A stretch of 64,000 nt of DNA from an uncultured Pseudoxanthomonas sp. (GTDB taxonomy: Bacteria; Pseudomonadota; Gammaproteobacteria; Xanthomonadales; Xanthomonadaceae). Shown here piece by piece: positions 1 to 64,000 of this stretch. The stretch covers positions 19,644 through 83,643 of the forward strand of contig NZ_CAMPJD010000013.1 in NCBI RefSeq assembly GCF_946886695.1. Direction: 5' to 3'. Position 1 is the stretch's first letter, and each line of letters opens with the position of its first letter. A program made the translations under genes and the position numbers. The notes below the pieces were generated by a model. It worked only from the letters and a program-made list of their open reading frames with translations. It had not been told where the DNA came from and ran no database searches.

Positions 1-1
1 G

Positions 2-1264
2 GAACAGGCGGTGTGGAACATCTGGAACTACAACAACGCCCAATGGGGCGGTCGCAGCCATCCATGGTCTGGCTGGTCGGTGAGCAATCCGGGCAACAAC
101 TACTACTACAGCTTCGTCGAAGCGACGATGTACTGGGCGCTGGCCAGCGGCAACGGCACCTGGTTCAACTTCCTGCGCGACAACAAACTGCCTGCACTGC
201 AGACCTACTTCGCCCGGTTGCCCGGCGGCGGCAGCAGCGAAGGCACCGGCTACGGCACCTCGCACATGCGGCTGTTCTCGCTGTACCGCATCTGGCGCGA
301 TGCGACCGGCACCGACCTGGCCAATGCCAACAGCCACGCGTCCGACAGCATCCCGTACTGGGTGCACGCCACGGTGCCCACGCTGGATCGCTTCGCGCCG
401 ATCGGCGACCAGGCGCGCAGTTCGGTTCCCGACATCTACGACTACCACCGCCGACTGATGCTGGAGGCCCGTTCGGTGGCGACCAACCCGGTCGTGCAGA
501 ACCAGGCGACCTGGTGGCTCAACAACATCTCCATCGCGCGCATGGGCTCGGGCTTCAACTATCGCTACGACCTGCTGCCCGCCGGCACCACGGCCACCGT
601 ACCACCGGAGTTGATCTACCACGCCCGTGGCACCGGACACCTGTTCGCACGCACCGGATGGACGCGTGACGCGATGTGGCTGGCGATCGTGGCCGGGCCC
701 TACAACGAGAGCCACGCCCACCAGGACCAGGGTTCGTTCACGCTGTTCTCCGGCGACTGGCTGGCGGTCACCGCCAACATCTGGAGCCACAGTGGCATCA
801 ACCAGGGCACCGATGTGCACAACCTGGTGCGCTTCGTCCGGAATGGCACGGTGGCGCGTCAGTGCGAATCCACCGCGCGGGCCTCGACGCTCACGGTCAA
901 TCCCGGCAGCGGCGGCTCCTTCACCGCGGATGCCAACCTGACACCGGCGTTCTGCAACAGCGACGCCGTGACCAACTGGCGCCGCAACTTCACCTTCGCC
1001 AACCGCCGCCTGACCGTCCGCGACACCTTCAGCGTCACCAGCGGCACCACCGCGACGTTCCAGGTGAACGTGCCGGTTGCGCCGACGCTGGTGAACAGCC
1101 GCGAAGCCACCGCAGGCCGCCTGCGCGTGCGCGTGCTGGAGCCGGCCAACGCCACGATCAACAGCAATTTCAGCTCGGGCAAGTACGTCGAGGATGGCGC
1201 GCGCTTCCGCATCGACGTGCAGGGCGGCACCACCGGCTACGTCGTCGAATTGAGCGAGATCTGA
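2..1264 (+). CDS. Heparinase II/III-like polysaccharide lyase family protein, 5' truncated by window
   Basis: The reading frame is open to the left edge, so only the C-terminal 420 residues are visible and the GTG at base 11 need not be the start. Long aromatic and Asn-rich stretches are followed by the motif NESHAHQDQGSF (about residues 235-246 from base 11), which is typical of the beta-sandwich/helical-toroid heparinase II/III fold where the His and Asp help bind metal. The C-terminal third looks like a beta-sandwich domain. Known family members cleave uronic-acid polysaccharides and act outside the cytoplasm or in the periplasm. The gene is the left end of the EPS locus and converges with the glycosyltransferase gene 8 bases away. 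I infer a role in trimming or degrading the polymer; the substrate cannot be read from the sequence. Confidence 0.75.
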   Translation, partial: EQAVWNIWNYNNAQWGGRSHPWSGWSVSNPGNNYYYSFVEATMYWALASGNGTWFNFLRDNKLPALQTYFARLPGGGSSEGTGYGTSHMRLFSLYRIWRDATGTDLANANSHASDSIPYWVHATVPTLDRFAPIGDQARSSVPDIYDYHRRLMLEARSVATNPVVQNQATWWLNNISIARMGSGFNYRYDLLPAGTTATVPPELIYHARGTGHLFARTGWTRDAMWLAIVAGPYNESHAHQDQGSFTLFSGDWLAVTANIWSHSGINQGTDVHNLVRFVRNGTVARQCESTARASTLTVNPGSGGSFTADANLTPAFCNSDAVTNWRRNFTFANRRLTVRDTFSVTSGTTATFQVNVPVAPTLVNSREATAGRLRVRVLEPANATINSNFSSGKYVEDGARFRIDVQGGTTGYVVELSEI

Positions 1265-1272
1265 CCTGCCCT

Positions 1273-2196
1273 TCAGGGGCAGGCGTGAGGCCGCCGCCCG
1301 CGCGCGCGCAGGCGGCGGCGCATGTCCAGCAAGGGGACGGGGACGCAGCTGATCGACATCAGGCTGATGCGTTCCAGTGTGGGCCGCGCAAACAGTGCCG
1401 GCAGCAGCAGGCGACGTGCCGGCCGCAACCGGCGCGCATGGATCAGGTGGCGGGCGAACTCCGTACGGATCGCCCGCACCTTCCATCCCACCATGGCCGA
1501 CGGCAGGGACAACTGATCACCCAGCGTCTCGGCGTTGTGGATCTCCGCAGCGGCGCAGCGTTCGATACGACTGGTCAGGCTGCCTTCCACCGGCGTATAG
1601 CGGCCCACCAGGCCAGGGCAGGCACGCACCCGCCAGCCTGCGTGCGCGATGCGCAGCCACAGACTGTAGTCCTCCGCACCGATAAGCTCGCGCGCTTCGA
1701 AGAAGCCACCGAGGGTATCGAAGACCTCGCGGCGCACCACGCTCATCGAAGTGCATATCCGGTTGCACCGCCACAGCAGGTCGAAATCCATGTCCGCCGG
1801 CAGCGCCAGGCGATCCTCGCGCGCACCCCCATGCAGCAGACCGGCACGCGGATCCGTCGCCAGCGCCATCTGCGCCTGCATCTTGTGCGGCAACCACGTG
1901 TCGTCCGCATCCAGGAAGGCCACCCACGCAGCCGAGGTCGCGCGCACGCCTGCATTGCGCGCGCTGGCGGGCCCACCATTGGGCTGTCGCAGCAGGTCGA
2001 CGACGCCACCATAGCTCGCCACGATGCGCGCCACCTCGTCGCCATCCGGGGAGCCGTCGTCCACGACCACGATCTGGCGTGGCGGCAAGGTCTGCGCCAC
2101 CACGCTATCCAGCGCGCGCGCCAGCGTGGCGGCGGCCTGATAGGCCGGGATCACCACGGCGTAGTCGGGAACCGTCACGGGGGAAGACGATGCCAT
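1273..2196 (-). CDS. Glycosyltransferase family 2
   Basis: This 307-residue protein starts at the ATG at 2196, two bases after the stop of the upstream gene, which marks tight translational coupling. The GT-A fold begins at once with YAVVIPAYQA, followed by VVDDGSPDGD and then FLDADDTW, the DXD-type motif that binds metal and sugar nucleotide. A later GAEDYSLWLR stretch fits the acceptor-side ED motif of inverting GT2 enzymes. It has no transmembrane segment and is expected at the cytoplasmic face of the membrane, adding a sugar to the lipid-linked repeat unit. The frame is open further upstream to 2313 but that part only reads the neighbour out of frame. The sugar specificity is unknown. Confidence 0.88.
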   Translation of the reverse strand: MASSSPVTVPDYAVVIPAYQAAATLARALDSVVAQTLPPRQIVVVDDGSPDGDEVARIVASYGGVVDLLRQPNGGPASARNAGVRATSAAWVAFLDADDTWLPHKMQAQMALATDPRAGLLHGGAREDRLALPADMDFDLLWRCNRICTSMSVVRREVFDTLGGFFEARELIGAEDYSLWLRIAHAGWRVRACPGLVGRYTPVEGSLTSRIERCAAAEIHNAETLGDQLSLPSAMVGWKVRAIRTEFARHLIHARRLRPARRLLLPALFARPTLERISLMSISCVPVPLLDMRRRLRARGRRPHACP

Positions 2197-2198
2197 GC

Positions 2199-2990
2199 TC
2201 ACGCCAACCTTGAGACGGGACGTCGCTTGAGCAGCGCATGCGCGATGTAGTGCAGCATGCACCACGCCGACCGCGGCCACGGCAGACTCTCGATGTCGCG
2301 GTAAATCCGCCACTGCCAGCCGGCAGCGCGCAATTTGTTCGACGACACCGAACCTTCGCGGACGAGGTAGTACGCCAGCGGCCGCTCATCCGGTACGCGT
2401 TCGGCATGGCCGGCGCGGCGTACGCGATCAAGCCAGAACACGTAGTCCTCATGCCCCATCTTCTGGAACGCCACCTCGCCCAGTGAGCGCTCGTAGATGC
2501 CGGTCAGGTTGCCGATGCGGTTGCTGTAGAGCATGCCGGCATAGTCCACGCGCGCCGGGGGCAGCACGGTCGCCAACGGCCTGCCATCCTCGCCCACGCG
2601 CTGGTAGGCGGTGTAGCACACGCGGGCACCGGTACGCTGCATGTGTTCCAGCTGCAGGGCGAGCTTGTCGTGTGTCCACCAGTCATCGCTGTCCAGGAAC
2701 GCGACATGGCTTCCGCGTGCGGCCTGCAACCCCCGGTTGCGTGCAGCGGCAACCCCTCCGTTGGCCTGGTGGATCGCCACCACGCGCGGATCGCGCGCTG
2801 CGTACTCGTCCATGATCGCCGGCGAACCGTCGCGCGACCCGTCATTGACCAGGATCAGCTCCAGGTCCGCGTGGCTTTGCTGCAGGACCGAATCGATGGA
2901 CCGGCGCATCGTGGCCTCTGCGTTGTACACAGGCATCACCACGCTGACCGTCGGCGCATCCACAGCGGAATCTGGCCGGATGCCCGTCAC
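2199..2990 (-). CDS. Glycosyltransferase family 2
   Basis: A second GT2 enzyme (263 residues) in the same operon. The chosen start is GTG at 2990 because it overlaps the TGA of the upstream gene (2987-2989) in a GTGA junction; a longer frame to 3023 is possible. SVVMPVYNAE and LVNDGSRDGS form the nucleotide-binding half of the GT-A fold and FLDSDDWW carries the DXD motif. GHEDYVFWLD is the acceptor-side ED region. Its similarity to the next GT2 gene suggests an ancient tandem duplication, but the C-termini differ. It is predicted to be a cytoplasmic, membrane-associated enzyme that extends the lipid-linked oligosaccharide. Confidence 0.85.
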   Translation of the reverse strand: MTGIRPDSAVDAPTVSVVMPVYNAEATMRRSIDSVLQQSHADLELILVNDGSRDGSPAIMDEYAARDPRVVAIHQANGGVAAARNRGLQAARGSHVAFLDSDDWWTHDKLALQLEHMQRTGARVCYTAYQRVGEDGRPLATVLPPARVDYAGMLYSNRIGNLTGIYERSLGEVAFQKMGHEDYVFWLDRVRRAGHAERVPDERPLAYYLVREGSVSSNKLRAAGWQWRIYRDIESLPWPRSAWCMLHYIAHALLKRRPVSRLA

Positions 2991-4183
2991 GCGGCCGCCT
3001 GTGCCACCTTGCCGCCTGCCCATGAGGCACGCGGGGCGGGCAATGCATAGTCGCGGTAAGCGCCGGGATTGCCCTGCATGCCCGCCTCTGCCGCCTTGAC
3101 GATGTTGTAGGCCTCGCGCGCGGTGACGTAATGCAGCACGTACCGCTTGCCATCGTTGTAGGCGGATTCAAGGTAGTCGTGCATCGCATCGACCGGCGGG
3201 CCGAGCAGCGTATCGATGTCGCCTTCCTGCGTGCCGTGGGTATGGATCTTCACGAACAGCCAGTCGGGCCTGCCCTGTACGTGGACGCCCGCACGCACCC
3301 AGGCATCCACCCGTTGCGGCGTCGGCGGCTGGCCCCTGCGCACATCGGCATTTTCGATGCGCGGGATGATGCCCATGCGTCGATCCTTCCAGTTCAGGCC
3401 AAGCGGCCCCTGGATGAGCATCAGGTCGCCACTCGCCTGTCCACCGACGCGGACCGGCACGCCCTGGTCGTGCGACTTCGGCGCATGCGGATCGTCGGTG
3501 GCGTAGTAGATGCTGTTGATGGTGCTGGTCTGGGTGTCGCTGGGCGCGGAGGGCAGCGTGAAGTCGGCGTAGCATCCCAGCTCCCGCAACAGGATCAGCT
3601 CGTTGTCCAGGCCGCACCAGCGACCGTCGGGCCGCGAATTGTCCAGGCACCAGTTGCCGTGGATGAAACCGAAGCGGAGTTCGCCCGTGGCCGGATCGCG
3701 CGGAAGCGCACCGTGGCGCTCGTGCAGCACACGGCAGAAGCGCGACATGCCTTCCTTGAAGTTGGCTTCGGTGTCGTTGTCGTGGTGCAGGTGCACTTCG
3801 ATCTCGCCATAGCCTTCCGTGCACAGCGCGGAGAGCTTGTCGAGGTATTCCGGCACGTACTCCTCTTCGGGGTAGAAGAAGCTGTGCTGGGGCGGCCGGC
3901 CATCCGCATCCCGGTGGCGTCCGGCCAGCGTGCGGTAATCGCGGCACCAGCGATCCACGCGCTCGCGCTGCGTCGCTTCATCCGCACCATGCCACATGGG
4001 CTCGAAGTGGTCGACGAAGCAGAACATCACATGCACGGGACCATCAACGGCGCGCATGCGCGGGCGCCGCAGGTAGTTACCGATCCAGAGTTCCATGTTG
4101 CGCGAACGCAGCAGCTTCCAGATCGCCAGCACGGTCGCCAGGATCACGACGGCCAGTCCCGCCAGCCACATCACACCGTCCAA
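2987..4183 (-). CDS. Membrane-anchored DHFEP-motif protein, putative polysaccharide-modifying hydrolase
   Basis: This 398-residue protein has one N-terminal membrane segment (about residues 5-22) followed by a long soluble domain. I do not recognise an enzyme of known function. The domain carries conserved-looking clusters of metal-ligand residues: VDHFEP (58-62), HLHHDND (131-137), IHGNW (174-178) and KIHTHG (314-318). The order and spacing recall the beta/alpha barrel of polysaccharide deacetylases, but the usual TFDDGP motif is absent. The gene overlaps the GT2 gene by four bases, so it belongs to the polymer assembly operon. I infer a deacetylase-like or hydrolase activity on the polymer or lipid-linked intermediate, with low certainty about the reaction. 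Confidence 0.6.
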   Translation of the reverse strand: MDGVMWLAGLAVVILATVLAIWKLLRSRNMELWIGNYLRRPRMRAVDGPVHVMFCFVDHFEPMWHGADEATQRERVDRWCRDYRTLAGRHRDADGRPPQHSFFYPEEEYVPEYLDKLSALCTEGYGEIEVHLHHDNDTEANFKEGMSRFCRVLHERHGALPRDPATGELRFGFIHGNWCLDNSRPDGRWCGLDNELILLRELGCYADFTLPSAPSDTQTSTINSIYYATDDPHAPKSHDQGVPVRVGGQASGDLMLIQGPLGLNWKDRRMGIIPRIENADVRRGQPPTPQRVDAWVRAGVHVQGRPDWLFVKIHTHGTQEGDIDTLLGPPVDAMHDYLESAYNDGKRYVLHYVTAREAYNIVKAAEAGMQGNPGAYRDYALPAPRASWAGGKVAQAAA

Positions 4184-4284
4184 GCATCCCCCTGTCGTTG
4201 CCGGCGCATGGTCGCGCCATCGTCACTCCAGAAAACGCGACAACGCGAATGCACCGGCCATCCCTCGCCGGTGTGCGGCATGGA

Positions 4285-4926
4285 TCAATGCACGTGCGGC
4301 AGGGCGCGGAGATCGAAGCCCTGGGATTTCCATGCGGGTATCAGCTGCCGCAGTAGTTCGAGCGAATGCTCGCTGTCGTCGTGCATCAGGATGATGTCGC
4401 CACCGCGCGGCGGATGGCGCCCGATCGTCTCCAGCAACTCCGGCACCGGACGGCGGCTGTAGTCCAGGCTGTCGTACGACCAGTAGTCGATGCGGTGCCG
4501 GCGACCCACCAGCCTCGCCAGCATCGGCACGCTCAACACGCCGCGGGGTGGCCGGAATGCGTGGCGTGTGCGGCCGTCGATGCCCTGCAGGAGTTTCTCG
4601 GTGCGATCGATCTCCTCCATCTGCTGCCCCAGCGTCAGCGATTCGAAGACCGGATGCGAGTACGAATGGTTGCCCAGCGTGTGCCCTTCCGAGGCGATGC
4701 GGCGCGCGAGTGCGTCGTGCTTTTCCACCTCGCGTCCCACCAGGAAGAAGCTGGCCTTGGCATCATGCTCCGCCAGCAGGTCCAGCAACGGCGGCGTATG
4801 CGCGGGATGCGGGCCATCGTCGAACGTCAGGTACAACGTGCGCCGCCCCCCGCTCGGGCCGGCGGTCGACAACCAGCCGTTCGGCAGGAAGCGCAGCAGT
4901 TTCAGGCGTCGTGGGCGTGGATTCAT
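4285..4926 (-). CDS. NodB-type polysaccharide deacetylase
   Basis: A compact 213-residue NodB domain (carbohydrate esterase family 4 type). TFDDGPHP (about residues 34-41) gives the catalytic and metal-binding aspartates, NHSYSHP the two metal histidines, RPPRG the third motif, and IILMHDD near the C-terminus the His of the last motif. No clear signal peptide precedes the domain, only a basic N-terminus. Known enzymes remove N- or O-acetyl groups from sugars in peptidoglycan, chitooligosaccharides or exopolysaccharides. Its position between EPS genes suggests the locus polymer or its lipid-linked precursor as substrate. A 101-base gap separates it from the downstream DHFEP gene. Confidence 0.85.
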   Translation of the reverse strand: MNPRPRRLKLLRFLPNGWLSTAGPSGGRRTLYLTFDDGPHPAHTPPLLDLLAEHDAKASFFLVGREVEKHDALARRIASEGHTLGNHSYSHPVFESLTLGQQMEEIDRTEKLLQGIDGRTRHAFRPPRGVLSVPMLARLVGRRHRIDYWSYDSLDYSRRPVPELLETIGRHPPRGGDIILMHDDSEHSLELLRQLIPAWKSQGFDLRALPHVH

Positions 4927-4956
4927 GACGATCAGGTTACCGGGAAGCGCAGGAGT

Positions 4957-6108
4957 TCATGAGATGCGTCCCTGCACGGCCATCGCACCGGATGACATGT
5001 CCTGACCGTCATCCTCATAGAGGCCATGGTAACGCTCGGCCATGGTGCGGAACGAGGCTTCCGCCTGCGCCCAGGCCTGGCCGGCCCGGCCCATCGTCGC
5101 CGCACGGTCGCCGCCGCGCAGCAGCGCGATCAACGCCGTGGCGAGTGCCGCCGCATCCCCCGACGGCACCAGCCGGCCATTCACGCCCTCGCGGACGATC
5201 TCCCGGTTGCCACCCACATCGGTGGCCACGATCGGAAGCCCGGCGGCGCACGCTTCCAGCAGCGCGATCGAATAGCCTTCGCTGGAAGACGACAGCGCGA
5301 ACACTTCCATGCCCATGAGCAGGCGCGGCACATCATGGCGATCACCGAGGAACCTGACCGCGTCCGCCAACCCGGCTTGCGTCGCCTGGGCTTCCAGTGC
5401 CTCGCGCAGGGGGCCATCGCCGACAATGGCGAGTACGGCTTCCGGCACCTGCACGCGGACCTTGGCAAAGGCGCGGAGCAGCAGTGCGTGGTCTTTCACC
5501 GGCTGCAGGCGCCCCACGGTCCCGATGATCCGGCTGCCCGCAGGCCAGCCAAGCTCGGCAGCGAGCGTCCGGCGTGCATCCGGATCAGCGGAACGGAAGC
5601 GCTCCAGCCGGATGCCGTTCGGCACGGCCAGCAGGCCATGCCGCGGATGCACGCCCTCCTCGGCGAACCGCTCGCGCGCCGCTTCGCACACCGCGACGGC
5701 GTAGTCGGTGAAGCGCATGCTCTGCCGATACAGCCATTCCTGGCGACCACTGCGCGAGCGCCCTCCCATGCCGTGGCGCGTGTTGATGCGGCACTTCACC
5801 GGAAGACCCAGCGACGCGATGACGGCGTAGTAGTGCGCCATCGCGTTGTGCGTATGGACGACCGCGTCGGGCGACTGCCTCAGCAATTCACGTGCGCGGC
5901 GCAACGCGCGCAGGTCCAGGCCCGGTTGCTTGCCGCATGCATCCACCCGGACACCGCTGGCCAGCAGTTCCCTGGCCAGCAGGCCCAGCTTGAACAGGCA
6001 GATGACCCGGCACTGGTGGCCCGCCTCGCGCTGGCTCGCGATCAGGTCCACCACGGTGCGTTCCAGGCCGCCCCGGTCAAGGTTCTCGACGAAATGCACG
6101 ATCTCCAC
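4957..6108 (-). CDS. Glycosyltransferase family 4 (group 1)
   Basis: This 383-residue protein is a GT-B glycosyltransferase. I place the start at GTG 6108 (protein VEIVHFVENLDRGG) because AGGAAG lies six bases upstream and the upstream gene stops at 6116; the frame is open to 6144. The N-terminal domain has the loop DRGGLERTVVD, the linker VPNGIRLERF follows, and the C-terminal nucleotide-sugar domain has GTVGRLQPVKDH and SSSEGYSIALLEACAAGLP, the E-x7-E motif region of retaining GT4 enzymes. The family transfers sugars from nucleotide donors to the growing lipid-linked glycan. It sits between the NodB deacetylase and the CapK-like gene on the same strand. Confidence 0.88.
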   Translation of the reverse strand: MEIVHFVENLDRGGLERTVVDLIASQREAGHQCRVICLFKLGLLARELLASGVRVDACGKQPGLDLRALRRARELLRQSPDAVVHTHNAMAHYYAVIASLGLPVKCRINTRHGMGGRSRSGRQEWLYRQSMRFTDYAVAVCEAARERFAEEGVHPRHGLLAVPNGIRLERFRSADPDARRTLAAELGWPAGSRIIGTVGRLQPVKDHALLLRAFAKVRVQVPEAVLAIVGDGPLREALEAQATQAGLADAVRFLGDRHDVPRLLMGMEVFALSSSSEGYSIALLEACAAGLPIVATDVGGNREIVREGVNGRLVPSGDAAALATALIALLRGGDRAATMGRAGQAWAQAEASFRTMAERYHGLYEDDGQDMSSGAMAVQGRIS

Positions 6109-6115
6109 GCTCTTC

Positions 6116-7462
6116 CTACCCTCCAAGTTCCGACACGGTGACACGCTGCTTGCCGCTGGGTGTCAGCGGGATCTCGTCCGTGAGGCGGAAGTTCAGGACG
6201 ACACTGTCGCCCACGACCTTGACCAGTTCGCTCCGCACCTGCTCGATGACGCCAGCGTCGAAGCCTGCGTCCGGCACGATCAGGATCTCGAACGCATCCA
6301 GTTGTTTCTGCACCACCTGGTAGCGGCGCACGCCGGTCGCCCCCAGGAAGGCATACACGATGTATTCGCCAGGCACGAACCGGCCATCGCGCGTGCGCAA
6401 TGCATCCAGCTTGCGTCCATCGACGCGCGCAAGCCTTGGCAGTCCGCGTCCGCACGCGCACTGACCGTGGCCGGGCGTGGCCAGGTCGCCATTGACATAC
6501 CGGAGCAGCGGCATGCCCAGGTTGTGCAGGTCGGTGACCACCAGTTCGCGCGGGCCTTCTCCGCCCACGCTTTCGCCATGGCCAAGCTCCACCTTCAGAT
6601 GGTCCGCGTTGACGTGCAGACCATCGCGGTGCTCGCATTCGGCGGCGATCAGCATGAATTCGCGGCAGCCGTAGGTGTTGTAGGCCGGCGCGCCGAAGGC
6701 CTGTTCGATGCGCGCGCGCTGCGTGTCATGCAGCGCCTCGGCGGCACCCAGGATCCGCAGCGGCGCATGCACCCGGCGACCGGTGGCGATCAGCCAGTCG
6801 GCCATCTCCACGATGGGCGCCACGTAGGACACGATGGTCTCGGGCTGGAAACGGTCGATCGCATCGGCGTACTCCGCCATGCGCGTGCGGTCCATTTCGA
6901 AGGCATTGAGCATGCGGCGGTTGAACGCCCCATGGAAAAGGAGGTCCTTGCGCTTCTGCGCGCCGAGCGGCGTGCCCCACAGGTAGAGGGAGCGCTGCCC
7001 CAGCCGGGCGCCGGCCCATCCGTAGCCACGCCACATGATCGCCACGCGACGTTCGTAACTGTCGCGGGTATAGCCGAACTTCAAGGGTTCGCCCGTCGAG
7101 CCGCCGGTGGTCTTGTAAAGCAGGCCGGCACGCTGCGGGCCGGCGATCAGGCGCTCGAAGTTGGCGCGGATCGTGGGCTTGTCCAGAACGGGCAGCCGGG
7201 CGTAGTGCGCGGGATCGCGGATGTCCTCCGGCGCGGCAATGCCAAGCCCGGCCCAGGTTTCCCGGTAATACGGCACGTGCTCCCAGCAATGGCGTAGCAG
7301 GGCCTGCAGCTTCTGCCATTGCAGCGCATCGATCTGCTCCGGCGCCAGCCATTGCTGCTGTTCGTACTCGCGCAGGTACGACAGTGTCTTGCGTCCGCGC
7401 AGGCCGGATTCGTACGCGGGGAAAAGCACGTGGCGGAACAGGGATTCGTAGAGACCCGTCAT
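6116..7462 (-). CDS. CapK/PaaK-like adenylate-forming enzyme
   Basis: This 448-residue protein starts at ATG 7462, overlapping the flippase stop in an ATGA junction. It belongs to the phenylacetate-CoA ligase/CapK group: YKTTGGSTGEPLKF is the AMP-binding P-loop, NTYGCREF the adenine-binding region, and VTDLHNLGMPLLRYVNGD the hinge-proximal region. A cysteine-containing CACGRGLP stretch resembles the zinc or structural motif seen in PaaK relatives. CapK-type proteins are common in capsule and EPS clusters and are thought to activate an acid that decorates the sugar, although the acid is usually unknown. Here it is one of two adenylate-forming enzymes in the locus, the other being at 27472. Confidence 0.82.
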   Translation of the reverse strand: MTGLYESLFRHVLFPAYESGLRGRKTLSYLREYEQQQWLAPEQIDALQWQKLQALLRHCWEHVPYYRETWAGLGIAAPEDIRDPAHYARLPVLDKPTIRANFERLIAGPQRAGLLYKTTGGSTGEPLKFGYTRDSYERRVAIMWRGYGWAGARLGQRSLYLWGTPLGAQKRKDLLFHGAFNRRMLNAFEMDRTRMAEYADAIDRFQPETIVSYVAPIVEMADWLIATGRRVHAPLRILGAAEALHDTQRARIEQAFGAPAYNTYGCREFMLIAAECEHRDGLHVNADHLKVELGHGESVGGEGPRELVVTDLHNLGMPLLRYVNGDLATPGHGQCACGRGLPRLARVDGRKLDALRTRDGRFVPGEYIVYAFLGATGVRRYQVVQKQLDAFEILIVPDAGFDAGVIEQVRSELVKVVGDSVVLNFRLTDEIPLTPSGKQRVTVSELGG

Positions 7463-9012
7463 GAGGCGCGTTCCCCTGCACGTTCGTGCGCCCACGCCAG
7501 CAGGCGCGCACCCACGCGTGGCCGGCCCGCGGCGAAGCGGCCGTGCAGCAGTTGCAGGTGTTCGATGTCGTCACGGCTCCAGCAGCGCAGCAACAGCGTG
7601 AACAGCGCATACGACAGCACCAGCAGCACGCCACCCAGCAGGACGGCCGCCCATGGCACCAGATGCCCGCGCAGCGGCCACGCCAGTGCCGCCGCCAGCG
7701 CGCCCGCCAGCAACACGCGCCCCAGCCCCCCCCATGCCAACCTTGCATGGCTGACCCGGATCGCAAGCGAGATGTACAGCGTGGCGTTGACCAGGGCCAC
7801 GGTGAGGTAGCCGATCACCGCGCCCACCAGGGCGAAGTGCGCGATCAGCACGGCGGAAAGCGTCAGCTTCAGCACGCCACTGGTCACCGCCAGTACCAGG
7901 ATGCTGCGCTGCCGGTCCGCGCTGACCAGCATGCTGGAGGCCCCCTGTGCCATCGTGGTCAGGCACGTGGCGAACAGGCAGGCGGAGAACAGCGGACCCG
8001 CCGCCCAGTATTCGGGCCCGTACAGCAGGTGGATCACGTCGTCGCCGAATACCAGGCCGAACGCCATCAGCGGCGTCGCCAGCAGGGACAGGTAATGCGT
8101 GGTGCCGGCGAAGCGCCGCGCCGCGACTTCCCTGCCCTGGCTGAGCGCACTCGCCATCATCGGCAGCAGCAGCGCACCGAACACCCCCGGCACCAGCGCC
8201 GCCGCGCCGACTGCCAGCTGGTAGGCCACCTTGAACTGCCCGGCATCGTGACTGTCCGCGTACAGGTTGAGGAACATCACCTCCACCTCGCTGGCCACCA
8301 GGAAGCTGACCGACACGGTCAGCGCCGTCCAGCGCATGTGATGGCTTATCCGCGCGCGCAGTATCGGCGGCAGCACCACACCGGGCTGGCGTGGCGGGAG
8401 CAGCGGACGGATCTGCCGCAGCGACATCACGTAGAAGACGATGCCCGACAGCGAGAACACGGCCAGCAACCATTCCACCGGCGCGTCCAGCTGCCACGCC
8501 GCGATGACGAGCAGCAGGTTGATCGGGGTGGACACCAGCGCCACGATGGCGGTCGCGCGGAAGTTCTCGAAGCCCTTCGCCACGCCGATGTTGAACATGT
8601 ACGACGAGCGCAACACCACGCCGAGGATCAGGAACCCCAGCAGCAGCGTATGGTTCATGCCGGGCGCGACATGGTCGCCTGCGAAGACGAACAGCGCCGC
8701 GCCCGCCAGCAACACGAACAGCATGAACACCCGTTGCGCACGCCGCAGGTAGGTGAGCACGTACGGGATCTGTTCCACGTGCCCCGACCCGCGCAGTTCG
8801 GCGATGAACTTGATGGCCGCGCTGGCCGTGCCCGAATTGGTGGTCGCCACGCCCATCGCCACCAGCCAGATCACCAGGCTGTAGGTGCCGAATCCGTCCG
8901 GGCCGAGGTGCCGGGCGATGATGATCGACGTGAGCATGCCCAGCACGTACTCGGTGTACATGCCCACCGAGGAGAAGAAGGTGTTGCTGAGCGTGCGCGA
9001 GCGGGAGTTCAT
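7459..9012 (-). CDS. Oligosaccharide flippase (Wzx-like, MOP superfamily)
   Basis: A 517-residue polytopic membrane protein. The start ATG at 9012 overlaps the TGA of the polymerase gene (ATGA); the open frame upstream to 9276 is only a shadow of that gene. The N-terminus, with SNTFFSSVGMYTEYVLGML then IIARHLGPDGFGTYSL, is the signature of polysaccharide biosynthesis flippases, and about 12-14 hydrophobic segments follow. Known homologues move undecaprenyl-pyrophosphate-linked repeat units across the inner membrane. It is translationally coupled to both the Wzy-like gene upstream and the CapK-like gene downstream, so it probably serves the polymer made by this operon. A second flippase lies at 19001. 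Confidence 0.88.
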   Translation of the reverse strand: MNSRSRTLSNTFFSSVGMYTEYVLGMLTSIIIARHLGPDGFGTYSLVIWLVAMGVATTNSGTASAAIKFIAELRGSGHVEQIPYVLTYLRRAQRVFMLFVLLAGAALFVFAGDHVAPGMNHTLLLGFLILGVVLRSSYMFNIGVAKGFENFRATAIVALVSTPINLLLVIAAWQLDAPVEWLLAVFSLSGIVFYVMSLRQIRPLLPPRQPGVVLPPILRARISHHMRWTALTVSVSFLVASEVEVMFLNLYADSHDAGQFKVAYQLAVGAAALVPGVFGALLLPMMASALSQGREVAARRFAGTTHYLSLLATPLMAFGLVFGDDVIHLLYGPEYWAAGPLFSACLFATCLTTMAQGASSMLVSADRQRSILVLAVTSGVLKLTLSAVLIAHFALVGAVIGYLTVALVNATLYISLAIRVSHARLAWGGLGRVLLAGALAAALAWPLRGHLVPWAAVLLGGVLLVLSYALFTLLLRCWSRDDIEHLQLLHGRFAAGRPRVGARLLAWAHERAGERAS

Positions 9013-10304
9013 GCCAAGGCCAACAGGACCTTCACGGTCAGATACAGCCCGATAACGCCAATTACAGCGATGATCGGCCAGCGGATGATGTCCTTGTCGA
9101 GCGAGAATTGCGGCAGGCTGGGATACGTGGAACGCATGCGCGTGTAGTGGCCCACCACCAGCGCGACCAGCAGGTACAGGATGATCACGTAGCTGCGGCT
9201 GAGGAAGAACGCCGCGGTGAAGAAGCCGGTCAGCGACAACAGCAGGCTCAGGCTCAACGCCTTGTCCGTCTTCCATTCCTGCAGCGCGATGTCGTCGGGC
9301 ACATCCAGCGGCACGTCATCGATGATGTCGTCGCCTCGGTTCACGATGGCCAGCATCATGCGGAAGCAGTAGCCCACGATCGCCAGCCAGACGGTGAAGC
9401 CCACGATGCCCGTTTCGGCGAGCACCAGCACGAAGGAGTTGTGCGCGGTCAGTTCGTGCAGGTCCGAGTAACCACCTGCACCGATACCGAACACCGGGCT
9501 GCCGATGAACATCTGGATGCCTTCGTACCAGGACTCGACGCGTCCCATCGCGGAGGCTTCGGACACGTCCATCTCCTGCATGCGCGAGGGCAGCATCATC
9601 AGTCCGCCCAGCGCACCGGCGCCCATCAGGCCCGCCAGGAACATGCCGCGCGTGCGCCAGACGTACACGCCCAGCATCGCCACCAGCGCCAGCAGCGTGC
9701 CGCGCGAATTGGTCAGGTAGCAGCCCCAGACCAGCAACACGATGGTGGTCCACCAGAACAGCCGCTTCAGACCCAACCAGCCACCCTGTGCGCTCAGGTA
9801 GAAGGCCATCGGCAGGCACATCACGAACAGCATGCCCAGGTCGTTGGGGTCGTTGAAGATGCCCACGTACTGGATACGCGTGCCCTGCGAGAGCTCTACG
9901 CCGGTCCAGCCGATGCCCGTGCTGGCCTGGTCGATGCCGTGCACCGCCAGCACCGACGCACACACGATGAACACCCCCATCGTCGCCTGCATGCGCTTGC
10001 GCGTATCCACCGCGTTGGCGAGCAGGACATAGGCCAGCAGCACGGGCGCAAACACGAAGAACACGAACAGCGCACCACCCGCCCAGCCGTTCACCACCTT
10101 GGAGACCATGGCGATGAACAGGAAGATCGGAATCAGCAGGTACTGCGGCTGGTTGAACGACTTGCGCTGCGAGAACACCCACAGGCCCGCCGCCAGTACC
10201 AGCGCAATGGATTGCAGTGGCGGCCCGGGCGATTCGGCCACCGCCGGGTAGTCCTGTGGCCTGATCAGCACCAGGATCAGGTACACCAACAAGAAAAAGA
10301 ACAT
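9009..10304 (-). CDS. O-antigen ligase/polymerase family membrane protein (Wzy-like)
   Basis: This 431-residue protein has about ten hydrophobic segments and a large periplasmic loop in its second half, around GAGGYSDLHELTAHNS, which is the hallmark of the Wzy/WaaL (O-antigen ligase) family; the loop carries the catalytic Arg/His region. The text GIFNDPNDLGMLFV before it is also typical of EPS polymerases of this family. It is most likely the polymerase that joins flipped repeat units in the periplasm, since it sits directly beside a Wzx-type gene and a priming transferase is present at the right end of the locus. A ligase role cannot be excluded from sequence alone. Confidence 0.85.
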   Translation of the reverse strand: MFFFLLVYLILVLIRPQDYPAVAESPGPPLQSIALVLAAGLWVFSQRKSFNQPQYLLIPIFLFIAMVSKVVNGWAGGALFVFFVFAPVLLAYVLLANAVDTRKRMQATMGVFIVCASVLAVHGIDQASTGIGWTGVELSQGTRIQYVGIFNDPNDLGMLFVMCLPMAFYLSAQGGWLGLKRLFWWTTIVLLVWGCYLTNSRGTLLALVAMLGVYVWRTRGMFLAGLMGAGALGGLMMLPSRMQEMDVSEASAMGRVESWYEGIQMFIGSPVFGIGAGGYSDLHELTAHNSFVLVLAETGIVGFTVWLAIVGYCFRMMLAIVNRGDDIIDDVPLDVPDDIALQEWKTDKALSLSLLLSLTGFFTAAFFLSRSYVIILYLLVALVVGHYTRMRSTYPSLPQFSLDKDIIRWPIIAVIGVIGLYLTVKVLLALA

Positions 10305-10325
10305 GGTCCCCTGTCGCTCCTTGCC

Positions 10326-11393
10326 TCAGCCCGTGCGCGATCGCGAGGCGTAGGTGAACAGTTCCGGCAAGGCCATCATCGCCTGGAACCAGGGCATGTC
10401 CATGTGCCGCTCCACCGGCAGCCGGGGCAGCGAGAACTGCGTGGCCGGCCCCAGCCGGCCGACGCCGGCCACGTAGCTGCACGCCAGCCCGAAGCCCGCC
10501 GTGCGGACCGCCTCGACCGTGTCGTGGTTGAACGCATCGGGCCCACCCACGGGATACGAGATGACCCGCGCGGGCACGCCCAGTTCGCGCTCCAGCGCGA
10601 GCTTGGAATCGCGCACCTCGCCCACCATGCGCTCCAGCGGCAGCTTCGCCAGCATGCGGTGGTCCACGCCATGCGACCCGATCTCCATGCCGCCACGCTG
10701 CATCTCACGCAGCTGGTCCCAGGTCATGGGCCGGCAATCCGGGTGACCCGCCGTCCGCGGGATCCCCCAGGCGGTTTCCAGGCGGGCCACCAGAGCCGCC
10801 TGCCCCTCATCATCCAGCAACTTCATCCGGTACAGCAGGTCGGCTGCCTGCCGGCGGCGGTCCGCCAGTGCGGCTTCCACCACCCAATCGACCCCGAGCT
10901 CGGGCACCTGCACGCGCTCGCCGGCCGGCACCGAACACAGCATGTGCACGAGCCAGTCATAAGCGTAGGGCCTGCCGGAATCGATGTGGCCCGTGGAGAC
11001 GAAGAACATCGCCGACATGCCCAGGTCGCGCAGGATCGGGAATGCGATACGGTAGTTGTCGTCGTAGCCGTCATCGAAGGTGACCAGCGTCGCGCCCGCA
11101 GGCAAGGGCCTGCGGCGCTCGATGTGGTCCAGCACCTCATCGAAGCGCATCGGCACGAAGTTCGCCTTCAGGTGCTGCATCTGCTGGCGGAAGACGTCCG
11201 CCGATGCGCTGATCAGCTCAGGATCGAAGCTGAACCCCTGGGGGTCGGACGATTCCAGCACGCGGTGGTACGCCAGCACGCGCACTTCTCCGTGCGCCAC
11301 CGGCCTCACGCGTTTCAACAATGGCAGCGCGCCCAGCCGATGGCACCAGCGTGCCAGCAACTGTCGGCGCCCTACGCGCGCCGCGACGCTCAT
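10326..11393 (-). CDS. Polysaccharide deacetylase family protein
   Basis: The predicted protein has 355 residues from ATG 11393, chosen because GGGGA lies eight bases upstream; an in-frame ATG pair at 11414-11409 lacks a good ribosome site. The NodB fold is shown by LVTFDDGYDDNY (metal and base aspartates) and IGSHGVDHRM (metal histidines), with VISYPVGGPD as the third motif. A long insertion between the first two motifs is typical of the exopolysaccharide group of deacetylases. It is the first gene of the leftward operon and shares a 185-base divergent region with the J-domain gene. It probably acts on the acetylated polymer or its precursor in the cell envelope. Confidence 0.82.
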   Translation of the reverse strand: MSVAARVGRRQLLARWCHRLGALPLLKRVRPVAHGEVRVLAYHRVLESSDPQGFSFDPELISASADVFRQQMQHLKANFVPMRFDEVLDHIERRRPLPAGATLVTFDDGYDDNYRIAFPILRDLGMSAMFFVSTGHIDSGRPYAYDWLVHMLCSVPAGERVQVPELGVDWVVEAALADRRRQAADLLYRMKLLDDEGQAALVARLETAWGIPRTAGHPDCRPMTWDQLREMQRGGMEIGSHGVDHRMLAKLPLERMVGEVRDSKLALERELGVPARVISYPVGGPDAFNHDTVEAVRTAGFGLACSYVAGVGRLGPATQFSLPRLPVERHMDMPWFQAMMALPELFTYASRSRTG

Positions 11394-11578
11394 CGATGAT
11401 CCCCTGGTCATCATCTTCCGCAGTTCGGCAACCTTGCCTGATGCTGTGAATACGTAGAAAGCCGGCGCGCGCGGCCAGCCCCCGGACTGGCCGGATCAGG
11501 CCCCGGAACGCGTATAGCAGAGAAAGCAGACATCACGCGCCGAGAAGGCGCCGACGGCGATACAGGGGCGCGTCACCA

Positions 11579-12250
11579 ATGTCGGACGATACCGACTTCG
11601 TCAGCATGTACGAAGAACTGGGGCTGGACGCGGAATGCGGCATGGCCGCCTTCAAGCAGGCCTATCGCCGGCGCGTGGCGGCCCTGCATCCGGACATGCA
11701 GGGCGACGCCTCGGACCTGCCGCGGCTGCAGCGCCTGAATCGCCTGTACGAGGCGACCCTCGACTTCCACCGCGTGCATGGGCGGTTGCCGGGCGCCTCC
11801 GCACCACGGCGCAGCGTGCACACCCCGGCCCAGCCCGAACCCGTCGCCCAGGACATGCCCGCGTACGACGAAACACCGTCGCCGTCCCGTTCCCGCCGCT
11901 ACCTGCTGATCGGCGCGCTGGTGGCGGCGTTGCTGTACTGGCTGGGCGCCAACCGCGCCTCCGTCCCCACCCTCGACCCGGCCGGTCCCGGCGATACCTC
12001 CGCGGCCGCCTGGCAGCCACGTGCCGCGCGGCAGCTCGAACTGGGCATGGACACCGGGCAGGCGCGCAGGATCCTGGGCGAGCCGACAACCGAGCATGCT
12101 GCGCGCTGGCATTACGGTCCTTCGTGGGTCGACATCGAATGCGACAGGATCACCGGCTGGTACAGCGCGCCCACGCGTCCGCTGCCCGCAGGACGTGACT
12201 CTGCGCACCAGGCAACCGAGGGCCCGCGCGGCCCGGCCGCGTGCGGCTGA
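11579..12250 (+). CDS. Membrane-anchored J-domain protein with C-terminal OmlA/SmpA-like region
   Basis: This 223-residue protein has a short N-terminal J-domain with the diagnostic HPD tripeptide at residues 37-39, a proline-rich linker (about 72-105), one membrane segment (about 108-124) and a C-terminal region. That region, LELGMDTGQARRILGEP and then RWHYG and WVDIE, looks like the small outer-membrane-lipoprotein (OmlA/SmpA/BamE) fold. J-domains stimulate Hsp70 ATPase activity, so a cytoplasmic J-domain would place DnaK at the membrane. The C-terminal part would then lie in the periplasm. It starts the rightward EPS block, 25 bases before the methyltransferase. The OmlA-like assignment is by motif feel only. 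Confidence 0.65.
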   Translation: MSDDTDFVSMYEELGLDAECGMAAFKQAYRRRVAALHPDMQGDASDLPRLQRLNRLYEATLDFHRVHGRLPGASAPRRSVHTPAQPEPVAQDMPAYDETPSPSRSRRYLLIGALVAALLYWLGANRASVPTLDPAGPGDTSAAAWQPRAARQLELGMDTGQARRILGEPTTEHAARWHYGPSWVDIECDRITGWYSAPTRPLPAGRDSAHQATEGPRGPAACG

Positions 12251-12275
12251 GCGGACAAGGACAGAGGACACGCGA

Positions 12276-12887
12276 ATGTGGAGTGATACCGCCAGATTGC
12301 TGAAGAAGGCCCAGCGTCGCCTGTGGATGAAGTACGCGCTGCGTGGCGTGGGCGGCAACGACAACCACGCGCGCCTGGATCTCGCCTATCGCGTCGAGGA
12401 TCCATGGAACATGGACTCGGCCATGGAACGCACCCGCTTCGAAGCCACCAACCGCGTCATCGAGCAGGCATTCGGCCACGTGGGCTCCGTGCTCGAGATC
12501 GGATGCGGCGAAGGGCACCAGACCCAGCACCTCGCACGCCTCAGCGACGAACAGTACGGACTGGATGTCAGTGCCGCCGCAGTGGAACGTGCGCGCCTGC
12601 GCCTGCCGCAGGCGCACTTCGCCGCCGCCGACCTGTTCCAGCAACCGTGGGGCGACGAGCGGCACCGCTTCGACCTGGTCACCGCCTGCGAGGTGCTCTA
12701 CTACCTGAGCGATCCTGCGGCCACGATCGCCCGCATGCGCCATCTCGGCCGCTGCGGCCTGGTGACGTTCTTCGCGCCGGCGTGCGGACGCGTGGGGCCG
12801 CATGTCGAGGCCATTCCCGGTCTGCAGAAGACGTGGATCCACCATGGCGGTACCGCCTGGCTCATCGGCTGGTGGCGCGATGAGTGA
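12276..12887 (+). CDS. Class I SAM-dependent methyltransferase
   Basis: The 203-residue protein begins at ATG 12276; the open frame further left reads the J-domain gene out of frame. VLEIGCGEGHQTQHLA is motif I, which binds S-adenosylmethionine, YGLDVSAAA gives the acidic motif II and LVTACEVLYYL motif IV. This arrangement resembles the NodS/SAM methyltransferase group that methylates sugars or their amino groups. It overlaps the following glycosyltransferase by eight bases, so it belongs with polymer assembly and may methylate a sugar of the repeat unit. The exact acceptor cannot be read. Confidence 0.8.
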   Translation: MWSDTARLLKKAQRRLWMKYALRGVGGNDNHARLDLAYRVEDPWNMDSAMERTRFEATNRVIEQAFGHVGSVLEIGCGEGHQTQHLARLSDEQYGLDVSAAAVERARLRLPQAHFAAADLFQQPWGDERHRFDLVTACEVLYYLSDPAATIARMRHLGRCGLVTFFAPACGRVGPHVEAIPGLQKTWIHHGGTAWLIGWWRDE

Positions 12888-14085
12888 TGTCTCCACCGCG
12901 CTGCAGGGGCGTGGCGTGGTCTATTTCGGCAACGACTGGAACGCGGAGAACCGGACCAGCAGCCATCACGTCGCCACGCGCCTGGCGGACCACATGCCGG
13001 TGCTCTATGTCGACTCCCCCGGCATGCGCGCACCGAACACCTCCGGGCGCGACCTCAAGCGTGCGTGGCGCAAGCTGGTTGCCGCGCTGAGGCCACCGGT
13101 GCCGATCCGCGCAGGCTTCTGGCATTGCACCGTGCCACAGCTGCCATTCCGGCGCATTCCCGGTGTGGAAGCCTTCAACCGGCTCTTCAGCCGCTGGGCC
13201 GTACGTCGCGCGCTGCGCAAGGTCGGCATCACCCGTTACCTGTCGTGGTTCGTCGTTCCCCACCCGGGCTTCCTCGCGCATCGCCTGGGCGAGGACTTCT
13301 GCGTGTACTACTGCATCGACGACTATGCGGCGCATCCCGGCGTGGATGCCGACCTGATCGGTCTTCGCGACGAAGCGCTCAGCCGCGAGGCCGACCAGCT
13401 GTTCGTCGCCCCCCCCTCGCTGTTGCCCCTCAAGCAAGCCCTCAATCCCACGGCCACGTACGCGCCGCACGGCGTCGATCTCGACCTGTTCCTCACTGCG
13501 CGCATGCCGGACACGCCCGTGGCGGAAGGCGCACGCGATCTGACGGGACCCGTGATCGGCTACATCGGCTCGATCCACGAATGGATCGACATCGAGCTGA
13601 TCGCGTGGCTGGCGCAACAGCGCCCGCAGTGGAGCTTCCTGCTGGTCGGCCACCCGGCCGTCGATGTGTCTTCGCTGCGTGCACTGCCCAATGTGCGGCT
13701 GGCCGGCCCCCAACCCTACCCCACGCTCCCGCAATGGGCGAAGGCGTTCGATGCCGCCATCATCCCGTACCGGATGAACCGCCAGGTCGCCAACGCCAAC
13801 CCGCTCAAGCTGCGCGAGTACCTGGCCACCGGCAAGCCCGTGGTGAGCACGTACAACCCCGAGATCGCCAAGTTCGCGCAGTGGGTCCGCATCGCGGAAG
13901 ACCACGCTGGTTTCCTCGCCGCGCTTGAACTGGCACTGGCCGACGACAGCCGCGAAGCCGCCGACGATCGCGTTGCGGCCGTTGCGTCCCAGACCTGGGA
14001 CCGCCGGGTCGAGGACGTGCTGGCCACCGTGACCCATGCGCTCGATCACCGACAACATACCTCCATGATGACCCCCGCCCCATGA
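12880..14085 (+). CDS. GT-B glycosyltransferase (TuaH/GT1-like)
   Basis: This 401-residue protein starts at ATG 12880, inside the end of the methyltransferase gene. The N-terminus GVVYFGNDWNAENRTSSHH is typical of the EPS glycosyltransferases related to TuaH and GumH-like enzymes. The middle has VYYCIDDYAAHPG and VAPPSLLPLK, and the C-terminal domain GPVIGYIGSIHEWID followed by NPLKLREYLATGKPVV, the donor-binding helix of GT-B folds. It is predicted to be a soluble, membrane-associated enzyme that adds a sugar in the cytoplasm. It is coupled to the next gene by an ATGA overlap at 14082-14085. Confidence 0.82.
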   Translation: MSDVSTALQGRGVVYFGNDWNAENRTSSHHVATRLADHMPVLYVDSPGMRAPNTSGRDLKRAWRKLVAALRPPVPIRAGFWHCTVPQLPFRRIPGVEAFNRLFSRWAVRRALRKVGITRYLSWFVVPHPGFLAHRLGEDFCVYYCIDDYAAHPGVDADLIGLRDEALSREADQLFVAPPSLLPLKQALNPTATYAPHGVDLDLFLTARMPDTPVAEGARDLTGPVIGYIGSIHEWIDIELIAWLAQQRPQWSFLLVGHPAVDVSSLRALPNVRLAGPQPYPTLPQWAKAFDAAIIPYRMNRQVANANPLKLREYLATGKPVVSTYNPEIAKFAQWVRIAEDHAGFLAALELALADDSREAADDRVAAVASQTWDRRVEDVLATVTHALDHRQHTSMMTPAP

Positions 14086-16142
14086 CCGTTCCCGCTTCCA
14101 CCCGCCTGCGCGTTGCCATCGTCGGTGCGGGCTATGTCGCCACCCACCACCTCGCCGCACTGGCCGAGCTGGATTTCGTCGACGTCGTCGGCATCTGCGA
14201 CCCGAACCTCACCGCGGCGCAGGCGCTGGCCGACCGCTTCAAGGTGCCGCGCGTCGCGGCTCACCTGGACGAACTCGCGGACCAGCATCCGCAGGCCGTG
14301 TATGTGCTCACACCGCCCGCGTTCCATGCCGCCATCGCCCTGCGGGCGATGGACATGGGCTGCCATGTGCTGGTGGAAAAGCCGATGGCCGATACCGTCG
14401 ACGATTGCGAGGCGATGATCGCCGCCGCACGCGCGCGCAAGCTGCAGCTCGGCGTGAACCATTCCGATCTTTTCGATCCCGTGCTCATGCAGGCCATGCA
14501 GGCCGTGCGCGACGGACGCATCGGCGACGTGGTGTCGGTGGAGATCGTGCGCAACTCGGAGTATCCACCGTATGCCGGTGGCCCGCTGCCGGGCTCGGTC
14601 ACCCAGGGCTCGTATCCGTTCCGTGACCTGGGCGTCCATGGCCTGTACACGCTGGAAGCCTTCCTTGGTCCGGTGCGCGAACTGCGCGTGGATTGCCAGG
14701 CCCGTGGCACCGACCCCAACCTGCACTTCGACGAATGGCAGGCGCACGCCGTGGCGCGCGATGGCGTGGGACGCCTGCTGCTGTCGTGGAACGCCCGGCC
14801 GATGGAGAACCGCGTGTTCGTGCGCGGCTCGCGCGGCACCATCGAAGTGGACCGCTTCCTGCAGACCTGCCGCATCCACCGGGTACTGCCTGGCCCGAAG
14901 TTCATCGGCATCGTGGTCAACGCCTTCGCCAGCGCATGCAAGGACGTGTTCCGCGTGCCATGGAACGTGGTGCGGTTCGCCACCGGCATGCTGAAGCCCT
15001 CACCCGGTATCCGGCGGGGCGCGGCGGAGTTCGCACGCGCCGCGCGCGACAACGCATCTCCGCCCTTCACTGGCGAGGACGCGTTGCGTATCGCGCAGTT
15101 GTTGGAACCGGTCTGTGCAGCCCCTGATGCGGAGCGCATCGCGCTGCTGGAATCGCGCTACGCCGCGCTTCCGCCGGCGGACGTACTGGTCACCGGTGCC
15201 GCGGGCTTCCTCGGCAAGCGCGTCGTCGCACGCCTGCGCGAACAGGGCAGGACGGTGCGCGTGCTGGTGCGTCGCCCTGTGGCGGCTTTCGCGCAGGACA
15301 AGGATATCCAGACCGTCATCGGCGACCTGGGCGACCCGCGCATCGTGCGCCATGCCGTCGACGGCGTGCCGCTGGTCTACCACGTGGGCGCTGCGATGCG
15401 TGGTGGACCGCGCGATTTCGAGGCCGGCACCGTCTGGGGCACGCGCAACATCGTCGATGCCTGTGTCGACGCTTCGGTGAAGCGGCTGGTGTACGTCAGC
15501 TCGATGAGCGTGTTCGACCATGCGGGACGCGACGTGAATGCGGTGATGACCGAAGCGTCGCCGCTGGAGCCGCATCCCGACTGGCGCGGTGCATACACCC
15601 AGACCAAGCTGTCGGCCGAGCGCATGGTGCTGGATGCGGTGGCGCAGCGGGGATTGCCTGCCATCGTCGTGCGTCCTGGCCAGATATTCGGGCCCGGCGC
15701 CGAGAAGGTCACCCCGAACGGCGTTATCGCCCTGGCCGGTCGCTGGGTCGCCGTCGGCGACGGCGCGCAGGCACTGCCGCTGGTGTACGTGGACGATGTG
15801 GTGGACGCGCTGCTGTGCGCGGCCGACGCACCGGCACCGGCGCGACCGCTGTTCAACGTGGTGGACACCTCGCACATCACCCAGGCCGACTACCTGGCCC
15901 GCTGCAAGCGGAAACTCGGCGACGAAGTTAAGGTCGTGCGGGTTCCGCGCTGGATGTTCATGACGCTGGGCTTCGGCGTGGAGCAGCTGGGCAGGATCCT
16001 GCGTCGCGACGTGCCGCTGACACGCTATCGCGTGCGCTCGCTGCGGCCACTGGCGAACTTCGACACCACGGCCGCGCGCACGGACCTGGGCTGGACACCG
16101 CGGGTGGGCGTGGAGAGAGGACTGGATGCGACGTTCGGGTGA
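14082..16142 (+). CDS. Bifunctional Gfo/Idh/MocA oxidoreductase - NAD-dependent epimerase/dehydratase fusion
   Basis: A 686-residue protein made of two complete Rossmann enzymes in one frame. Residues 9-355 form a Gfo/Idh/MocA oxidoreductase: VAIVGAGYVA binds NAD(P), and HVLVEKPM (95-102) carries the catalytic-site Lys. From about residue 365 an extended SDR domain starts with LVTGAAGFLGKR, has YVSSMSVFD, the YTQTK catalytic Tyr/Lys (about 505-509) and VVRPGQIFGPG. Known single-domain relatives oxidise and epimerise or dehydrate nucleotide sugars. The fusion suggests two consecutive steps in making one nucleotide sugar, such as a deoxy or keto sugar. Its neighbours are a glycosyltransferase (ATGA overlap) and a FemAB-type gene (17-base overlap). 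Confidence 0.85.
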   Translation: MTVPASTRLRVAIVGAGYVATHHLAALAELDFVDVVGICDPNLTAAQALADRFKVPRVAAHLDELADQHPQAVYVLTPPAFHAAIALRAMDMGCHVLVEKPMADTVDDCEAMIAAARARKLQLGVNHSDLFDPVLMQAMQAVRDGRIGDVVSVEIVRNSEYPPYAGGPLPGSVTQGSYPFRDLGVHGLYTLEAFLGPVRELRVDCQARGTDPNLHFDEWQAHAVARDGVGRLLLSWNARPMENRVFVRGSRGTIEVDRFLQTCRIHRVLPGPKFIGIVVNAFASACKDVFRVPWNVVRFATGMLKPSPGIRRGAAEFARAARDNASPPFTGEDALRIAQLLEPVCAAPDAERIALLESRYAALPPADVLVTGAAGFLGKRVVARLREQGRTVRVLVRRPVAAFAQDKDIQTVIGDLGDPRIVRHAVDGVPLVYHVGAAMRGGPRDFEAGTVWGTRNIVDACVDASVKRLVYVSSMSVFDHAGRDVNAVMTEASPLEPHPDWRGAYTQTKLSAERMVLDAVAQRGLPAIVVRPGQIFGPGAEKVTPNGVIALAGRWVAVGDGAQALPLVYVDDVVDALLCAADAPAPARPLFNVVDTSHITQADYLARCKRKLGDEVKVVRVPRWMFMTLGFGVEQLGRILRRDVPLTRYRVRSLRPLANFDTTAARTDLGWTPRVGVERGLDATFG

Positions 16143-17268
16143 CAGCGTGACGCCGTCTGCCCGGTATGACGTGCGGGTGGAGCAGTTGCCCCCGCTGGAC
16201 CTGCTGGAAACGCAATGGCGGGCCCTCGAGCAGCAATCGCGTGGCAGCTTCTTCCAGAGCTGGATGTGGATCGGCACCTGGCTTCGCACCCTGTGCCCGC
16301 TGCGACGCGCGCGCCTGCTGTCGGTGCATATCGAGGGCCGCGTGGTCGGCTTGGGTATCGTGGTGGAACAGCGGCGCTGGTTCGCATTGGGGCTCAAGCA
16401 CGTGCGCCTGCACCAGGTCGGTGATCGCGTGGCGGACAGCATCACCGTCGAGTTCAATGGCGTGCTGTCGCTCGCGGGACACGAGGACGATGTGCTGGTC
16501 GCCTGCGTCGACCACTTCGAATGCCATGAGCGCCACTGGCTGACCCTCTACCTGCCGGGCATCGACATGGACGCGCTCCCGCTGGAGCGACTGCGCTCGC
16601 CGCGCCTTCGCCTGCAGCGGACCAGCAGCGCGACCCCCTATGTCGATCTGGCCAGCCTGCGCCTGGGCCACCAGGACTACGTCACTACCGTGCCGGGCAG
16701 CCGCACGCGCGCCAACCTGCGCCGCACGGCACGCAAGCTGATCGACCAGTTCGGTCCACTGGCCTGCTGCACGGCGCTGACGCTCGCCGACCGGCTGGCA
16801 TTCTTCGACGAACTGGTCCGCCTGCACCAGGCGCACTGGGACGAGGATTCCGGCGAGCAGGGGGCGTTCGCCGATCCGCGCATCATCGCCTTCCACCACG
16901 CCCTGATCGCGGCTTCCACGCAGGAGACCGGCGTCCATCTCATGCGCCTGGAGGCGGGCGGCACCGTCGTGGGTTACCTGTACCACCTGGTCTGGCGTGG
17001 CATCGCCTACTTCTATCAGGCCGGCATCAACTACCGGCAGATCGGCGGCACTGGAAGCCCGGGGCTGCTGCTGCTCAGCACGGCCATCAACGAGTTCGCC
17101 GGCCTTGGCTTCGACCGCTACGAACTGATGGCCGGCAACGCCGAGTACAAGCGCTCGCTGGCCATGGCCGAAGGCCGCATGGCGTGGCTGTCGGTGGACC
17201 GTGTGGGTTGGCGTGCACGCATCGTCGACCTGTACCGCCGCCGGCATGGCCAGGAGATCCTGCCGTGA
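16126..17268 (+). CDS. FemAB/GNAT-type transferase (CelD/BcsL-like)
   Basis: This 380-residue protein has the double-GNAT layout of FemAB or BioF2-like acyltransferases: SFFQSWMWIGTWL in the first half, VPGSRTRANLRRTARKLI in the middle, and a C-terminal half with GTVVGYLYHLVW and SPGLLLLSTAINEFAGLG. Its end, GNAEYKRSLA, is a common motif of EPS-associated members. The start ATG 16126 has GAGAGG seven bases upstream and overlaps the fusion gene by 17 bases. Known relatives transfer amino acids from aminoacyl-tRNA or acyl groups onto cell-wall or EPS building blocks. In exosortase-type EPS loci a FemAB protein is a standard component. The donor is unknown. Confidence 0.8.
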   Translation: MRRSGDSVTPSARYDVRVEQLPPLDLLETQWRALEQQSRGSFFQSWMWIGTWLRTLCPLRRARLLSVHIEGRVVGLGIVVEQRRWFALGLKHVRLHQVGDRVADSITVEFNGVLSLAGHEDDVLVACVDHFECHERHWLTLYLPGIDMDALPLERLRSPRLRLQRTSSATPYVDLASLRLGHQDYVTTVPGSRTRANLRRTARKLIDQFGPLACCTALTLADRLAFFDELVRLHQAHWDEDSGEQGAFADPRIIAFHHALIAASTQETGVHLMRLEAGGTVVGYLYHLVWRGIAYFYQAGINYRQIGGTGSPGLLLLSTAINEFAGLGFDRYELMAGNAEYKRSLAMAEGRMAWLSVDRVGWRARIVDLYRRRHGQEILP

Positions 17269-18362
17269 GCGTATTGCGCACGCGGCTGCGGACGCTCGAC
17301 GAACTGACCGCGGCCGACGTCGAAGCCTGGGACGGATTGGCGCGTGCCACCGCGGCCTCCGTGCCCTTCCTGCTGCCGGGTTTCGTGCAAGCGGCCGCCC
17401 GCTGGCTGACGCCGGATGCGCCACCGGTGGTGCTGACCATCGAGCGCGGAAGCGATCTGCTCGCGTTGACCTGCCTGCAGCGACGCGCCGCCAACCTGTT
17501 CGTACCGATGCCGCACTGGCGCGCGTATCGGCATCTGCATGCGTTCCAGTCCGGCATCCTGCACCTGCCGGGCGAGGCCGGCGCCATTGCCGGGGCATTC
17601 GCCCGCCTGATGCACCGGGGCAGTTGGCGCGAGCGCGCGATCGTGTGGCACAACGTCGCCGCCGACGGCGAACTGTGGGCGGCGTTGCGCGAAGGAACTG
17701 GACTACGCTGGAGCCAGACCGGCTTCTCGCGCAGACCGGTACTGCGCCGCATTCCGGGTGATGTGCCGGCCGCCGCGCGGGTCCGGCCGAACGTGGCGAA
17801 GGACCTGCGTCGACGGTCGCGTCGACTGCAGGAACGTGGCGATGTCAGCCTGCGCATCCTCGAAGGGCGTGAAGCCGATTCCCATGCGGCCACCCGCCAC
17901 CTGACCCTGGAGGATGCGGGCTGGAAGGGTGCACAGGGCAGCTCCATGCTCGCATCCGACGCGGAGCGCACGTTTTTCCTGGAGGCCAGTGCACGCCTGG
18001 CGGATCGCGGCCACATGGTATTCGTCGAAACCCTGTGCGGCGACCACGTGGTGGCGTCCAGCAGCAACCTGTTGTGCGGCAACGCGTTGAGCGGCTTCAA
18101 GACGGGCTGGGATGCGGACTTCGCCAACGCCAGCCCCGGCAAACTCAACGAATGGCACCTGCTCCAGGCGCTGGACGGGCGATGGCCCGAGCTGGCCCTG
18201 TTCGACAGCCAGGCCCATGAAGACTCCTACATGGGCGAGCTGCTGCCCGATCGCCAACCCATGGCCTCCGGCATCCTGCACGCAGGCGGGCTGCCGCGTG
18301 GATTGATCACCGCGGCGCGCCCGTTGCGCCCGCTCGCGTACAGGCGGGGACACGACAACTGA
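17265..18362 (+). CDS. FemAB/GNAT-type transferase
   Basis: A second, divergent FemAB-like protein of 365 residues. The start GTG 17265 overlaps the TGA of the preceding gene (GTGA). The middle basic stretch RVRPNVAKDLRRRSRRL matches the position of the NLRR region of the first copy, and the C-terminal half contains GNALSGFKTGWDADF and SPGKLNEWHLL, again the FemAB/GNAT layout. The two neighbours share architecture but little residue identity, so they may act on different acceptors or form a pair, as FemA/FemB do. No signal peptide or membrane span is present, so it should act in the cytoplasm. It converges with the GNAT gene at 18375. Confidence 0.72.
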   Translation: MSVLRTRLRTLDELTAADVEAWDGLARATAASVPFLLPGFVQAAARWLTPDAPPVVLTIERGSDLLALTCLQRRAANLFVPMPHWRAYRHLHAFQSGILHLPGEAGAIAGAFARLMHRGSWRERAIVWHNVAADGELWAALREGTGLRWSQTGFSRRPVLRRIPGDVPAAARVRPNVAKDLRRRSRRLQERGDVSLRILEGREADSHAATRHLTLEDAGWKGAQGSSMLASDAERTFFLEASARLADRGHMVFVETLCGDHVVASSSNLLCGNALSGFKTGWDADFANASPGKLNEWHLLQALDGRWPELALFDSQAHEDSYMGELLPDRQPMASGILHAGGLPRGLITAARPLRPLAYRRGHDN

Positions 18363-18374
18363 CGCCGCCCGGCA

Positions 18375-19004
18375 TCACGCGATCTGTTCGCGGTGCCAGG
18401 CGATCTCTTCTGCCGTCAGACGCAGGCGGCGCTGCGCCGGCCTGATCATGGTCGGCGCCGGAAATGCCTCCGGTGGCAGGCTGCGCCAGAACCATGCGTC
18501 GCCAATCCGCAGGCTGCGTACCGTCGCATAGCGACTGAAGCCCATCGCGTCGTGGGCCCGCAACGAAGGCCGGTTGGACACGCTCACGTCGGAGAAATAC
18601 TCCATCGGCGTGGATTCGACGCTCATGCCCTGCCCCATCATCGCCACCAGCAGCCGCCGCCCGCGCCGCTTCGGCACCACGAATGCATCGCGCAACCATA
18701 CCTGGGATGGTGTCAGTGGCAGCAGCCAGGCAAGTTCGTCCATGTAGCGCGGCACGCCATGCAGCGCCCAGAACCATGCGACCAGTTCTTCGCCCTCGAG
18801 GATGCCGAAGCAGCGCATGCCGTGGTGATAACGCCGCAGGATGCGCTCCGGTTTCCCCGACATGCCGTTGGCGCGGTACGCCGCCACCAGGCGGTCCATG
18901 TCCGCTTCCCGCAGTTCGACGAAGCGCTGCTCCTCCGACAGCGCCATCGTGCACTGCTTCGCCGCCGGCCGTCGCAGCAAGGCGATGGCATCGAAATGAA
19001 TCAT
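18375..19004 (-). CDS. GNAT-family N-acetyltransferase-like protein
   Basis: This 209-residue protein starts at ATG 19004, which overlaps the flippase stop (ATGA). The central part VWLRDAFVVPKRRGRRLLVAMM looks like the acetyl-CoA-binding V/A loop of GNAT enzymes, with the usual R/Q-x-x-G-x-G/A replaced by a basic KRRGRRL. The frame continues far upstream, but that part only shadows the flippase gene. Similar proteins sit in many EPS clusters and may acylate a sugar amine. Its coupling with the second flippase suggests it belongs to a separate leftward operon. The substrate is unknown. Confidence 0.65.
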   Translation of the reverse strand: MIHFDAIALLRRPAAKQCTMALSEEQRFVELREADMDRLVAAYRANGMSGKPERILRRYHHGMRCFGILEGEELVAWFWALHGVPRYMDELAWLLPLTPSQVWLRDAFVVPKRRGRRLLVAMMGQGMSVESTPMEYFSDVSVSNRPSLRAHDAMGFSRYATVRSLRIGDAWFWRSLPPEAFPAPTMIRPAQRRLRLTAEEIAWHREQIA

Positions 19005-20488
19005 GGTGTGCTTTCCCCTTCTCGCACCCGATCTTCGAGGTGCCGCCGACGCGACATCCCCAGCCCTGCCAGCGCGTCCCCGACCAGGTCGCGCCCGACG
19101 CCCCACATCGCACCACCATACACAACCACGCCCACCAGCACTTCGCCCGCCAACCGCCAGCCGATGGCCAGGTACGCCTGCGTGGCCCAGCGCCAGGCCA
19201 GCACGGCCACGCCCATCAACGCACACGCCAGCGCAATGCGCAGACAGGGCGCCACCAGTCCCCGCAGGCGCAGACCGTCGGCGCGGCAGGCACGCACCGT
19301 GAGCAGCCACTGCACCAGCGCGGCCACGCCGATGGCGCCCGACGCCAGCAGCACGCCGCCCTTCGACAGCAGCCACAACGACGACACCAGGGTCGCCATG
19401 GTCGCCACCTCGATCCACATCAGCCATTGATTGCGTGCATGCGCAGCGAGGAACGCGGACAGGATGAAGCTGCCCGTACCCGGCAGCGCTGCGATGGCGA
19501 GCACGCTCAACAGCGGCGCGACCTGCCACCAGGTCGGGGGCAGCAGTGCGGCGACCAGGGTAGGCGCGCATATCGCCAGGCCTGCCGACATCGGGAACAG
19601 GAGCAATGCCGCGAACGTCAGCGCACGCACCATCAGGGCGGGCCGCTCCTGCGGCGGGGCGCGCGTCACCGCCGGCACCATCACCGTGCCTATGTGCCCG
19701 CCCACATACACCGCGGGCAACTGCGCAAGGTTGAACGCCATGCCATAGCTGCCCGCGTCGTGCGCACCCACGAGCCGGAACATCAGCGGTTTGTCCCAGT
19801 AGCGCGCGCCTTCGCTCAGGACGATCTCGCCCGTGATCGGCGCGCCGAAGCGGAAGATGTCGCGCAGCCGCGCGGCAGATACCTTCACCGGCTGCAACCA
19901 GTCGCGCAGGCGTGTGGCCGTGATCGTCGCGCCGGCGATGACGCAGGACTGGACGATGAAGGCGATGATCATCGCCTGACCGCCCAACGTGGTCATGCTG
20001 ACCAGCGAGACGGCCACCACCGCATAGGCGACGTCGCCCAGCGCCGTGCCCAGCGCGATGCGACCGAAGCGCAACTCGCGTGCGAGCAGCTTGTCCGGAA
20101 TCGCACCGAGGCGGCGTATGCCGATGCCCAGCAGTGCGCCCGGCAGGTAGTCGGCCACCCGCGGGGCCTGCAGCCACTGCGCGAGCGTCGGCGTGGCCCA
20201 CCAGAGCGCTGCGATCATGGCGATGCCTGCAAGCAGGTACACCATGCTCGCAGCGAAGATGGCGTCCCTGCCCTCGCCCCCCCGGACCACGACGTACTGG
20301 CCGCACCCCCATGCGGCGATCCAGTTGCCGGTCAACGCGATCACCGTGGCCACGGTCACTTCGGCCACGATGTCCGGCGTCAGGTGGCGCGCGATCAGCA
20401 GGGTTCCGACCAGGCCCACCGCGCGTCCCGACAGGCCACCGATGATGCCGAGTGCGGCGCCGGAAAAGATCTTTCGGTGATCGTTCAA
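19001..20488 (-). CDS. Second oligosaccharide flippase (MOP superfamily)
   Basis: A 495-residue polytopic protein with about 14 hydrophobic segments. The N-terminus FSGAALGIIGGLSGRAVGLV followed by LLIARHLTPDIVAEVTV is the typical first two helices of polysaccharide exporters (Wzx/PST). It differs strongly from the flippase at 7459, so the two are not a recent duplicate. The gene lies between an acyltransferase-3 gene upstream on the same strand and the GNAT gene downstream, to which it is coupled. It probably moves a lipid-linked oligosaccharide across the inner membrane, perhaps a second glycan or a modified form of the main one. Confidence 0.83.
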   Translation of the reverse strand: MNDHRKIFSGAALGIIGGLSGRAVGLVGTLLIARHLTPDIVAEVTVATVIALTGNWIAAWGCGQYVVVRGGEGRDAIFAASMVYLLAGIAMIAALWWATPTLAQWLQAPRVADYLPGALLGIGIRRLGAIPDKLLARELRFGRIALGTALGDVAYAVVAVSLVSMTTLGGQAMIIAFIVQSCVIAGATITATRLRDWLQPVKVSAARLRDIFRFGAPITGEIVLSEGARYWDKPLMFRLVGAHDAGSYGMAFNLAQLPAVYVGGHIGTVMVPAVTRAPPQERPALMVRALTFAALLLFPMSAGLAICAPTLVAALLPPTWWQVAPLLSVLAIAALPGTGSFILSAFLAAHARNQWLMWIEVATMATLVSSLWLLSKGGVLLASGAIGVAALVQWLLTVRACRADGLRLRGLVAPCLRIALACALMGVAVLAWRWATQAYLAIGWRLAGEVLVGVVVYGGAMWGVGRDLVGDALAGLGMSRRRHLEDRVREGESTP

Positions 20489-20534
20489 GCAAGCGTCCCG
20501 TGCCGGTGCGTGTTTCCTGTGACCGGATGATCGC

Positions 20535-21566
20535 TCACGTTGTCTCCAGGCGCATCCCGCGCCGCCGCCAGGTTTCGCGCATCCACGCCATCACGGGTCG
20601 TTCGATGCCACGGTTCAGGCCCACTGCCAGCGCCAGCGACACGGTCGCCGCCACCATGCACGCCAGCAACGCCGGCACGCCACGCTGCTCCAGCTGGTGG
20701 ATCACCACGAAACCGATGGCCTGGTGTACCAGGTACAGCGCATACGAGATGCCGCCCAGGAACACGAACAACCGCGTGTCGAGGAAGCCCAGCCCGCCCC
20801 GGATGAAAAGCACGAAGATCATGCAGCAGGCCAGCGCCACCGGCAGGAAGACCGGCCGCTCGCCGACCGCGATGGCCAGCAGCGCCAGCAGCGCCATCAC
20901 CAGGTTGAGCCGCCACTCGCCGGGATGGCGATGCATGCGAAAGAACAGGATGCCCAGTGCGAAGAACGGAATGAAGCGCAGGATCAGCAGTTCCCGCACC
21001 CAGTACGAGAAGTGCCAGTGATGTTTTTCGCACAGGCCCTCGACCGTCGCCAACAGCAGCCATCCGCCGATGATCCAGTGGATGCGCCTGAGTTGACCGA
21101 CCACGAACCAGAACAGCATCTGCACGTAGAAGAACAGTTCGACCTGCAGGGTCCAGTAGGACCCGTCCAGATGCTCGGCACCGAGGATCTCCTGCACCAT
21201 CGTGAAATTGAGCAGCAGCGCGCCCAGCGGAAGCTGCTGCATCGACAGCCCGGCGGCATACACCACGACGGCAGTGAGCACGATGGCCGCCCAATAGCCC
21301 GGAAAGAGCCGGGAGAAGCGCGACACCACGAAATCCATGGCGGTGCGCGTGCGCTCCAGTGTCATGAAGATCACGAAGCCGCTGATCAGGAAGAACAGGT
21401 AGACGCCGTACTTGCCTACCCGCAGGTCGAACGCCATGCCGCCCACATGGCCTATCTGCTCCTGATAACGCGTTGTGAAGTGGTAACCCAGCACGGCGAC
21501 AGCGGCGATACCGCGCAGGGCGTCCAGTTCCACCATCCGCGAGGGCGTAGACGTTTCGTGACCCAC
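20535..21566 (-). CDS. Membrane acyltransferase family 3 protein (OafA-like)
   Basis: The protein has about ten hydrophobic segments and the N-terminal motif MVELDALRGIAAVAVLGYHF, which carries the Arg and the catalytic His of acyltransferase-3 enzymes; SRFSRLFPGYW and SYWTLQVELFFY are further family motifs. These integral membrane enzymes use acyl-CoA to O-acetylate or O-acyl-modify surface polysaccharides. The start is uncertain: GTG 21566 has GGGGA five bases upstream, while ATG 21587 and 21581 and a frame to 21632 are also possible. It is divergent from the glycosyltransferase at 21659. It would antagonise the deacetylases of the locus if it acts on the same polymer. Confidence 0.85.
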   Translation of the reverse strand: MGHETSTPSRMVELDALRGIAAVAVLGYHFTTRYQEQIGHVGGMAFDLRVGKYGVYLFFLISGFVIFMTLERTRTAMDFVVSRFSRLFPGYWAAIVLTAVVVYAAGLSMQQLPLGALLLNFTMVQEILGAEHLDGSYWTLQVELFFYVQMLFWFVVGQLRRIHWIIGGWLLLATVEGLCEKHHWHFSYWVRELLILRFIPFFALGILFFRMHRHPGEWRLNLVMALLALLAIAVGERPVFLPVALACCMIFVLFIRGGLGFLDTRLFVFLGGISYALYLVHQAIGFVVIHQLEQRGVPALLACMVAATVSLALAVGLNRGIERPVMAWMRETWRRRGMRLETT

Positions 21567-21658
21567 CCTGTTCCCCTGCATCGGCATGACTCGGTTCTGA
21601 TAACGCCAACCACACCGTGCTGCGGACAGCATGGCCGCCCCTCCTCCACGACTCCTGC

Positions 21659-22846
21659 ATGCGTATCCTGATCGTCACCTCCCAGTTCCCGATCGCCGGG
21701 GAACCCAACCGCGGCCGCCCCGTCTACCAGACCGTGCGCGAGCTGTCGCGGCTCGCCGAAGTGAAGGTGATCAGCCCGGTCGCTTCGTATCCGCGCTGGG
21801 CACAGCCGCGCAGCTACCTGTATCGCCCCGTGCAAGATGCGCAGATCGCGCCCGGCTGCGACGTGGATCATGTGCGCTATCCCGCGTTGCCGGCGATCAG
21901 CCGCCCATTCAATGGCCATCTGTGTGCACGGGCGCTCGCCGCGCCGCTGCGCGCTTTCGCGCCAGACGTGGTGCTGGCCTACTGGCTGTATCCGGACGGC
22001 TACGGCGCGATGCGGGCCGCACACGCGGCCGGCATCCCCTTCGTCGCGGGTGCGCGTGGCTCCGATCTGCGCGTGCGGGATGCCATCAGCCGCCGCCTGA
22101 CCCGGCCCGTGGTCCGCGCGGCGCGCCGGCTGCTGGTGGTCAGCGAAGACCTGGGGCGCGTTGCGGTCGACGGCTACGGTGCCGAGCCGCATCGTGTCCG
22201 CGCCATTCCGAATGGCTGCGATGCCAGTCTGTTCCACCCCGGCGACCGCCACGCCGCACGACGCGCGCTCGGCGTGGCGGAAGATGCCGAGGTGGTGCTT
22301 TACGTGGGACGTCTCGTCGCTGAGAAGGGCCTGCGCGAACTGCTGCAGGCGTCGCGTCGCCTGGTGGCGCAGCGGCCACGCGCCCGTGTGGTGCTGGTGG
22401 GTGAAGGTCCGCTGCGGGGCGAGCTGGACGCCGCGCTCGCCGCCGATCCCTCGTTGCCGCTGCAACTCGCCGGTGCACAGGCCCCCGCCGACGTGGCGCG
22501 CTGGATGGTCGCCGCCGATGTCGTCACGCTCCCCAGCTACTCGGAAGGTCATCCGAACGTGCTGGTCGAAGCGCTGGCGTGCGGCAGGCCCGTGGTGGCG
22601 ACACCCGTCGGCGGCATCCCGGAAGTCGTGGATGCGGCCAACGGCGTGCTGGTTCCGGCCCGCGATGCGGACGCGCTCGCGGCCGCACTGGTGCAGGCGC
22701 TGGAACGGAACTGGGACGAAGCCGCACTCGCGCGGCGCTTCTCACGCGATTGGGAGCAGGTCGCCCGCGAAACCCTGGATGCCTGCGGGGAAGCGCTCGC
22801 CGAAACGCATGCCGGCCGGGCGTATTACGCCACCGGCCAGGCCTGA
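21659..22846 (+). CDS. Glycosyltransferase family 4 (group 1)
   Basis: This 395-residue GT-B enzyme starts at ATG 21659 (MRILIVTSQFPIAGEPNRGR). The N-terminal domain has the typical glycine and arginine loop, and the C-terminal domain has VLYVGRLVAEKGLRELL and YSEGHPNVLVEALACGRPVV, the E-x7-E donor-binding motif of retaining GT4 enzymes. The loop AYWLYPDGYGAM is common in EPS glycosyltransferases of proteobacteria. It leads a rightward block with the amidotransferase 27 bases downstream. It should add a sugar to the lipid-linked repeat unit in the cytoplasm. Confidence 0.88.
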   Translation: MRILIVTSQFPIAGEPNRGRPVYQTVRELSRLAEVKVISPVASYPRWAQPRSYLYRPVQDAQIAPGCDVDHVRYPALPAISRPFNGHLCARALAAPLRAFAPDVVLAYWLYPDGYGAMRAAHAAGIPFVAGARGSDLRVRDAISRRLTRPVVRAARRLLVVSEDLGRVAVDGYGAEPHRVRAIPNGCDASLFHPGDRHAARRALGVAEDAEVVLYVGRLVAEKGLRELLQASRRLVAQRPRARVVLVGEGPLRGELDAALAADPSLPLQLAGAQAPADVARWMVAADVVTLPSYSEGHPNVLVEALACGRPVVATPVGGIPEVVDAANGVLVPARDADALAAALVQALERNWDEAALARRFSRDWEQVARETLDACGEALAETHAGRAYYATGQA

Positions 22847-22873
22847 CAAGAACACGGACAGGGGAAGCAGCAC

Positions 22874-24856
22874 ATGTGCGGAATCGCGGGTTTCATGGGT
22901 CCCGGCGTCGTCTCGACGGAGGCGCGGCCCTGGCTGGAGCGGATGATCCAGCCACTGGCGCATCGCGGCCCGGATGGTTTCGGTTTCCACGCCGCGCCGA
23001 GCATCGGACTGGCCCACGCGCGCCTGTCGATCATCGACCTGTCCACCGGCGACCAGCCCATCCACAACCCGCGCCGCACGGTGTGGACGGTGTTCAATGG
23101 CGAAATCTTCAATTTCGTAGAACTGCGCAGGATGCTGGAGGACAAGGGCCACGTCTTCTACACGCAGTCCGACACCGAGGTGATCGTGCATCTGTACGAC
23201 CGTTACGGCGAGGACTTCGTCCATCACCTCAACGGCCAGTTCGCCATCGCCCTGTGGGACAGCGAACGCCAGCGCCTGGTGCTGGCGCGCGACCGGGCCG
23301 GCATCCGTCCGCTGTACTACACCCGCCAGCGCGGTCGCCTGTGGTTCGCCTCCGAAGTGAAATCGCTGCTGGCCGTGCTGCCGGAATGTGCCCACCTCGA
23401 GCCGCAGGCGTTGCTGCAGACGCTGACCTACTGGGCACCGGTGGATCCGGAGACACTCTACCAGGGCGTGCAGAGCCTTCCGCCCGGCCATGTACTGACG
23501 GTGGAGCGCGACGGACGCCAGCACCTGCGCCGTTACTGGGACTGGACGTTCCCCGACGCGGAGGCGACATCGCCTTCACGGTACCCGCTCACGCTGGAGC
23601 AGGCCACGGCGGAGCTGCGCGAACTGCTGGTCGATGCGGTGCGTCTGCAGCTGCGTGCCGACGTTCCGGTGGGCGCCTACCTCAGCGGCGGCCTCGACTC
23701 GTCCGGCATCGTCGCCCTGATCCGCGGCTTCACCGACACGCCGGTACGCACGTTCTCGGTGGCGTTCGAGGATGGCGAGTTCGACGAAAGCGCGCACCAG
23801 CAGGCGATGGTGCGGCACCTGGGCACCGACCACACCACGCTGATGTGCACGCGTCGCGACATCGGCAATGCGTTTCCGCGCCTGATCCGCCACACGGAAA
23901 CACCCGTGCTGCGCACCGGGCCCGTCCCGTTGATGCTGCTGGCCGGCAGTGTGCGCCAGCACGGCTACAAGGTCGTGCTGACCGGCGAAGGCGCCGACGA
24001 AGTGTTCGGCGGCTACGACCTGTTCAAGGAAGCCAAGGTGCGACGCTTCTGGGCGCGCCAGCCCGGCTCGCGCCTGCGACCGCGCCTGCTGGAGAAGCTG
24101 TACGGCTACCTGCAGAACTCGCCGGTGAGCAGTCCGGCATTCGCGCAATCGTTCTTCGGCCAGGGCATGGAGCACCTGCACCGGCCGATCTTCGCGCACG
24201 TACCGCGCTGGACCACCTCGCAGCGCGCCTTCGCCTTCCTGTCGCCGGACCTGCGGACCACGGCCGCGCACTGGGACCCGCTGGAGGCCTACGAGCACAC
24301 GCTGCCGCCGGACATCGCGCGATGGAGCGATCTCTCGCGCGACCAGTACGTGGAAGCCAAGTCGCTGCTGGCCGGTTACCTGCTGTCGTCGCAGGGCGAC
24401 CGGGTGGCCATGGCGAACTCGATCGAAGGGCGTTTCCCCTACCTCGACCATCGCGTCATCGAGTTCGCCAACCGCCTGCCGCCCAGCTTCAAGATCCGCG
24501 GCATGACAGAAAAGTACCTGCTGCGGCGCGCCCTGGCGGAACTGCTGCCGCCGGATATCGTGCAGCGGACCAAGCAGCCGTACCGCGCACCGGACAGCCA
24601 GAGCTTCTTCTTCGACGGCAAGCCGCTGGACTACGTCGCCGACCTGCTGTCGCCCGACGCGATCCGCGATGCCGGCTATTTCGACCCCGCGCCGGTATCG
24701 CGGCTGGTGGAAAAGTGCCGGCTGGGACGGGCGACGGGCTTCGCCGACAACCAGGCGTTCGTGGGCATCCTTTCCACGATGCTGGTGCATCGGCAGACCG
24801 TCGAGGCGCGCCTGTCGCCCTCCCCGGCGGCACACCCTTCCGGTGCGGTCGCGTAG
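22874..24856 (+). CDS. Asparagine synthase-like glutamine amidotransferase (EPS-associated)
   Basis: A 660-residue class II amidotransferase. The Cys2 nucleophile (MCGIAGFM) and the conserved HRGPDG and NGEIFNF motifs define the glutaminase domain (about 1-210), and LSGGLDSSGIVAL (about 270-282) is the ATP-pyrophosphatase P-loop of the synthetase domain. Residues MANSIEGRFPYLD and YRAPDSQSFF are typical of the exosortase-associated EPS amidotransferases, which resemble AsnB but lie in polysaccharide clusters. It probably converts a carboxylate to an amide on a sugar, or makes free asparagine. A ribosome site AGGGGAAG lies ten bases upstream. The methyltransferase gene follows after 34 bases. 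Confidence 0.85.
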   Translation: MCGIAGFMGPGVVSTEARPWLERMIQPLAHRGPDGFGFHAAPSIGLAHARLSIIDLSTGDQPIHNPRRTVWTVFNGEIFNFVELRRMLEDKGHVFYTQSDTEVIVHLYDRYGEDFVHHLNGQFAIALWDSERQRLVLARDRAGIRPLYYTRQRGRLWFASEVKSLLAVLPECAHLEPQALLQTLTYWAPVDPETLYQGVQSLPPGHVLTVERDGRQHLRRYWDWTFPDAEATSPSRYPLTLEQATAELRELLVDAVRLQLRADVPVGAYLSGGLDSSGIVALIRGFTDTPVRTFSVAFEDGEFDESAHQQAMVRHLGTDHTTLMCTRRDIGNAFPRLIRHTETPVLRTGPVPLMLLAGSVRQHGYKVVLTGEGADEVFGGYDLFKEAKVRRFWARQPGSRLRPRLLEKLYGYLQNSPVSSPAFAQSFFGQGMEHLHRPIFAHVPRWTTSQRAFAFLSPDLRTTAAHWDPLEAYEHTLPPDIARWSDLSRDQYVEAKSLLAGYLLSSQGDRVAMANSIEGRFPYLDHRVIEFANRLPPSFKIRGMTEKYLLRRALAELLPPDIVQRTKQPYRAPDSQSFFFDGKPLDYVADLLSPDAIRDAGYFDPAPVSRLVEKCRLGRATGFADNQAFVGILSTMLVHRQTVEARLSPSPAAHPSGAVA

Positions 24857-24890
24857 GACGCACACTCGGACATCTCGAGGGGATCAAAGC

Positions 24891-25835
24891 ATGGATTGGC
24901 GGGTCAAGGGCACCATCCAGAAAATTCTCGGCACGCTGCCCGGCGGGCACGGGCTGCATTTCCACCTGCAGCGCCGCTTCGGCGGCCTGCGCGATTTCGA
25001 CGGTGAACTCGCGACCAAGGTGGACGACTGGGAAATCATGATCGGCCACCTGCGCGGCGCCGGTATCGTGCTGCCCGGCGTCCGCTGCTTCGAGATCGGT
25101 ACCGGGTGGTACCCGACGTTCCCGTTCGCCTGCTATCTGGCAGGTGCCGCGCGGGTGACCACGTACGATCTCAATCCGCACCTGCGCATGGACCTGACGT
25201 TGCGCTGTGCGGACGTGCTCGGCCGTTTCCTCGACCGCATCGCCACCGCCGCCGGAGTTCCGCTCGCGGATGTCGAACAACGCCATCGGCAGCTGCTCGA
25301 ACGCCTGCGCGCGGGTGCCGACCTCGACGCCGCCAGTGGCGGCGTGATCCATTACCGCTCGCCGGCGGATGCCACCCGCACGGCGCTTCCGGACGGCGAT
25401 GTCGATGTGGTGTTCTCCAACAGCGTGCTCGAACACGTGCCACCGGACGTGATCGATGCGATGTACGCCGAAGCCATGCGCATCCTGTCGCCGCGCGGCC
25501 TGATGTTCCATTCGGTCAATTGCGGCGACCACTACGCCTACGTGGACCGCAGCATTCACCAGTTGCACTACCTGAAGTACTCCGACAATCAGTGGCAACG
25601 CTGGAACAACGCCTTTCTCTACCAGAACCGGTTGCGCGCGCAGTGGTTCGTGGAGGGCGCGCGCAGGCATGGATTCGACATCGAACTGGACACGTCCACG
25701 ACACGGCCCGAACGCATGCGCCAGCTTGCCGACATGCCCGTGCATCCGCAGTTCGCCCACGTACCGGCCGAGCAGCTGTGCATCACCAGCGTGGATTTCA
25801 TCGCGCGCAAGCCGGCTGCAAACGCGGCCGGCTGA
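24891..25835 (+). CDS. SAM-dependent methyltransferase
   Basis: The protein has 314 residues from ATG 24891, with GAGGGG about nine bases upstream; the open frame further left shadows the amidotransferase. CFEIGTGWYPTFPF is motif I, TTYDLNPHL motif II, and DVDVVFSNSVLEHVPPD the motif IV region of class I methyltransferases. An insertion of about 60 residues with charged helices lies between motifs II and IV, which is unusual for simple sugar methyltransferases. It sits directly behind the amidotransferase, so it may methylate the same carboxyl or hydroxyl group. It converges with the sugar dehydrogenase gene ten bases away. Confidence 0.78.
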   Translation: MDWRVKGTIQKILGTLPGGHGLHFHLQRRFGGLRDFDGELATKVDDWEIMIGHLRGAGIVLPGVRCFEIGTGWYPTFPFACYLAGAARVTTYDLNPHLRMDLTLRCADVLGRFLDRIATAAGVPLADVEQRHRQLLERLRAGADLDAASGGVIHYRSPADATRTALPDGDVDVVFSNSVLEHVPPDVIDAMYAEAMRILSPRGLMFHSVNCGDHYAYVDRSIHQLHYLKYSDNQWQRWNNAFLYQNRLRAQWFVEGARRHGFDIELDTSTTRPERMRQLADMPVHPQFAHVPAEQLCITSVDFIARKPAANAAG

Positions 25836-25845
25836 CCGTCGCGCG

Positions 25846-27060
25846 CTACTGCGCCGCGGCCTGTGCCGGTGCGGTTGTTGCAGGCGCAGGGGCGATACGC
25901 AGCAGCTTGCCGTCGGGTGCCGGCGCATCCACCAGCACGTACAGCGCGCCATCCGGCCCCTGCCGCACATCGCGGATCCGCTGGTTGCGTTCGGTCAGCA
26001 GGCGTTCTTCGTGCACCACGCGGTCGCCCTCCAGTTCCAGGCGGATCAGCGCCTTGTCCGCCAGCGCACCCAGGAACAGGTTGCCCTTCCAGCCAGGCAA
26101 CGCGTCGCCGGTGTAGAACGCCATGCCGCTGAGACCGGGGGACTTCGCCCAGACATGGTGGGGCTGCTCCATGCCGGGCGCCGCCTTGCCCTGCGAACCC
26201 GGTACGGGCCGGCCGCTGTAGTCGATCCCGTGGGTGATCACGGGCCAGCCGTAATTGAGGCCGGCTTTGGGCAGGTTGAGTTCATCGCCGCCCATGGGCC
26301 CATGTTCGGTGGCCCACAACTGGCGCGTCACGGGATGCAGGGCTGCACCCTGCACGTTGCGATGCCCGTACGACCAGATCTCGCCACGGGCACCTGCGCG
26401 CGACACGAAGGGATTGTCGGCCGGCACCGTGCCATCGGGATGGATGCGCGCGATCTTGCCCGAGAGCTTGTCCAGCTCCTGCGCCGTGGCCGCACCGACG
26501 CGGTTGTCGCCCTGGGTGACGAACAGGTTGCCCTGATCGTCGAACACCAGCCGTGCACCGACATGGGTGCCGTGCGAGAGCTTGGGCTCCTGCCGGTACA
26601 CGACGGTCGACTCGACCAGCGCAGCGCCACGCAGCTTGCCGCGCACGACCGCGGTCCCCGCCTTGTTGCCGCGGAAATTGGGCTCGGCGAAGGCCAGGTA
26701 GACCCAACCGTCCTGCGGGTAACCGGGTGACAGTGCGACGTCCAACAGGCCGGCCTGTCCGTCGACGAAGATCTCGGGCAACCCGGTGAGGGGTGCCGAC
26801 ACGCTGCCGTCGGCGGCGATCCTGCGCAGTCGTCCCGCCCGTTCGGTGACCAGCATGCCACCCTCGGGCAGGAAGGCGAGCGACCAGGGATGGTCGAGAC
26901 CGACGACCTGTTCCGACACCACGAAATCCTGCTTCTCCGACGCGTAGGCCGTTTGCGCCGGATCCTGCACCGAGCGGGGAGGTGCCGCAGGCGCCGCGAC
27001 GGGATCGGCCTGGCGGCACGCCGCCAGCGCCAGGACCAGCAGACACAGGGAGAGACGCAT
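25846..27060 (-). CDS. PQQ-dependent sugar dehydrogenase family lipoprotein (YliI/Asd-like)
   Basis: A 404-residue secreted lipoprotein. The N-terminus LVLALAAC is a lipobox with the lipidated Cys at residue 15, so the protein should be anchored to a membrane facing the periplasm. The six-bladed beta-propeller of soluble aldose dehydrogenases is shown by DHPWSLAFLPEGGMLVTERAG near the N-terminus, KLSHGTHVGARLVFD, and WSYGHRNVQG with the conserved His. Known relatives oxidise aldoses using PQQ. The gene interrupts the EPS cluster in opposite orientation and shares a 141-base divergent region with the carrier protein gene. Whether it works in the EPS pathway or was inserted there is unclear. 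Confidence 0.85.
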   Translation of the reverse strand: MRLSLCLLVLALAACRQADPVAAPAAPPRSVQDPAQTAYASEKQDFVVSEQVVGLDHPWSLAFLPEGGMLVTERAGRLRRIAADGSVSAPLTGLPEIFVDGQAGLLDVALSPGYPQDGWVYLAFAEPNFRGNKAGTAVVRGKLRGAALVESTVVYRQEPKLSHGTHVGARLVFDDQGNLFVTQGDNRVGAATAQELDKLSGKIARIHPDGTVPADNPFVSRAGARGEIWSYGHRNVQGAALHPVTRQLWATEHGPMGGDELNLPKAGLNYGWPVITHGIDYSGRPVPGSQGKAAPGMEQPHHVWAKSPGLSGMAFYTGDALPGWKGNLFLGALADKALIRLELEGDRVVHEERLLTERNQRIRDVRQGPDGALYVLVDAPAPDGKLLRIAPAPATTAPAQAAAQ

Positions 27061-27201
27061 CGTGGACTCCTGTCGGCAGGGTTGCAGGGCCGCGATGGTA
27101 GCACCGGCGGATCGCCCGCCAGCCACCCGTCCAGATGGCCGGTGATGCGCGGAACCGCCGTTCATGTGAGCAGCAACGGAACAAGAAGCGTTGGGGAAAC
27201 C

Positions 27202-27450
27202 ATGCCGCAGAAGCAGCAGATCAAAACCTTCATCCTGCAGAACTTTCTCTTCTCGGATGACCCTTCCGCCGTGGGCGATCAGGATTCGCTGATCCAAGGC
27301 GGCATCATCGACTCGACGGGGATCCACGAGCTGGTGTTCTTCCTGGAGGACGCGTTCAAGCTGCAGATCGCGGCGGAAGAGATGACACCCGCCAACTTCG
27401 ATTCCATCCAGACCGTCGACGCGTTCGTCTCGCGCAAGCTGGCCGGCTGA
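27202..27450 (+). CDS. Acyl carrier protein
   Basis: This 82-residue acidic protein has the four-helix acyl carrier layout and the attachment motif GGIIDSTGIHEL with Ser38 as the likely phosphopantetheine site (DS followed by T instead of the usual L). The second half contains FFLEDAFKLQIAAEEM, the recognition helix. It is not the fatty acid synthase AcpP, which lies in a fab operon in this family. GGGG lies seven bases upstream of ATG 27202. The next gene, 21 bases later, is an adenylating ligase, so the pair should load an acyl or aminoacyl group onto the carrier for transfer to the polymer. Confidence 0.85.
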   Translation: MPQKQQIKTFILQNFLFSDDPSAVGDQDSLIQGGIIDSTGIHELVFFLEDAFKLQIAAEEMTPANFDSIQTVDAFVSRKLAG

Positions 27451-27471
27451 CCCGTCGCGTACGCCGTCGCC

Positions 27472-28980
27472 ATGGAGCGCCTCGCCACCCGACTCGCGCG
27501 GATCGCACGTACCACGCCGCAACGCACCGCGATGGTGGAGGGCGAGCGCACGATCGACTACGGCACCTTCTGGTCGCAGGCCTCCGGCTTCGCGCACCAC
27601 CTGCGCCAGGCCGGCCTGCAGGCCGGCGAACGCGTGGCGCTGGTGCTTCCGAACAGGATCGAAGCCGCCGTGGCGCTGTATGGCATCTGGCTGGCCGGCG
27701 GCGCCGCCGCGCCACTGAATGCCCAGGCACGCTCGCGCGACTTCATGCCCTGGCTGCGCCACTGCGGTGCGCGCTTCGTGGTGTATGAAAGTGGGCATCG
27801 CGACATGGAGCAGACCTTCGCGCAATGGGAAGACGCAACTCCCGTGCCGCAGGCGATCGCGCTGGCGCTGGACGGTGGCCTGCCCGTGGTCGAGGGCGAC
27901 GACGACTGGCCACAGGACGCCGCCGACGACACGCTGGCACAACTGCTCTACACCTCGGGCACCACTGGTGAGCCCAAGGGCGTGATGCTGAGCCATGGCA
28001 ATCTCGCCGCCAATACCGATGCCGTCATCGCCTACCTGGACCTGACGCGCGACGACGTGATCGTGAGCGTGCTGCCGTTCTACTATGCCTACGGCGCATC
28101 GGTGCTGCATACCCACCTGGCCAGCGGTGCGTGCATCGTGCTTGGCCCGGGCATGGTCTTCCCGATCCAGGTGCTCGACGCGCTGCAGCGCCACCGCGCG
28201 ACCGGATTCTCCGGCGTTCCGTCCACCTATGTGCTGTTGATGGAGATGCTGGAGCGCCGTAGCCACGACCTGTCTTCGCTGCGTTACCTGACGCAGGCGG
28301 GAGGCGCGATGGCGCCCGTCGTGGCCGACCGTGTCCGCGCCGTGCTTCCGGATGCGCGCCTGTTCCTGATGTACGGCCAGACCGAAGCCACGTCGCGGAT
28401 CAGCTGGCTCCCGCCGGAACGGCTTGACGACAAGCGCGGCTCGGTCGGCATCCCGGTGCAGGATACGCAGTGGCGCATCCTGCGCGAGGACGGCAGCCCC
28501 GCCTCGACGGGCGAAGCAGGCGAAGTCTGCGTGCGTGGGCCCGGCATCATGCAGGGCTACTGGAACCATCCCGCCGGCACCGGGGCGGTCCTGCGCGATG
28601 GCTGGCTGCATACCGGTGATCTCGGCCATGTCGACGCCGACGGCTATCTGTTCCTGCAGGGCCGACGCAGCGACATGATCAAGACCGGTGCACACCGCGT
28701 GCACCCCAACGACGTGGAAGAAGTCATCGCAGAACTTGCCGGCATCCGCGAAGTGGCGGTGGTCGGCGTGGACGACGACACGCTGGGCCAGGTCATCAAG
28801 GCCTTCGTGGTGGCGGACGAATGCATCCCCCGTGCGGAAGACCGCATCAAGGCACACTGCCGTGCACGCCTGCCGGCCTACAAGATTCCCCGACACATCA
28901 CCTTCGTCGAAGCCCTGCCGCGGACTGCATCCGGCAAGGTCAGACGCGTCCAACTGACGGAGCAGACCACCACGCCATGA
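27472..28980 (+). CDS. AMP-dependent acyl-CoA/acyl-ACP ligase
   Basis: A 502-residue adenylate-forming enzyme of the ANL superfamily. LLYTSGTTGEPKGVMLSHGN (about 158-177) is the P-loop (A3), MYGQTEATSRIS the A5 motif, GWLHTGDLG the A7 motif and RTASGKVRRV the A10 motif with the catalytic Lys near the C-terminus. It resembles the exosortase-associated AMP ligases of EPS operons. With the carrier protein directly upstream it most likely adenylates a fatty, hydroxy or amino acid and loads it onto the carrier. The acid cannot be read from the sequence. The NadE-like gene overlaps its stop (ATGA). Confidence 0.88.
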   Translation: MERLATRLARIARTTPQRTAMVEGERTIDYGTFWSQASGFAHHLRQAGLQAGERVALVLPNRIEAAVALYGIWLAGGAAAPLNAQARSRDFMPWLRHCGARFVVYESGHRDMEQTFAQWEDATPVPQAIALALDGGLPVVEGDDDWPQDAADDTLAQLLYTSGTTGEPKGVMLSHGNLAANTDAVIAYLDLTRDDVIVSVLPFYYAYGASVLHTHLASGACIVLGPGMVFPIQVLDALQRHRATGFSGVPSTYVLLMEMLERRSHDLSSLRYLTQAGGAMAPVVADRVRAVLPDARLFLMYGQTEATSRISWLPPERLDDKRGSVGIPVQDTQWRILREDGSPASTGEAGEVCVRGPGIMQGYWNHPAGTGAVLRDGWLHTGDLGHVDADGYLFLQGRRSDMIKTGAHRVHPNDVEEVIAELAGIREVAVVGVDDDTLGQVIKAFVVADECIPRAEDRIKAHCRARLPAYKIPRHITFVEALPRTASGKVRRVQLTEQTTTP

Positions 28981-29957
28981 GCCAGCTCGATCACCATGTC
29001 CTCGACATCGACTACCAGAGCGAAGCCGACCGCATCGCCGCACGCCTGCGCGAGATCACTGCGCGCCAGTTGCACAGACGCGGCCTGGTGGTCGCGATTT
29101 CGGGCGGCATCGACAGCTCCGTCAGCGCCGCGCTGGCTGTGCGCGCCCTGGGGCCGGATCGCGTCTTCACGCTGATCCTGCCCGAGCGTGACTCCTCCGA
29201 CGACAGCGCCGCGCGCGCGCACATCCTCGCCGAACACCTGGGCGTGCGGACCGAGACGGTGGACATCGCGCCCGCGCTGGCGGCGATCGGCTGCTACCGC
29301 GCCCGCGACGAGGCCGTGCGCAACACGCTGCCCGAGTATGCCGAAGGCTGGAAGTTCAAGATCGTCATCGACGGCGGCACCGAAGGCCGCATCAACCGTT
29401 TCCGCATGGTGGCGCAGTCGCCGGACAGCGTATTGCACGAACGCGACCTCGCCCTGGCCGACTACCTGACCATCGTCGCCGCCACCAACTTCAAGCAGCG
29501 CATCCGCAAGACCCTGGAGTATTTCCATGCCGACCGCCTCAACTACGGCGTGGTCGGCACGCCCAACCGCGTGGAGTACGACCAGGGATTCTTCGTCAAG
29601 AACGGCGACGGCTCGGCGGACGTGAAACCGATCGCGCACCTCTACAAATCGCAGGTGTACGGCATGGCGCGCCACCTCGGCCTGCCCGAGCGCGTCTGCG
29701 CCGCCATACCGACCACGGACACCTACAGCCTGAGTCAGGGCCAGGACGAGTTCTACTTCGCCCTGCCCTACCAGCAGATGGACCTCGCGTTGTGGGCCCT
29801 CAACCATGACAGGCCGGCGGGCGAACTCGCCATCGCGCTGGGCATCACACCGGCGCAGGCGCAGGCCGTCTACGACGACATCCGCAACAAACGCCGCACC
29901 ACGCAGTACCTGCACATGGCGCCCGTGCTCGCTGGCGATGTCCCGGAGCTCGGCTGA
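28977..29957 (+). CDS. NadE-like ammonia-dependent ATP-pyrophosphatase ligase
   Basis: The protein has 326 residues from ATG 28977, which overlaps the ligase stop. ISGGIDSSVSAAL (41-53) is the pyrophosphatase P-loop, and NYGVVGTPNRVEYDQGFFVKNGDG with KPIAHLYKSQVYGMAR matches the synthetase domain of NAD synthases. There is no N-terminal glutaminase domain, so ammonia must come from elsewhere. The family makes NAD from deamido-NAD, but this copy lies inside an EPS tailoring operon, and the stretch SLSQGQDEFYFALPY differs from the usual NadE text, so I infer it amidates a different substrate. Being the genome's only NAD synthase cannot be excluded. Confidence 0.78.
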   Translation: MSQLDHHVLDIDYQSEADRIAARLREITARQLHRRGLVVAISGGIDSSVSAALAVRALGPDRVFTLILPERDSSDDSAARAHILAEHLGVRTETVDIAPALAAIGCYRARDEAVRNTLPEYAEGWKFKIVIDGGTEGRINRFRMVAQSPDSVLHERDLALADYLTIVAATNFKQRIRKTLEYFHADRLNYGVVGTPNRVEYDQGFFVKNGDGSADVKPIAHLYKSQVYGMARHLGLPERVCAAIPTTDTYSLSQGQDEFYFALPYQQMDLALWALNHDRPAGELAIALGITPAQAQAVYDDIRNKRRTTQYLHMAPVLAGDVPELG

Positions 29958-29960
29958 CCG

Positions 29961-31016
29961 ATGAACGCGGCGCCTCCCGCCCCGCAGTATCTCGTGCAGG
30001 CCGGTCGCCCGGCGCACGACCGCGCCACGGTGCTCGGCCTGTGGCGGGGCAACCTGGGCCAGGATGCCCGGATGACCGCGAAGTACGAGTGGTTCTACCT
30101 GCGCTGCCCGCATGGCGAGCCGCTGCTGCAGTTGCTGCTCGATGTCCCGACGCAGGCGCACGTGGGCACGGCATCCGCAGGCAGGCGCCGCCTCGTATGG
30201 CAGGGGCGGGAACTGCGTGGGGGCGTGCTCGTGGACCTCGCCGTGCTGCCCCAGCATCGTTCACTGGGGCCTGCACTGATGTTGCAGCAGGGATTGATCG
30301 CGGCTGCGGGTGAAGCGCTCGATGTTCTCTACGGCTTCCCGAATCCCAAGGCCGCCCCGGTGTTCAAGCGGATCGGGTACGCCCAGTCCGCGCATCTGGT
30401 GCGCTACGCACGCGTGCTGCGCCACGCCCACTATCTTCGCAGCCGTCTGCCAGGCTGGCTCGCGTCGCCCGCAGGCTGGGCCGCCGACAGGGTGGTCGCA
30501 CTTCGCGATGCATGGTCGCGCCTGCGCGGCCCGGCGTTGCGCTCGGCATGGACGGACCAGGCCGACGCCCGCATCGATGCCGTCTGGGCGGATTCCCACA
30601 AGGGCGACGATGTCATGGCGGTACGCGATGTCGGCCATCTGCGCTGGCGCTTCGACGAGTCTCCGCTGGCGACCACCCGCTATCTGCTGGTGAAGCGCGC
30701 ACGCGACCGTGCCCTGCAAGCCTGGTTCGCCGTGCAGCGCATCGAGGGCACGCTGCACGTGCGCGACTTCTGGTCCCTCGACGGCGCCAACGGCATGGCG
30801 GCCATGCACGTGGGCGAGCTGCTTCGTGCCGCGCGTAAGCTGGGCTGCGCGGCTGTCTCGGTGGAGATGTGCACCTCGGACGCGCAACGCGCGGGATGGC
30901 AGGCGCTGCATTTCGTCGAGCGCGGACGGAGACCGGTGTTCACGCGCTGGAGTTCGTCAGGCGAACCGGCAGCCGCCGCGTCGCTGTTCCTGACCTCGGC
31001 GGACGAAGACGAATAA
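29961..31016 (+). CDS. GNAT-family acyltransferase-like protein
   Basis: This 351-residue protein begins three bases after the NadE-like gene and closes the carrier protein operon. Two GNAT-like halves can be seen: LVDLAVLPQHRSLGPALMLQQ is the acyl-CoA or carrier-binding beta4-alpha3 region of the first, and WALK-like segments with ELLRAARKLGCAAVSVEM the second. The region PNPKAAPVFKRIGY is typical of EPS-cluster GNAT proteins. Double-GNAT proteins transfer acyl or aminoacyl groups, and the location suggests that it takes the group from the carrier protein and places it on the sugar. No signal peptide or membrane span is visible. Confidence 0.72.
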   Translation: MNAAPPAPQYLVQAGRPAHDRATVLGLWRGNLGQDARMTAKYEWFYLRCPHGEPLLQLLLDVPTQAHVGTASAGRRRLVWQGRELRGGVLVDLAVLPQHRSLGPALMLQQGLIAAAGEALDVLYGFPNPKAAPVFKRIGYAQSAHLVRYARVLRHAHYLRSRLPGWLASPAGWAADRVVALRDAWSRLRGPALRSAWTDQADARIDAVWADSHKGDDVMAVRDVGHLRWRFDESPLATTRYLLVKRARDRALQAWFAVQRIEGTLHVRDFWSLDGANGMAAMHVGELLRAARKLGCAAVSVEMCTSDAQRAGWQALHFVERGRRPVFTRWSSSGEPAAAASLFLTSADEDE

Positions 31017-31045
31017 CACGCACGCGACGCGCGTGCGTGGCAGCC

Positions 31046-32065
31046 TCAGGCCAGGCGACGCGCCTGGCGTCGGAACAGGTACAGCGCCAGCCAGTCTTCG
31101 CGGAACCGCCCCTTGGCATCGACGACCGCATCGGTTTCGAAGCCGGTTCGACCCAGCAGCCAGCCAACCCCCGTCGTCGTGGGATTCAGTACCGGCACGC
31201 TGGTGAACAGCAATTCGTAACCGGCTTCGCGCGCCCGCTGCGCGATGGCAGCATCGAATGATCCATGCGGGAACGACATCGACTCCGCATTGGCATGCGG
31301 CTGCCCCAGCTGCCGGGCGAGCGATGCGCGCGCACCGGCAAGTTCCGCGTCCAGATCATCCGCAAGCCTCATGGGTGCATGTGTCTTGCCATGCAGGCCC
31401 AGAGCCACGCCCCCGGCTTCAAGCTGATGCAGTTCCTCGACAGTGACCATGTGGCGGTGCCCGTCATCGAGCCGCGCCATGAAAGGCTCCAGCACGCGCG
31501 CGCGGACATCCGCCTCCAATGCTTCGACGCGTGCGATCACCTCGCGCAGCGCCTCGATGGTCTCATCGACCTCGGTCCCTGCCGCCTCGCCAGCCGGCAA
31601 CGCAGCCGCGAGTTCGCGCACCCCCAGTGCTCCGCGTCGCCAGGCGCCGATGAGGCGTTCCTGGAAGAAGGGCTGCCGGGTTCCCACCGCATCCGCCACC
31701 ACGAACAGCAGCGCCGGCAAGCCCGCCCGCTTCAAAGCGGGGAGCGCGTAGTGGGCATTGTCGGCCCAGCCGTCGTCGAAGGTGATCAACAGGGATCTCG
31801 GCGGCAGGGCTGCGCCTGTCCTGCGCGACGCCAGCACCTGCTCCAGCGATACCACGCTGTAGTGGCGGCGGAAGAACGCCAGCGACTGTTCAAGCCAGCG
31901 CGTGGCAAGCGTGTAGTCCGGGTCGCAGGTCGCCCAGCGCGGATCGTCCGGACTCAAGGTACGATGGAACATGACCACCGTCAGGCTGTCCGCGTTGCGC
32001 AGCCGGTGATAGAGGCCGAGCAGCCCGCTCGTATACAACAGCTTCTTGGAGACGTCCTTCAGCAT
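31046..32065 (-). CDS. Polysaccharide deacetylase family protein
   Basis: A 339-residue NodB-type protein from ATG 32065. LLITFDDGWADNAHYALP carries the catalytic and metal aspartates, GLHGKTHAPM the metal histidines and SFPHGSFDAAI the third motif. The N-terminus starts MLKDVSKKLLYTSGLLGLYHRL, a pattern typical of EPS-locus deacetylases. The start codon sits inside a CATG that also holds the start of the divergent GT2 gene, so one of the two starts may be wrong; no strong ribosome site lies upstream of 32065. It converges with the GNAT gene. It is the third NodB protein of the locus. Confidence 0.82.
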   Translation of the reverse strand: MLKDVSKKLLYTSGLLGLYHRLRNADSLTVVMFHRTLSPDDPRWATCDPDYTLATRWLEQSLAFFRRHYSVVSLEQVLASRRTGAALPPRSLLITFDDGWADNAHYALPALKRAGLPALLFVVADAVGTRQPFFQERLIGAWRRGALGVRELAAALPAGEAAGTEVDETIEALREVIARVEALEADVRARVLEPFMARLDDGHRHMVTVEELHQLEAGGVALGLHGKTHAPMRLADDLDAELAGARASLARQLGQPHANAESMSFPHGSFDAAIAQRAREAGYELLFTSVPVLNPTTTGVGWLLGRTGFETDAVVDAKGRFREDWLALYLFRRQARRLA

Positions 32066-32981
32066 GGCGCCCGACATCGAAGTTTCAGTGATTATACCGA
32101 CGTACAACCGCCGGGACCTGTTGCCGCGCGCCATCGATTCCGTACTCGCGCAGACGCGCTCCATCGACGAGATCATCGTGGTGGACGACGGCTCCACCGA
32201 CGGCACGGCCGACATGCTGCAGGCGCGCTACGGCGAGCGCGTGAAGCACGTATGGCAATCCAACGCCGGCGTCTCGGCCGCGCGCAACCATGGCCTCCGC
32301 CTCGCCCGTGGCCGCTATCTCGCCTTGCTCGACAGCGACGACGAATGGTTGCCGGAGAAGACCGCACTGCAGGTCGCGTTCCTCGAATCCAGGCCGGACT
32401 TCGGCATGGTCGTCTGCGACGTCGAGCGCATCGATGGCGATTACCGGCATATCGACGTCTTCCATCGCCGCGATGTGATCCGTGAAGATGGCTGGGCGCT
32501 GCGATGGTTGCTGCACAACCCGGCATTGATTCCGGCGTCGGTCATGCTCCGCCGGCAGGTGGTGGACCAGCTGGGCGGGTTTGATGAGACATTGCGCACT
32601 GCCGAGGATCTCGAATTCCACCTGAGGGTCGCACGCCACTGGCCGATCGGCGTCGTCGAACAGGCCCTCGTGCGCGCGATGCGGGGGCACGAAGGCCTGT
32701 CGGCAGCCAGCAGCACGTACGATGATTATGTCCGCGTGGTCGAAGCCGCTGTCGCCAGTGCCCGCGGCTCGCTCGACGACGGCGAACTGGACGTGGCGCT
32801 CGCCGGCACCTATCTCCGCAATGCGCGCGGCATGCTGATACGCCGTCGCTGGGCTGCAGGCGCCAGGCTGGCCAACCGCGCCTGGCGACTCTCCCGGGAC
32901 AGGGGGCAACGTCGCGAGATCCTGGCCCTGTTGCCGTTCGGACTGAAACGCTTCCTGCGCGGCCTGCTCCCGGCCGGTTGA
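32064..32981 (+). CDS. Glycosyltransferase family 2
   Basis: This 305-residue GT2 enzyme starts at ATG 32064 (MAPDIEVSVIIPTYNRRD); a TTG at 32046 would add six residues and GGAG at 32048-32051 fits neither start very well. VVDDGSTDGT and LLDSDDEWLPEK provide the nucleotide and metal motifs, and LRTAEDLEFHLR the acceptor-side ED motif. The C-terminus is basic, as expected for a membrane-associated enzyme. It stands between a divergent deacetylase gene and the convergent priming transferase gene. It should add a sugar in the cytoplasm. Confidence 0.85.
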   Translation: MAPDIEVSVIIPTYNRRDLLPRAIDSVLAQTRSIDEIIVVDDGSTDGTADMLQARYGERVKHVWQSNAGVSAARNHGLRLARGRYLALLDSDDEWLPEKTALQVAFLESRPDFGMVVCDVERIDGDYRHIDVFHRRDVIREDGWALRWLLHNPALIPASVMLRRQVVDQLGGFDETLRTAEDLEFHLRVARHWPIGVVEQALVRAMRGHEGLSAASSTYDDYVRVVEAAVASARGSLDDGELDVALAGTYLRNARGMLIRRRWAAGARLANRAWRLSRDRGQRREILALLPFGLKRFLRGLLPAG

Positions 32982-33006
32982 ATTTCCCTTCCGCATGCGC
33001 GGCCGC

Positions 33007-34404
33007 TCAGCGCGCGCCGCGGCCGAACAGCACGACCTCTACGGTCTGAAGCAGGATCATCACGTCGAACACCAGGCCGTGGTTCTTGACGTAGAACAGA
33101 TCGAACTTGAGCTTCTCTTCCGCATCGCGCACCGAAGCACCGTAGGGGTAGCGCAGCTGCGCCCACCCGGTCAGGCCAGGCTTGACGCTGTGCCGTACGC
33201 CGTAATAACGCACTTCATCGTTGAGCATGTCGACGAAATGCGGACGCTCCGGTCGCGGCCCCACGAAACTCATGTCGCCGCGCAGCACCGCGATGAGCTG
33301 CGGCAATTCATCCAGGCGTGTCTTGCGGATGAAACGTCCTACCCGCGTGCTGCGGTCGTCATCCTTGCTGGCCCAGATCGCGACACCGCCCTTCTCGGCA
33401 TCCACCCGCATGCTGCGGAACTTGGTCAGCGTGAAATGCCGCCCGCGCTCGCCCACGCGCGTCTGGCTGTAGAAGACAGGCCCGCCCGACTCAAGCCAGA
33501 CCGCGAGACCCACGAGGACCATCAGCGGCCAGCTGACCAGCAGCAACGCTCCCGCGGCGAGCAGATCGAAGAAGCGCTTGCTCAAGCGTCGTGGCGTGGA
33601 GTAGTCGAAGCCGCCCGAGAACACGAGCCACGAGGGATCCACGGCATTGAGTTGCACCATGCCCGCTTCGCGTTCGAAGAAGCTGGACAGGTCCACCACG
33701 GAAATTCCCTGCTGCACGCACTGGAGCATCTGCTCCATGGGCAGCCCGCCGCGACGCTCATCGGGTGCGATCACTAACTCGTCGATCTGCAGGCGTTCCG
33801 TGAGGGCATGGAGTCCTTCGTCCCCCATGTGGACCAGCATGTCCTCGTGCACATGCACCGACTGGCCCGGCACCGGCACGAATCCCACTACCGAGAACGT
33901 GCGACGGTCCGAGCGGCGACGCATGCAGGAATTGATGAGGTCCGCGTTGCGGCCGGCGCCGAGAATCAGGACGCGCTGCTTGAGTACGTCCGAATGGAAT
34001 ACCCGCACCCACCCGATGCGCACCACCACGATGCTGACGACCCCGATGCCCAGCGAGATGGCCAGCACGCCGCGACCGAGATACGCAGGAGGCACCAGGT
34101 AATACAGGACGACGAGCGCGATGCCGCCAAACGCGAACGAAAGCGCAAGGCGCAGGGCGAAGTCCATGCGCGTATGTCGGACATGGGTCTGGTAAAGACC
34201 GAAGGCGGTCATGGAGCCGGTGATCGCCAAAGCCACCAGTGCGGCACGCCATGGCGTCTGCTCCAGGAACATCACCTGGTATTCCGGATCGGTGTGGAAG
34301 CGTATCCACGCCGCTGCCATCACGGCTGCGAACAGTACGACCACCTCCCCCAACCACAGGAACCGGATGACCCGATCCTTGCGGCTCTTGTGCGTTGCCT
34401 TCAT
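33007..34404 (-). CDS. Polyprenyl-phosphate sugar phosphotransferase (WcaJ/GumD/EpsB-like priming enzyme)
   Basis: The protein has 465 residues from ATG 34404, with AGGGGA seven bases upstream. Four N-terminal membrane segments and a CoA-binding-like domain (VLILGAGRNADLI) precede the last membrane helix, which leads into the bacterial sugar transferase domain: RLSKRFFDLLAAGALLL, FTLTKFRSMRVDA, KTRLDELPQLIAVLRGDMS and PGLTGWAQLRY are all conserved. Known enzymes transfer a sugar-1-phosphate from a UDP-sugar to undecaprenyl phosphate, the first step of repeat-unit synthesis. The C-terminal ending VVLFGRGAR recalls the transferases associated with exosortase/PEP-CTERM loci. It is the priming enzyme of the locus. 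Confidence 0.88.
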   Translation of the reverse strand: MKATHKSRKDRVIRFLWLGEVVVLFAAVMAAAWIRFHTDPEYQVMFLEQTPWRAALVALAITGSMTAFGLYQTHVRHTRMDFALRLALSFAFGGIALVVLYYLVPPAYLGRGVLAISLGIGVVSIVVVRIGWVRVFHSDVLKQRVLILGAGRNADLINSCMRRRSDRRTFSVVGFVPVPGQSVHVHEDMLVHMGDEGLHALTERLQIDELVIAPDERRGGLPMEQMLQCVQQGISVVDLSSFFEREAGMVQLNAVDPSWLVFSGGFDYSTPRRLSKRFFDLLAAGALLLVSWPLMVLVGLAVWLESGGPVFYSQTRVGERGRHFTLTKFRSMRVDAEKGGVAIWASKDDDRSTRVGRFIRKTRLDELPQLIAVLRGDMSFVGPRPERPHFVDMLNDEVRYYGVRHSVKPGLTGWAQLRYPYGASVRDAEEKLKFDLFYVKNHGLVFDVMILLQTVEVVLFGRGAR

Positions 34405-34584
34405 CGACGTCCCCTGCTGCCGTACCGGCCAGCACCCCCGGCCCGTACCGCGATACGTTTCATTCCGTCGCCACGCGGCCACTCCCTTCCGGGAAAGACC
34501 ATCGCCCTGGCTCCGGCACGTCTTCTTCTTACCTCCGACACATCTCTTCGAACGTGACTTTCCGCCGCTGGCGGACAGCGGAAC

Positions 34585-34611
34585 AAGAAAAAAGCCGCCC
34601 CGAAGGGCGGC
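34585..34611 (-). terminator. Rho-independent terminator after beta-helix gene
   Basis: GCCGCCC (34594-34600) and GGGCGGC (34605-34611) form a 7-bp stem with a CGAA loop on the plus strand (TTCG on the minus strand). On the minus strand the hairpin is followed by a T-run (34593 down to 34585). It lies 36 bases downstream of the beta-helix gene and separates it from the priming transferase gene. Confidence 0.85.
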
Positions 34612-34646
34612 CTCTGGTCGTATCAGGGGAAAACGGACCCGCTGCG

Positions 34647-36224
34647 TCAGCGGCGGAGAACAACGCCCCTTCTATAGCGTGCTGCGGGCGCCTGCCGCCA
34701 GCGCGGCCGCTCGCGGACGGCCGGCAGCGTGGCCGGCGCAGGCGCGGCAACGGCCGGCTGCGACGCGGTCACCGGCTGTGCCGCCGCTCCTGCCGGGCGT
34801 GAAGGGATCAACGGTTGGGACCCATTCACCCGGATCGGGTCGGAGACCTGGTCAATGTCGAACTGCTCGAATGCCCCGACATCGATGCGGTTCTCCAGCA
34901 GAAGACGTGCGTGCGCGTCCCCGATCGCGAGCTTGGTCCGCAACGGCGGATCGAATGCCGGCAGCAGTTGCGGCGACGGGAACGGGAACGCAGTCGGCGT
35001 GACGGGGGTGTTGTTGCCCGTGTTCAACAGCGGGCTGCCCGCACGAGGACGGAGGTTGCGCTGTGCCAGGTCGACGAACATCGGGTCGCTCCCCCGCAGG
35101 GTGCCCGTCCACTCCGTCGGCACCATCGCCGCCGCTGTCTGCACCCAGTTGTTGGAGCCGGCGACCTTGCGGCCATCCGACCATGGCTCCCTGCTCTGCG
35201 GGCCACAGTACGGCGTGTCGACATTGCTCGCCGGATTCTCGCGGACGATGCTGGGCGCACTGCCCGCTGCCGGCTGGTAGATCACGTTGTTGTGCATCTC
35301 CAGCGAGCCCTGGCCCAGTTGGACCAGCACGGCGTTGGCCGTGCCGGAACGGTCCATCAGGATGGTGTTGTTCACCAGGCGCGTGCGGCCCTGGTTGCGT
35401 CCGTTGAGATCGCCGCCGATGCGCAACGCATTGCCCGAACGACTCGTCGAGCGATGGATGATGACATTGCCGACGAGTTCGGCGTCTTCGCGCCGGAGAT
35501 CCGCGGTCCAGCCGGACTTCTGCGTCTCGCAGTCGGGTCCGATCAGCTCGACTTCGTGCAGGTCCGACCCCTCGATCCAGTTGTAGTGGATTTCGGCACG
35601 CTGGTGGCGTACACGCACCAGCACGCCGCCGGTGGCGCTGTGCACGTAGTTGTAGCGCATCCTGAACACGGTGTCCGGATAGGCCACCTCGTCGGACTGC
35701 ATGTAGATCGCATGCCGGCGGTCGCCCTGTCCCGAGCGGGCGATCTCGCTGTACTCGAGCGTGAACGATCCGGAGTTCTGGTCGGCGCCCAGGATGCCGT
35801 GCGAGGGACAGTCATGCACGTACGCATCGCGCACCGTGGCGTTGTGGGCCTCGCTGAAAATGCAGGAACTCGTTCCGCCAGTCACTTCGAAGCCTTCGAA
35901 CACGACGTGATTCGACTGCTGGAATTTGATGGTATGACTACCCCCCGAAAGCACGGGCCGGGTCGCCCCGGCGACGCGGCGCCACCTGATCGTCACCGGA
36001 CTGGCTTCGGTACCGCTGTCGTCGCTGCCCACCACGATATTGCCGGCATAGGTCGCATTGCCGTCCACTTCGACGATGTCGCCCGGCGCAAGATTGACGC
36101 TGCTGAAGAGGGTCGTCAGCTGCGTGTAGGTGCGCCCCGGACCAACGTTGTAAGTTGCGGCGGCCGCGCTCAAGGGGACAGCCGCCAGCAGCCCCAGCCC
36201 AAGCAAGGGTTTTGAGAAATGCAT
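34647..36224 (-). CDS. Secreted right-handed beta-helix protein (polysaccharide lyase/epimerase-like)
   Basis: A 525-residue exported protein. The signal peptide ends near SAAAA (residues 17-22), and the mature part begins with TYNVGPGRTYTQL, a start typical of secreted parallel beta-helix proteins. Repeats of the PbH1 type, such as NHVVFEGFEV, HNATVRDAYVHDC and LEMHNNVIYQP, run through residues 80-320. The C-terminal about 60 residues are rich in Pro, Ala and Arg. Known relatives cleave or epimerise uronic acid polymers, so it may process the EPS outside the cell. The start is ATG 36224 with GGGAG upstream; TTG 36227 is less likely. It stands next to the priming transferase. Confidence 0.8.
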   Translation of the reverse strand: MHFSKPLLGLGLLAAVPLSAAAATYNVGPGRTYTQLTTLFSSVNLAPGDIVEVDGNATYAGNIVVGSDDSGTEASPVTIRWRRVAGATRPVLSGGSHTIKFQQSNHVVFEGFEVTGGTSSCIFSEAHNATVRDAYVHDCPSHGILGADQNSGSFTLEYSEIARSGQGDRRHAIYMQSDEVAYPDTVFRMRYNYVHSATGGVLVRVRHQRAEIHYNWIEGSDLHEVELIGPDCETQKSGWTADLRREDAELVGNVIIHRSTSRSGNALRIGGDLNGRNQGRTRLVNNTILMDRSGTANAVLVQLGQGSLEMHNNVIYQPAAGSAPSIVRENPASNVDTPYCGPQSREPWSDGRKVAGSNNWVQTAAAMVPTEWTGTLRGSDPMFVDLAQRNLRPRAGSPLLNTGNNTPVTPTAFPFPSPQLLPAFDPPLRTKLAIGDAHARLLLENRIDVGAFEQFDIDQVSDPIRVNGSQPLIPSRPAGAAAQPVTASQPAVAAPAPATLPAVRERPRWRQAPAARYRRGVVLRR

Positions 36225-36438
36225 CAAATGGACTCCCGCGATTGCTCGCGTTCTGTTGTTTCCCCTGCTGGATCATTGTCCCGACGCGGGCGTGAACAAC
36301 CCGCTAATCCAGACCTTCAATGGGCGCCACGGATGAGACGCGTGCCCCATTTCGGTGATCAGGTCTGCCTTCAAGTACGCGAATGACCGCCGAAAGCGGC
36401 CGCAAGCATCGTGCTGAAGGAATCTTTCGATCAGGTTA

Positions 36439-36467
36439 TTGACGGGTGAAAGTCGTTCGTGCAAAAT
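36439..36467 (+). promoter_or_regulatory. Promoter of tRNA-Arg
   Basis: TTGACG (36439-36444) and CAAAAT (36462-36467) are separated by 17 bases, a good sigma70 fit with a weak -10 box. The predicted transcript start near 36474 lies about ten bases before the mature tRNA end. Confidence 0.6.
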
Positions 36468-36484
36468 TCCGCTTCTAACGAAAC

Positions 36485-36561
36485 GCGCCCGTAGCTCAGC
36501 TGGATAGAGTACCTGGCTACGAACCAGGCGGTCGGGAGTTCGAATCTCTCCGGGCGCGCCA
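36485..36561 (+). tRNA. tRNA-Arg (anticodon ACG)
   Basis: A complete 77-base cloverleaf. The acceptor stem pairs GCGCCCG (36485-36491) with CGGGCGC (36551-36557), the anticodon stem CCTGG/CCAGG encloses the loop CTACGAA, and GTTCGAATC forms the T loop. The CCA end is encoded (36559-36561). The anticodon ACG reads CGN arginine codons after deamination to ICG. Confidence 0.97.
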
Positions 36562-36568
36562 TTTTCGA

Positions 36569-36600
36569 AACAGGCTGACTTAGGTCAGCCTGTTTTTTTT
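36569..36600 (+). terminator. Rho-independent terminator of tRNA-Arg
   Basis: An 11-bp stem AACAGGCTGAC / GTCAGCCTGTT with a four-base loop is followed by a run of eight T's, a very strong intrinsic terminator directly behind the tRNA-Arg gene. Confidence 0.95.
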
Positions 36601-36635
36601 CGCCCGTCCGAAGACAAGCGTCACTCCGGTCGCAT

Positions 36636-36666
36636 AAAAAAAAGCCCCGCATTGCGGGGCTTTTTC
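36636..36666 (-). terminator. Rho-independent terminator of tRNA-Ser
   Basis: GCCCCGC (36644-36650) pairs with GCGGGGC (36654-36660) around a three-base loop. A-runs on the left and T-runs on the right make it bidirectional, but its main role should be to end the leftward tRNA-Ser transcript, whose gene ends at 36671. Confidence 0.9.
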
Positions 36667-36670
36667 AAAC

Positions 36671-36763
36671 TGGCGGAGTGAGAGGGATTCGAACCCTCGA
36701 TAAGGCTTTTGACCCTATACTCCCTTAGCAGGGGAGCCCCTTCGGCCACTCGGGCATCACTCC
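36671..36763 (-). tRNA. tRNA-Ser (anticodon GCT)
   Basis: A 93-base tRNA with the long variable arm of type II tRNAs. The acceptor stem pairs GGAGTGA with TCACTCC, the anticodon loop is CTGCTAA with anticodon GCT, and the T loop GGTTCGAATC is intact. The CCA end is encoded (36671-36673 on the plus strand as TGG). It reads AGC/AGT serine codons. Confidence 0.96.
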
Positions 36764-36837
36764 GGTTTTTCGCACGTCGCAGCCATGCTGCAGCGGCCGC
36801 CTAGGATAGCGACTCGCCGCGCGGGCGGCAAACAAAT

Positions 36838-37047
36838 TCACTCCGAAGTGACGTTTTCCGAACCTGCAGGCGACGCGATCTCCTCACCACGCTGGATGCG
36901 CTGGTAGATTTCTTCGCGATGCACGGCCACATCCTTGGGCGCGGTGATACCGATACGCACCTGATTTCCTTTCACGCCAAGCACGGTCACTGTGACCGAA
37001 TCACCGATCATCAGGGTTTCGCCGACACGGCGGGTCAAGATCAACAT
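36838..37047 (-). CDS. csrA: Carbon storage regulator CsrA/RsmA
   Basis: A 69-residue homodimeric RNA-binding protein starting at ATG 37047 with GGAGA seven bases upstream. [16 protein letters not shown] is the beta1-beta2 region and includes Arg/Leu4 and the conserved GETLMI text; the basic RNA-contact region around [13 protein letters not shown] is also intact. CsrA binds GGA motifs in mRNA leaders and controls translation of genes for carbon storage, motility, biofilm and virulence; in Xanthomonas, RsmA controls EPS and type III secretion. It lies downstream of alaS in the order conserved in gammaproteobacteria, with a 149-base gap that should hold its own promoter. The C-terminal tail is variable in this family. 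Confidence 0.96.
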
Positions 37048-37196
37048 GTTTCTTCTCCGTAATCCGGCAAGGATAGTGCCGGGGGCGCGCCAGCCTTGTG
37101 AAAATGGGCCGACAGCTTCCTGGTACATTCATGAACCTAAAGCATGGTAGCGGCCGGGGGCACACCGCCGCAAGCGCCGTATGGTCGAATGGCGGA

Positions 37197-39848
<2,652 letters not shown>

Positions 39849-39941
39849 CTGGCAGGCATTGGCTGGAAGGCGCATCCCCGCGCCGCTCTCTCCGCTACAT
39901 GCGGGTGCGGCGAGGTGGAGGCAACCCAATGCTCTAGATTA

Positions 39942-40457
39942 TCAGGCCGCCCCGTCCCAGTCCTCAGCCTCCAGCCGACTCGCGGCCCGGACGGCGGCGC
40001 CATCGAAGCCGCGCCGGATCAGGAAATCCGCGATCTTGCGCCGTTGAGCCGGGTCGATCTGGCGGGCTGGACCGAAACGACGGCGGACGAGGTCGCACGC
40101 CGCTTCGGTCCAGTCGCCATCGAAGGTGGCCATGGCGGCCGCCACCGCCTCGCGGTCCAGCCCATGCGTGGACAGCTCGGCCTTTATACGTAGCGGACCA
40201 TAACCACCCGAGGCCCGGCTTCGGACAAGGGCCTCTGCAAAGCGCGTGTCGCTCTGCCAACCCTCATCCGCCAACCGGTCCACGGCCGATCGCACATCGG
40301 CCGCTTCCACTCCACGGGATGTCAACTTGCGGGACAACTCCCGTCGGGAGTGCTCCCTACGGGTCAAGAGCCCGAGCGCGCGCTGCAGGGGTGTCTGCTC
40401 GGCCGGCTTGCGCCGGCGGCGTCCTGCCCCCGGTGCATCTCCTGCTTCATCGACCAT
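39942..40457 (-). CDS. recX: Regulatory protein RecX
   Basis: A small basic helical-repeat protein of 171 residues from ATG 40457; a GTG at 40475 would add six residues and neither start has a strong ribosome site. [20 protein letters not shown] is the first RecX repeat, and the [13 protein letters not shown] segment is typical of the family. RecX binds inside the groove of RecA filaments and limits recombination and SOS induction. It follows recA by about 30 bases on the same strand, so it is probably made by read-through from the recA transcript, as in other gammaproteobacteria. Confidence 0.93.
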
Positions 40458-40487
40458 GACGCGCGTCCGGTTCACCCATTGCGGTGC

Positions 40488-41522
40488 TTATTCGCCGTCG
40501 CTGTCCGCACTTTCTTCGCGCTGCGCTTCGGCGGGCTGGAACTTCTCGCGCAATTCGGATTCCAGCTTGGCGGCAATGGCAGGATTCTCGCGCAGGAAGG
40601 TCCGGGAATTGTCCTTGCCCTGGCCGATGCGCTCGCTGCCATAGCTGTACCAGGCGCCCGCTTTGTCGACCAGCTTGGCTTCCACGCCCATATCGATCAG
40701 TTCACCTTCGCGACTGATGCCTTCGCCATAGAGGATCTCGGTGACGACCTGCTTGAACGGGGGCGCCAGTTTGTTCTTGACCACCTTGATCTTGGTCTGG
40801 TTGCCGATGATCTCGTCGCCCTTCTTGATGGCACCGATGCGGCGGATGTCCAGACGGACGGAGGCGTAGAACTTCAGCGCATTGCCGCCAGTGGTGGTCT
40901 CGGGGCTCTGCCCGGGCATCATCACCCCGATCTTCATGCGCAACTGGTTGATGAAGATGACGGTGGTGTTCGAGCGCTTGATGTTGCCGGTGAGCTTGCG
41001 CAGGGCCTGGCTCATCAGGCGCGCCTGCAGGCCCGGCAGCTGATCGCCCATCTCGCCTTCGATCTCGGCCTTCGGCGTCAGTGCTGCCACGGAGTCGATG
41101 ACCACGATGTCGACGGAGCCGGAACGCACCAGCATGTCGGCGATTTCCAGCGCCTGCTCGCCGGTATCCGGCTGTGACAGCAGCAGGTCATCCACATTCA
41201 CGCCCAGCTTGGCGGCGTAGATCGGGTCCAGCGCATGCTCGGCGTCGATGAATGCGGCGGTGCCACCCTGCTTCTGGCACTGGGCGATGGCCTGCAGGGT
41301 CAGGGTGGTCTTGCCGGAGGATTCCGGACCGTAGATCTCCACCACGCGACCACGCGGCAGTCCGCCGATGCCCAGGGCGATGTCCAGCATCAGTGAACCT
41401 GTGGGGATGATTTCCACGGGCTCGATGACCCGGTCCCCCATGCGCATCACCGAGCCCTTGCCGAACTGGCGCTCGATCTGGGTCAGTGCGGCGGAAAGGG
41501 CGCGCTTCTTGTTCTCATCCAT
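40488..41522 (-). CDS. recA: Recombinase RecA
   Basis: A 344-residue RecA protein from ATG 41522. GPESSGKT (65-72) is the Walker A motif, and the L2 loop with [17 protein letters not shown] and the C-terminal acidic tail (about 320-344) are standard. RecA forms filaments on single-stranded DNA, pairs homologous strands and triggers LexA self-cleavage. It lies between lexA (upstream) and recX (downstream). A full LexA operator is not visible in the 193-base lexA-recA gap, only a half-site TTAGTTG at about 41611-41617, so SOS control may come partly from lexA read-through. Confidence 0.98.
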
Positions 41523-41715
41523 TGTCGTGGTCCTAGTCAAGGTGGTCAGGTGCGATCAGTGTGGGCAGCGGCCATCGCACAGGTTGCGACGGGACGGGCA
41601 TGGGAGAAATTAGTTGCTCGCGGTAGCTGCGTGGATCGGCGCTCACCGCAGAGGGGGGTCGGGAAACACCGCGTTTCGATGCGGGAAGGCATCTCGGCCG
41701 ATCTCGCGCCAGACG

Positions 41716-42357
41716 TCACCGGTTTGGCCTCACCAGGCCGCAGTACAGGCCTTCGATGGCAAAGTCCTGGTCAGGCAGTACCTCGATGGGGGCATAGTCG
41801 GGATTGCGCGGCAGCAGACGGATGCGGTCCTTGCCGATCTTCAAAAGCTTGACGGTGATGGCGTCGTCGATCCGCGCCACCACGATCTGACCCGACCGTG
41901 CATCGTGCGTGCGATGCACCCCGATCAGGTCGCCGTCAAAGATGCCTTCGTCCCGCATCGAGTCGCCCTTGACCTTCAACAGATAATCCGGCGCGGGCGC
42001 GAAGAAAGCCCGGTCCAGCAGCACGTAGTCGTGGTGCCCTGCGTCCGCGCCGATCGGCGAACCCGCCGCGACCTGCCCCAGTACCGGAACGCGAAGGCCG
42101 TCTTCATTGGCGGCAGGAAATGCAAGGTCCGACTGGGGTGGCAGCGGCGCCTTGAGCAGGCGGATACCGCGCGCACGGCCGGGCACCCGTTCGATGGCCC
42201 CTGCCTGTTCCAGCGCTTCCAGGTGGTATTGGGCGGCACGTACACCTTTGAAGCCGAAGGCCTTGGCGATTTCCGCCTGCGATGGCGGCATGCCCTCGGC
42301 TTCAAGCCGTTCGGCGATCAGGGCGAGGATGGCGTGCTGGGTATCGGTCAGATCCAT
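41716..42357 (-). CDS. lexA: SOS transcriptional repressor LexA
   Basis: A 213-residue repressor/autoprotease. The N-terminal winged helix (residues 1-70) has the recognition helix near SQAEIAKAFGFKGVRAA; the cleavage site is Ala98-Gly99 (QVAAGS), Ser133 lies in KGDSMRDEG and Lys170 in DAITVKLL. LexA represses SOS genes until RecA filaments stimulate its self-cleavage. Its own operator is a 19-bp palindrome ending two bases before the ATG, so the gene is autoregulated. No Shine-Dalgarno lies at usable distance; the mRNA may be leaderless. recA lies downstream on the same strand. Confidence 0.97.
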   Translation of the reverse strand: MDLTDTQHAILALIAERLEAEGMPPSQAEIAKAFGFKGVRAAQYHLEALEQAGAIERVPGRARGIRLLKAPLPPQSDLAFPAANEDGLRVPVLGQVAAGSPIGADAGHHDYVLLDRAFFAPAPDYLLKVKGDSMRDEGIFDGDLIGVHRTHDARSGQIVVARIDDAITVKLLKIGKDRIRLLPRNPDYAPIEVLPDQDFAIEGLYCGLVRPNR

Positions 42358-42359
42358 GG

Positions 42360-42378
42360 TTAGTAGTAATACTACTAA
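42360..42378 (-). promoter_or_regulatory. LexA operator (SOS box) of lexA
   Basis: A perfect 19-base palindrome TTAGTAGTAATACTACTAA, the type of LexA site known from Xanthomonas and its relatives. It covers the predicted -10 region and ends two bases upstream of the lexA start codon, so LexA binding should block RNA polymerase directly. Confidence 0.95.
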
Positions 42379-42394
42379 CTCCACCAATTGGCAA
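42366..42394 (-). promoter_or_regulatory. lexA promoter
   Basis: On the minus strand TTGCCA (42394-42389) and TATTAC (42371-42366) are 17 bases apart. The start codon A at 42357 lies nine bases past the -10 box, so the predicted transcript begins at or within two bases of the ATG. Confidence 0.7.
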
Positions 42395-42405
42395 CCTCGG
42401 CAGCG

Positions 42406-44091
42406 TCAGCGCTTCCCGCTGCGCAGGATCGAGAACAGGATCCATACCCCGCACAGAGCGGCGCCGAGGAAGCCCAGCACGCCCAGGGCCATCAGCCACC
42501 GGTTGGAAACGCCTCCGCCCACGCTGTTCATCACGATCGACGAACCGATGATCAGGGCAGCCGTGATGATGCCCATCGTCAGGCGATTGGCGGCCCGGTC
42601 CACCTGCTCGCCGAACACCTTCAGCGTGTCGACCTCGATGTGCATCTGCAGCTTGCCGCGCCTGGCCGACTGCAGTAGCCGATGCACGTCACGCGGCATG
42701 TCGCGCAACAGGTCCACCAGCCCGGACAAGGTCCGTCGTCCGCGCCGTACCAGGACATCGGGTGCATAGCGCTCCAGCATGGCGCGCTCCAGGAAGGGGC
42801 GCGCTTCACTGGCCATGTCGAAGTCGGGATCGAGCTGGCGCCCCATGCCTTCCAGGGTGAGGAAGGCCTTGATCATCAGCGCCAGGTCCGCAGGCAGGCT
42901 GAGGCCATGCTCGCGCAGCATCGCGGTGACATCGCCGAGCATGGCGCCCATGCGCAGGTCCTTCAGCGGCACGCCGCGGTACTGGTCGACGAAGGCATCG
43001 GCGGACTCCTGCAGGCGCAGTTCGTCGATGTCGTTGTTCTCCTCGGTCCAGTCGGACAGGACTTCCGCCACGGCTTCCGGGTCATGCGCGACCAGGCCAT
43101 GCAGCAGGCGCACGACCTGGAAACGGCGCTGTTCGGTGACCCGCCCGACCATGCCGAAATCGATCACGCCGATGGCGCCATCCGGCATGTAGAAAATGTT
43201 GCCGGGATGCGGGTCGGCATGGAAGAAGCCATCCTCCAGCACCATCTTGAGCACGATCCCCGCCCCGGTGCGCGCGAGCTGCCTGCGGTCCAGCCCCATC
43301 GCATCCACGGTGGCAAGGTCGCGCCCGGGAATACCGTCCAGGCAGGCCTGCACGTTGAGTCGCTCGCAGGTCCACTCCCAGTACACGCGTGGGATCACGA
43401 TATCCTCGCGCCCCGCGAAATTCTGCGCGATGCGCTCGGCATTGCGGCATTCCGCGGCGAAATCCAACTCGCGGCGCAACGAGGCGCTGAACTGCTGCAC
43501 GATGCGCTGCGGGTGGTAGCGGCGCAGCTCGGGAAGGTTCTTTTCGATGATCACGGCCAGGTGTTTCAGCAGCCGGAGATCGGCCTCCACCGTGTCGCGG
43601 ATGCCGGGGCGGCGTATTTTCAGCACCACGGCGCTGCCGTCGACCAGCCACGCACGATGTGCCTGTGCCAGTGAGGCGGCAGCCAGGGGTTCCTGCTCGA
43701 TCCGGTCGAAGACCGCTTCGGGATCCGCCCCCAGGTCTTCGCGCAGTTGTGGCAGCACGTCCTCCCATTGCAACGCCGGCACGGCATTCTGCAACTGGCC
43801 GAGTTCATCGATCCATGCGGGCGGCAGCAGGTCCACGCGGGTGGCCAGCACCTGGCCCAGTTTCACGAACGTGGGTCCCAGGTCCTGCAGCGTGCAGCGC
43901 AGCCGCGCAGGCACGTCCATGCGCAGCCGTCCTTCCTCGACCGCCTGCCAGTGCAGCAGGCGCCCTGCCTTTTCCAGCACGCCGGCCATGCCGATGCGCT
44001 TGACGACATCGCCAAAGCCCCAGCGGATCAACACCGATGCGATCTCCTGCAATCGGCCCAGATCGCGCACCGTGCCCAGCGTTTCCCACAT
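42406..44091 (-). CDS. UbiB/AarF/ABC1-family atypical kinase
   Basis: A 561-residue protein of the ABC1/ADCK group. LRCTLQDLGPTFVKLGQVLATR contains the KxGQ motif, VVLKIRRPGI the invariant Lys, DGFFHADPHPGNIFY the catalytic loop and VIDFGMVGR the DFG-like metal site. Two C-terminal membrane helices (about 500-555) follow. The UbiB subfamily supports ubiquinone synthesis by ATPase activity at the membrane. Start: ATG 44091; the open frame to 44292 is unsupported. It lies between the CinA-type gene and lexA, on the same strand. I give no symbol because UbiB and related paralogues cannot be separated here. Confidence 0.87.
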   Translation of the reverse strand: MWETLGTVRDLGRLQEIASVLIRWGFGDVVKRIGMAGVLEKAGRLLHWQAVEEGRLRMDVPARLRCTLQDLGPTFVKLGQVLATRVDLLPPAWIDELGQLQNAVPALQWEDVLPQLREDLGADPEAVFDRIEQEPLAAASLAQAHRAWLVDGSAVVLKIRRPGIRDTVEADLRLLKHLAVIIEKNLPELRRYHPQRIVQQFSASLRRELDFAAECRNAERIAQNFAGREDIVIPRVYWEWTCERLNVQACLDGIPGRDLATVDAMGLDRRQLARTGAGIVLKMVLEDGFFHADPHPGNIFYMPDGAIGVIDFGMVGRVTEQRRFQVVRLLHGLVAHDPEAVAEVLSDWTEENNDIDELRLQESADAFVDQYRGVPLKDLRMGAMLGDVTAMLREHGLSLPADLALMIKAFLTLEGMGRQLDPDFDMASEARPFLERAMLERYAPDVLVRRGRRTLSGLVDLLRDMPRDVHRLLQSARRGKLQMHIEVDTLKVFGEQVDRAANRLTMGIITAALIIGSSIVMNSVGGGVSNRWLMALGVLGFLGAALCGVWILFSILRSGKR

Positions 44092-44122
44092 CACCGCATT
44101 CCTCCGCGCAGGAGCGTCGCGA

Positions 44123-44617
44123 TCACAACCGTTCCAACCCATCGAGCGCGGTCGCCACCGTCTGCCGGCGCACGGCATCGCGGTCGCCGGAGAACTGGAA
44201 AACCTCGGCGCGCGCATAACCGCCCCGCCGCTTCCAGCCGATCCAGACCGTGCCCACCGGCTTGTCCGGGCTCCCGCCGCCCGGACCGGCAATGCCGGTC
44301 ACGGCCACCGCGACACTGGCACCCGAACTGACCAGCGCTCCGGACACCATTTCGATCACCGTCTCGCGGCTGACGGCGCCATGGGTCTCCAGCGTCTGCG
44401 GCCGCACGCCCAACAGGGCCTGCTTGGCCTCATAGCTGTACGCCGCCAAACCGCAATCGAACCAGTCCGACGACCCGGCGATGTCGGTCACGCACTTGGC
44501 GATCCAGCCGCCCGTGCAGCTTTCCGCCGTGACCAGATGATCGCGGCCTTGCCTGAGGCGATCGCCCAGACGATGGGCCAGGACATGCAGTTCTTCATCG
44601 GTGGGGACGGACATCAT
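44123..44617 (-). CDS. CinA C-terminal domain protein (nicotinamide-nucleotide amidohydrolase PncC-like)
   Basis: A 164-residue stand-alone CinA C-terminal domain. AESCTGGWIAKCVTD, AAYSYEAKQALLGV and VTGIAGPGGGSPDKPVGTVW are its signature motifs. Known PncC enzymes hydrolyse nicotinamide mononucleotide to recycle pyridine nucleotides. In Xanthomonadaceae the gene stands upstream of the lexA-recA region. The first codon could be either of two consecutive ATGs at 44617 and 44614. There is no N-terminal competence domain. Confidence 0.92.
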   Translation of the reverse strand: MMSVPTDEELHVLAHRLGDRLRQGRDHLVTAESCTGGWIAKCVTDIAGSSDWFDCGLAAYSYEAKQALLGVRPQTLETHGAVSRETVIEMVSGALVSSGASVAVAVTGIAGPGGGSPDKPVGTVWIGWKRRGGYARAEVFQFSGDRDAVRRQTVATALDGLERL

Positions 44618-44689
44618 CGGTTCCGGCTGGGGGGCGTGCGTGTTGTAGCCGATTTGTCCGCCGCTGTCGCCCCGCCGCGCCGCGCCAAA

Positions 44690-44719
44690 GAAAACGGCCC
44701 GCCTGGAAGGCGGGCCGTT
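44690..44719 (-). terminator. Rho-independent terminator of the TonB receptor gene
   Basis: A 12-bp stem AACGGCCCGCCT / AGGCGGGCCGTT with a three-base loop lies 22 bases after the receptor stop. On the minus strand it is followed by TTTTC, enough for termination. Confidence 0.85.
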
Positions 44720-44740
44720 CGCGATGTTCTGCGAAGGGGA

Positions 44741-47305
44741 TCAGTACCGCACGCGCAGTGTCACGCCGTACATGCGGGGCGCGCCGAGGAAGGCATTGAA
44801 GGTGTTGAACGGGTTGTTCGGCGCCGGCGACACGTTCTGCAGCGGTCCATCGAAGCCGACCTGCACATAGTCCTCGTCAGTGATGTTGGTGCCCCAGAAC
44901 TCGAGCATCCAGCGCTGGTCCTGCGCACCGATGCCGAACCGTGCGTTGGCCACGGCGTAAGCGTCCTGCATCTTCTCCGGGTCGAGGTCGGAGCCGGTGT
45001 TGTACTCGGACACGTACTTGGCACCGATGTTGAAGCGCGCCATCAGGCTGCCCACATCCCACTCGTACGTCACCGATGCCGAACCCGACCACTTCGGCGC
45101 GAAGCTCATCTGCGCGCCAGGCAGCTTGTACAACGCGCCGGTGGGCGTCACGAAGTCACCGCCCGGGATGTTGTCGCCGTACTGCGTGTCGGCATACATC
45201 AGGCCGCCCTGCAGCATCAGGCCACGGATCGAGCGCGGCTGCCACAGCAGTTCCGCATCCAGGCCCTGCGAGGTGACTTCCGGGATCGAGCGCACCACGA
45301 AGCTGGTGCCGAGGAAACTGTTGAGCTGGAAGTCCTCGTACTTCTGGTGGAACAGCGTGGCGTTCAGCAACAGGTTGCCGTCCAGCCACGTGGTCTTGGC
45401 ACCCAGTTCATAGCTGTCGACGAACTCGCCTGCGAACGAGGTGTCGAGCACCGGCAGGATGCCCGTGCCGCCGCTGGACAGGCCGTTGGACGACTGCACG
45501 CGATCGAGGTTGAAGCCGCCGCCCTTGTAGCCGCGGGCGAACGAACCGTAGGTCATGACGTGCTCGTTCCAGCGGTACGCCGCCTTCAGCGTGCCGGACC
45601 ATTCCTTCTCTTCCCGCTCCTGCACCGTGTCGCGCGTGGGCGCGTTGTGCAAGGGGTTGGCCCACGGCAGGCACCCGTAGCCGACCACCGTCGGTGCCGC
45701 GGCACTGGCCTGCGCGACCGACAGGCCGCGCGCCACTAGCGCGGCGACGACCTGCGCCGGGTTGGCCAGCATCGAACCGCAGCCTGCACCGCCGTTCGGG
45801 TTGCTGTAGTTCGAGATCAGCGTCTTCTTCTCGCGGGTGTAGCGCAGGCCCAACGTGAGGTCCAGCGCGTCCGTGGCGTGCCAGGTGTTGTTGGTGAACA
45901 GCGCCGTGCTCTTGGCGCTCTGCTCATACGTGTCCAGCGCGCCGAGGCCGGCGAACACGGTGCCGAATGGGCGGCCCGTCGCCTGCGACAGGAACAGCGG
46001 CGCGGTCGGCGACTGGCCCAGGGCCGGATTGATGATCGACAGCAGCGCAACCGACAGATAGGGCTCGTAGTGCGAGCCGATGCGATAGGTCTCGGTACGG
46101 TCCAGGTCTTCGTCGGTATAGAACGCCCCGACCATCCAGTCGATGTGGTCGTTGCCGCCCGTCAGGCGGAATTCCTGGCTGAAGGTCTTGAAGCCGGTGA
46201 AGGACTCGTCCTCATCTGCCACGCGGTAGAGGATATCGGCCGTGCTGAAGTCATAGTCCAGGCCGTTGATCGCCTCCCACTCGCGCTGTGCGGTGATCGA
46301 CGTCAGCGTGGCGCCGCCGAACCAGGACGAATCCCAGTTCACCTCGACGGCCACGCCATTTTCCTTGATGTCCTGCGTGGTGGGACGGTTGCTGTAGGCC
46401 ACGCGGTCGAACGGATCGTCGCCCGGCGCCGCGACCGCCTTGCCGCCGACCAGGGCATTGAGGATCGCCGCCGTGGCACCCACCGTAGTCTGCACCGCCG
46501 CGCAGCAGTTCTCCTCACGGCTGGTGAAATCCCCGGACACCAGGATTTCCAGGTTCTCCGAGGGCTCCAGCAACAGCTTGCCGCGCACCGTGTGGAAGTT
46601 CTGGTCGTTGTCGTCGGTTTCCTGGCGCGGGCCGTTGCCCGTGCGGACATCCATCCAGCCGTCGCGCTTGCGCTTGGCGGCGTAGATGTTGAATGCGCCC
46701 ACTTCACCCAGCGCGTCGTTGTAGCTGCCGGACACGCCGAGCGCGCCGTAGTTGCCGACCGTGGCCTCGCCCTCCGCACTCTGGGTGTAGCTCGGGCGAC
46801 GGGTCACCACATTGATGACGCCGGCCGAGGTGTTCTTTCCGAACACGGTGCCCTGCGGCCCCTTCAGCACCTCGATGCGTTCAAGTTGCCCCAGATCACC
46901 GAAGCCGACGCTGTTGCGCGGACGGTACACGCCATCGATCACCACGCCGACCGATGACTCCAGGCCGACGTTGTCGCCCACGGTGCCTACGCCGCGGATA
47001 CGGGCGGTGGTGATGGCTTCACTCTGGGTGCTGGTGACGGTCAGGCCGGGCACCAGGACCTGCAGGTCCTTGATGTCGCGCACGCCGGTGTCCTGCAGCA
47101 GTTGCTCGGACACCGCCGTCACCGAGATCGGCACGTCCTGCATGGCCTCCTCGCGCTTCTGCGCGGTGACCGTCATGGTCGCCAAGGTGGTGGGTTCTTC
47201 CTCTGCCGCGGGTGCGGCCTGCTGCGCATACGCGTGCGAGCTGGCGCAGAGCGCGGCGAAGACGGCAAGTGAAAGCGCTTTGTGCCTGGGCGATGCGGTG
47301 ACCAT
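44741..47305 (-). CDS. TonB-dependent outer-membrane receptor
   Basis: An 854-residue receptor starting at ATG 47305, eight bases after GGAGGGGAG. The signal peptide ends near SHAYA-QQ (about residue 27). A TonB box-like segment TMTVTAQKREEAMQDVPISV leads into the plug domain, with RIRGVGTVGDN and VLKGPQGTVFGKNTSAGVINV as family motifs. The rest is a 22-strand barrel that ends in the aromatic residue Tyr (RVRY), the outer-membrane targeting signal. This subgroup takes up iron complexes, sugars or other nutrients; the substrate is unknown. It is divergent from mutS and has its own terminator. Confidence 0.92.
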   Translation of the reverse strand: MVTASPRHKALSLAVFAALCASSHAYAQQAAPAAEEEPTTLATMTVTAQKREEAMQDVPISVTAVSEQLLQDTGVRDIKDLQVLVPGLTVTSTQSEAITTARIRGVGTVGDNVGLESSVGVVIDGVYRPRNSVGFGDLGQLERIEVLKGPQGTVFGKNTSAGVINVVTRRPSYTQSAEGEATVGNYGALGVSGSYNDALGEVGAFNIYAAKRKRDGWMDVRTGNGPRQETDDNDQNFHTVRGKLLLEPSENLEILVSGDFTSREENCCAAVQTTVGATAAILNALVGGKAVAAPGDDPFDRVAYSNRPTTQDIKENGVAVEVNWDSSWFGGATLTSITAQREWEAINGLDYDFSTADILYRVADEDESFTGFKTFSQEFRLTGGNDHIDWMVGAFYTDEDLDRTETYRIGSHYEPYLSVALLSIINPALGQSPTAPLFLSQATGRPFGTVFAGLGALDTYEQSAKSTALFTNNTWHATDALDLTLGLRYTREKKTLISNYSNPNGGAGCGSMLANPAQVVAALVARGLSVAQASAAAPTVVGYGCLPWANPLHNAPTRDTVQEREEKEWSGTLKAAYRWNEHVMTYGSFARGYKGGGFNLDRVQSSNGLSSGGTGILPVLDTSFAGEFVDSYELGAKTTWLDGNLLLNATLFHQKYEDFQLNSFLGTSFVVRSIPEVTSQGLDAELLWQPRSIRGLMLQGGLMYADTQYGDNIPGGDFVTPTGALYKLPGAQMSFAPKWSGSASVTYEWDVGSLMARFNIGAKYVSEYNTGSDLDPEKMQDAYAVANARFGIGAQDQRWMLEFWGTNITDEDYVQVGFDGPLQNVSPAPNNPFNTFNAFLGAPRMYGVTLRVRY

Positions 47306-47629
47306 GTTCTCCCCTCCAAGGGTCATGTGCTGACGACGGGTGCTTGTGTGTTTCAGGATGTAGCGTGCAGTGATGCCGTTGTGGCGAACGCAACTCCCCT
47401 TGCGTCAACGCGAAATTAACACCCACTTCACAGCACGGCATTCTGCACTGCGTCGATACGCAGGCCATCACTTTGGCATGGATAAGTCACTGATTTTCCG
47501 AACGATCGTGCGGAACTTCCATTACGCGTGCTACCAACCGATGTGTTTGCACCTCGTTCCACACCGCGGTCACGTACGCCCAACCGCTACAATCAGCACC
47601 CTTTCGCACTTCCCCTCCCCACAGGCCTC
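47306..47629 (+). other. Divergent intergenic region TonB receptor - mutS
   Basis: The 324 bases hold no convincing gene. For mutS a TACAAT box at 47588-47593 could serve as a -10 with a leader of about 30 bases, but no good -35 pairs with it. An in-frame ATG at 47528 opens the mutS frame, though homologues do not start there. The receptor side has only the strong ribosome site next to its start. Confidence 0.5.
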
Positions 47630-50206
47630 GTGAGCAAAGACAAGTCGGAACACACGCCCTTGATGAAGCAGTTCTTCGCCGCCAAGGCGGAGTACCCGGA
47701 CCTTCTGCTGCTGTTCCGGATGGGCGACTTCTACGAGCTGTTCTACGACGATGCCCGCAAGGCGGCCCGGCTGCTCGACATCACCCTGACCCAGCGCGGC
47801 AGTTCGGGCGGCGCGCCAATCCCGATGGCGGGCGTGCCCGTCCATGCCTGCGAAGGTTATCTGGCCCGGCTGGTGGCGCTGGGCGAATCGGTGGCGATCT
47901 GCGAGCAGATCGGCGATCCGGCACTGGCGAAGGGCCTCGTCGAACGGAAAGTGGTGCGCGTGGTCACCCCAGGCACCGTGACCGACGAAGCCTTGCTCAA
48001 CGAGCGTCGCGACACCCTGCTCATGACTGTCGCGCGAGGCCGCTCGGGCTATGGCCTTGCGTGGGCAGACCTGGCTGGCGGCCGCTTCATGGTCAACGAA
48101 GTGGACAGCGATGACGCCCTGGAGGCCGAACTCTCCCGCCTGGAGCCAGCCGAGCTGCTGGTGCCCGACGAAGAAGGCTGGCCGGCATTCCTGCAGCAGC
48201 GCACGGGCGTCCGCCGACGCGCGCCCTGGCTGTTCGATCCCGACAGCGGCCGGCGGCAGCTGCTGAACTTCTTCGGCCTGCACGATCTCAGCGGCTTCGG
48301 CATCGACGACAAGCCGCTCGCCACGGGCGCCGCGGGCGCCCTGCTCGGCTATGTGGAAGAAACCCAGAAGCAGCGCCTGCCCCACCTGACCGCGATCGCG
48401 GTGGAATCGGCCGGCGATGCCATCGCCATGAACGCGGCCACGCGTCGCCACCTGGAACTCGATACGCGCGTCGACGGCGACACGCGACACACGCTGCTCG
48501 GCGTGCTCGATTCCACCATCACGCCGATGGGGGGGCGCCTGCTGCGTCGCTGGCTGCACCGGCCACTGCGCGACCAGCGTGTGCTGGGCGAACGTCACCA
48601 GGCCGTGGCCACGCTGATCGAACACGGTACCGACCGCGAACTGCGGACGGGCTTCCGTGCACTGGGCGATGTGGAACGCATCCTCACCCGCGTGGCGTTG
48701 CGCTCCGCGCGGCCGCGCGACCTGTCCACCCTGCGCGATGGCCTCGCCCTGTTGCCGGACGTGCGTTCGCACCTGGTGCCGCTGGACGCGCCGCGCCTGC
48801 AGGCGCTGGCGATGGAACTCGGTGAGCACGCCGATACCGCGTCGCTGCTGCTGGCTGCCATCGCCCCGCAGCCACCGCTCAAACTCACTGATGGTGGCGT
48901 GCTGGCCGACGGCTACGATGCGGAACTGGACGAACTGCGCCAACTCAGCACCCACGCGGACCAGTTCCTCGTCGACCTGGAAGCCCGGGAACGCGAGAGC
49001 AGCGGCATTCCCACGCTGAAGGTGGGCTACAACCGCGTGCACGGCTATTACATCGAGATCAGCAAGGGCCAGGCGGAGAAGGCCCCGGTGCACTACACGC
49101 GCCGGCAGACATTGACCGGCGCCGAGCGCTACATCACCGAAGAGCTGAAGCAGTTCGAGGACAAAGTGCTTTCGGCGCGCGAACGCGCGCTGTCGCGCGA
49201 GAAGCTGCTCTACGACGCGCTGCTGGACACGCTCAACGAGCGACTCGAACCGCTGAAGCGCTGTGCCGCCGCGCTCAGCGAACTCGATGTGCTCACCGCC
49301 TTCGCCGAGCGGGCGCAGGCGCTGGACTGGACCCAGCCGGAACTCAACGATGTGCCGGGCCTGCGGATCGAGCGCGGCCGCCACCCCGTGGTGGAAGCGG
49401 TGCGCAAGGAACCCTTCGAGCCCAACGACCTGCACCTGCACGAAGACCGGCGCATGCTGGTCATCACCGGCCCGAACATGGGCGGCAAGAGCACCTACAT
49501 GCGGCAGAACGCGCTGATCGTGCTGCTCGCCCACATCGGCAGCTTCGTGCCCGCCTCGCGCGCCGTCATCGGCCCGGTCGACCGCATCCTCACCCGCATC
49601 GGCGCCGGCGACGATCTCGCGCGCGGGCAGTCCACCTTCATGGTCGAGATGGCGGAGACCAGCTACATCCTGCACCACGCCACCGCGCAGTCACTGGTGC
49701 TGATGGACGAGATCGGCCGCGGCACGTCGACCTATGACGGCCTGGCGCTGGCCGACGCCGTCGCGCGCCATCTCGCGGCAACCAACCGCTGCCACACCTT
49801 GTTCGCCACCCACTATTTCGAATTGACCGCGTTGGCCAACGAAACAGGCAGCGGCATCGCCAACGTGCATCTCGATGCCGTCGAACACGGCGATACGCTG
49901 GTTTTCATGCACGCGGTGAAGGAAGGCGCGGCGGACCGCAGCTTCGGCCTGCAGGTGGCCGCACTTGCCGGCCTGCCCAGGACCACGTTGCAGCAGGCAC
50001 GTCGTCGCCTGGCCGAACTGGAGCAGCGTGGCCGCGATACGCACGCCTCGGACATGGCTCCCCAGGCGCTCGACGCCCCGCAGCAGTTTGGCTTGTTCTC
50101 CGCCAGGCCCTCGGCCGCGCAGGAAGCGCTTGCCGCGATCGATCCCGACGAACTGACACCCAAGCAGGCACTCGAAGCCATGTACCGGCTGAAAGCCCTG
50201 CTCTGA
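47630..50206 (+). CDS. mutS: DNA mismatch repair protein MutS
   Basis: An 858-residue MutS from GTG 47630 ([16 protein letters not shown]); the frame is open to ATG 47528, but family members start as chosen here. The mismatch-binding Phe and Glu lie in [12 protein letters not shown] (about 28-39), the Walker A motif GPNMGGKST at about 615, and [14 protein letters not shown] the Walker B region. The C-terminal tail [19 protein letters not shown] is the beta-clamp/tetramer region. MutS recognises mismatches and starts repair with MutL. No Shine-Dalgarno is visible next to the GTG. Confidence 0.97.
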
Positions 50207-52888
<2,682 letters not shown>

Positions 52889-53040
52889 TCCGACGGGCGC
52901 CGGACGGCCTGCACACCTGCGGTGTGTGCGGGCCGATCCCGGCCCGCCGGTCGGCGCCCGCTATTGTGAGGCGGTGGTCACATCGTTTGGCGCTAGGATG
53001 ATCGTCGCCACTATCACTCGTCCAGGAGGACGGCCACACG

Positions 53041-53658
53041 ATGAGCAACCAGTCACTCGCAGAAGAACTTTTCGCCCAACTGCAGGGCGCACCGCTGCAG
53101 CAGGTCTCGCAGCAACTCGGCGTGGGACAGATGCAGACCTCCGGCGCCGTGGCGGCGGCCCTGCCCTTGCTGCTGGGTGCGCTGGGCAAGAATGCCGCGC
53201 AGCCCCAGGGCGCCGAGGCGCTGTTCGGCGCGCTGCAGAAAGACCATGCCGGCCTGGATCTTGGCAGCGTGCTGGGTGCGGTGCTGGGAGGTGGCTCGGC
53301 CCCCAGTCGCCAGACGGATGGGGCCGCCATCCTCGGTCACATCTTTGGCGGATCCCAGCCGCGGGCGGAAGCCAGCCTCGGCCAGGCGACGGGACTGGGC
53401 GGCGACAAGTCGGCGATGCTGATGAAGATACTGGCACCCATCGTGCTGTCCTTCCTGGCCCAGCGTTTCCTGGGCCAAGGCAACGCCAACCCGAGCGCAC
53501 TGGGCCAGGTACTGGGCCAGGAGCGGCAGGTCGCGCAGCAGCAAGGCGGACTGGGTGGGGGCCTGCTCGGCGCCGTGCTTGACCAGGACGGCGACGGCCA
53601 ACTGGGCCTGGGCGACATCCTCAAGATCGGCAGCGGCATGCTGGGCGGCGGACGCTGA
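53041..53658 (+). CDS. DUF937 domain-containing protein
   Basis: A 205-residue low-complexity protein of unknown function. Residues 1-90 (LFAQLQGAPLQQVSQQLG, then ALPLLLGALGKNA) match the DUF937/YidB-like fold, and the rest is rich in Gly, Ala and Gln with the C-terminal repeat DQDGDGQLGLGDILK, which looks like a calcium-binding dockerin/EF-hand loop. No signal peptide is visible. A ribosome site AGGAGG lies nine bases upstream. A terminator follows after 32 bases. Function is not known. Confidence 0.85.
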   Translation: MSNQSLAEELFAQLQGAPLQQVSQQLGVGQMQTSGAVAAALPLLLGALGKNAAQPQGAEALFGALQKDHAGLDLGSVLGAVLGGGSAPSRQTDGAAILGHIFGGSQPRAEASLGQATGLGGDKSAMLMKILAPIVLSFLAQRFLGQGNANPSALGQVLGQERQVAQQQGGLGGGLLGAVLDQDGDGQLGLGDILKIGSGMLGGGR

Positions 53659-53690
53659 TCCGCTTACGCGCAGCGCGACGCAACGACAAG

Positions 53691-53716
53691 GAAGGGCGCC
53701 ATCGGCGCCCTTCTTC
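53691..53716 (+). terminator. Rho-independent terminator of the DUF937 gene
   Basis: GAAGGGCGCC (53691-53700) pairs with GGCGCCCTTC (53704-53713) around a three-base loop and is followed by a short TTC-rich tail. It could also stop the convergent S4 protein gene, which ends at 53730. Confidence 0.75.
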
Positions 53717-53729
53717 ATGTGGCATGACG

Positions 53730-54131
53730 CTACAGGGCGTCGATGTCGCCCAGTGCGCGGATCAACCGGCGGGCACGCTTGTCCGGACGTGACTGCGGTG
53801 CTTGGTAGCCGGCACGCTCGGCCTGCCGTGCCGCCAGCGCGGCGACACGCCGCGCCCGGGAGTCGTCGGACTCCACGTACAGCGCCTGCGCCACGGCTGC
53901 CGGGCCGCGCTTGTCGCTGAGCGCACGGACTTCGATCTCGAATACGTCCTCGCCCCGCGTCACCGCCAGCACGTCGCCCACCCGCACCGCGCGCGAGGAT
54001 TTCGCGCGCTGTCCCGCCGCGTCGACCTTGCCAGTCTCGATGGCCTGCTTGGCCAGGCTGCGCGTCCTGAAGAAACGGGCCGCCCAGAGCCACAGATCCA
54101 GGCGGACGGAAGCATCGGAAGAATCGGTCAT
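53730..54131 (-). CDS. hslR: S4 RNA-binding domain protein, Hsp15 (HslR) family
   Basis: A 133-residue basic protein. An S4 domain covers residues 9-70 (VRLDLWLWAARFFRTRSLAKQA, the first helix and RNA-binding surface), followed by a basic tail (RRVAALAARQ, KRARRLIRALG). Hsp15 of E. coli binds the 50S subunit with a stuck nascent tRNA and helps rescue it after heat or translation stress. Family and length match. It stands alone, convergent with the DUF937 gene. Confidence 0.88.
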   Translation of the reverse strand: MTDSSDASVRLDLWLWAARFFRTRSLAKQAIETGKVDAAGQRAKSSRAVRVGDVLAVTRGEDVFEIEVRALSDKRGPAAVAQALYVESDDSRARRVAALAARQAERAGYQAPQSRPDKRARRLIRALGDIDAL

Positions 54132-54249
54132 CGGAATATCGGGAGTGCCGCCTCAGGGCAGGCGTGCAGGGAGAATGGGAAACCGCAGCTCGGCCGTGTG
54201 CCCGCAAGCACCCCGGCACGCCTCAGTCTGCAACGGAATGCGCCCGCCG

Positions 54250-54281
54250 AAAACGCAAACGGCCACCCGAAGGTGGCCGTT
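54250..54281 (-). terminator. Rho-independent terminator after rplS
   Basis: A 10-bp stem AACGGCCACC / GGTGGCCGTT with a CGAA loop (TTCG on the minus strand) lies 23 bases after the rplS stop. On the minus strand the tail is only TTTGCGTTTTC, so termination may be partial. Confidence 0.75.
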
Positions 54282-54304
54282 CCTGCGACACGCTTGCGCC
54301 GGAC

Positions 54305-54712
54305 TTACTCGGCGGAAGCAGCGGCTGCAGCGGCGGCCTGGCGGGCGACCTTGGCGGCGGCGTTGGCAGCCAGGTCTTCCTTGATGCGGGCGGCCTTGCC
54401 TTCCAGTTCGCGCAGGTAGTACAGCTTGCCGGCGCGGACCTTGCCGCGGCGCTTCACTTCGACCGAGTCGATGGTGGCGCTGTGGGTCTGGAACACGCGC
54501 TCGACGCCGTAGCCGTGCGAGATCTTGCGGACGGTGAACGCGGAGTTCAGGCCGGCGTTCTTCTTGGCGATGACAACGCCTTCGTACGCCTGCACGCGCT
54601 CACGGTTGCCTTCCTTCACTTTCACGTTGACGACCACGGTGTCACCGGGGCCGAACGCGGGCAGCTCGCGCGTGATCTGGGAGGCTTCGAATTCCTGGAG
54701 GAGCTTGCTCAT
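54305..54712 (-). CDS. rplS: 50S ribosomal protein L19
   Basis: A 135-residue ribosomal protein from ATG 54712. [22 protein letters not shown], the [19 protein letters not shown] region and [19 protein letters not shown] are the L19 signature. L19 sits at the 30S-50S interface. It is the last gene of rpsP-rimM-trmD-rplS; the C-terminus has an Ala-rich extension (about 115-135) found in Xanthomonadaceae. The 149-base gap to trmD may hold an extra promoter. Confidence 0.98.
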
Positions 54713-54861
54713 GTTGGCACCAATGCTTGTATGCGTGATTGTGTCTTGCGACAACGGAAACTGATGCGGTCGCCGGATTGCGCCGCACGATATTGTTATG
54801 GGATCCGGGGGCGTGAACCGCCCAAGGGTCGCGCATTCTACCGGATCCGCAGCCGGACTGG

Positions 54862-55620
54862 CTACCCTGCCCCGTCCCCGCCGGCTTGGCCTGCCCGGAA
54901 GGCGGCCAGCAGGACCTTGTCGGCCTTGGACAGACCCGCCTCGTCCAGCAGGTCGGGCCGGCGCAACCAGGTTCGCCCCAGCGCCTGCTGGCGACGCCAG
55001 CGGGCGATGGCGGCATGGTCGCCGGACCGCAGGACCACCGGGACGTCACCCAACGGGTGGCTGGATGGGTGGGTGAAATGGGGGCAATCGAGCAGGCCAT
55101 CGCCTTCGAAACTGTCCTGGATGGCCGAATCCGCATCGTTCAGCGCGCCGTCCTGCAGACGGCCGACCGCGTCGATGACCACGGCGGCCGCCAGTTCTCC
55201 CCCGGACAGCACGTAGTCGCCGATGGACAGTTCCTCGTCCACCTCGGCATCGAGGAAACGCTCGTCCACGCCCTCGTAGCGGCCGCACAGCAGGATCATG
55301 CGCGGCAGCGCGGCCAGTTCGCGCGCCTTCTTCTGGGTCAGCGGCGCACCCTGGGGGCTCAGATAGATCAGGGGCGCCGGCGCGGCATCCGCGGCACGGA
55401 CCGCCTCCAGGCAGGCTTGCAGCGGCTCGATCATCATCACCATCCCGGGACCGCCACCGAACGGGCGGTCGTCCACACGGCGATAACCGCCGGTGGCGTA
55501 GTCGCGCGGATTCCAGCCATGCAGCGACAGCAGCCCACGCTCCTGCGCGCGGCCGACCACGCCCACGGCGGCCGCCTGGGCGATGAATTCGGGGAACAGG
55601 GTCATGACGTCGATACGCAT
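54862..55620 (-). CDS. trmD: tRNA (guanine-N1)-methyltransferase TrmD
   Basis: A 252-residue SPOUT-class methyltransferase from ATG 55620. [12 protein letters not shown] is the standard start, and [13 protein letters not shown] with [19 protein letters not shown] forms the trefoil knot that binds S-adenosylmethionine. It methylates G37 in tRNAs to prevent frameshifting. The gene lies between rimM (63 bases upstream) and rplS in the conserved operon. Confidence 0.97.
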
Positions 55621-55683
55621 GGCGATCGGCTGCAACTCGGTGGGGACGCAGGGTAACCGCCACGGCGGTCGCCGGCGAGGCGG

Positions 55684-56211
55684 CTAGAACTCGGGATCCC
55701 AGTCCACGGTGACCACGCCCGCCTCGAAATCCACCGAGCGGACGTAATCGGGATCCACGAACGGAATCAGGCGCTCGCGGTCGCCACGCGCCACCAGCAC
55801 ATCGTTCGCGCCGGTCGAGAACAGGTGCGAGACGGTGCCGAAATCGGTGCCGTCCACATTGACCACGCGCAGGCCTTCCAGATCGACCCAGTAGAACTCG
55901 CCGGCACTCGGCGGCGGCAAGGCCGAACGCGGAACGAAGATCTCCAGCCCGCGCATGGCCTCGACTTCATCGCGGTCCTCCACGCCCGGCAGCGTGGCCA
56001 CCAGGTGCTTGCCCGAGGCCTTGCCACGGGCGCCCGTGAACTCGCGTTCGGCGCCGCTGGCGTCGCGCAGCGTCCACGGCTGGTAGCGGAAGATGGCCTC
56101 GCGCGGCTCGGTCCAGGATTCGATCTTGATCTGGCCGCGCACACCAAAAGCGCCCAGGAGCCTTCCCAGCAGAATCATCTTCTGCGGGGTCGGTGGGCGC
56201 TCGGTGTTCAT
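55684..56211 (-). CDS. rimM: Ribosome maturation factor RimM
   Basis: A 175-residue protein from ATG 56211; the open frame to 56331 is unsupported. [21 protein letters not shown] is the N-terminal barrel (GxxGVxGxxK/R), and [18 protein letters not shown] starts the PRC-barrel domain. RimM binds S19 and helps mature the 30S head. The gene follows rpsP by 38 bases. Confidence 0.97.
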
Positions 56212-56249
56212 GCGGACAGGAGGCCGCGCATCAGGCGCGGCCTGACCAC

Positions 56250-56507
56250 TCAGGCCGCCGGAGCGGACTTGGCGGCTTCCTTGTACAGGTTGCGGACCTT
56301 CTCGGTCAGCTGCGCGCCGTTGCCGACCCAATGGTCTACACGGGCGATGTCCAGCTCGATGCGCTTTTCGTTGCCGGCGGCGACCGGGTTGTAGTAACCC
56401 ACGCGCTCGATGTTGCGACCGTCACGCGCGCTGCGCGAGTCGGTGACGATGATGTGGTAGAAGGGGCGCTTCTTCGCGCCGCCGCGGGTGAGACGGATCT
56501 TGACCAT
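56250..56507 (-). CDS. rpsP: 30S ribosomal protein S16
   Basis: An 85-residue protein with the S16 signature [19 protein letters not shown] and [22 protein letters not shown]16 is a primary assembly protein of the 30S subunit. It is the first gene of the rpsP-rimM-trmD-rplS operon; the intergenic stretch upstream carries a TAGAAT box at 56562-56557. Confidence 0.98.
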
Positions 56508-56556
56508 GGTGTTTTCCAGTGTTGCCCAGTCGCCAGAATGGCGAGGTAAGCCGGCT

Positions 56557-56562
56557 ATTCTA
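56557..56562 (-). promoter_or_regulatory. Possible -10 box of the rpsP operon
   Basis: TAGAAT on the minus strand lies about 50 bases upstream of the rpsP start and differs from TATAAT at one base. No convincing -35 sits 16-18 bases upstream, so the call is tentative. Confidence 0.4.
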
Positions 56563-56613
56563 AGCCATTGAATCCGTCAGGAAAACCCCGCCCCCGACCG
56601 GTAATCCGGCGGG

Positions 56614-57414
56614 TCAGGCCAGGGGTTCCCACGGCACGGACTGCAGGACAGCTTTCAGGCGCGCCATCAGGGCGGTATCAGTCCGCCATGCGACACCATC
56701 CACCGCGTTCACCGGCTGCAGTCCGCTGGCGTTGCAGGCGAAGCCCGCCCGGTAACGGTCCAGATCCGCCAGCATGACCGGTCCATTGCGCTGCGCGACC
56801 CCCGCCCCGTCCAGCGCCTGTCGCAGCAGCCGCTCGGCCGTGCCGCGCAATGCCGGCCCCTCGGGCCAGGTCACTGCGGCACCGTCCCACAGGCCCAGGT
56901 TCCAGATCGACCCCTCGACCACCTGCCCGGCCGGATCGACGAACAGTGCGTCGTCGTACCCCTCCGCCACCGCCTGGCGGCGGTAGTGGAACAGCGGGAA
57001 GGTGCCCACGTGCTTGTACTGCGGCAGCGGACGTACGAACGGATAAGACTTCACCTTCAGCGCAGGCTTGTCCGGTGATGACAGCGGCGACAGCGTCACC
57101 AGCACATCCGGGGTGACGGTTCGCGCCGGATCGCGGTAGTCGAAGCGCGTGGAGAACACGGTGATGCGCACCGATGCATCGCGCAGGTCAGCCTGCTCCA
57201 TCACCTGCGCGGCCTGCTTCACTGCATCGTCGCCATCCAGCGCGCTACCGAACAGCGCGAGCGTGGCCTCTTCCAGTCGCTGCATGTGCAGCGCACGTCC
57301 CTGCACCGCGCCATCGCGCACCTGCATCGAGGTGAAGTGGCCGTAGTTGGCTAGCGCCAGTGCGCGCAGGTCGTCGGCAGTGGCGGGTTGGCCGTTGAGG
57401 AAAGCGGAGGTCAT
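56614..57414 (-). CDS. Class IV aminotransferase family protein (PabC/Ilv/D-aa type)
   Basis: A 266-residue fold-type IV PLP enzyme. YKHVGTFPLFHYRRQA holds the likely PLP Lys134, VVEGSIWNLGLWD the conserved Glu and Asn, and the C-terminal FACNASGLQPV the phosphate-contact region. Family members are aminodeoxychorismate lyases, branched-chain or D-amino-acid aminotransferases. Its length suits PabC-type enzymes, but the active-site residues do not decide the substrate. It stands alone between rpsP and the REP element. Confidence 0.8.
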   Translation of the reverse strand: MTSAFLNGQPATADDLRALALANYGHFTSMQVRDGAVQGRALHMQRLEEATLALFGSALDGDDAVKQAAQVMEQADLRDASVRITVFSTRFDYRDPARTVTPDVLVTLSPLSSPDKPALKVKSYPFVRPLPQYKHVGTFPLFHYRRQAVAEGYDDALFVDPAGQVVEGSIWNLGLWDGAAVTWPEGPALRGTAERLLRQALDGAGVAQRNGPVMLADLDRYRAGFACNASGLQPVNAVDGVAWRTDTALMARLKAVLQSVPWEPLA

Positions 57415-57434
57415 GCGGCGCCTGGCTTTTTCAA

Positions 57435-57520
57435 TGTAGGAGCGACGAGAGTCGCGACCGCGAGAACGAAAACACCATGGAGACCGACGGCATCCGGTCG
57501 CGACTCACGTCGCTCCTACA
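57435..57520. repeat. REP-like inverted repeat, copy 1
   Basis: TGTAGGAGCGACGAGAGTCG (57435-57454, continuing to 57460) is matched by its inverse at 57495-57520, with two mismatches and a 34-base spacer. Such GTAGGAGCGACG palindromes are the extragenic repeats of Xanthomonas, Stenotrophomonas and relatives, mobilised by RAYT transposases. It lies between the 5' end of the aminotransferase gene and the 3' end of ffh. Confidence 0.85.
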
Positions 57521-57532
57521 GAAAGTCGGCTC

Positions 57533-58903
57533 TCACCGGAACGGCATCCCGCCGCGCCCACCCATCATGCTCTTCATGTTGCGCATCATGCCCTTCATGC
57601 CGCCGCCGGCCAGCTTGCCCATCATTTTTTCCATCTGCTGGTACTGCTTCATCAGCTTGTTGACGTCGGCGGGGGTCAGGCCGGCGCCCTTGGCGATGCG
57701 CGAGCGGCGCGAACCGTTCAGCAGCGCCGGGTTGCGGCGCTCCTTCTTCGTCATCGAGTTGATGATGGCGATCATGCGCGGCACTTCCTTGCCCTGCTGC
57801 ACCTGCTGCTTCACATGCTCGGGGATCTGGCCCATGCCGGGCAGCTTGTCCATCAGGCCGCTGATGCCGCCCATGTTCTGCATCTGCTCCAACTGGTCGC
57901 GCATGTCGTTGAGGTCGAACTTCTTGCCCTTGATGACCTTGGCGGCCAGCTTCTCGGCCTTCTCGCGGTCGACGTTCTGCTCGACCTGCTCCACCAGTGA
58001 CAGCACGTCGCCCATGTCGAGGATGCGGTTGGCCACGCGCTCGGGATGGAACACGTCCAGCCCATCGGGCTTCTCGCCCACGCCGATGAACTTGATCGGC
58101 TTGCCGGTGATGTAGCGCACCGACAGCGCCGCGCCACCGCGCGCATCGCCATCGGTCTTGGTCAGCACCACGCCAGTCAGCGGCAACGCTTCGCTGAAGG
58201 CCTTGGCGGTATTGGCGGCGTCCTGGCCGGTCATCGCGTCGACGACGAACAGCGTTTCCACCGGCTTCACCGCCGCGTGCAGGCCCTTGATCTCGGCCAT
58301 CATGGCTTCGTCGATCGCCAGGCGGCCGGCGGTATCGACGATCAGCACGTCGACGAAGGACTTCTTCGCATCGTCGATGGCGGCGCGGACGATGGCCTCC
58401 GGCTTCTGCCCCGCATCGGACGGGAAGAACAGTACGTCCACCTGCTGGGCAAGCGTCTTCAACTGCTCGATGGCGGCCGGGCGGTAGACGTCCGCACTGA
58501 CCACCATCACCTTCTTCTTGCGCTTCTCGCGCAGGTGTTTGGCCAGCTTGCCGACGGTAGTGGTCTTGCCCGCGCCCTGCAGGCCGGCCATCAGGATAAC
58601 GGCGGGCGCGGGCACGTTGAGGTTCAGATCGCTGGCCTGCGAGCCCATCACCGCGGTCAGCTCATCGCGCACGACCTTGATTAGCGCCTGGCCCGGGGTC
58701 AGCGACTTCAGCACTTCCTGGCCGACGGCGCGCACCTTGATGCGCTCGATCAGCGCCTGCACCACCGGCAGCGCCACGTCGGCTTCCAGCAGGGCAATGC
58801 GGACTTCGCGGGTGGCCTCGCGGATGTTCTCCTCGCTCAGGCGGCCGCGGCCACGGAGGCGTTCGATGGTGCCGGAGAGGCGCTGGGTCAGGGATTCGAA
58901 CAT
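57533..58903 (-). CDS. ffh: Signal recognition particle protein Ffh
   Basis: A 456-residue SRP54 GTPase. The N domain (1-90) is followed by the G domain with GLQGAGKTTTVGKLAKHL (G1), DTAGR (G3) and TKTDGDARGGAALS (G4/G5), and the Met-rich M domain (about 300-456, with MGGISGLMDKLPGMGQI and MMGKLAGGGMKGMM) that binds signal sequences and 4.5S RNA. Ffh delivers nascent membrane proteins to FtsY and SecYEG. A TATAAT box sits 33 bases upstream of ATG 58903. Confidence 0.97.
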   Translation of the reverse strand: MFESLTQRLSGTIERLRGRGRLSEENIREATREVRIALLEADVALPVVQALIERIKVRAVGQEVLKSLTPGQALIKVVRDELTAVMGSQASDLNLNVPAPAVILMAGLQGAGKTTTVGKLAKHLREKRKKKVMVVSADVYRPAAIEQLKTLAQQVDVLFFPSDAGQKPEAIVRAAIDDAKKSFVDVLIVDTAGRLAIDEAMMAEIKGLHAAVKPVETLFVVDAMTGQDAANTAKAFSEALPLTGVVLTKTDGDARGGAALSVRYITGKPIKFIGVGEKPDGLDVFHPERVANRILDMGDVLSLVEQVEQNVDREKAEKLAAKVIKGKKFDLNDMRDQLEQMQNMGGISGLMDKLPGMGQIPEHVKQQVQQGKEVPRMIAIINSMTKKERRNPALLNGSRRSRIAKGAGLTPADVNKLMKQYQQMEKMMGKLAGGGMKGMMRNMKSMMGGRGGMPFR

Positions 58904-58935
58904 GGGGGGAAGGGACCGGGGAAAAACGGACCGGA

Positions 58936-58941
58936 ATTATA
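58936..58941 (-). promoter_or_regulatory. Probable -10 box of ffh
   Basis: A perfect TATAAT on the minus strand ends 32 bases before the ffh start, giving a leader of about 25 bases. The -35 region is not recognisable. Confidence 0.5.
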
Positions 58942-59000
58942 TGCGGTCGCGCCGCGCCCGCCCCTGCCTTCCTGCCGGCCCGCTGTGCGACACTGCTCCG

Positions 59001-59792
59001 ATGACAGTCATTCTCATTGCCGTCGCGCTTTACCTGTTCGCCACTGGCCTGCTGGTCCGCTCCGTCGGCCGCGATCCGGGCGAAGGCATGCGCCTGTGGT
59101 TGTGGCCCGCGGTCGGCGGCGTGCTGCTGCATGGCGCCTATCACCTGCTGGTGGCCTGGCGGACGCCGGGCGGCCCGGACATGCACTTCTTCGCGGCCCT
59201 GTCCCTGGTGGCGCTCGGCATGGCGGTGATGACGCTGCTGGTCGCCATCCAGGGACGCATGGCCGCCCTCGGCGTCGTGGCGTTCCCGCTGGCCGCGTTG
59301 CTGCTGGTGGTCTACCACCTGTACGGGCACCGGGCATCCAGCGGGCTGGACTGGCGCCTGCAACTGCATGCCTGGCTCGCGCTGCTGGCCTACGCGGCGC
59401 TGGCGATCGCCGCCTTGCTGGCGCTGATGCTGTGGGCGCAGGAACGCGCCCTGCGCCGGCGCGAGTTCCACCTCTGGCTGCGTGCCCTGCCCCCGCTGAC
59501 GGAGCTGGAAGACCTGCTGTTCCGCACGATCACGGTCGGCTTCATCCTGCTGACCGCCACGCTGCTCACCGGCGTGCTGTTCGTCGAAAACTTCCTGGTC
59601 CAGAAGCTGACCCACAAGACCGTGCTCAGCGTGCTGTCGTGGCTCACCTTCGGCGCCCTCCTGGTCGGACGCTGGCGCTACGGCTGGCGCGGTGCGAAGG
59701 CCGTGCACTGGACGCTGACGGCCATGGCGCTGCTGCTGCTGGCGTTCTTCGGCAGCAAGTTCGTCTACGAGATGGTGCTGAGGCGCGGTTGA
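59001..59792 (+). CDS. CcsA/CorE-like inner membrane protein (cytochrome c assembly family)
   Basis: A 263-residue membrane protein with about eight hydrophobic segments from ATG 59001. Conserved-looking histidines (LLHGAYHLL, LQLHAWLALLAYA) and the C-terminal VENFLVQKLTHKTVLSVLSW region match the CcsA/YpjD/HemX-type cytochrome c assembly family that lies next to ffh in many proteobacteria. Function is not firmly known; roles in haem handling or metal efflux have been suggested for relatives. The Coq7-like gene overlaps its stop by four bases (TTGA). It is divergent from ffh. Confidence 0.82.
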   Translation: MTVILIAVALYLFATGLLVRSVGRDPGEGMRLWLWPAVGGVLLHGAYHLLVAWRTPGGPDMHFFAALSLVALGMAVMTLLVAIQGRMAALGVVAFPLAALLLVVYHLYGHRASSGLDWRLQLHAWLALLAYAALAIAALLALMLWAQERALRRREFHLWLRALPPLTELEDLLFRTITVGFILLTATLLTGVLFVENFLVQKLTHKTVLSVLSWLTFGALLVGRWRYGWRGAKAVHWTLTAMALLLLAFFGSKFVYEMVLRRG

Positions 59793-60307
59793 GTACGCCG
59801 CTGGGCGACCGGATCCTGAAGGTCGATCACGCGGGCGAACACGGCGCGGTCAACCTCTATCGTGCACAGATCCTGGTGTCGCGGTGGACGGCGCCGCAGA
59901 TGACGCCGTTGCTCAGGCATTTCCTCGATCACGAACTCGGTCATCGCAGCCTGTTTCAAGATCGCCTTCAGGCGCGCGGCGTGCGTCGCTGCCGCAGCTA
60001 TCTGCTATGTGGTGCCGGCGGCTGGATGCTGGGCTTGTTGACCGGCCTGCTGGGGCCGTCCGCCATCGCGGCCACCACCTGTGCTGTCGAAAGCGTGGTG
60101 CTGCAGCACCTGATGGAGCAACGACAGCAGTTGGGGTCCACTGATCCCGATGCCTTCGATGCCGTCTCGCGCATCGTGGTGGAAGAACAGGAGCATCACG
60201 ATCACGGCCGTGACGCGATGCACCCCGGCGCTTTCTGGCCGCCGATCCTGACCCCGATCGTGCGCGTCTCGACGGAAGCGGTGATCTGGCTGGGAATGCG
60301 GCTCTGA
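59789..60307 (+). CDS. Demethoxyubiquinone hydroxylase (Coq7) family protein
   Basis: A 172-residue ferritin-like di-iron protein. Metal ligands can be seen in VDHAGEHGAVNLY (Glu), DHELGHRSL (Glu and His), VESVVLQHLM (Glu) and VEEQEHHDHG (Glu and His). The frame has no ATG, so the start must be TTG 59789, which overlaps the TGA of the upstream gene; the N-terminus STPLGDRILKVDHAGE then fits Coq7 proteins. Known members hydroxylate demethoxyubiquinone in ubiquinone synthesis. Its place after a CcsA-like gene is unusual. Confidence 0.83.
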   Translation: MSTPLGDRILKVDHAGEHGAVNLYRAQILVSRWTAPQMTPLLRHFLDHELGHRSLFQDRLQARGVRRCRSYLLCGAGGWMLGLLTGLLGPSAIAATTCAVESVVLQHLMEQRQQLGSTDPDAFDAVSRIVVEEQEHHDHGRDAMHPGAFWPPILTPIVRVSTEAVIWLGMRL

Positions 60308-60327
60308 TGCTCGTCGCGACCTGCTTC

Positions 60328-60425
60328 TTGTAGGAGCGACGTAAGTCGCGACCGCGAGATCGACACACCTTGGAGGGTTGGCGCGCGCGTCAGCCGTGCG
60401 GTCGCGACTTACGTCGCTCCTACAA
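60328..60425. repeat. REP-like inverted repeat, copy 2
   Basis: TTGTAGGAGCGACGTAAGTC (60328-60347, continuing to 60354) is matched exactly in inverted order at 60399-60425, giving two 27-base arms with a 44-base spacer. It shares its core with copy 1 at 57435. It lies between the convergent 3' ends of the Coq7-like gene and radA, where it could also act as a transcription barrier. Confidence 0.9.
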
Positions 60426-60442
60426 GGAATCCGCGCCAGCCC

Positions 60443-61843
60443 CTACTCCGCCGCCGCTTCCAGCGCCTGCGACAGCCGCTCCACCGCAACGACTTCCAGA
60501 CCCTTGAACGTGCCCGACTTCGGCGCGTTGCCCTTGGGCACGATGGCGCGCTTGAAGCCATGTGTCGCGGCTTCGCGCAGGCGCTCCTCGCCGTTGGGCA
60601 CCGGGCGGATTTCGCCGGACAGGCCCACTTCGCCGAAGGCCACGGTCTTCTCGGCCAGCGGGCGATCGCGCAGCGACGACAGCACCGCCAGCAGCACCGG
60701 CAAATCGGCTGCAGTTTCCTGCACGCGGATGCCGCCGACGACATTCACGAACACGTCCTGGTCCCCCACCACCACGCCGCCATGCCGGTGCAACACCGCC
60801 AGCAGCATGGCCAGGCGGTTCTGCTCCAGGCCCACCGCCACGCGGCGCGGGTTGGACAGCGGCGAGCTGTCCACCAGTGCCTGCACCTCCACCATCAGCG
60901 GACGCGTGCCTTCGCGGGTCACCATCACACAGCTGCCGGGCTGTTGGGCGCTGCCGGACAGGAAGATCGCCGACGGGTTGGGCACTTCCTTCAGCCCCTT
61001 CTCGCCCATCGCGAACACGCCCAGCTCGTTGACCGCACCGAAGCGGTTCTTGAAGGCACGCAGCACGCGGAAGCGGCTGCCGCTCTCGCCTTCGAAATAC
61101 AGCACCGCGTCCACCATGTGCTCCAGCACGCGCGGGCCGGCAATGCCGCCTTCCTTGGTCACGTGGCCGACCAGGAACACGGCCGTGCCGGTCTCCTTGG
61201 CGTAGCGCACCAGCCGCGCGGCGCTCTCGCGCACCTGGCTGACCGAACCGGGCGCGGCGGTCAGGGATTCGGTCCACAGGGTCTGCACGGAATCGGCGAC
61301 GATCAGCTTCGGCCGAGCGACCGAGGCGTGCTGCAGGATGTTCTCGATGCCGGTCTCGGCCAGCGCCTGCAGGTTGTCCAGCGGCAGGTCCAGGCGCACG
61401 GCGCGGCCGGCGACCTGGGCCAGCGACTCCTCGCCGGTGACATACAGCGCCGGCAGGCTGGCCGACATCTTCGCCACGGCCTGCAGCAGCAGGGTGGACT
61501 TGCCGATGCCCGGGTCGCCGCCCACCAGCACCACCGCACCCTCCACCAGGCCGCCGCCCAGCACGCGGTCGAACTCGCCGATACCGGTGCTCACGCGCGC
61601 TTCCTCGCTGTGGCGCACGTCCTTCAGCGCGGTGACCTTCGGCGCCTCGGCCTTGCCGGCCCAGCCGGAGCGGCGGGCGGCGGCGGGTGCGCTGGCAGCG
61701 GTTTCCAGCACGATCTCGCTGAGGGAATTCCACGCCCCGCAGTCGGCGCACTGGCCCTGCCACTTGCTGTGGTCGGCACCGCATTCACCGCAGACGAAGG
61801 CGGTGCGGGTCTTCGTGGAAGTCTTGGCCACCGGAACGCTCAT
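60443..61843 (-). CDS. radA: DNA repair protein RadA
   Basis: A 466-residue protein from ATG 61843. The N-terminal zinc finger CGECGADHSKWQGQCADCGAWN is split by the typical spacing of two CxxC pairs; GGDPGIGKSTLL is the Walker A motif; FKNRFG is the RadA-specific KNRFG motif; and the C-terminal half is a Lon-protease-like domain (GLSGEIRPVPN). RadA helps branch migration in recombination. The frame continues to 62005 without support. A short inverted repeat TGCTC-GAAT-GAGCA overlaps the start region. Confidence 0.96.
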   Translation of the reverse strand: MSVPVAKTSTKTRTAFVCGECGADHSKWQGQCADCGAWNSLSEIVLETAASAPAAARRSGWAGKAEAPKVTALKDVRHSEEARVSTGIGEFDRVLGGGLVEGAVVLVGGDPGIGKSTLLLQAVAKMSASLPALYVTGEESLAQVAGRAVRLDLPLDNLQALAETGIENILQHASVARPKLIVADSVQTLWTESLTAAPGSVSQVRESAARLVRYAKETGTAVFLVGHVTKEGGIAGPRVLEHMVDAVLYFEGESGSRFRVLRAFKNRFGAVNELGVFAMGEKGLKEVPNPSAIFLSGSAQQPGSCVMVTREGTRPLMVEVQALVDSSPLSNPRRVAVGLEQNRLAMLLAVLHRHGGVVVGDQDVFVNVVGGIRVQETAADLPVLLAVLSSLRDRPLAEKTVAFGEVGLSGEIRPVPNGEERLREAATHGFKRAIVPKGNAPKSGTFKGLEVVAVERLSQALEAAAE

Positions 61844-62277
61844 GCTCGAATGAGCACCTACTGTAGCCGCCCGCAATCTCGCCTGGCGAGATCCATCGCG
61901 TGCGGACGAGGCGACCACGTCGCTGAAGCGCAGGTCGGCGCATCCCATCACGTCGCGAATATGCGGCCGCCTGTGCACGGTGCGAACGGCACTCGCAGAA
62001 GGCACCTCCTATCGCTTTCATTGAGCGACTGAATCACCCGCGCGCCGTGGTGTCGCCGGACAGCGTTAACACCGCGCGAAACCCAGCACTTCTCGACATA
62101 CGGTAGGCCGCCGCACCGCCATCGGCGCGTTGGCATTCACGCGATGTCGCTGCAAACGTCGCGGTCGTGTCTTGCGATCACTTTCCCGGAAGACGCCATC
62201 GCGTCCATCGCACGTGGTGTCGGCGGCATGCCCCTGCCATGTCGTCGGCACTCCACTTCCGAAAATGGAGATTCACC
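61844..62277 (+). other. Divergent intergenic region radA - haem peroxidase
   Basis: These 434 bases show no convincing gene on either strand; open frames here lack ribosome sites and similarity to known proteins. The only local structure is the TGCTC/GAGCA arm pair at the radA start. Promoters for both genes should lie here, but none is clear. Confidence 0.4.
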
Positions 62278-63879
62278 ATGGCAGTCAAGAAGAAGACGTC
62301 CGCAAAGAAAACATCCACGCGCGCCCCCAAGGCGGCCCGCGTGATCCCGAAGGCCGCACCCGCCGCCGGCAACACGCACACGTACGGCAAGTGCAGTTAC
62401 AGCTACGGCGCATCGCCGGCCAGTTGGCCGCAGCACGGCTACGACCCCCGCAACGAGACGCCGCCGCCCAAGGGACCGGTGTTCGATCCCGGCCGGTTCG
62501 GGCGCATGTTTCCGAACCTGCCCGGGCTGGTGGTGGACGATGCCGCCCTCGCAGCGCTGGGCGATGCCATGCGTGACCCGGCCGGCGCGGATCCCACCCG
62601 TGACAATCCCGGCATCCCTTCCGGCTTCACGTATCTCGGGCAGTTCATCGATCACGACATCACTTTCGACCCCACCGCCATGCCGGAGGTGCTGGTGGAT
62701 CCGCAGGCGGTGTTCAATTTCCGGACGCCCAAGCTGGATCTCGATTCGGTGTACGGCACCGGCCCGTCCACGCAGCCGTATCTGTACGAACCCGGCCGAC
62801 GCAAGCTGCGCGTGGGCGCCACGCAGACGGGCCAGGGCGACGCATCGATCCCGGCCGGGATGCCGAACGATCTGCTGCGGCTCAATGGCACGGCGGTGAT
62901 CGGCGATCCGCGCAACGATGAGAACCTGGTGGTCGCGCAGACCCACCTGGCCTTCATCAAGTTGCACAACAAGTGCGTCGACAAGCTGGAGGCGGAGGGC
63001 TTTCCGCAGGCTGGCCTGTTCACCGAGGCGCGGAAGCTGGTCACCTGGCACTACCAGCGGATGGTGATCGACGATTTCCTGGGACGGCTGTGTGATGCCG
63101 CGGTGCTGGCCGACGTGGTGCAGAACGGTCGCCGGTTCTTCGATTTCGCCGGCGAGGCGTTCATGCCGGTGGAGTTCTCGGTGGCGGCGTACCGCTTCGG
63201 GCATTCGCAGGTGCGCAATGCGTACAACTACAACCGCGTATTCCGCTTCGGGGCCGGGGGCGTGGCGCCGGCGACGCTTGCGCTGCTGTTCCGCTTCAGC
63301 GGTGTGTCGGGCAGCGGCAACACGGCGGACATTCCGGTGCCCAGCGATTGGATCATCGACTGGCGGCGCTTCTACGACCTGCCCGGTGGCGGCGTGACGC
63401 CCGATGCCACGCGCAAGATCGATCCGCTGCTGGCGGCGGAGTTGCACGGGCTGCCGAACGGGGGTGGTTCGCTGCCCACGCGCAACCTGATGCGCGGTGT
63501 GCGCATGGGCCTGCCCTCGGGCCAGGCGGTGGCGGCAGCCATGCAGCTGACCCCCTTGACCCCGCAGGAGCTGGGCGGCGGGCCGGATGGGCAGGTGCTC
63601 ATTGCGCAGGGGCTGGGGGGCAATACCCCGCTCTGGTATTACCTGTTGAAGGAGGCCCAGGTGCAGCAGAACGGCGATCGGCTGGGCCAGGTGGGCAGCC
63701 GGATCGTGGCGGAGACGTTCATCGGGCTGCTGGACAGCGATGCACTGTCGTTCCGGCGGCAGAATCCGCTGTTCGAGCCCAGCCTGTTCAAGCCGGGGGC
63801 CACGCCCACGGCGGCGGGCCGGTACACGATGGCGGACCTGCTGACCTTCGTGGACGAGATCAACCCGATCGGGGATTGA
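62278..63879 (+). CDS. Animal-type (PGHS/peroxinectin-like) haem peroxidase
   Basis: A 533-residue haem peroxidase of the cyclooxygenase/peroxidase superfamily, from ATG 62278 with GGAG eight bases upstream. YLGQFIDHDITFDPT contains the distal His, LDLDSVYGTGP is the calcium-site region, and EFSVAAYRFGHSQVRNAYNY gives the catalytic Arg/Glu and proximal His. The first 30 residues are very rich in Lys, Ala and Pro (AVKKKTSAKKTSTRA), and no signal peptide is seen, so it may stay in the cytoplasm or leave by another route. Bacterial relatives are known but their substrates are mostly unknown. It is divergent from radA. Confidence 0.88.
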   Translation: MAVKKKTSAKKTSTRAPKAARVIPKAAPAAGNTHTYGKCSYSYGASPASWPQHGYDPRNETPPPKGPVFDPGRFGRMFPNLPGLVVDDAALAALGDAMRDPAGADPTRDNPGIPSGFTYLGQFIDHDITFDPTAMPEVLVDPQAVFNFRTPKLDLDSVYGTGPSTQPYLYEPGRRKLRVGATQTGQGDASIPAGMPNDLLRLNGTAVIGDPRNDENLVVAQTHLAFIKLHNKCVDKLEAEGFPQAGLFTEARKLVTWHYQRMVIDDFLGRLCDAAVLADVVQNGRRFFDFAGEAFMPVEFSVAAYRFGHSQVRNAYNYNRVFRFGAGGVAPATLALLFRFSGVSGSGNTADIPVPSDWIIDWRRFYDLPGGGVTPDATRKIDPLLAAELHGLPNGGGSLPTRNLMRGVRMGLPSGQAVAAAMQLTPLTPQELGGGPDGQVLIAQGLGGNTPLWYYLLKEAQVQQNGDRLGQVGSRIVAETFIGLLDSDALSFRRQNPLFEPSLFKPGATPTAAGRYTMADLLTFVDEINPIGD

Positions 63880-63907
63880 GCCGGGGAGCCGTGCTGTGAG
63901 CTGAAAG

Positions 63908-63939
63908 CAGAAGGGCCGCCCCTGCGGGCGGCCCTTCTG
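63908..63939. terminator. Hairpin between haem peroxidase and tRNA-Thr genes
   Basis: A 14-bp GC-rich stem (CAGAAGGGCCGCCC / GGGCGGCCCTTCTG) with a four-base loop starts 29 bases after the peroxidase stop. Neither side has a long T-run, but the hairpin is strong and may end both converging transcripts. Confidence 0.65.
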
Positions 63940-63946
63940 GTGCAGC

Positions 63947-64000
63947 TGGTGCCGGAAATAGGAATCGAACCTACGACCTACGCATTACGAATGCGCCGCT
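63947..64000 (-). tRNA. tRNA-Thr (anticodon CGT), cut by window end
   Basis: The 3' half of a tRNA is visible on the minus strand: encoded CCA (plus-strand TGG at 63947-63949), acceptor arm TTCCGGC, T loop GTTCGATTC, and anticodon stem-loop GCGCA-TTCGTAA-TGCGT with anticodon CGT. The 5' acceptor and D arm lie outside the window. Confidence 0.9.

Follow-up and report, generated by a model that had tools for sequence, protein, structure and literature searches.

A NadE-like ligase associated with a carrier protein, an adenylating ligase and an AsnB-type amidotransferase in exopolysaccharide loci and plasmid cassettes

Stand-alone carrier proteins that work with a ligase and a transferase are known from butirosin biosynthesis (BtrI/BtrJ) and from the DltA/DltC system, and the genes described here follow a similar logic, although BtrJ belongs to a different ligase class and we know of no NadE-type ligase in either pathway. 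The accessory enzymes of XrtA/PEP-CTERM exopolysaccharide (EPS) systems include a ligase (TIGR03098), an amidotransferase (TIGR03108) and a decarboxylase (TIGR03099), the first two belonging to the same superfamilies as the ligase and the AsnB of our locus. To our knowledge, NadE is absent from the definitions of this set. The enzymes studied here stay far under the curated cutoffs, with 360 bits against 592 for the ligase and 440.7 against 816.9 for AsnB. One related locus (L037) has a TIGR03099 decarboxylase within 4 kb of its NadE-like gene, and a search for exosortases in G001 and 11 other genomes with the module gave no match. Among published clusters, the Rubrivivax psc1 table names several asparagine synthases in the part available, with zero occurrences of "carrier protein" in the accessible main text, and three of four reports (PMC9850573, PMC9012009, PMC3684757, and PMC4784049) name asparagine synthases in EPS or floc clusters. 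We rejected these clusters as examples of our gene set, as "carrier protein" is missing from all four main texts as available, and their EPS and floc passages showed no NAD synthase. In Sinorhizobium meliloti, according to excerpts of PMC7232532, the ligase gene SMb20650 is cotranscribed with that of the orphan acyl carrier protein (ACP) SMb20651, and the ligase acylates this carrier in Escherichia coli and cannot substitute for FadD. The function of SMb20651 is said to call for further study in the portion of PMC5686131 at hand, and the accessible parts of PMC9386255, PMC12794305, and PMC10315480 add none for the pair, the last reporting smb20650 as downregulated under Myxococcus attack.

The window (the whole 64-kb stretch of DNA analyzed) is an EPS locus, judging by profile matches of the neighboring genes, with Pseudoxanthomonas as its nearest relative, and its sugar transferase exceeds the XrtA cutoff of TIGR03013 (528 versus 393). 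The following genes are considered here.

22874-24856, + strand: AsnB-like glutamine amidotransferase/synthetase; member of the module, apart from the operon in the window
27202-27450, + strand: ACP, 82 aa; stand-alone carrier protein (type II PCP/ACP-like) with Ser38 as phosphopantetheine site
27472-28980, + strand: AMP ligase, 502 aa; adenylate-forming ligase, probably an acyl-carrier-protein synthetase
28977-29957, + strand: NadE-like protein, 326 aa; ammonia-dependent ligase family; no glutaminase domain, insert specific to the family
29961-31016, + strand: tandem-GNAT-fold protein, 351 aa; probable acyltransferase, optional member

The coordinates agree with the tight packing of the last four genes (gaps of 21, -4, and 3 bases) described in the sequence-only reading of this DNA. 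AsnB and ACP, which are adjacent in many other lineages, are separated in the window by a methyltransferase-domain gene and an antiparallel gene, whose L002 homologue scores below the cutoff of the PQQ-dehydrogenase model TIGR03606.

The NadE-like protein scores 466 bits against NF002048 (cutoff, 313) and shares the fold and the PP-loop (SGGxDS) of NH3-dependent NAD synthetases and NMN synthetases; as the sequence-only reading had it, no glutaminase domain was detected in the domain search. It differs from these enzymes in its module context, in being a paralogue and in two sequence features, namely, a conserved family insert of ca. 50 residues at about residues 107 to 160 and a loop that reads DEFYFA where 2e18 has DEDELG. 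Tyr260 is invariant in the family, whereas the aligned canonical examples differ and are often acidic there. The insert and the changed loop suggest an acceptor other than NaAD or NaMN. That the protein might be the only NAD synthase of its genome, a possibility raised against the proposed pathway in the same reading, is ruled out by a separate canonical paralogue in 36/36 genomes and, in a second genome set, in 26/26 (24 of them over the NF010588 cutoff).

The carrier protein scores 61 bits against NF052616 and 45 bits against NF058660, both under the cutoff. Carrier proteins make up its closest matches among solved chains (2my5, 5jdx, PigG 7thn, DltC 6bug, and PltL 2n5h), and the phosphopantetheine Ser38 of the DS motif is kept in all 101 alignment rows. 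The ligase contains PF00501 (287 bits) and PF13193, with Lys489 of the C-terminal motif conserved in 95/95 rows, and is probably an acyl-carrier-protein synthetase. AsnB is well above the cutoff of TIGR01536 (502 bits versus 267), Cys2 being present in 55 of the 56 rows with a residue at that position (27 rows are gapped) and the PP-loop SGGLDSS in 77/83. The GNAT-like protein gave no Pfam or NCBIfam match at an E value of 0.001, and its sequence found just two matches among solved structures, both at chance level. Its AlphaFold model (pLDDT, 94.4), however, is matched over nearly the whole length by GNAT-family structures. The best are 2hv2, 2i00, and 3n7z, each of which contains two GNAT domains, together with N-myristoyltransferases (330 to 400 columns), and 2wpw, titled a tandem GNAT, matches as well, so the double GNAT proposed from the sequence holds. 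Domain 1 retains R100-x-x-G103-x-A105, which resembles the GNAT pantetheine motif.

The linkage of these genes was assessed in 27 genomes with a NadE-like gene, drawn from the class and the phylum, within a radius of 6.5 kb. ACP was found in 27/27, the ligase in 24/27, and AsnB in 24/27, while none of 18 canonical NAD-synthase loci used as a control had ACP, ligase, or AsnB, so the linkage is not due to chance. The genes of the sequence-only reading do, then, co-occur in relatives, but its quartet of carrier, ligase, NadE-like protein, and GNAT is not the natural unit: the tandem-GNAT gene was present in 7/27 genomes and missing from 20, which makes it optional, and AsnB, regarded there as a nearby partner, is by its frequency a member of the module. 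The conserved set is AsnB-ACP-ligase-NadE, with its gene order shuffled and its content kept. The strictest pair is the NadE-like protein and ACP, found together in 27/27 genomes and 73 of 80 contig loci, the seven loci without ACP lying on contigs that extend no more than 2.2 kb upstream. AsnB is lacking in 20/80 loci, several of them with 10 kb of upstream DNA, and the strict pair persists without the ligase (L134 and L136) or without both ligase and AsnB (L141).

A third HemK/PrmC-type amide-methyltransferase gene recurs in part of the modules, the window module not being one of them. Genomes with the extra module gene had a third HemK-family copy (11/11), and those without it had two only (7/7). 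The recurrence of a gene of this type lends support to the amide idea. HemK is missing from 59/80 contig loci and 20/27 genomes; 18 of 28 HemK-like proteins have NPPY, and 10 have APPY or IPPY, with the Asn lost (one further fragment lacks the motif). The ligase subtype tracks HemK (20/23 versus 1/69, counts uncorrected for kinship), and the amine-anchor position of the A domain is Asp in the HemK-associated subtype and Ala in that of the window.

EPS genes common to the window surround many of the 80 contig loci. Other loci do not bear out an EPS-specific module, however: three annotated plasmids carry stand-alone cassettes of a hypothetical (GNAT-like) gene, AsnB, ACP, ligase, and NadE with no large EPS cluster around them, and the locus of S. 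meliloti is a further such case. On pSymB of strain 1021 (NC_003078), the sole ACP match (E value, 0.01) sits in an AsnB-ACP-ligase-NadE set, the candidate pair lying at 1451583 to 1453424. The copies of strain GR4 share 51% (AsnB), 44% (ACP), 35% (ligase), and 54% (NadE) identity with the window proteins. This set very likely includes SMb20651 and SMb20650, an identity deduced because locus tags are missing from the 1021 record. The ligase-ACP pair is thus placed within the same set as in the window, and the ligase has the HemK-associated motif, but the surroundings differ: there is no HemK, GNAT, or EPS locus in ca. 19 kb alongside and no glycosyltransferase in the 20 kb annotated. The whole module has no description in the literature searched, largely open-access papers, and the statement of the sequence-only reading that it knew no described pathway with this exact set is qualified by SMb20650 and SMb20651, which are very probably a part of it.

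We explain these genes as a carrier-protein module in which an acid would be loaded, amidated on the carrier, and passed on, a reading to which we give an even chance. The AMP ligase would activate a carboxylic acid and load it as a thioester on ACP, as is reported for the homologous SMb20650 and SMb20651 in E. coli (excerpts of PMC7232532). The NadE-like protein would then adenylate a further carboxylate on the acid tethered to the carrier, and attack by ammonia would give a carboxamide; it is co-occurrence that points to a carrier-bound rather than a free acid. AsnB could perform a second, glutamine-driven amidation or supply ammonia. In some lineages, but not in the window, the HemK/PrmC-type enzyme may, by its family, methylate the amide nitrogen. 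Last, the tandem GNAT or a replacement acyltransferase would take the amidated acyl group off the carrier and attach it to an amine or a hydroxyl, the acceptor in the window being, from the location, most likely an EPS sugar. The amide or aminoacyl pathway of the sequence-only reading is therefore retained with a different set of genes, and its amidated group on the polymer is loosened, as the module is not tied to large EPS clusters even if the acceptor may be a glycan. Several points count against this explanation: it seems redundant for a single module to have two enzymes that form amides, AsnB is absent from 20 of the 80 contig loci, most modules lack HemK and the Asn of NPPY is lost in 10 of the 28 HemK-like proteins, few genomes have the GNAT, and S. 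meliloti has the ligase motif with neither HemK nor GNAT in ca. 19 kb. More tentatively, though it is a real possibility, the module could be a transferable pathway in which NadE-derived amidation on the carrier is joined in some lineages by N-methylation by a HemK recruited from translation and followed by acyl transfer. Here the Asp-subtype ligase would load an Asp- or Glu-type acid and the Ala subtype of the window a non-amino acid, and SMb20651 would be explained.

A possible, if somewhat unlikely, alternative is that the substrates of the NadE-like protein and AsnB are free acids or the uronic-acid sugars of the polysaccharide, whereas a separate acyl substituent is made by ACP, ligase, and GNAT, the common locus reflecting that all of them decorate the same polymer. 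The EPS nature of the window would agree with this, as would the AsnB-type enzymes of XrtA-type EPS loci (TIGR03108; Rubrivivax psc1 table, as far as accessible) and the one or two glycosyltransferase genes near two of the three annotated plasmid cassettes, but the set also stays intact at loci with no visible EPS cluster, and the NadE-like protein is more tightly associated with ACP than with AsnB. We regard as unlikely that the NadE-like protein is a condensing ligase that uses a different amine in place of ammonia, coupling the activated acid to, for instance, an amino sugar or amino acid; its conserved insert could accommodate this idea, and lactam- or isopeptide-forming AsnB relatives do match the module AsnB under the cutoff, but a primary amide is the better match for a recurrent partner of the HemK type, and ammonia is the substrate of canonical NadE enzymes. 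Decidedly improbable is a small amide that is secreted or serves osmoprotection, as in the N-acetylglutaminylglutamine amide pathway, with the EPS site in Xanthomonadales being incidental: stand-alone plasmid cassettes and an S. meliloti locus free of annotated glycosyltransferases would suit it, whereas AsnB, with 362 (window) and 381 bits, is under the TIGR03104 cutoff of 570, and many loci lie among EPS genes. It is very improbable that the NadE-like gene encodes an NAD or NMN synthase, be it ordinary or alternative, and is in the cluster by chance, given the canonical synthase in every genome checked, the co-occurrence against 0/18 canonical loci, and the insert and invariant Tyr260.

If the carrier-protein module is the right explanation, many proteins named NAD(+) synthase would be part of a biosynthetic module rather than of NAD metabolism. 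The module connects gammaproteobacterial EPS loci to a rhizobial plasmid cassette, and the orphan SMb20651 gains candidate partners from it. Among the 120 NadE-like homologues listed of 8,000 scored, no carrier or AMP-binding domain is fused to the NadE-like protein; they carry PF02540, often together with PF00733 and once with PF03054.

We read the window operon, together with the AsnB gene upstream of it, as an instance of a transferable module built around a carrier protein and marked by a ligase derived from NadE. The four packed open reading frames of the sequence-only reading, with gaps of 21, -4 and 3 bases, were borne out by ORF calls in the window:

22874-24856, AsnB, upstream of the operon
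27202-27450, ACP-like protein (NF052616, 61 bits, below the cut-off)
27472-28980, AMP-binding ligase (NCBIfam and Pfam matches)
28977-29957, NadE-like protein (NF002048, 466 bits, cut-off 313)
29961-31016, GNAT-like protein, with no NCBIfam or Pfam match

Partner genes were counted as co-occurring when tblastn, with bit thresholds of 50 to 200, placed them at most 6.5 kb from the NadE-like gene. The best 80 of 457 relatives found from the window, a sample that leans to Xanthomonadales, contained the ACP in 73, the ligase in 71, AsnB in 60, the GNAT in 67 and HemK, a HemK/PrmC-type amide methyltransferase family absent from the window, in 21. Each of the 7 loci without ACP has at most 2.2 kb of upstream DNA, and several of the 20 without AsnB have 10 kb. 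In a less biased sample, NF002048 scored above its cut-off in 17/369 genomes of the class and 12/299 of the phylum, overlapping by two and leaving 27 genomes, with one genus present twice (G001, G669); up to 8 kb on either side was examined. The proposed co-occurrence of all four families held for the ACP (27/27, always on the strand of the NadE-like gene) and the ligase (24/27), but not for the GNAT (4/27, or 7/27 once a second GNAT profile was added). AsnB was present in 24/27, one of the three misses being on a short contig (L135), and HemK in 7/27. None of the module genes was found at any of 18 canonical NAD-synthase loci from module-carrying genomes. L145 (genome G173, contig C8), outside the 27, has a NadE-like gene with an internal stop, below the NF002048 cut-off and with no module partner within 8 kb; this gene is a relic.

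Gene order was surveyed in 111 loci (the 80, the 27 and four plasmid loci). The commonest orders are AsnB-ACP-ligase-NadE-GNAT (30) and AsnB-ACP-ligase-NadE (14), followed among others by ACP-ligase-NadE-GNAT (10), GNATa-AsnB-ACP-ligase-NadE (5) and GNAT-AsnB-ligase-ACP-NadE (4). HemK appears in AsnB-ACP-ligase-HemK-NadE-GNAT (11), in AsnB-ACP-HemK-NadE-GNAT (6) and, reversed, with NadE-AsnB-ligase-ACP (4). The content is kept although the order is shuffled, which argues for function. The ACP and NadE-like genes persist without the ligase in L134 and L136, and without ligase and AsnB in L141.

In some loci the PrmC-like gene lies before the NadE-like gene; in L146, L147, L150 and L152 it adjoins the ACP on the opposite strand. 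Of 18 genomes, the 11 with a module HemK have three HemK-family genes and the 7 without have two; the module copy matches at 186-214 bits and is split in two in G022. All seven HemK carriers among the 27 have another TIGR03534 match above cut-off elsewhere, partial in G223. The NPPY motif is kept in 18/28 HemK-like proteins and reads APPY or IPPY in 10/28, which makes amide methylation doubtful in that branch, as judged from the motif. The Asn is lost with HemK still in the operon in L040, L042, L049-L052, L057, L069, L079 and L080.

HemK also follows the ligase subtype. At the position that aligns with the amino-group-anchoring Asp of A-domains, 23/92 ligases have Asp, and HemK is found at 20 of these 23 loci versus 1 of the 69 others (p 4e-16, which ignores kinship). 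Asp-type ligases fall into five groups on a midpoint-rooted tree, four of them with HemK. Exceptions to the pairing are L045 (where an Asp-type ligase is present as well), L065, L130, L144 and, outside the 92-ligase count, Sinorhizobium meliloti. The ligases aligned for L044 and L056 are on the opposite strand, at distances of about 9 and 6 kb respectively. Seven HemK loci were outside the alignment: the ligase of L132 is of the Asp type, and the other six have none nearby.

Another class accounts for eight of the 27 genomes, which we take for Alphaproteobacteria because the plasmid proteins that share 70-76% identity with the NadE-like protein of L149, one of the eight, come nearly all from Rhizobiaceae and kin. 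By eye, no EPS genes were recognised in L149, L151 or L154, and in L146 an 871-aa AMP-binding/thioesterase protein adjoins the module. Of 72,556 plasmid records searched by tblastn with the NadE-like protein of L149 at E 1e-40, 117 gave a match: 76 from Sinorhizobium, 12 from Azospirillum, 9 from Ensifer, 8 each from Shinella and Mesorhizobium, and 4 from others. Three annotated plasmid records have the order hypothetical protein-AsnB-ACP-ligase-NadE; HHalign shows the hypothetical protein to be a remote relative of the window GNAT protein (probability 95, single-comparison E 2e-8). The Shinella PSBB067 cassette has one glycosyltransferase at the stretch edge, the Roseateles XES5 cassette (record UNVERIFIED_ORG, name doubtful) two upstream, and the Nitratireductor rhodophyticola cassette none in its stretch, so the acceptor on plasmids may be a glycan. 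On the Nitratireductor plasmid NZ_CP139721 (L177) transposition genes of the Tni type precede the cassette, which agrees with horizontal transfer.

S. meliloti GR4 and 1021 carry AsnB-ACP-ligase-NadE. The corresponding stretch of strain ml21 (CP140937, L179) has no glycosyltransferase among its 19 annotated features and lists no AsnB gene; the AsnB match is split over two reading frames, so AsnB may be interrupted there. At E 0.01 the module ACP matches a single place on pSymB (NC_003078, a record without locus tags), and we infer that the ligase and ACP there are SMb20650 and SMb20651. PMC7232532 reports SMb20650 as a pSymB ligase that is co-transcribed with SMb20651, acylates this ACP in E. 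coli and cannot take the place of FadD; PMC5686131 states that what SMb20651 and a second ACP do still needs investigation.

The ligase would load the ACP, as the published work on probable homologues supports, and the NadE-like enzyme would form an amide, as family chemistry and the HemK partner suggest. This step is presumably on the carrier-bound acid, mainly because ACP and NadE persist without the ligase, or without both ligase and AsnB; transfer to a sugar and a role for AsnB, like the nature of the acid, are likewise inferred. No description of the whole set was found in the literature searched, mostly outside subscription papers.

The GNAT-like protein model (pLDDT 94.4, from 38 sequences) matches the GNAT proteins 2hv2 (E 5.8e-16), 2i00 and 3n7z, N-myristoyltransferases and 2wpw, whose title names a tandem GNAT from the synthesis of clavulanic acid. 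Within the family R100 and A105 never vary and G103 hardly does, a pattern that we take to resemble the GNAT pantetheine motif; this motif was not seen by eye in the alphaproteobacterial relatives. The C-termini of the family share an acidic tail that reads LTSADEDE in many members, in which D348 is invariant and T345 and D350 almost so.

In profile searches the window locus contains glycosyltransferases, polysaccharide deacetylases, flippase-like and Wzy-like proteins, and a sugar transferase above the TIGR03013 XrtA cut-off; at its end it borders genes that by eye resemble csrA, alaS and recA. Among the best 80 of 457 relatives, the closest loci are of Pseudoxanthomonas (NadE-like protein 96% identical). 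Exosortase (TIGR02602) was present in 3/18 genomes searched and absent from the module carrier G001 and 11 among G002-G031 (G002, G003, G005, G006, G009, G012, G020, G021, G023, G027, G031), in contrast to the XrtA-type EPS enzymes in the window and L037. Three further features of the locus are:

6116-7462, minus, PaaK-like second adenylate-forming enzyme, below all cut-offs
14082-16142, fused Gfo/Idh/MocA dehydrogenase and epimerase-type SDR, 686 aa
25846 to about 27100, minus, glucose/sorbosone-dehydrogenase-like gene

The last is antiparallel between AsnB/methyltransferase and ACP and belongs to gene cluster 6, placed elsewhere in related loci. Two PF13480 acetyltransferase genes follow the fusion gene.
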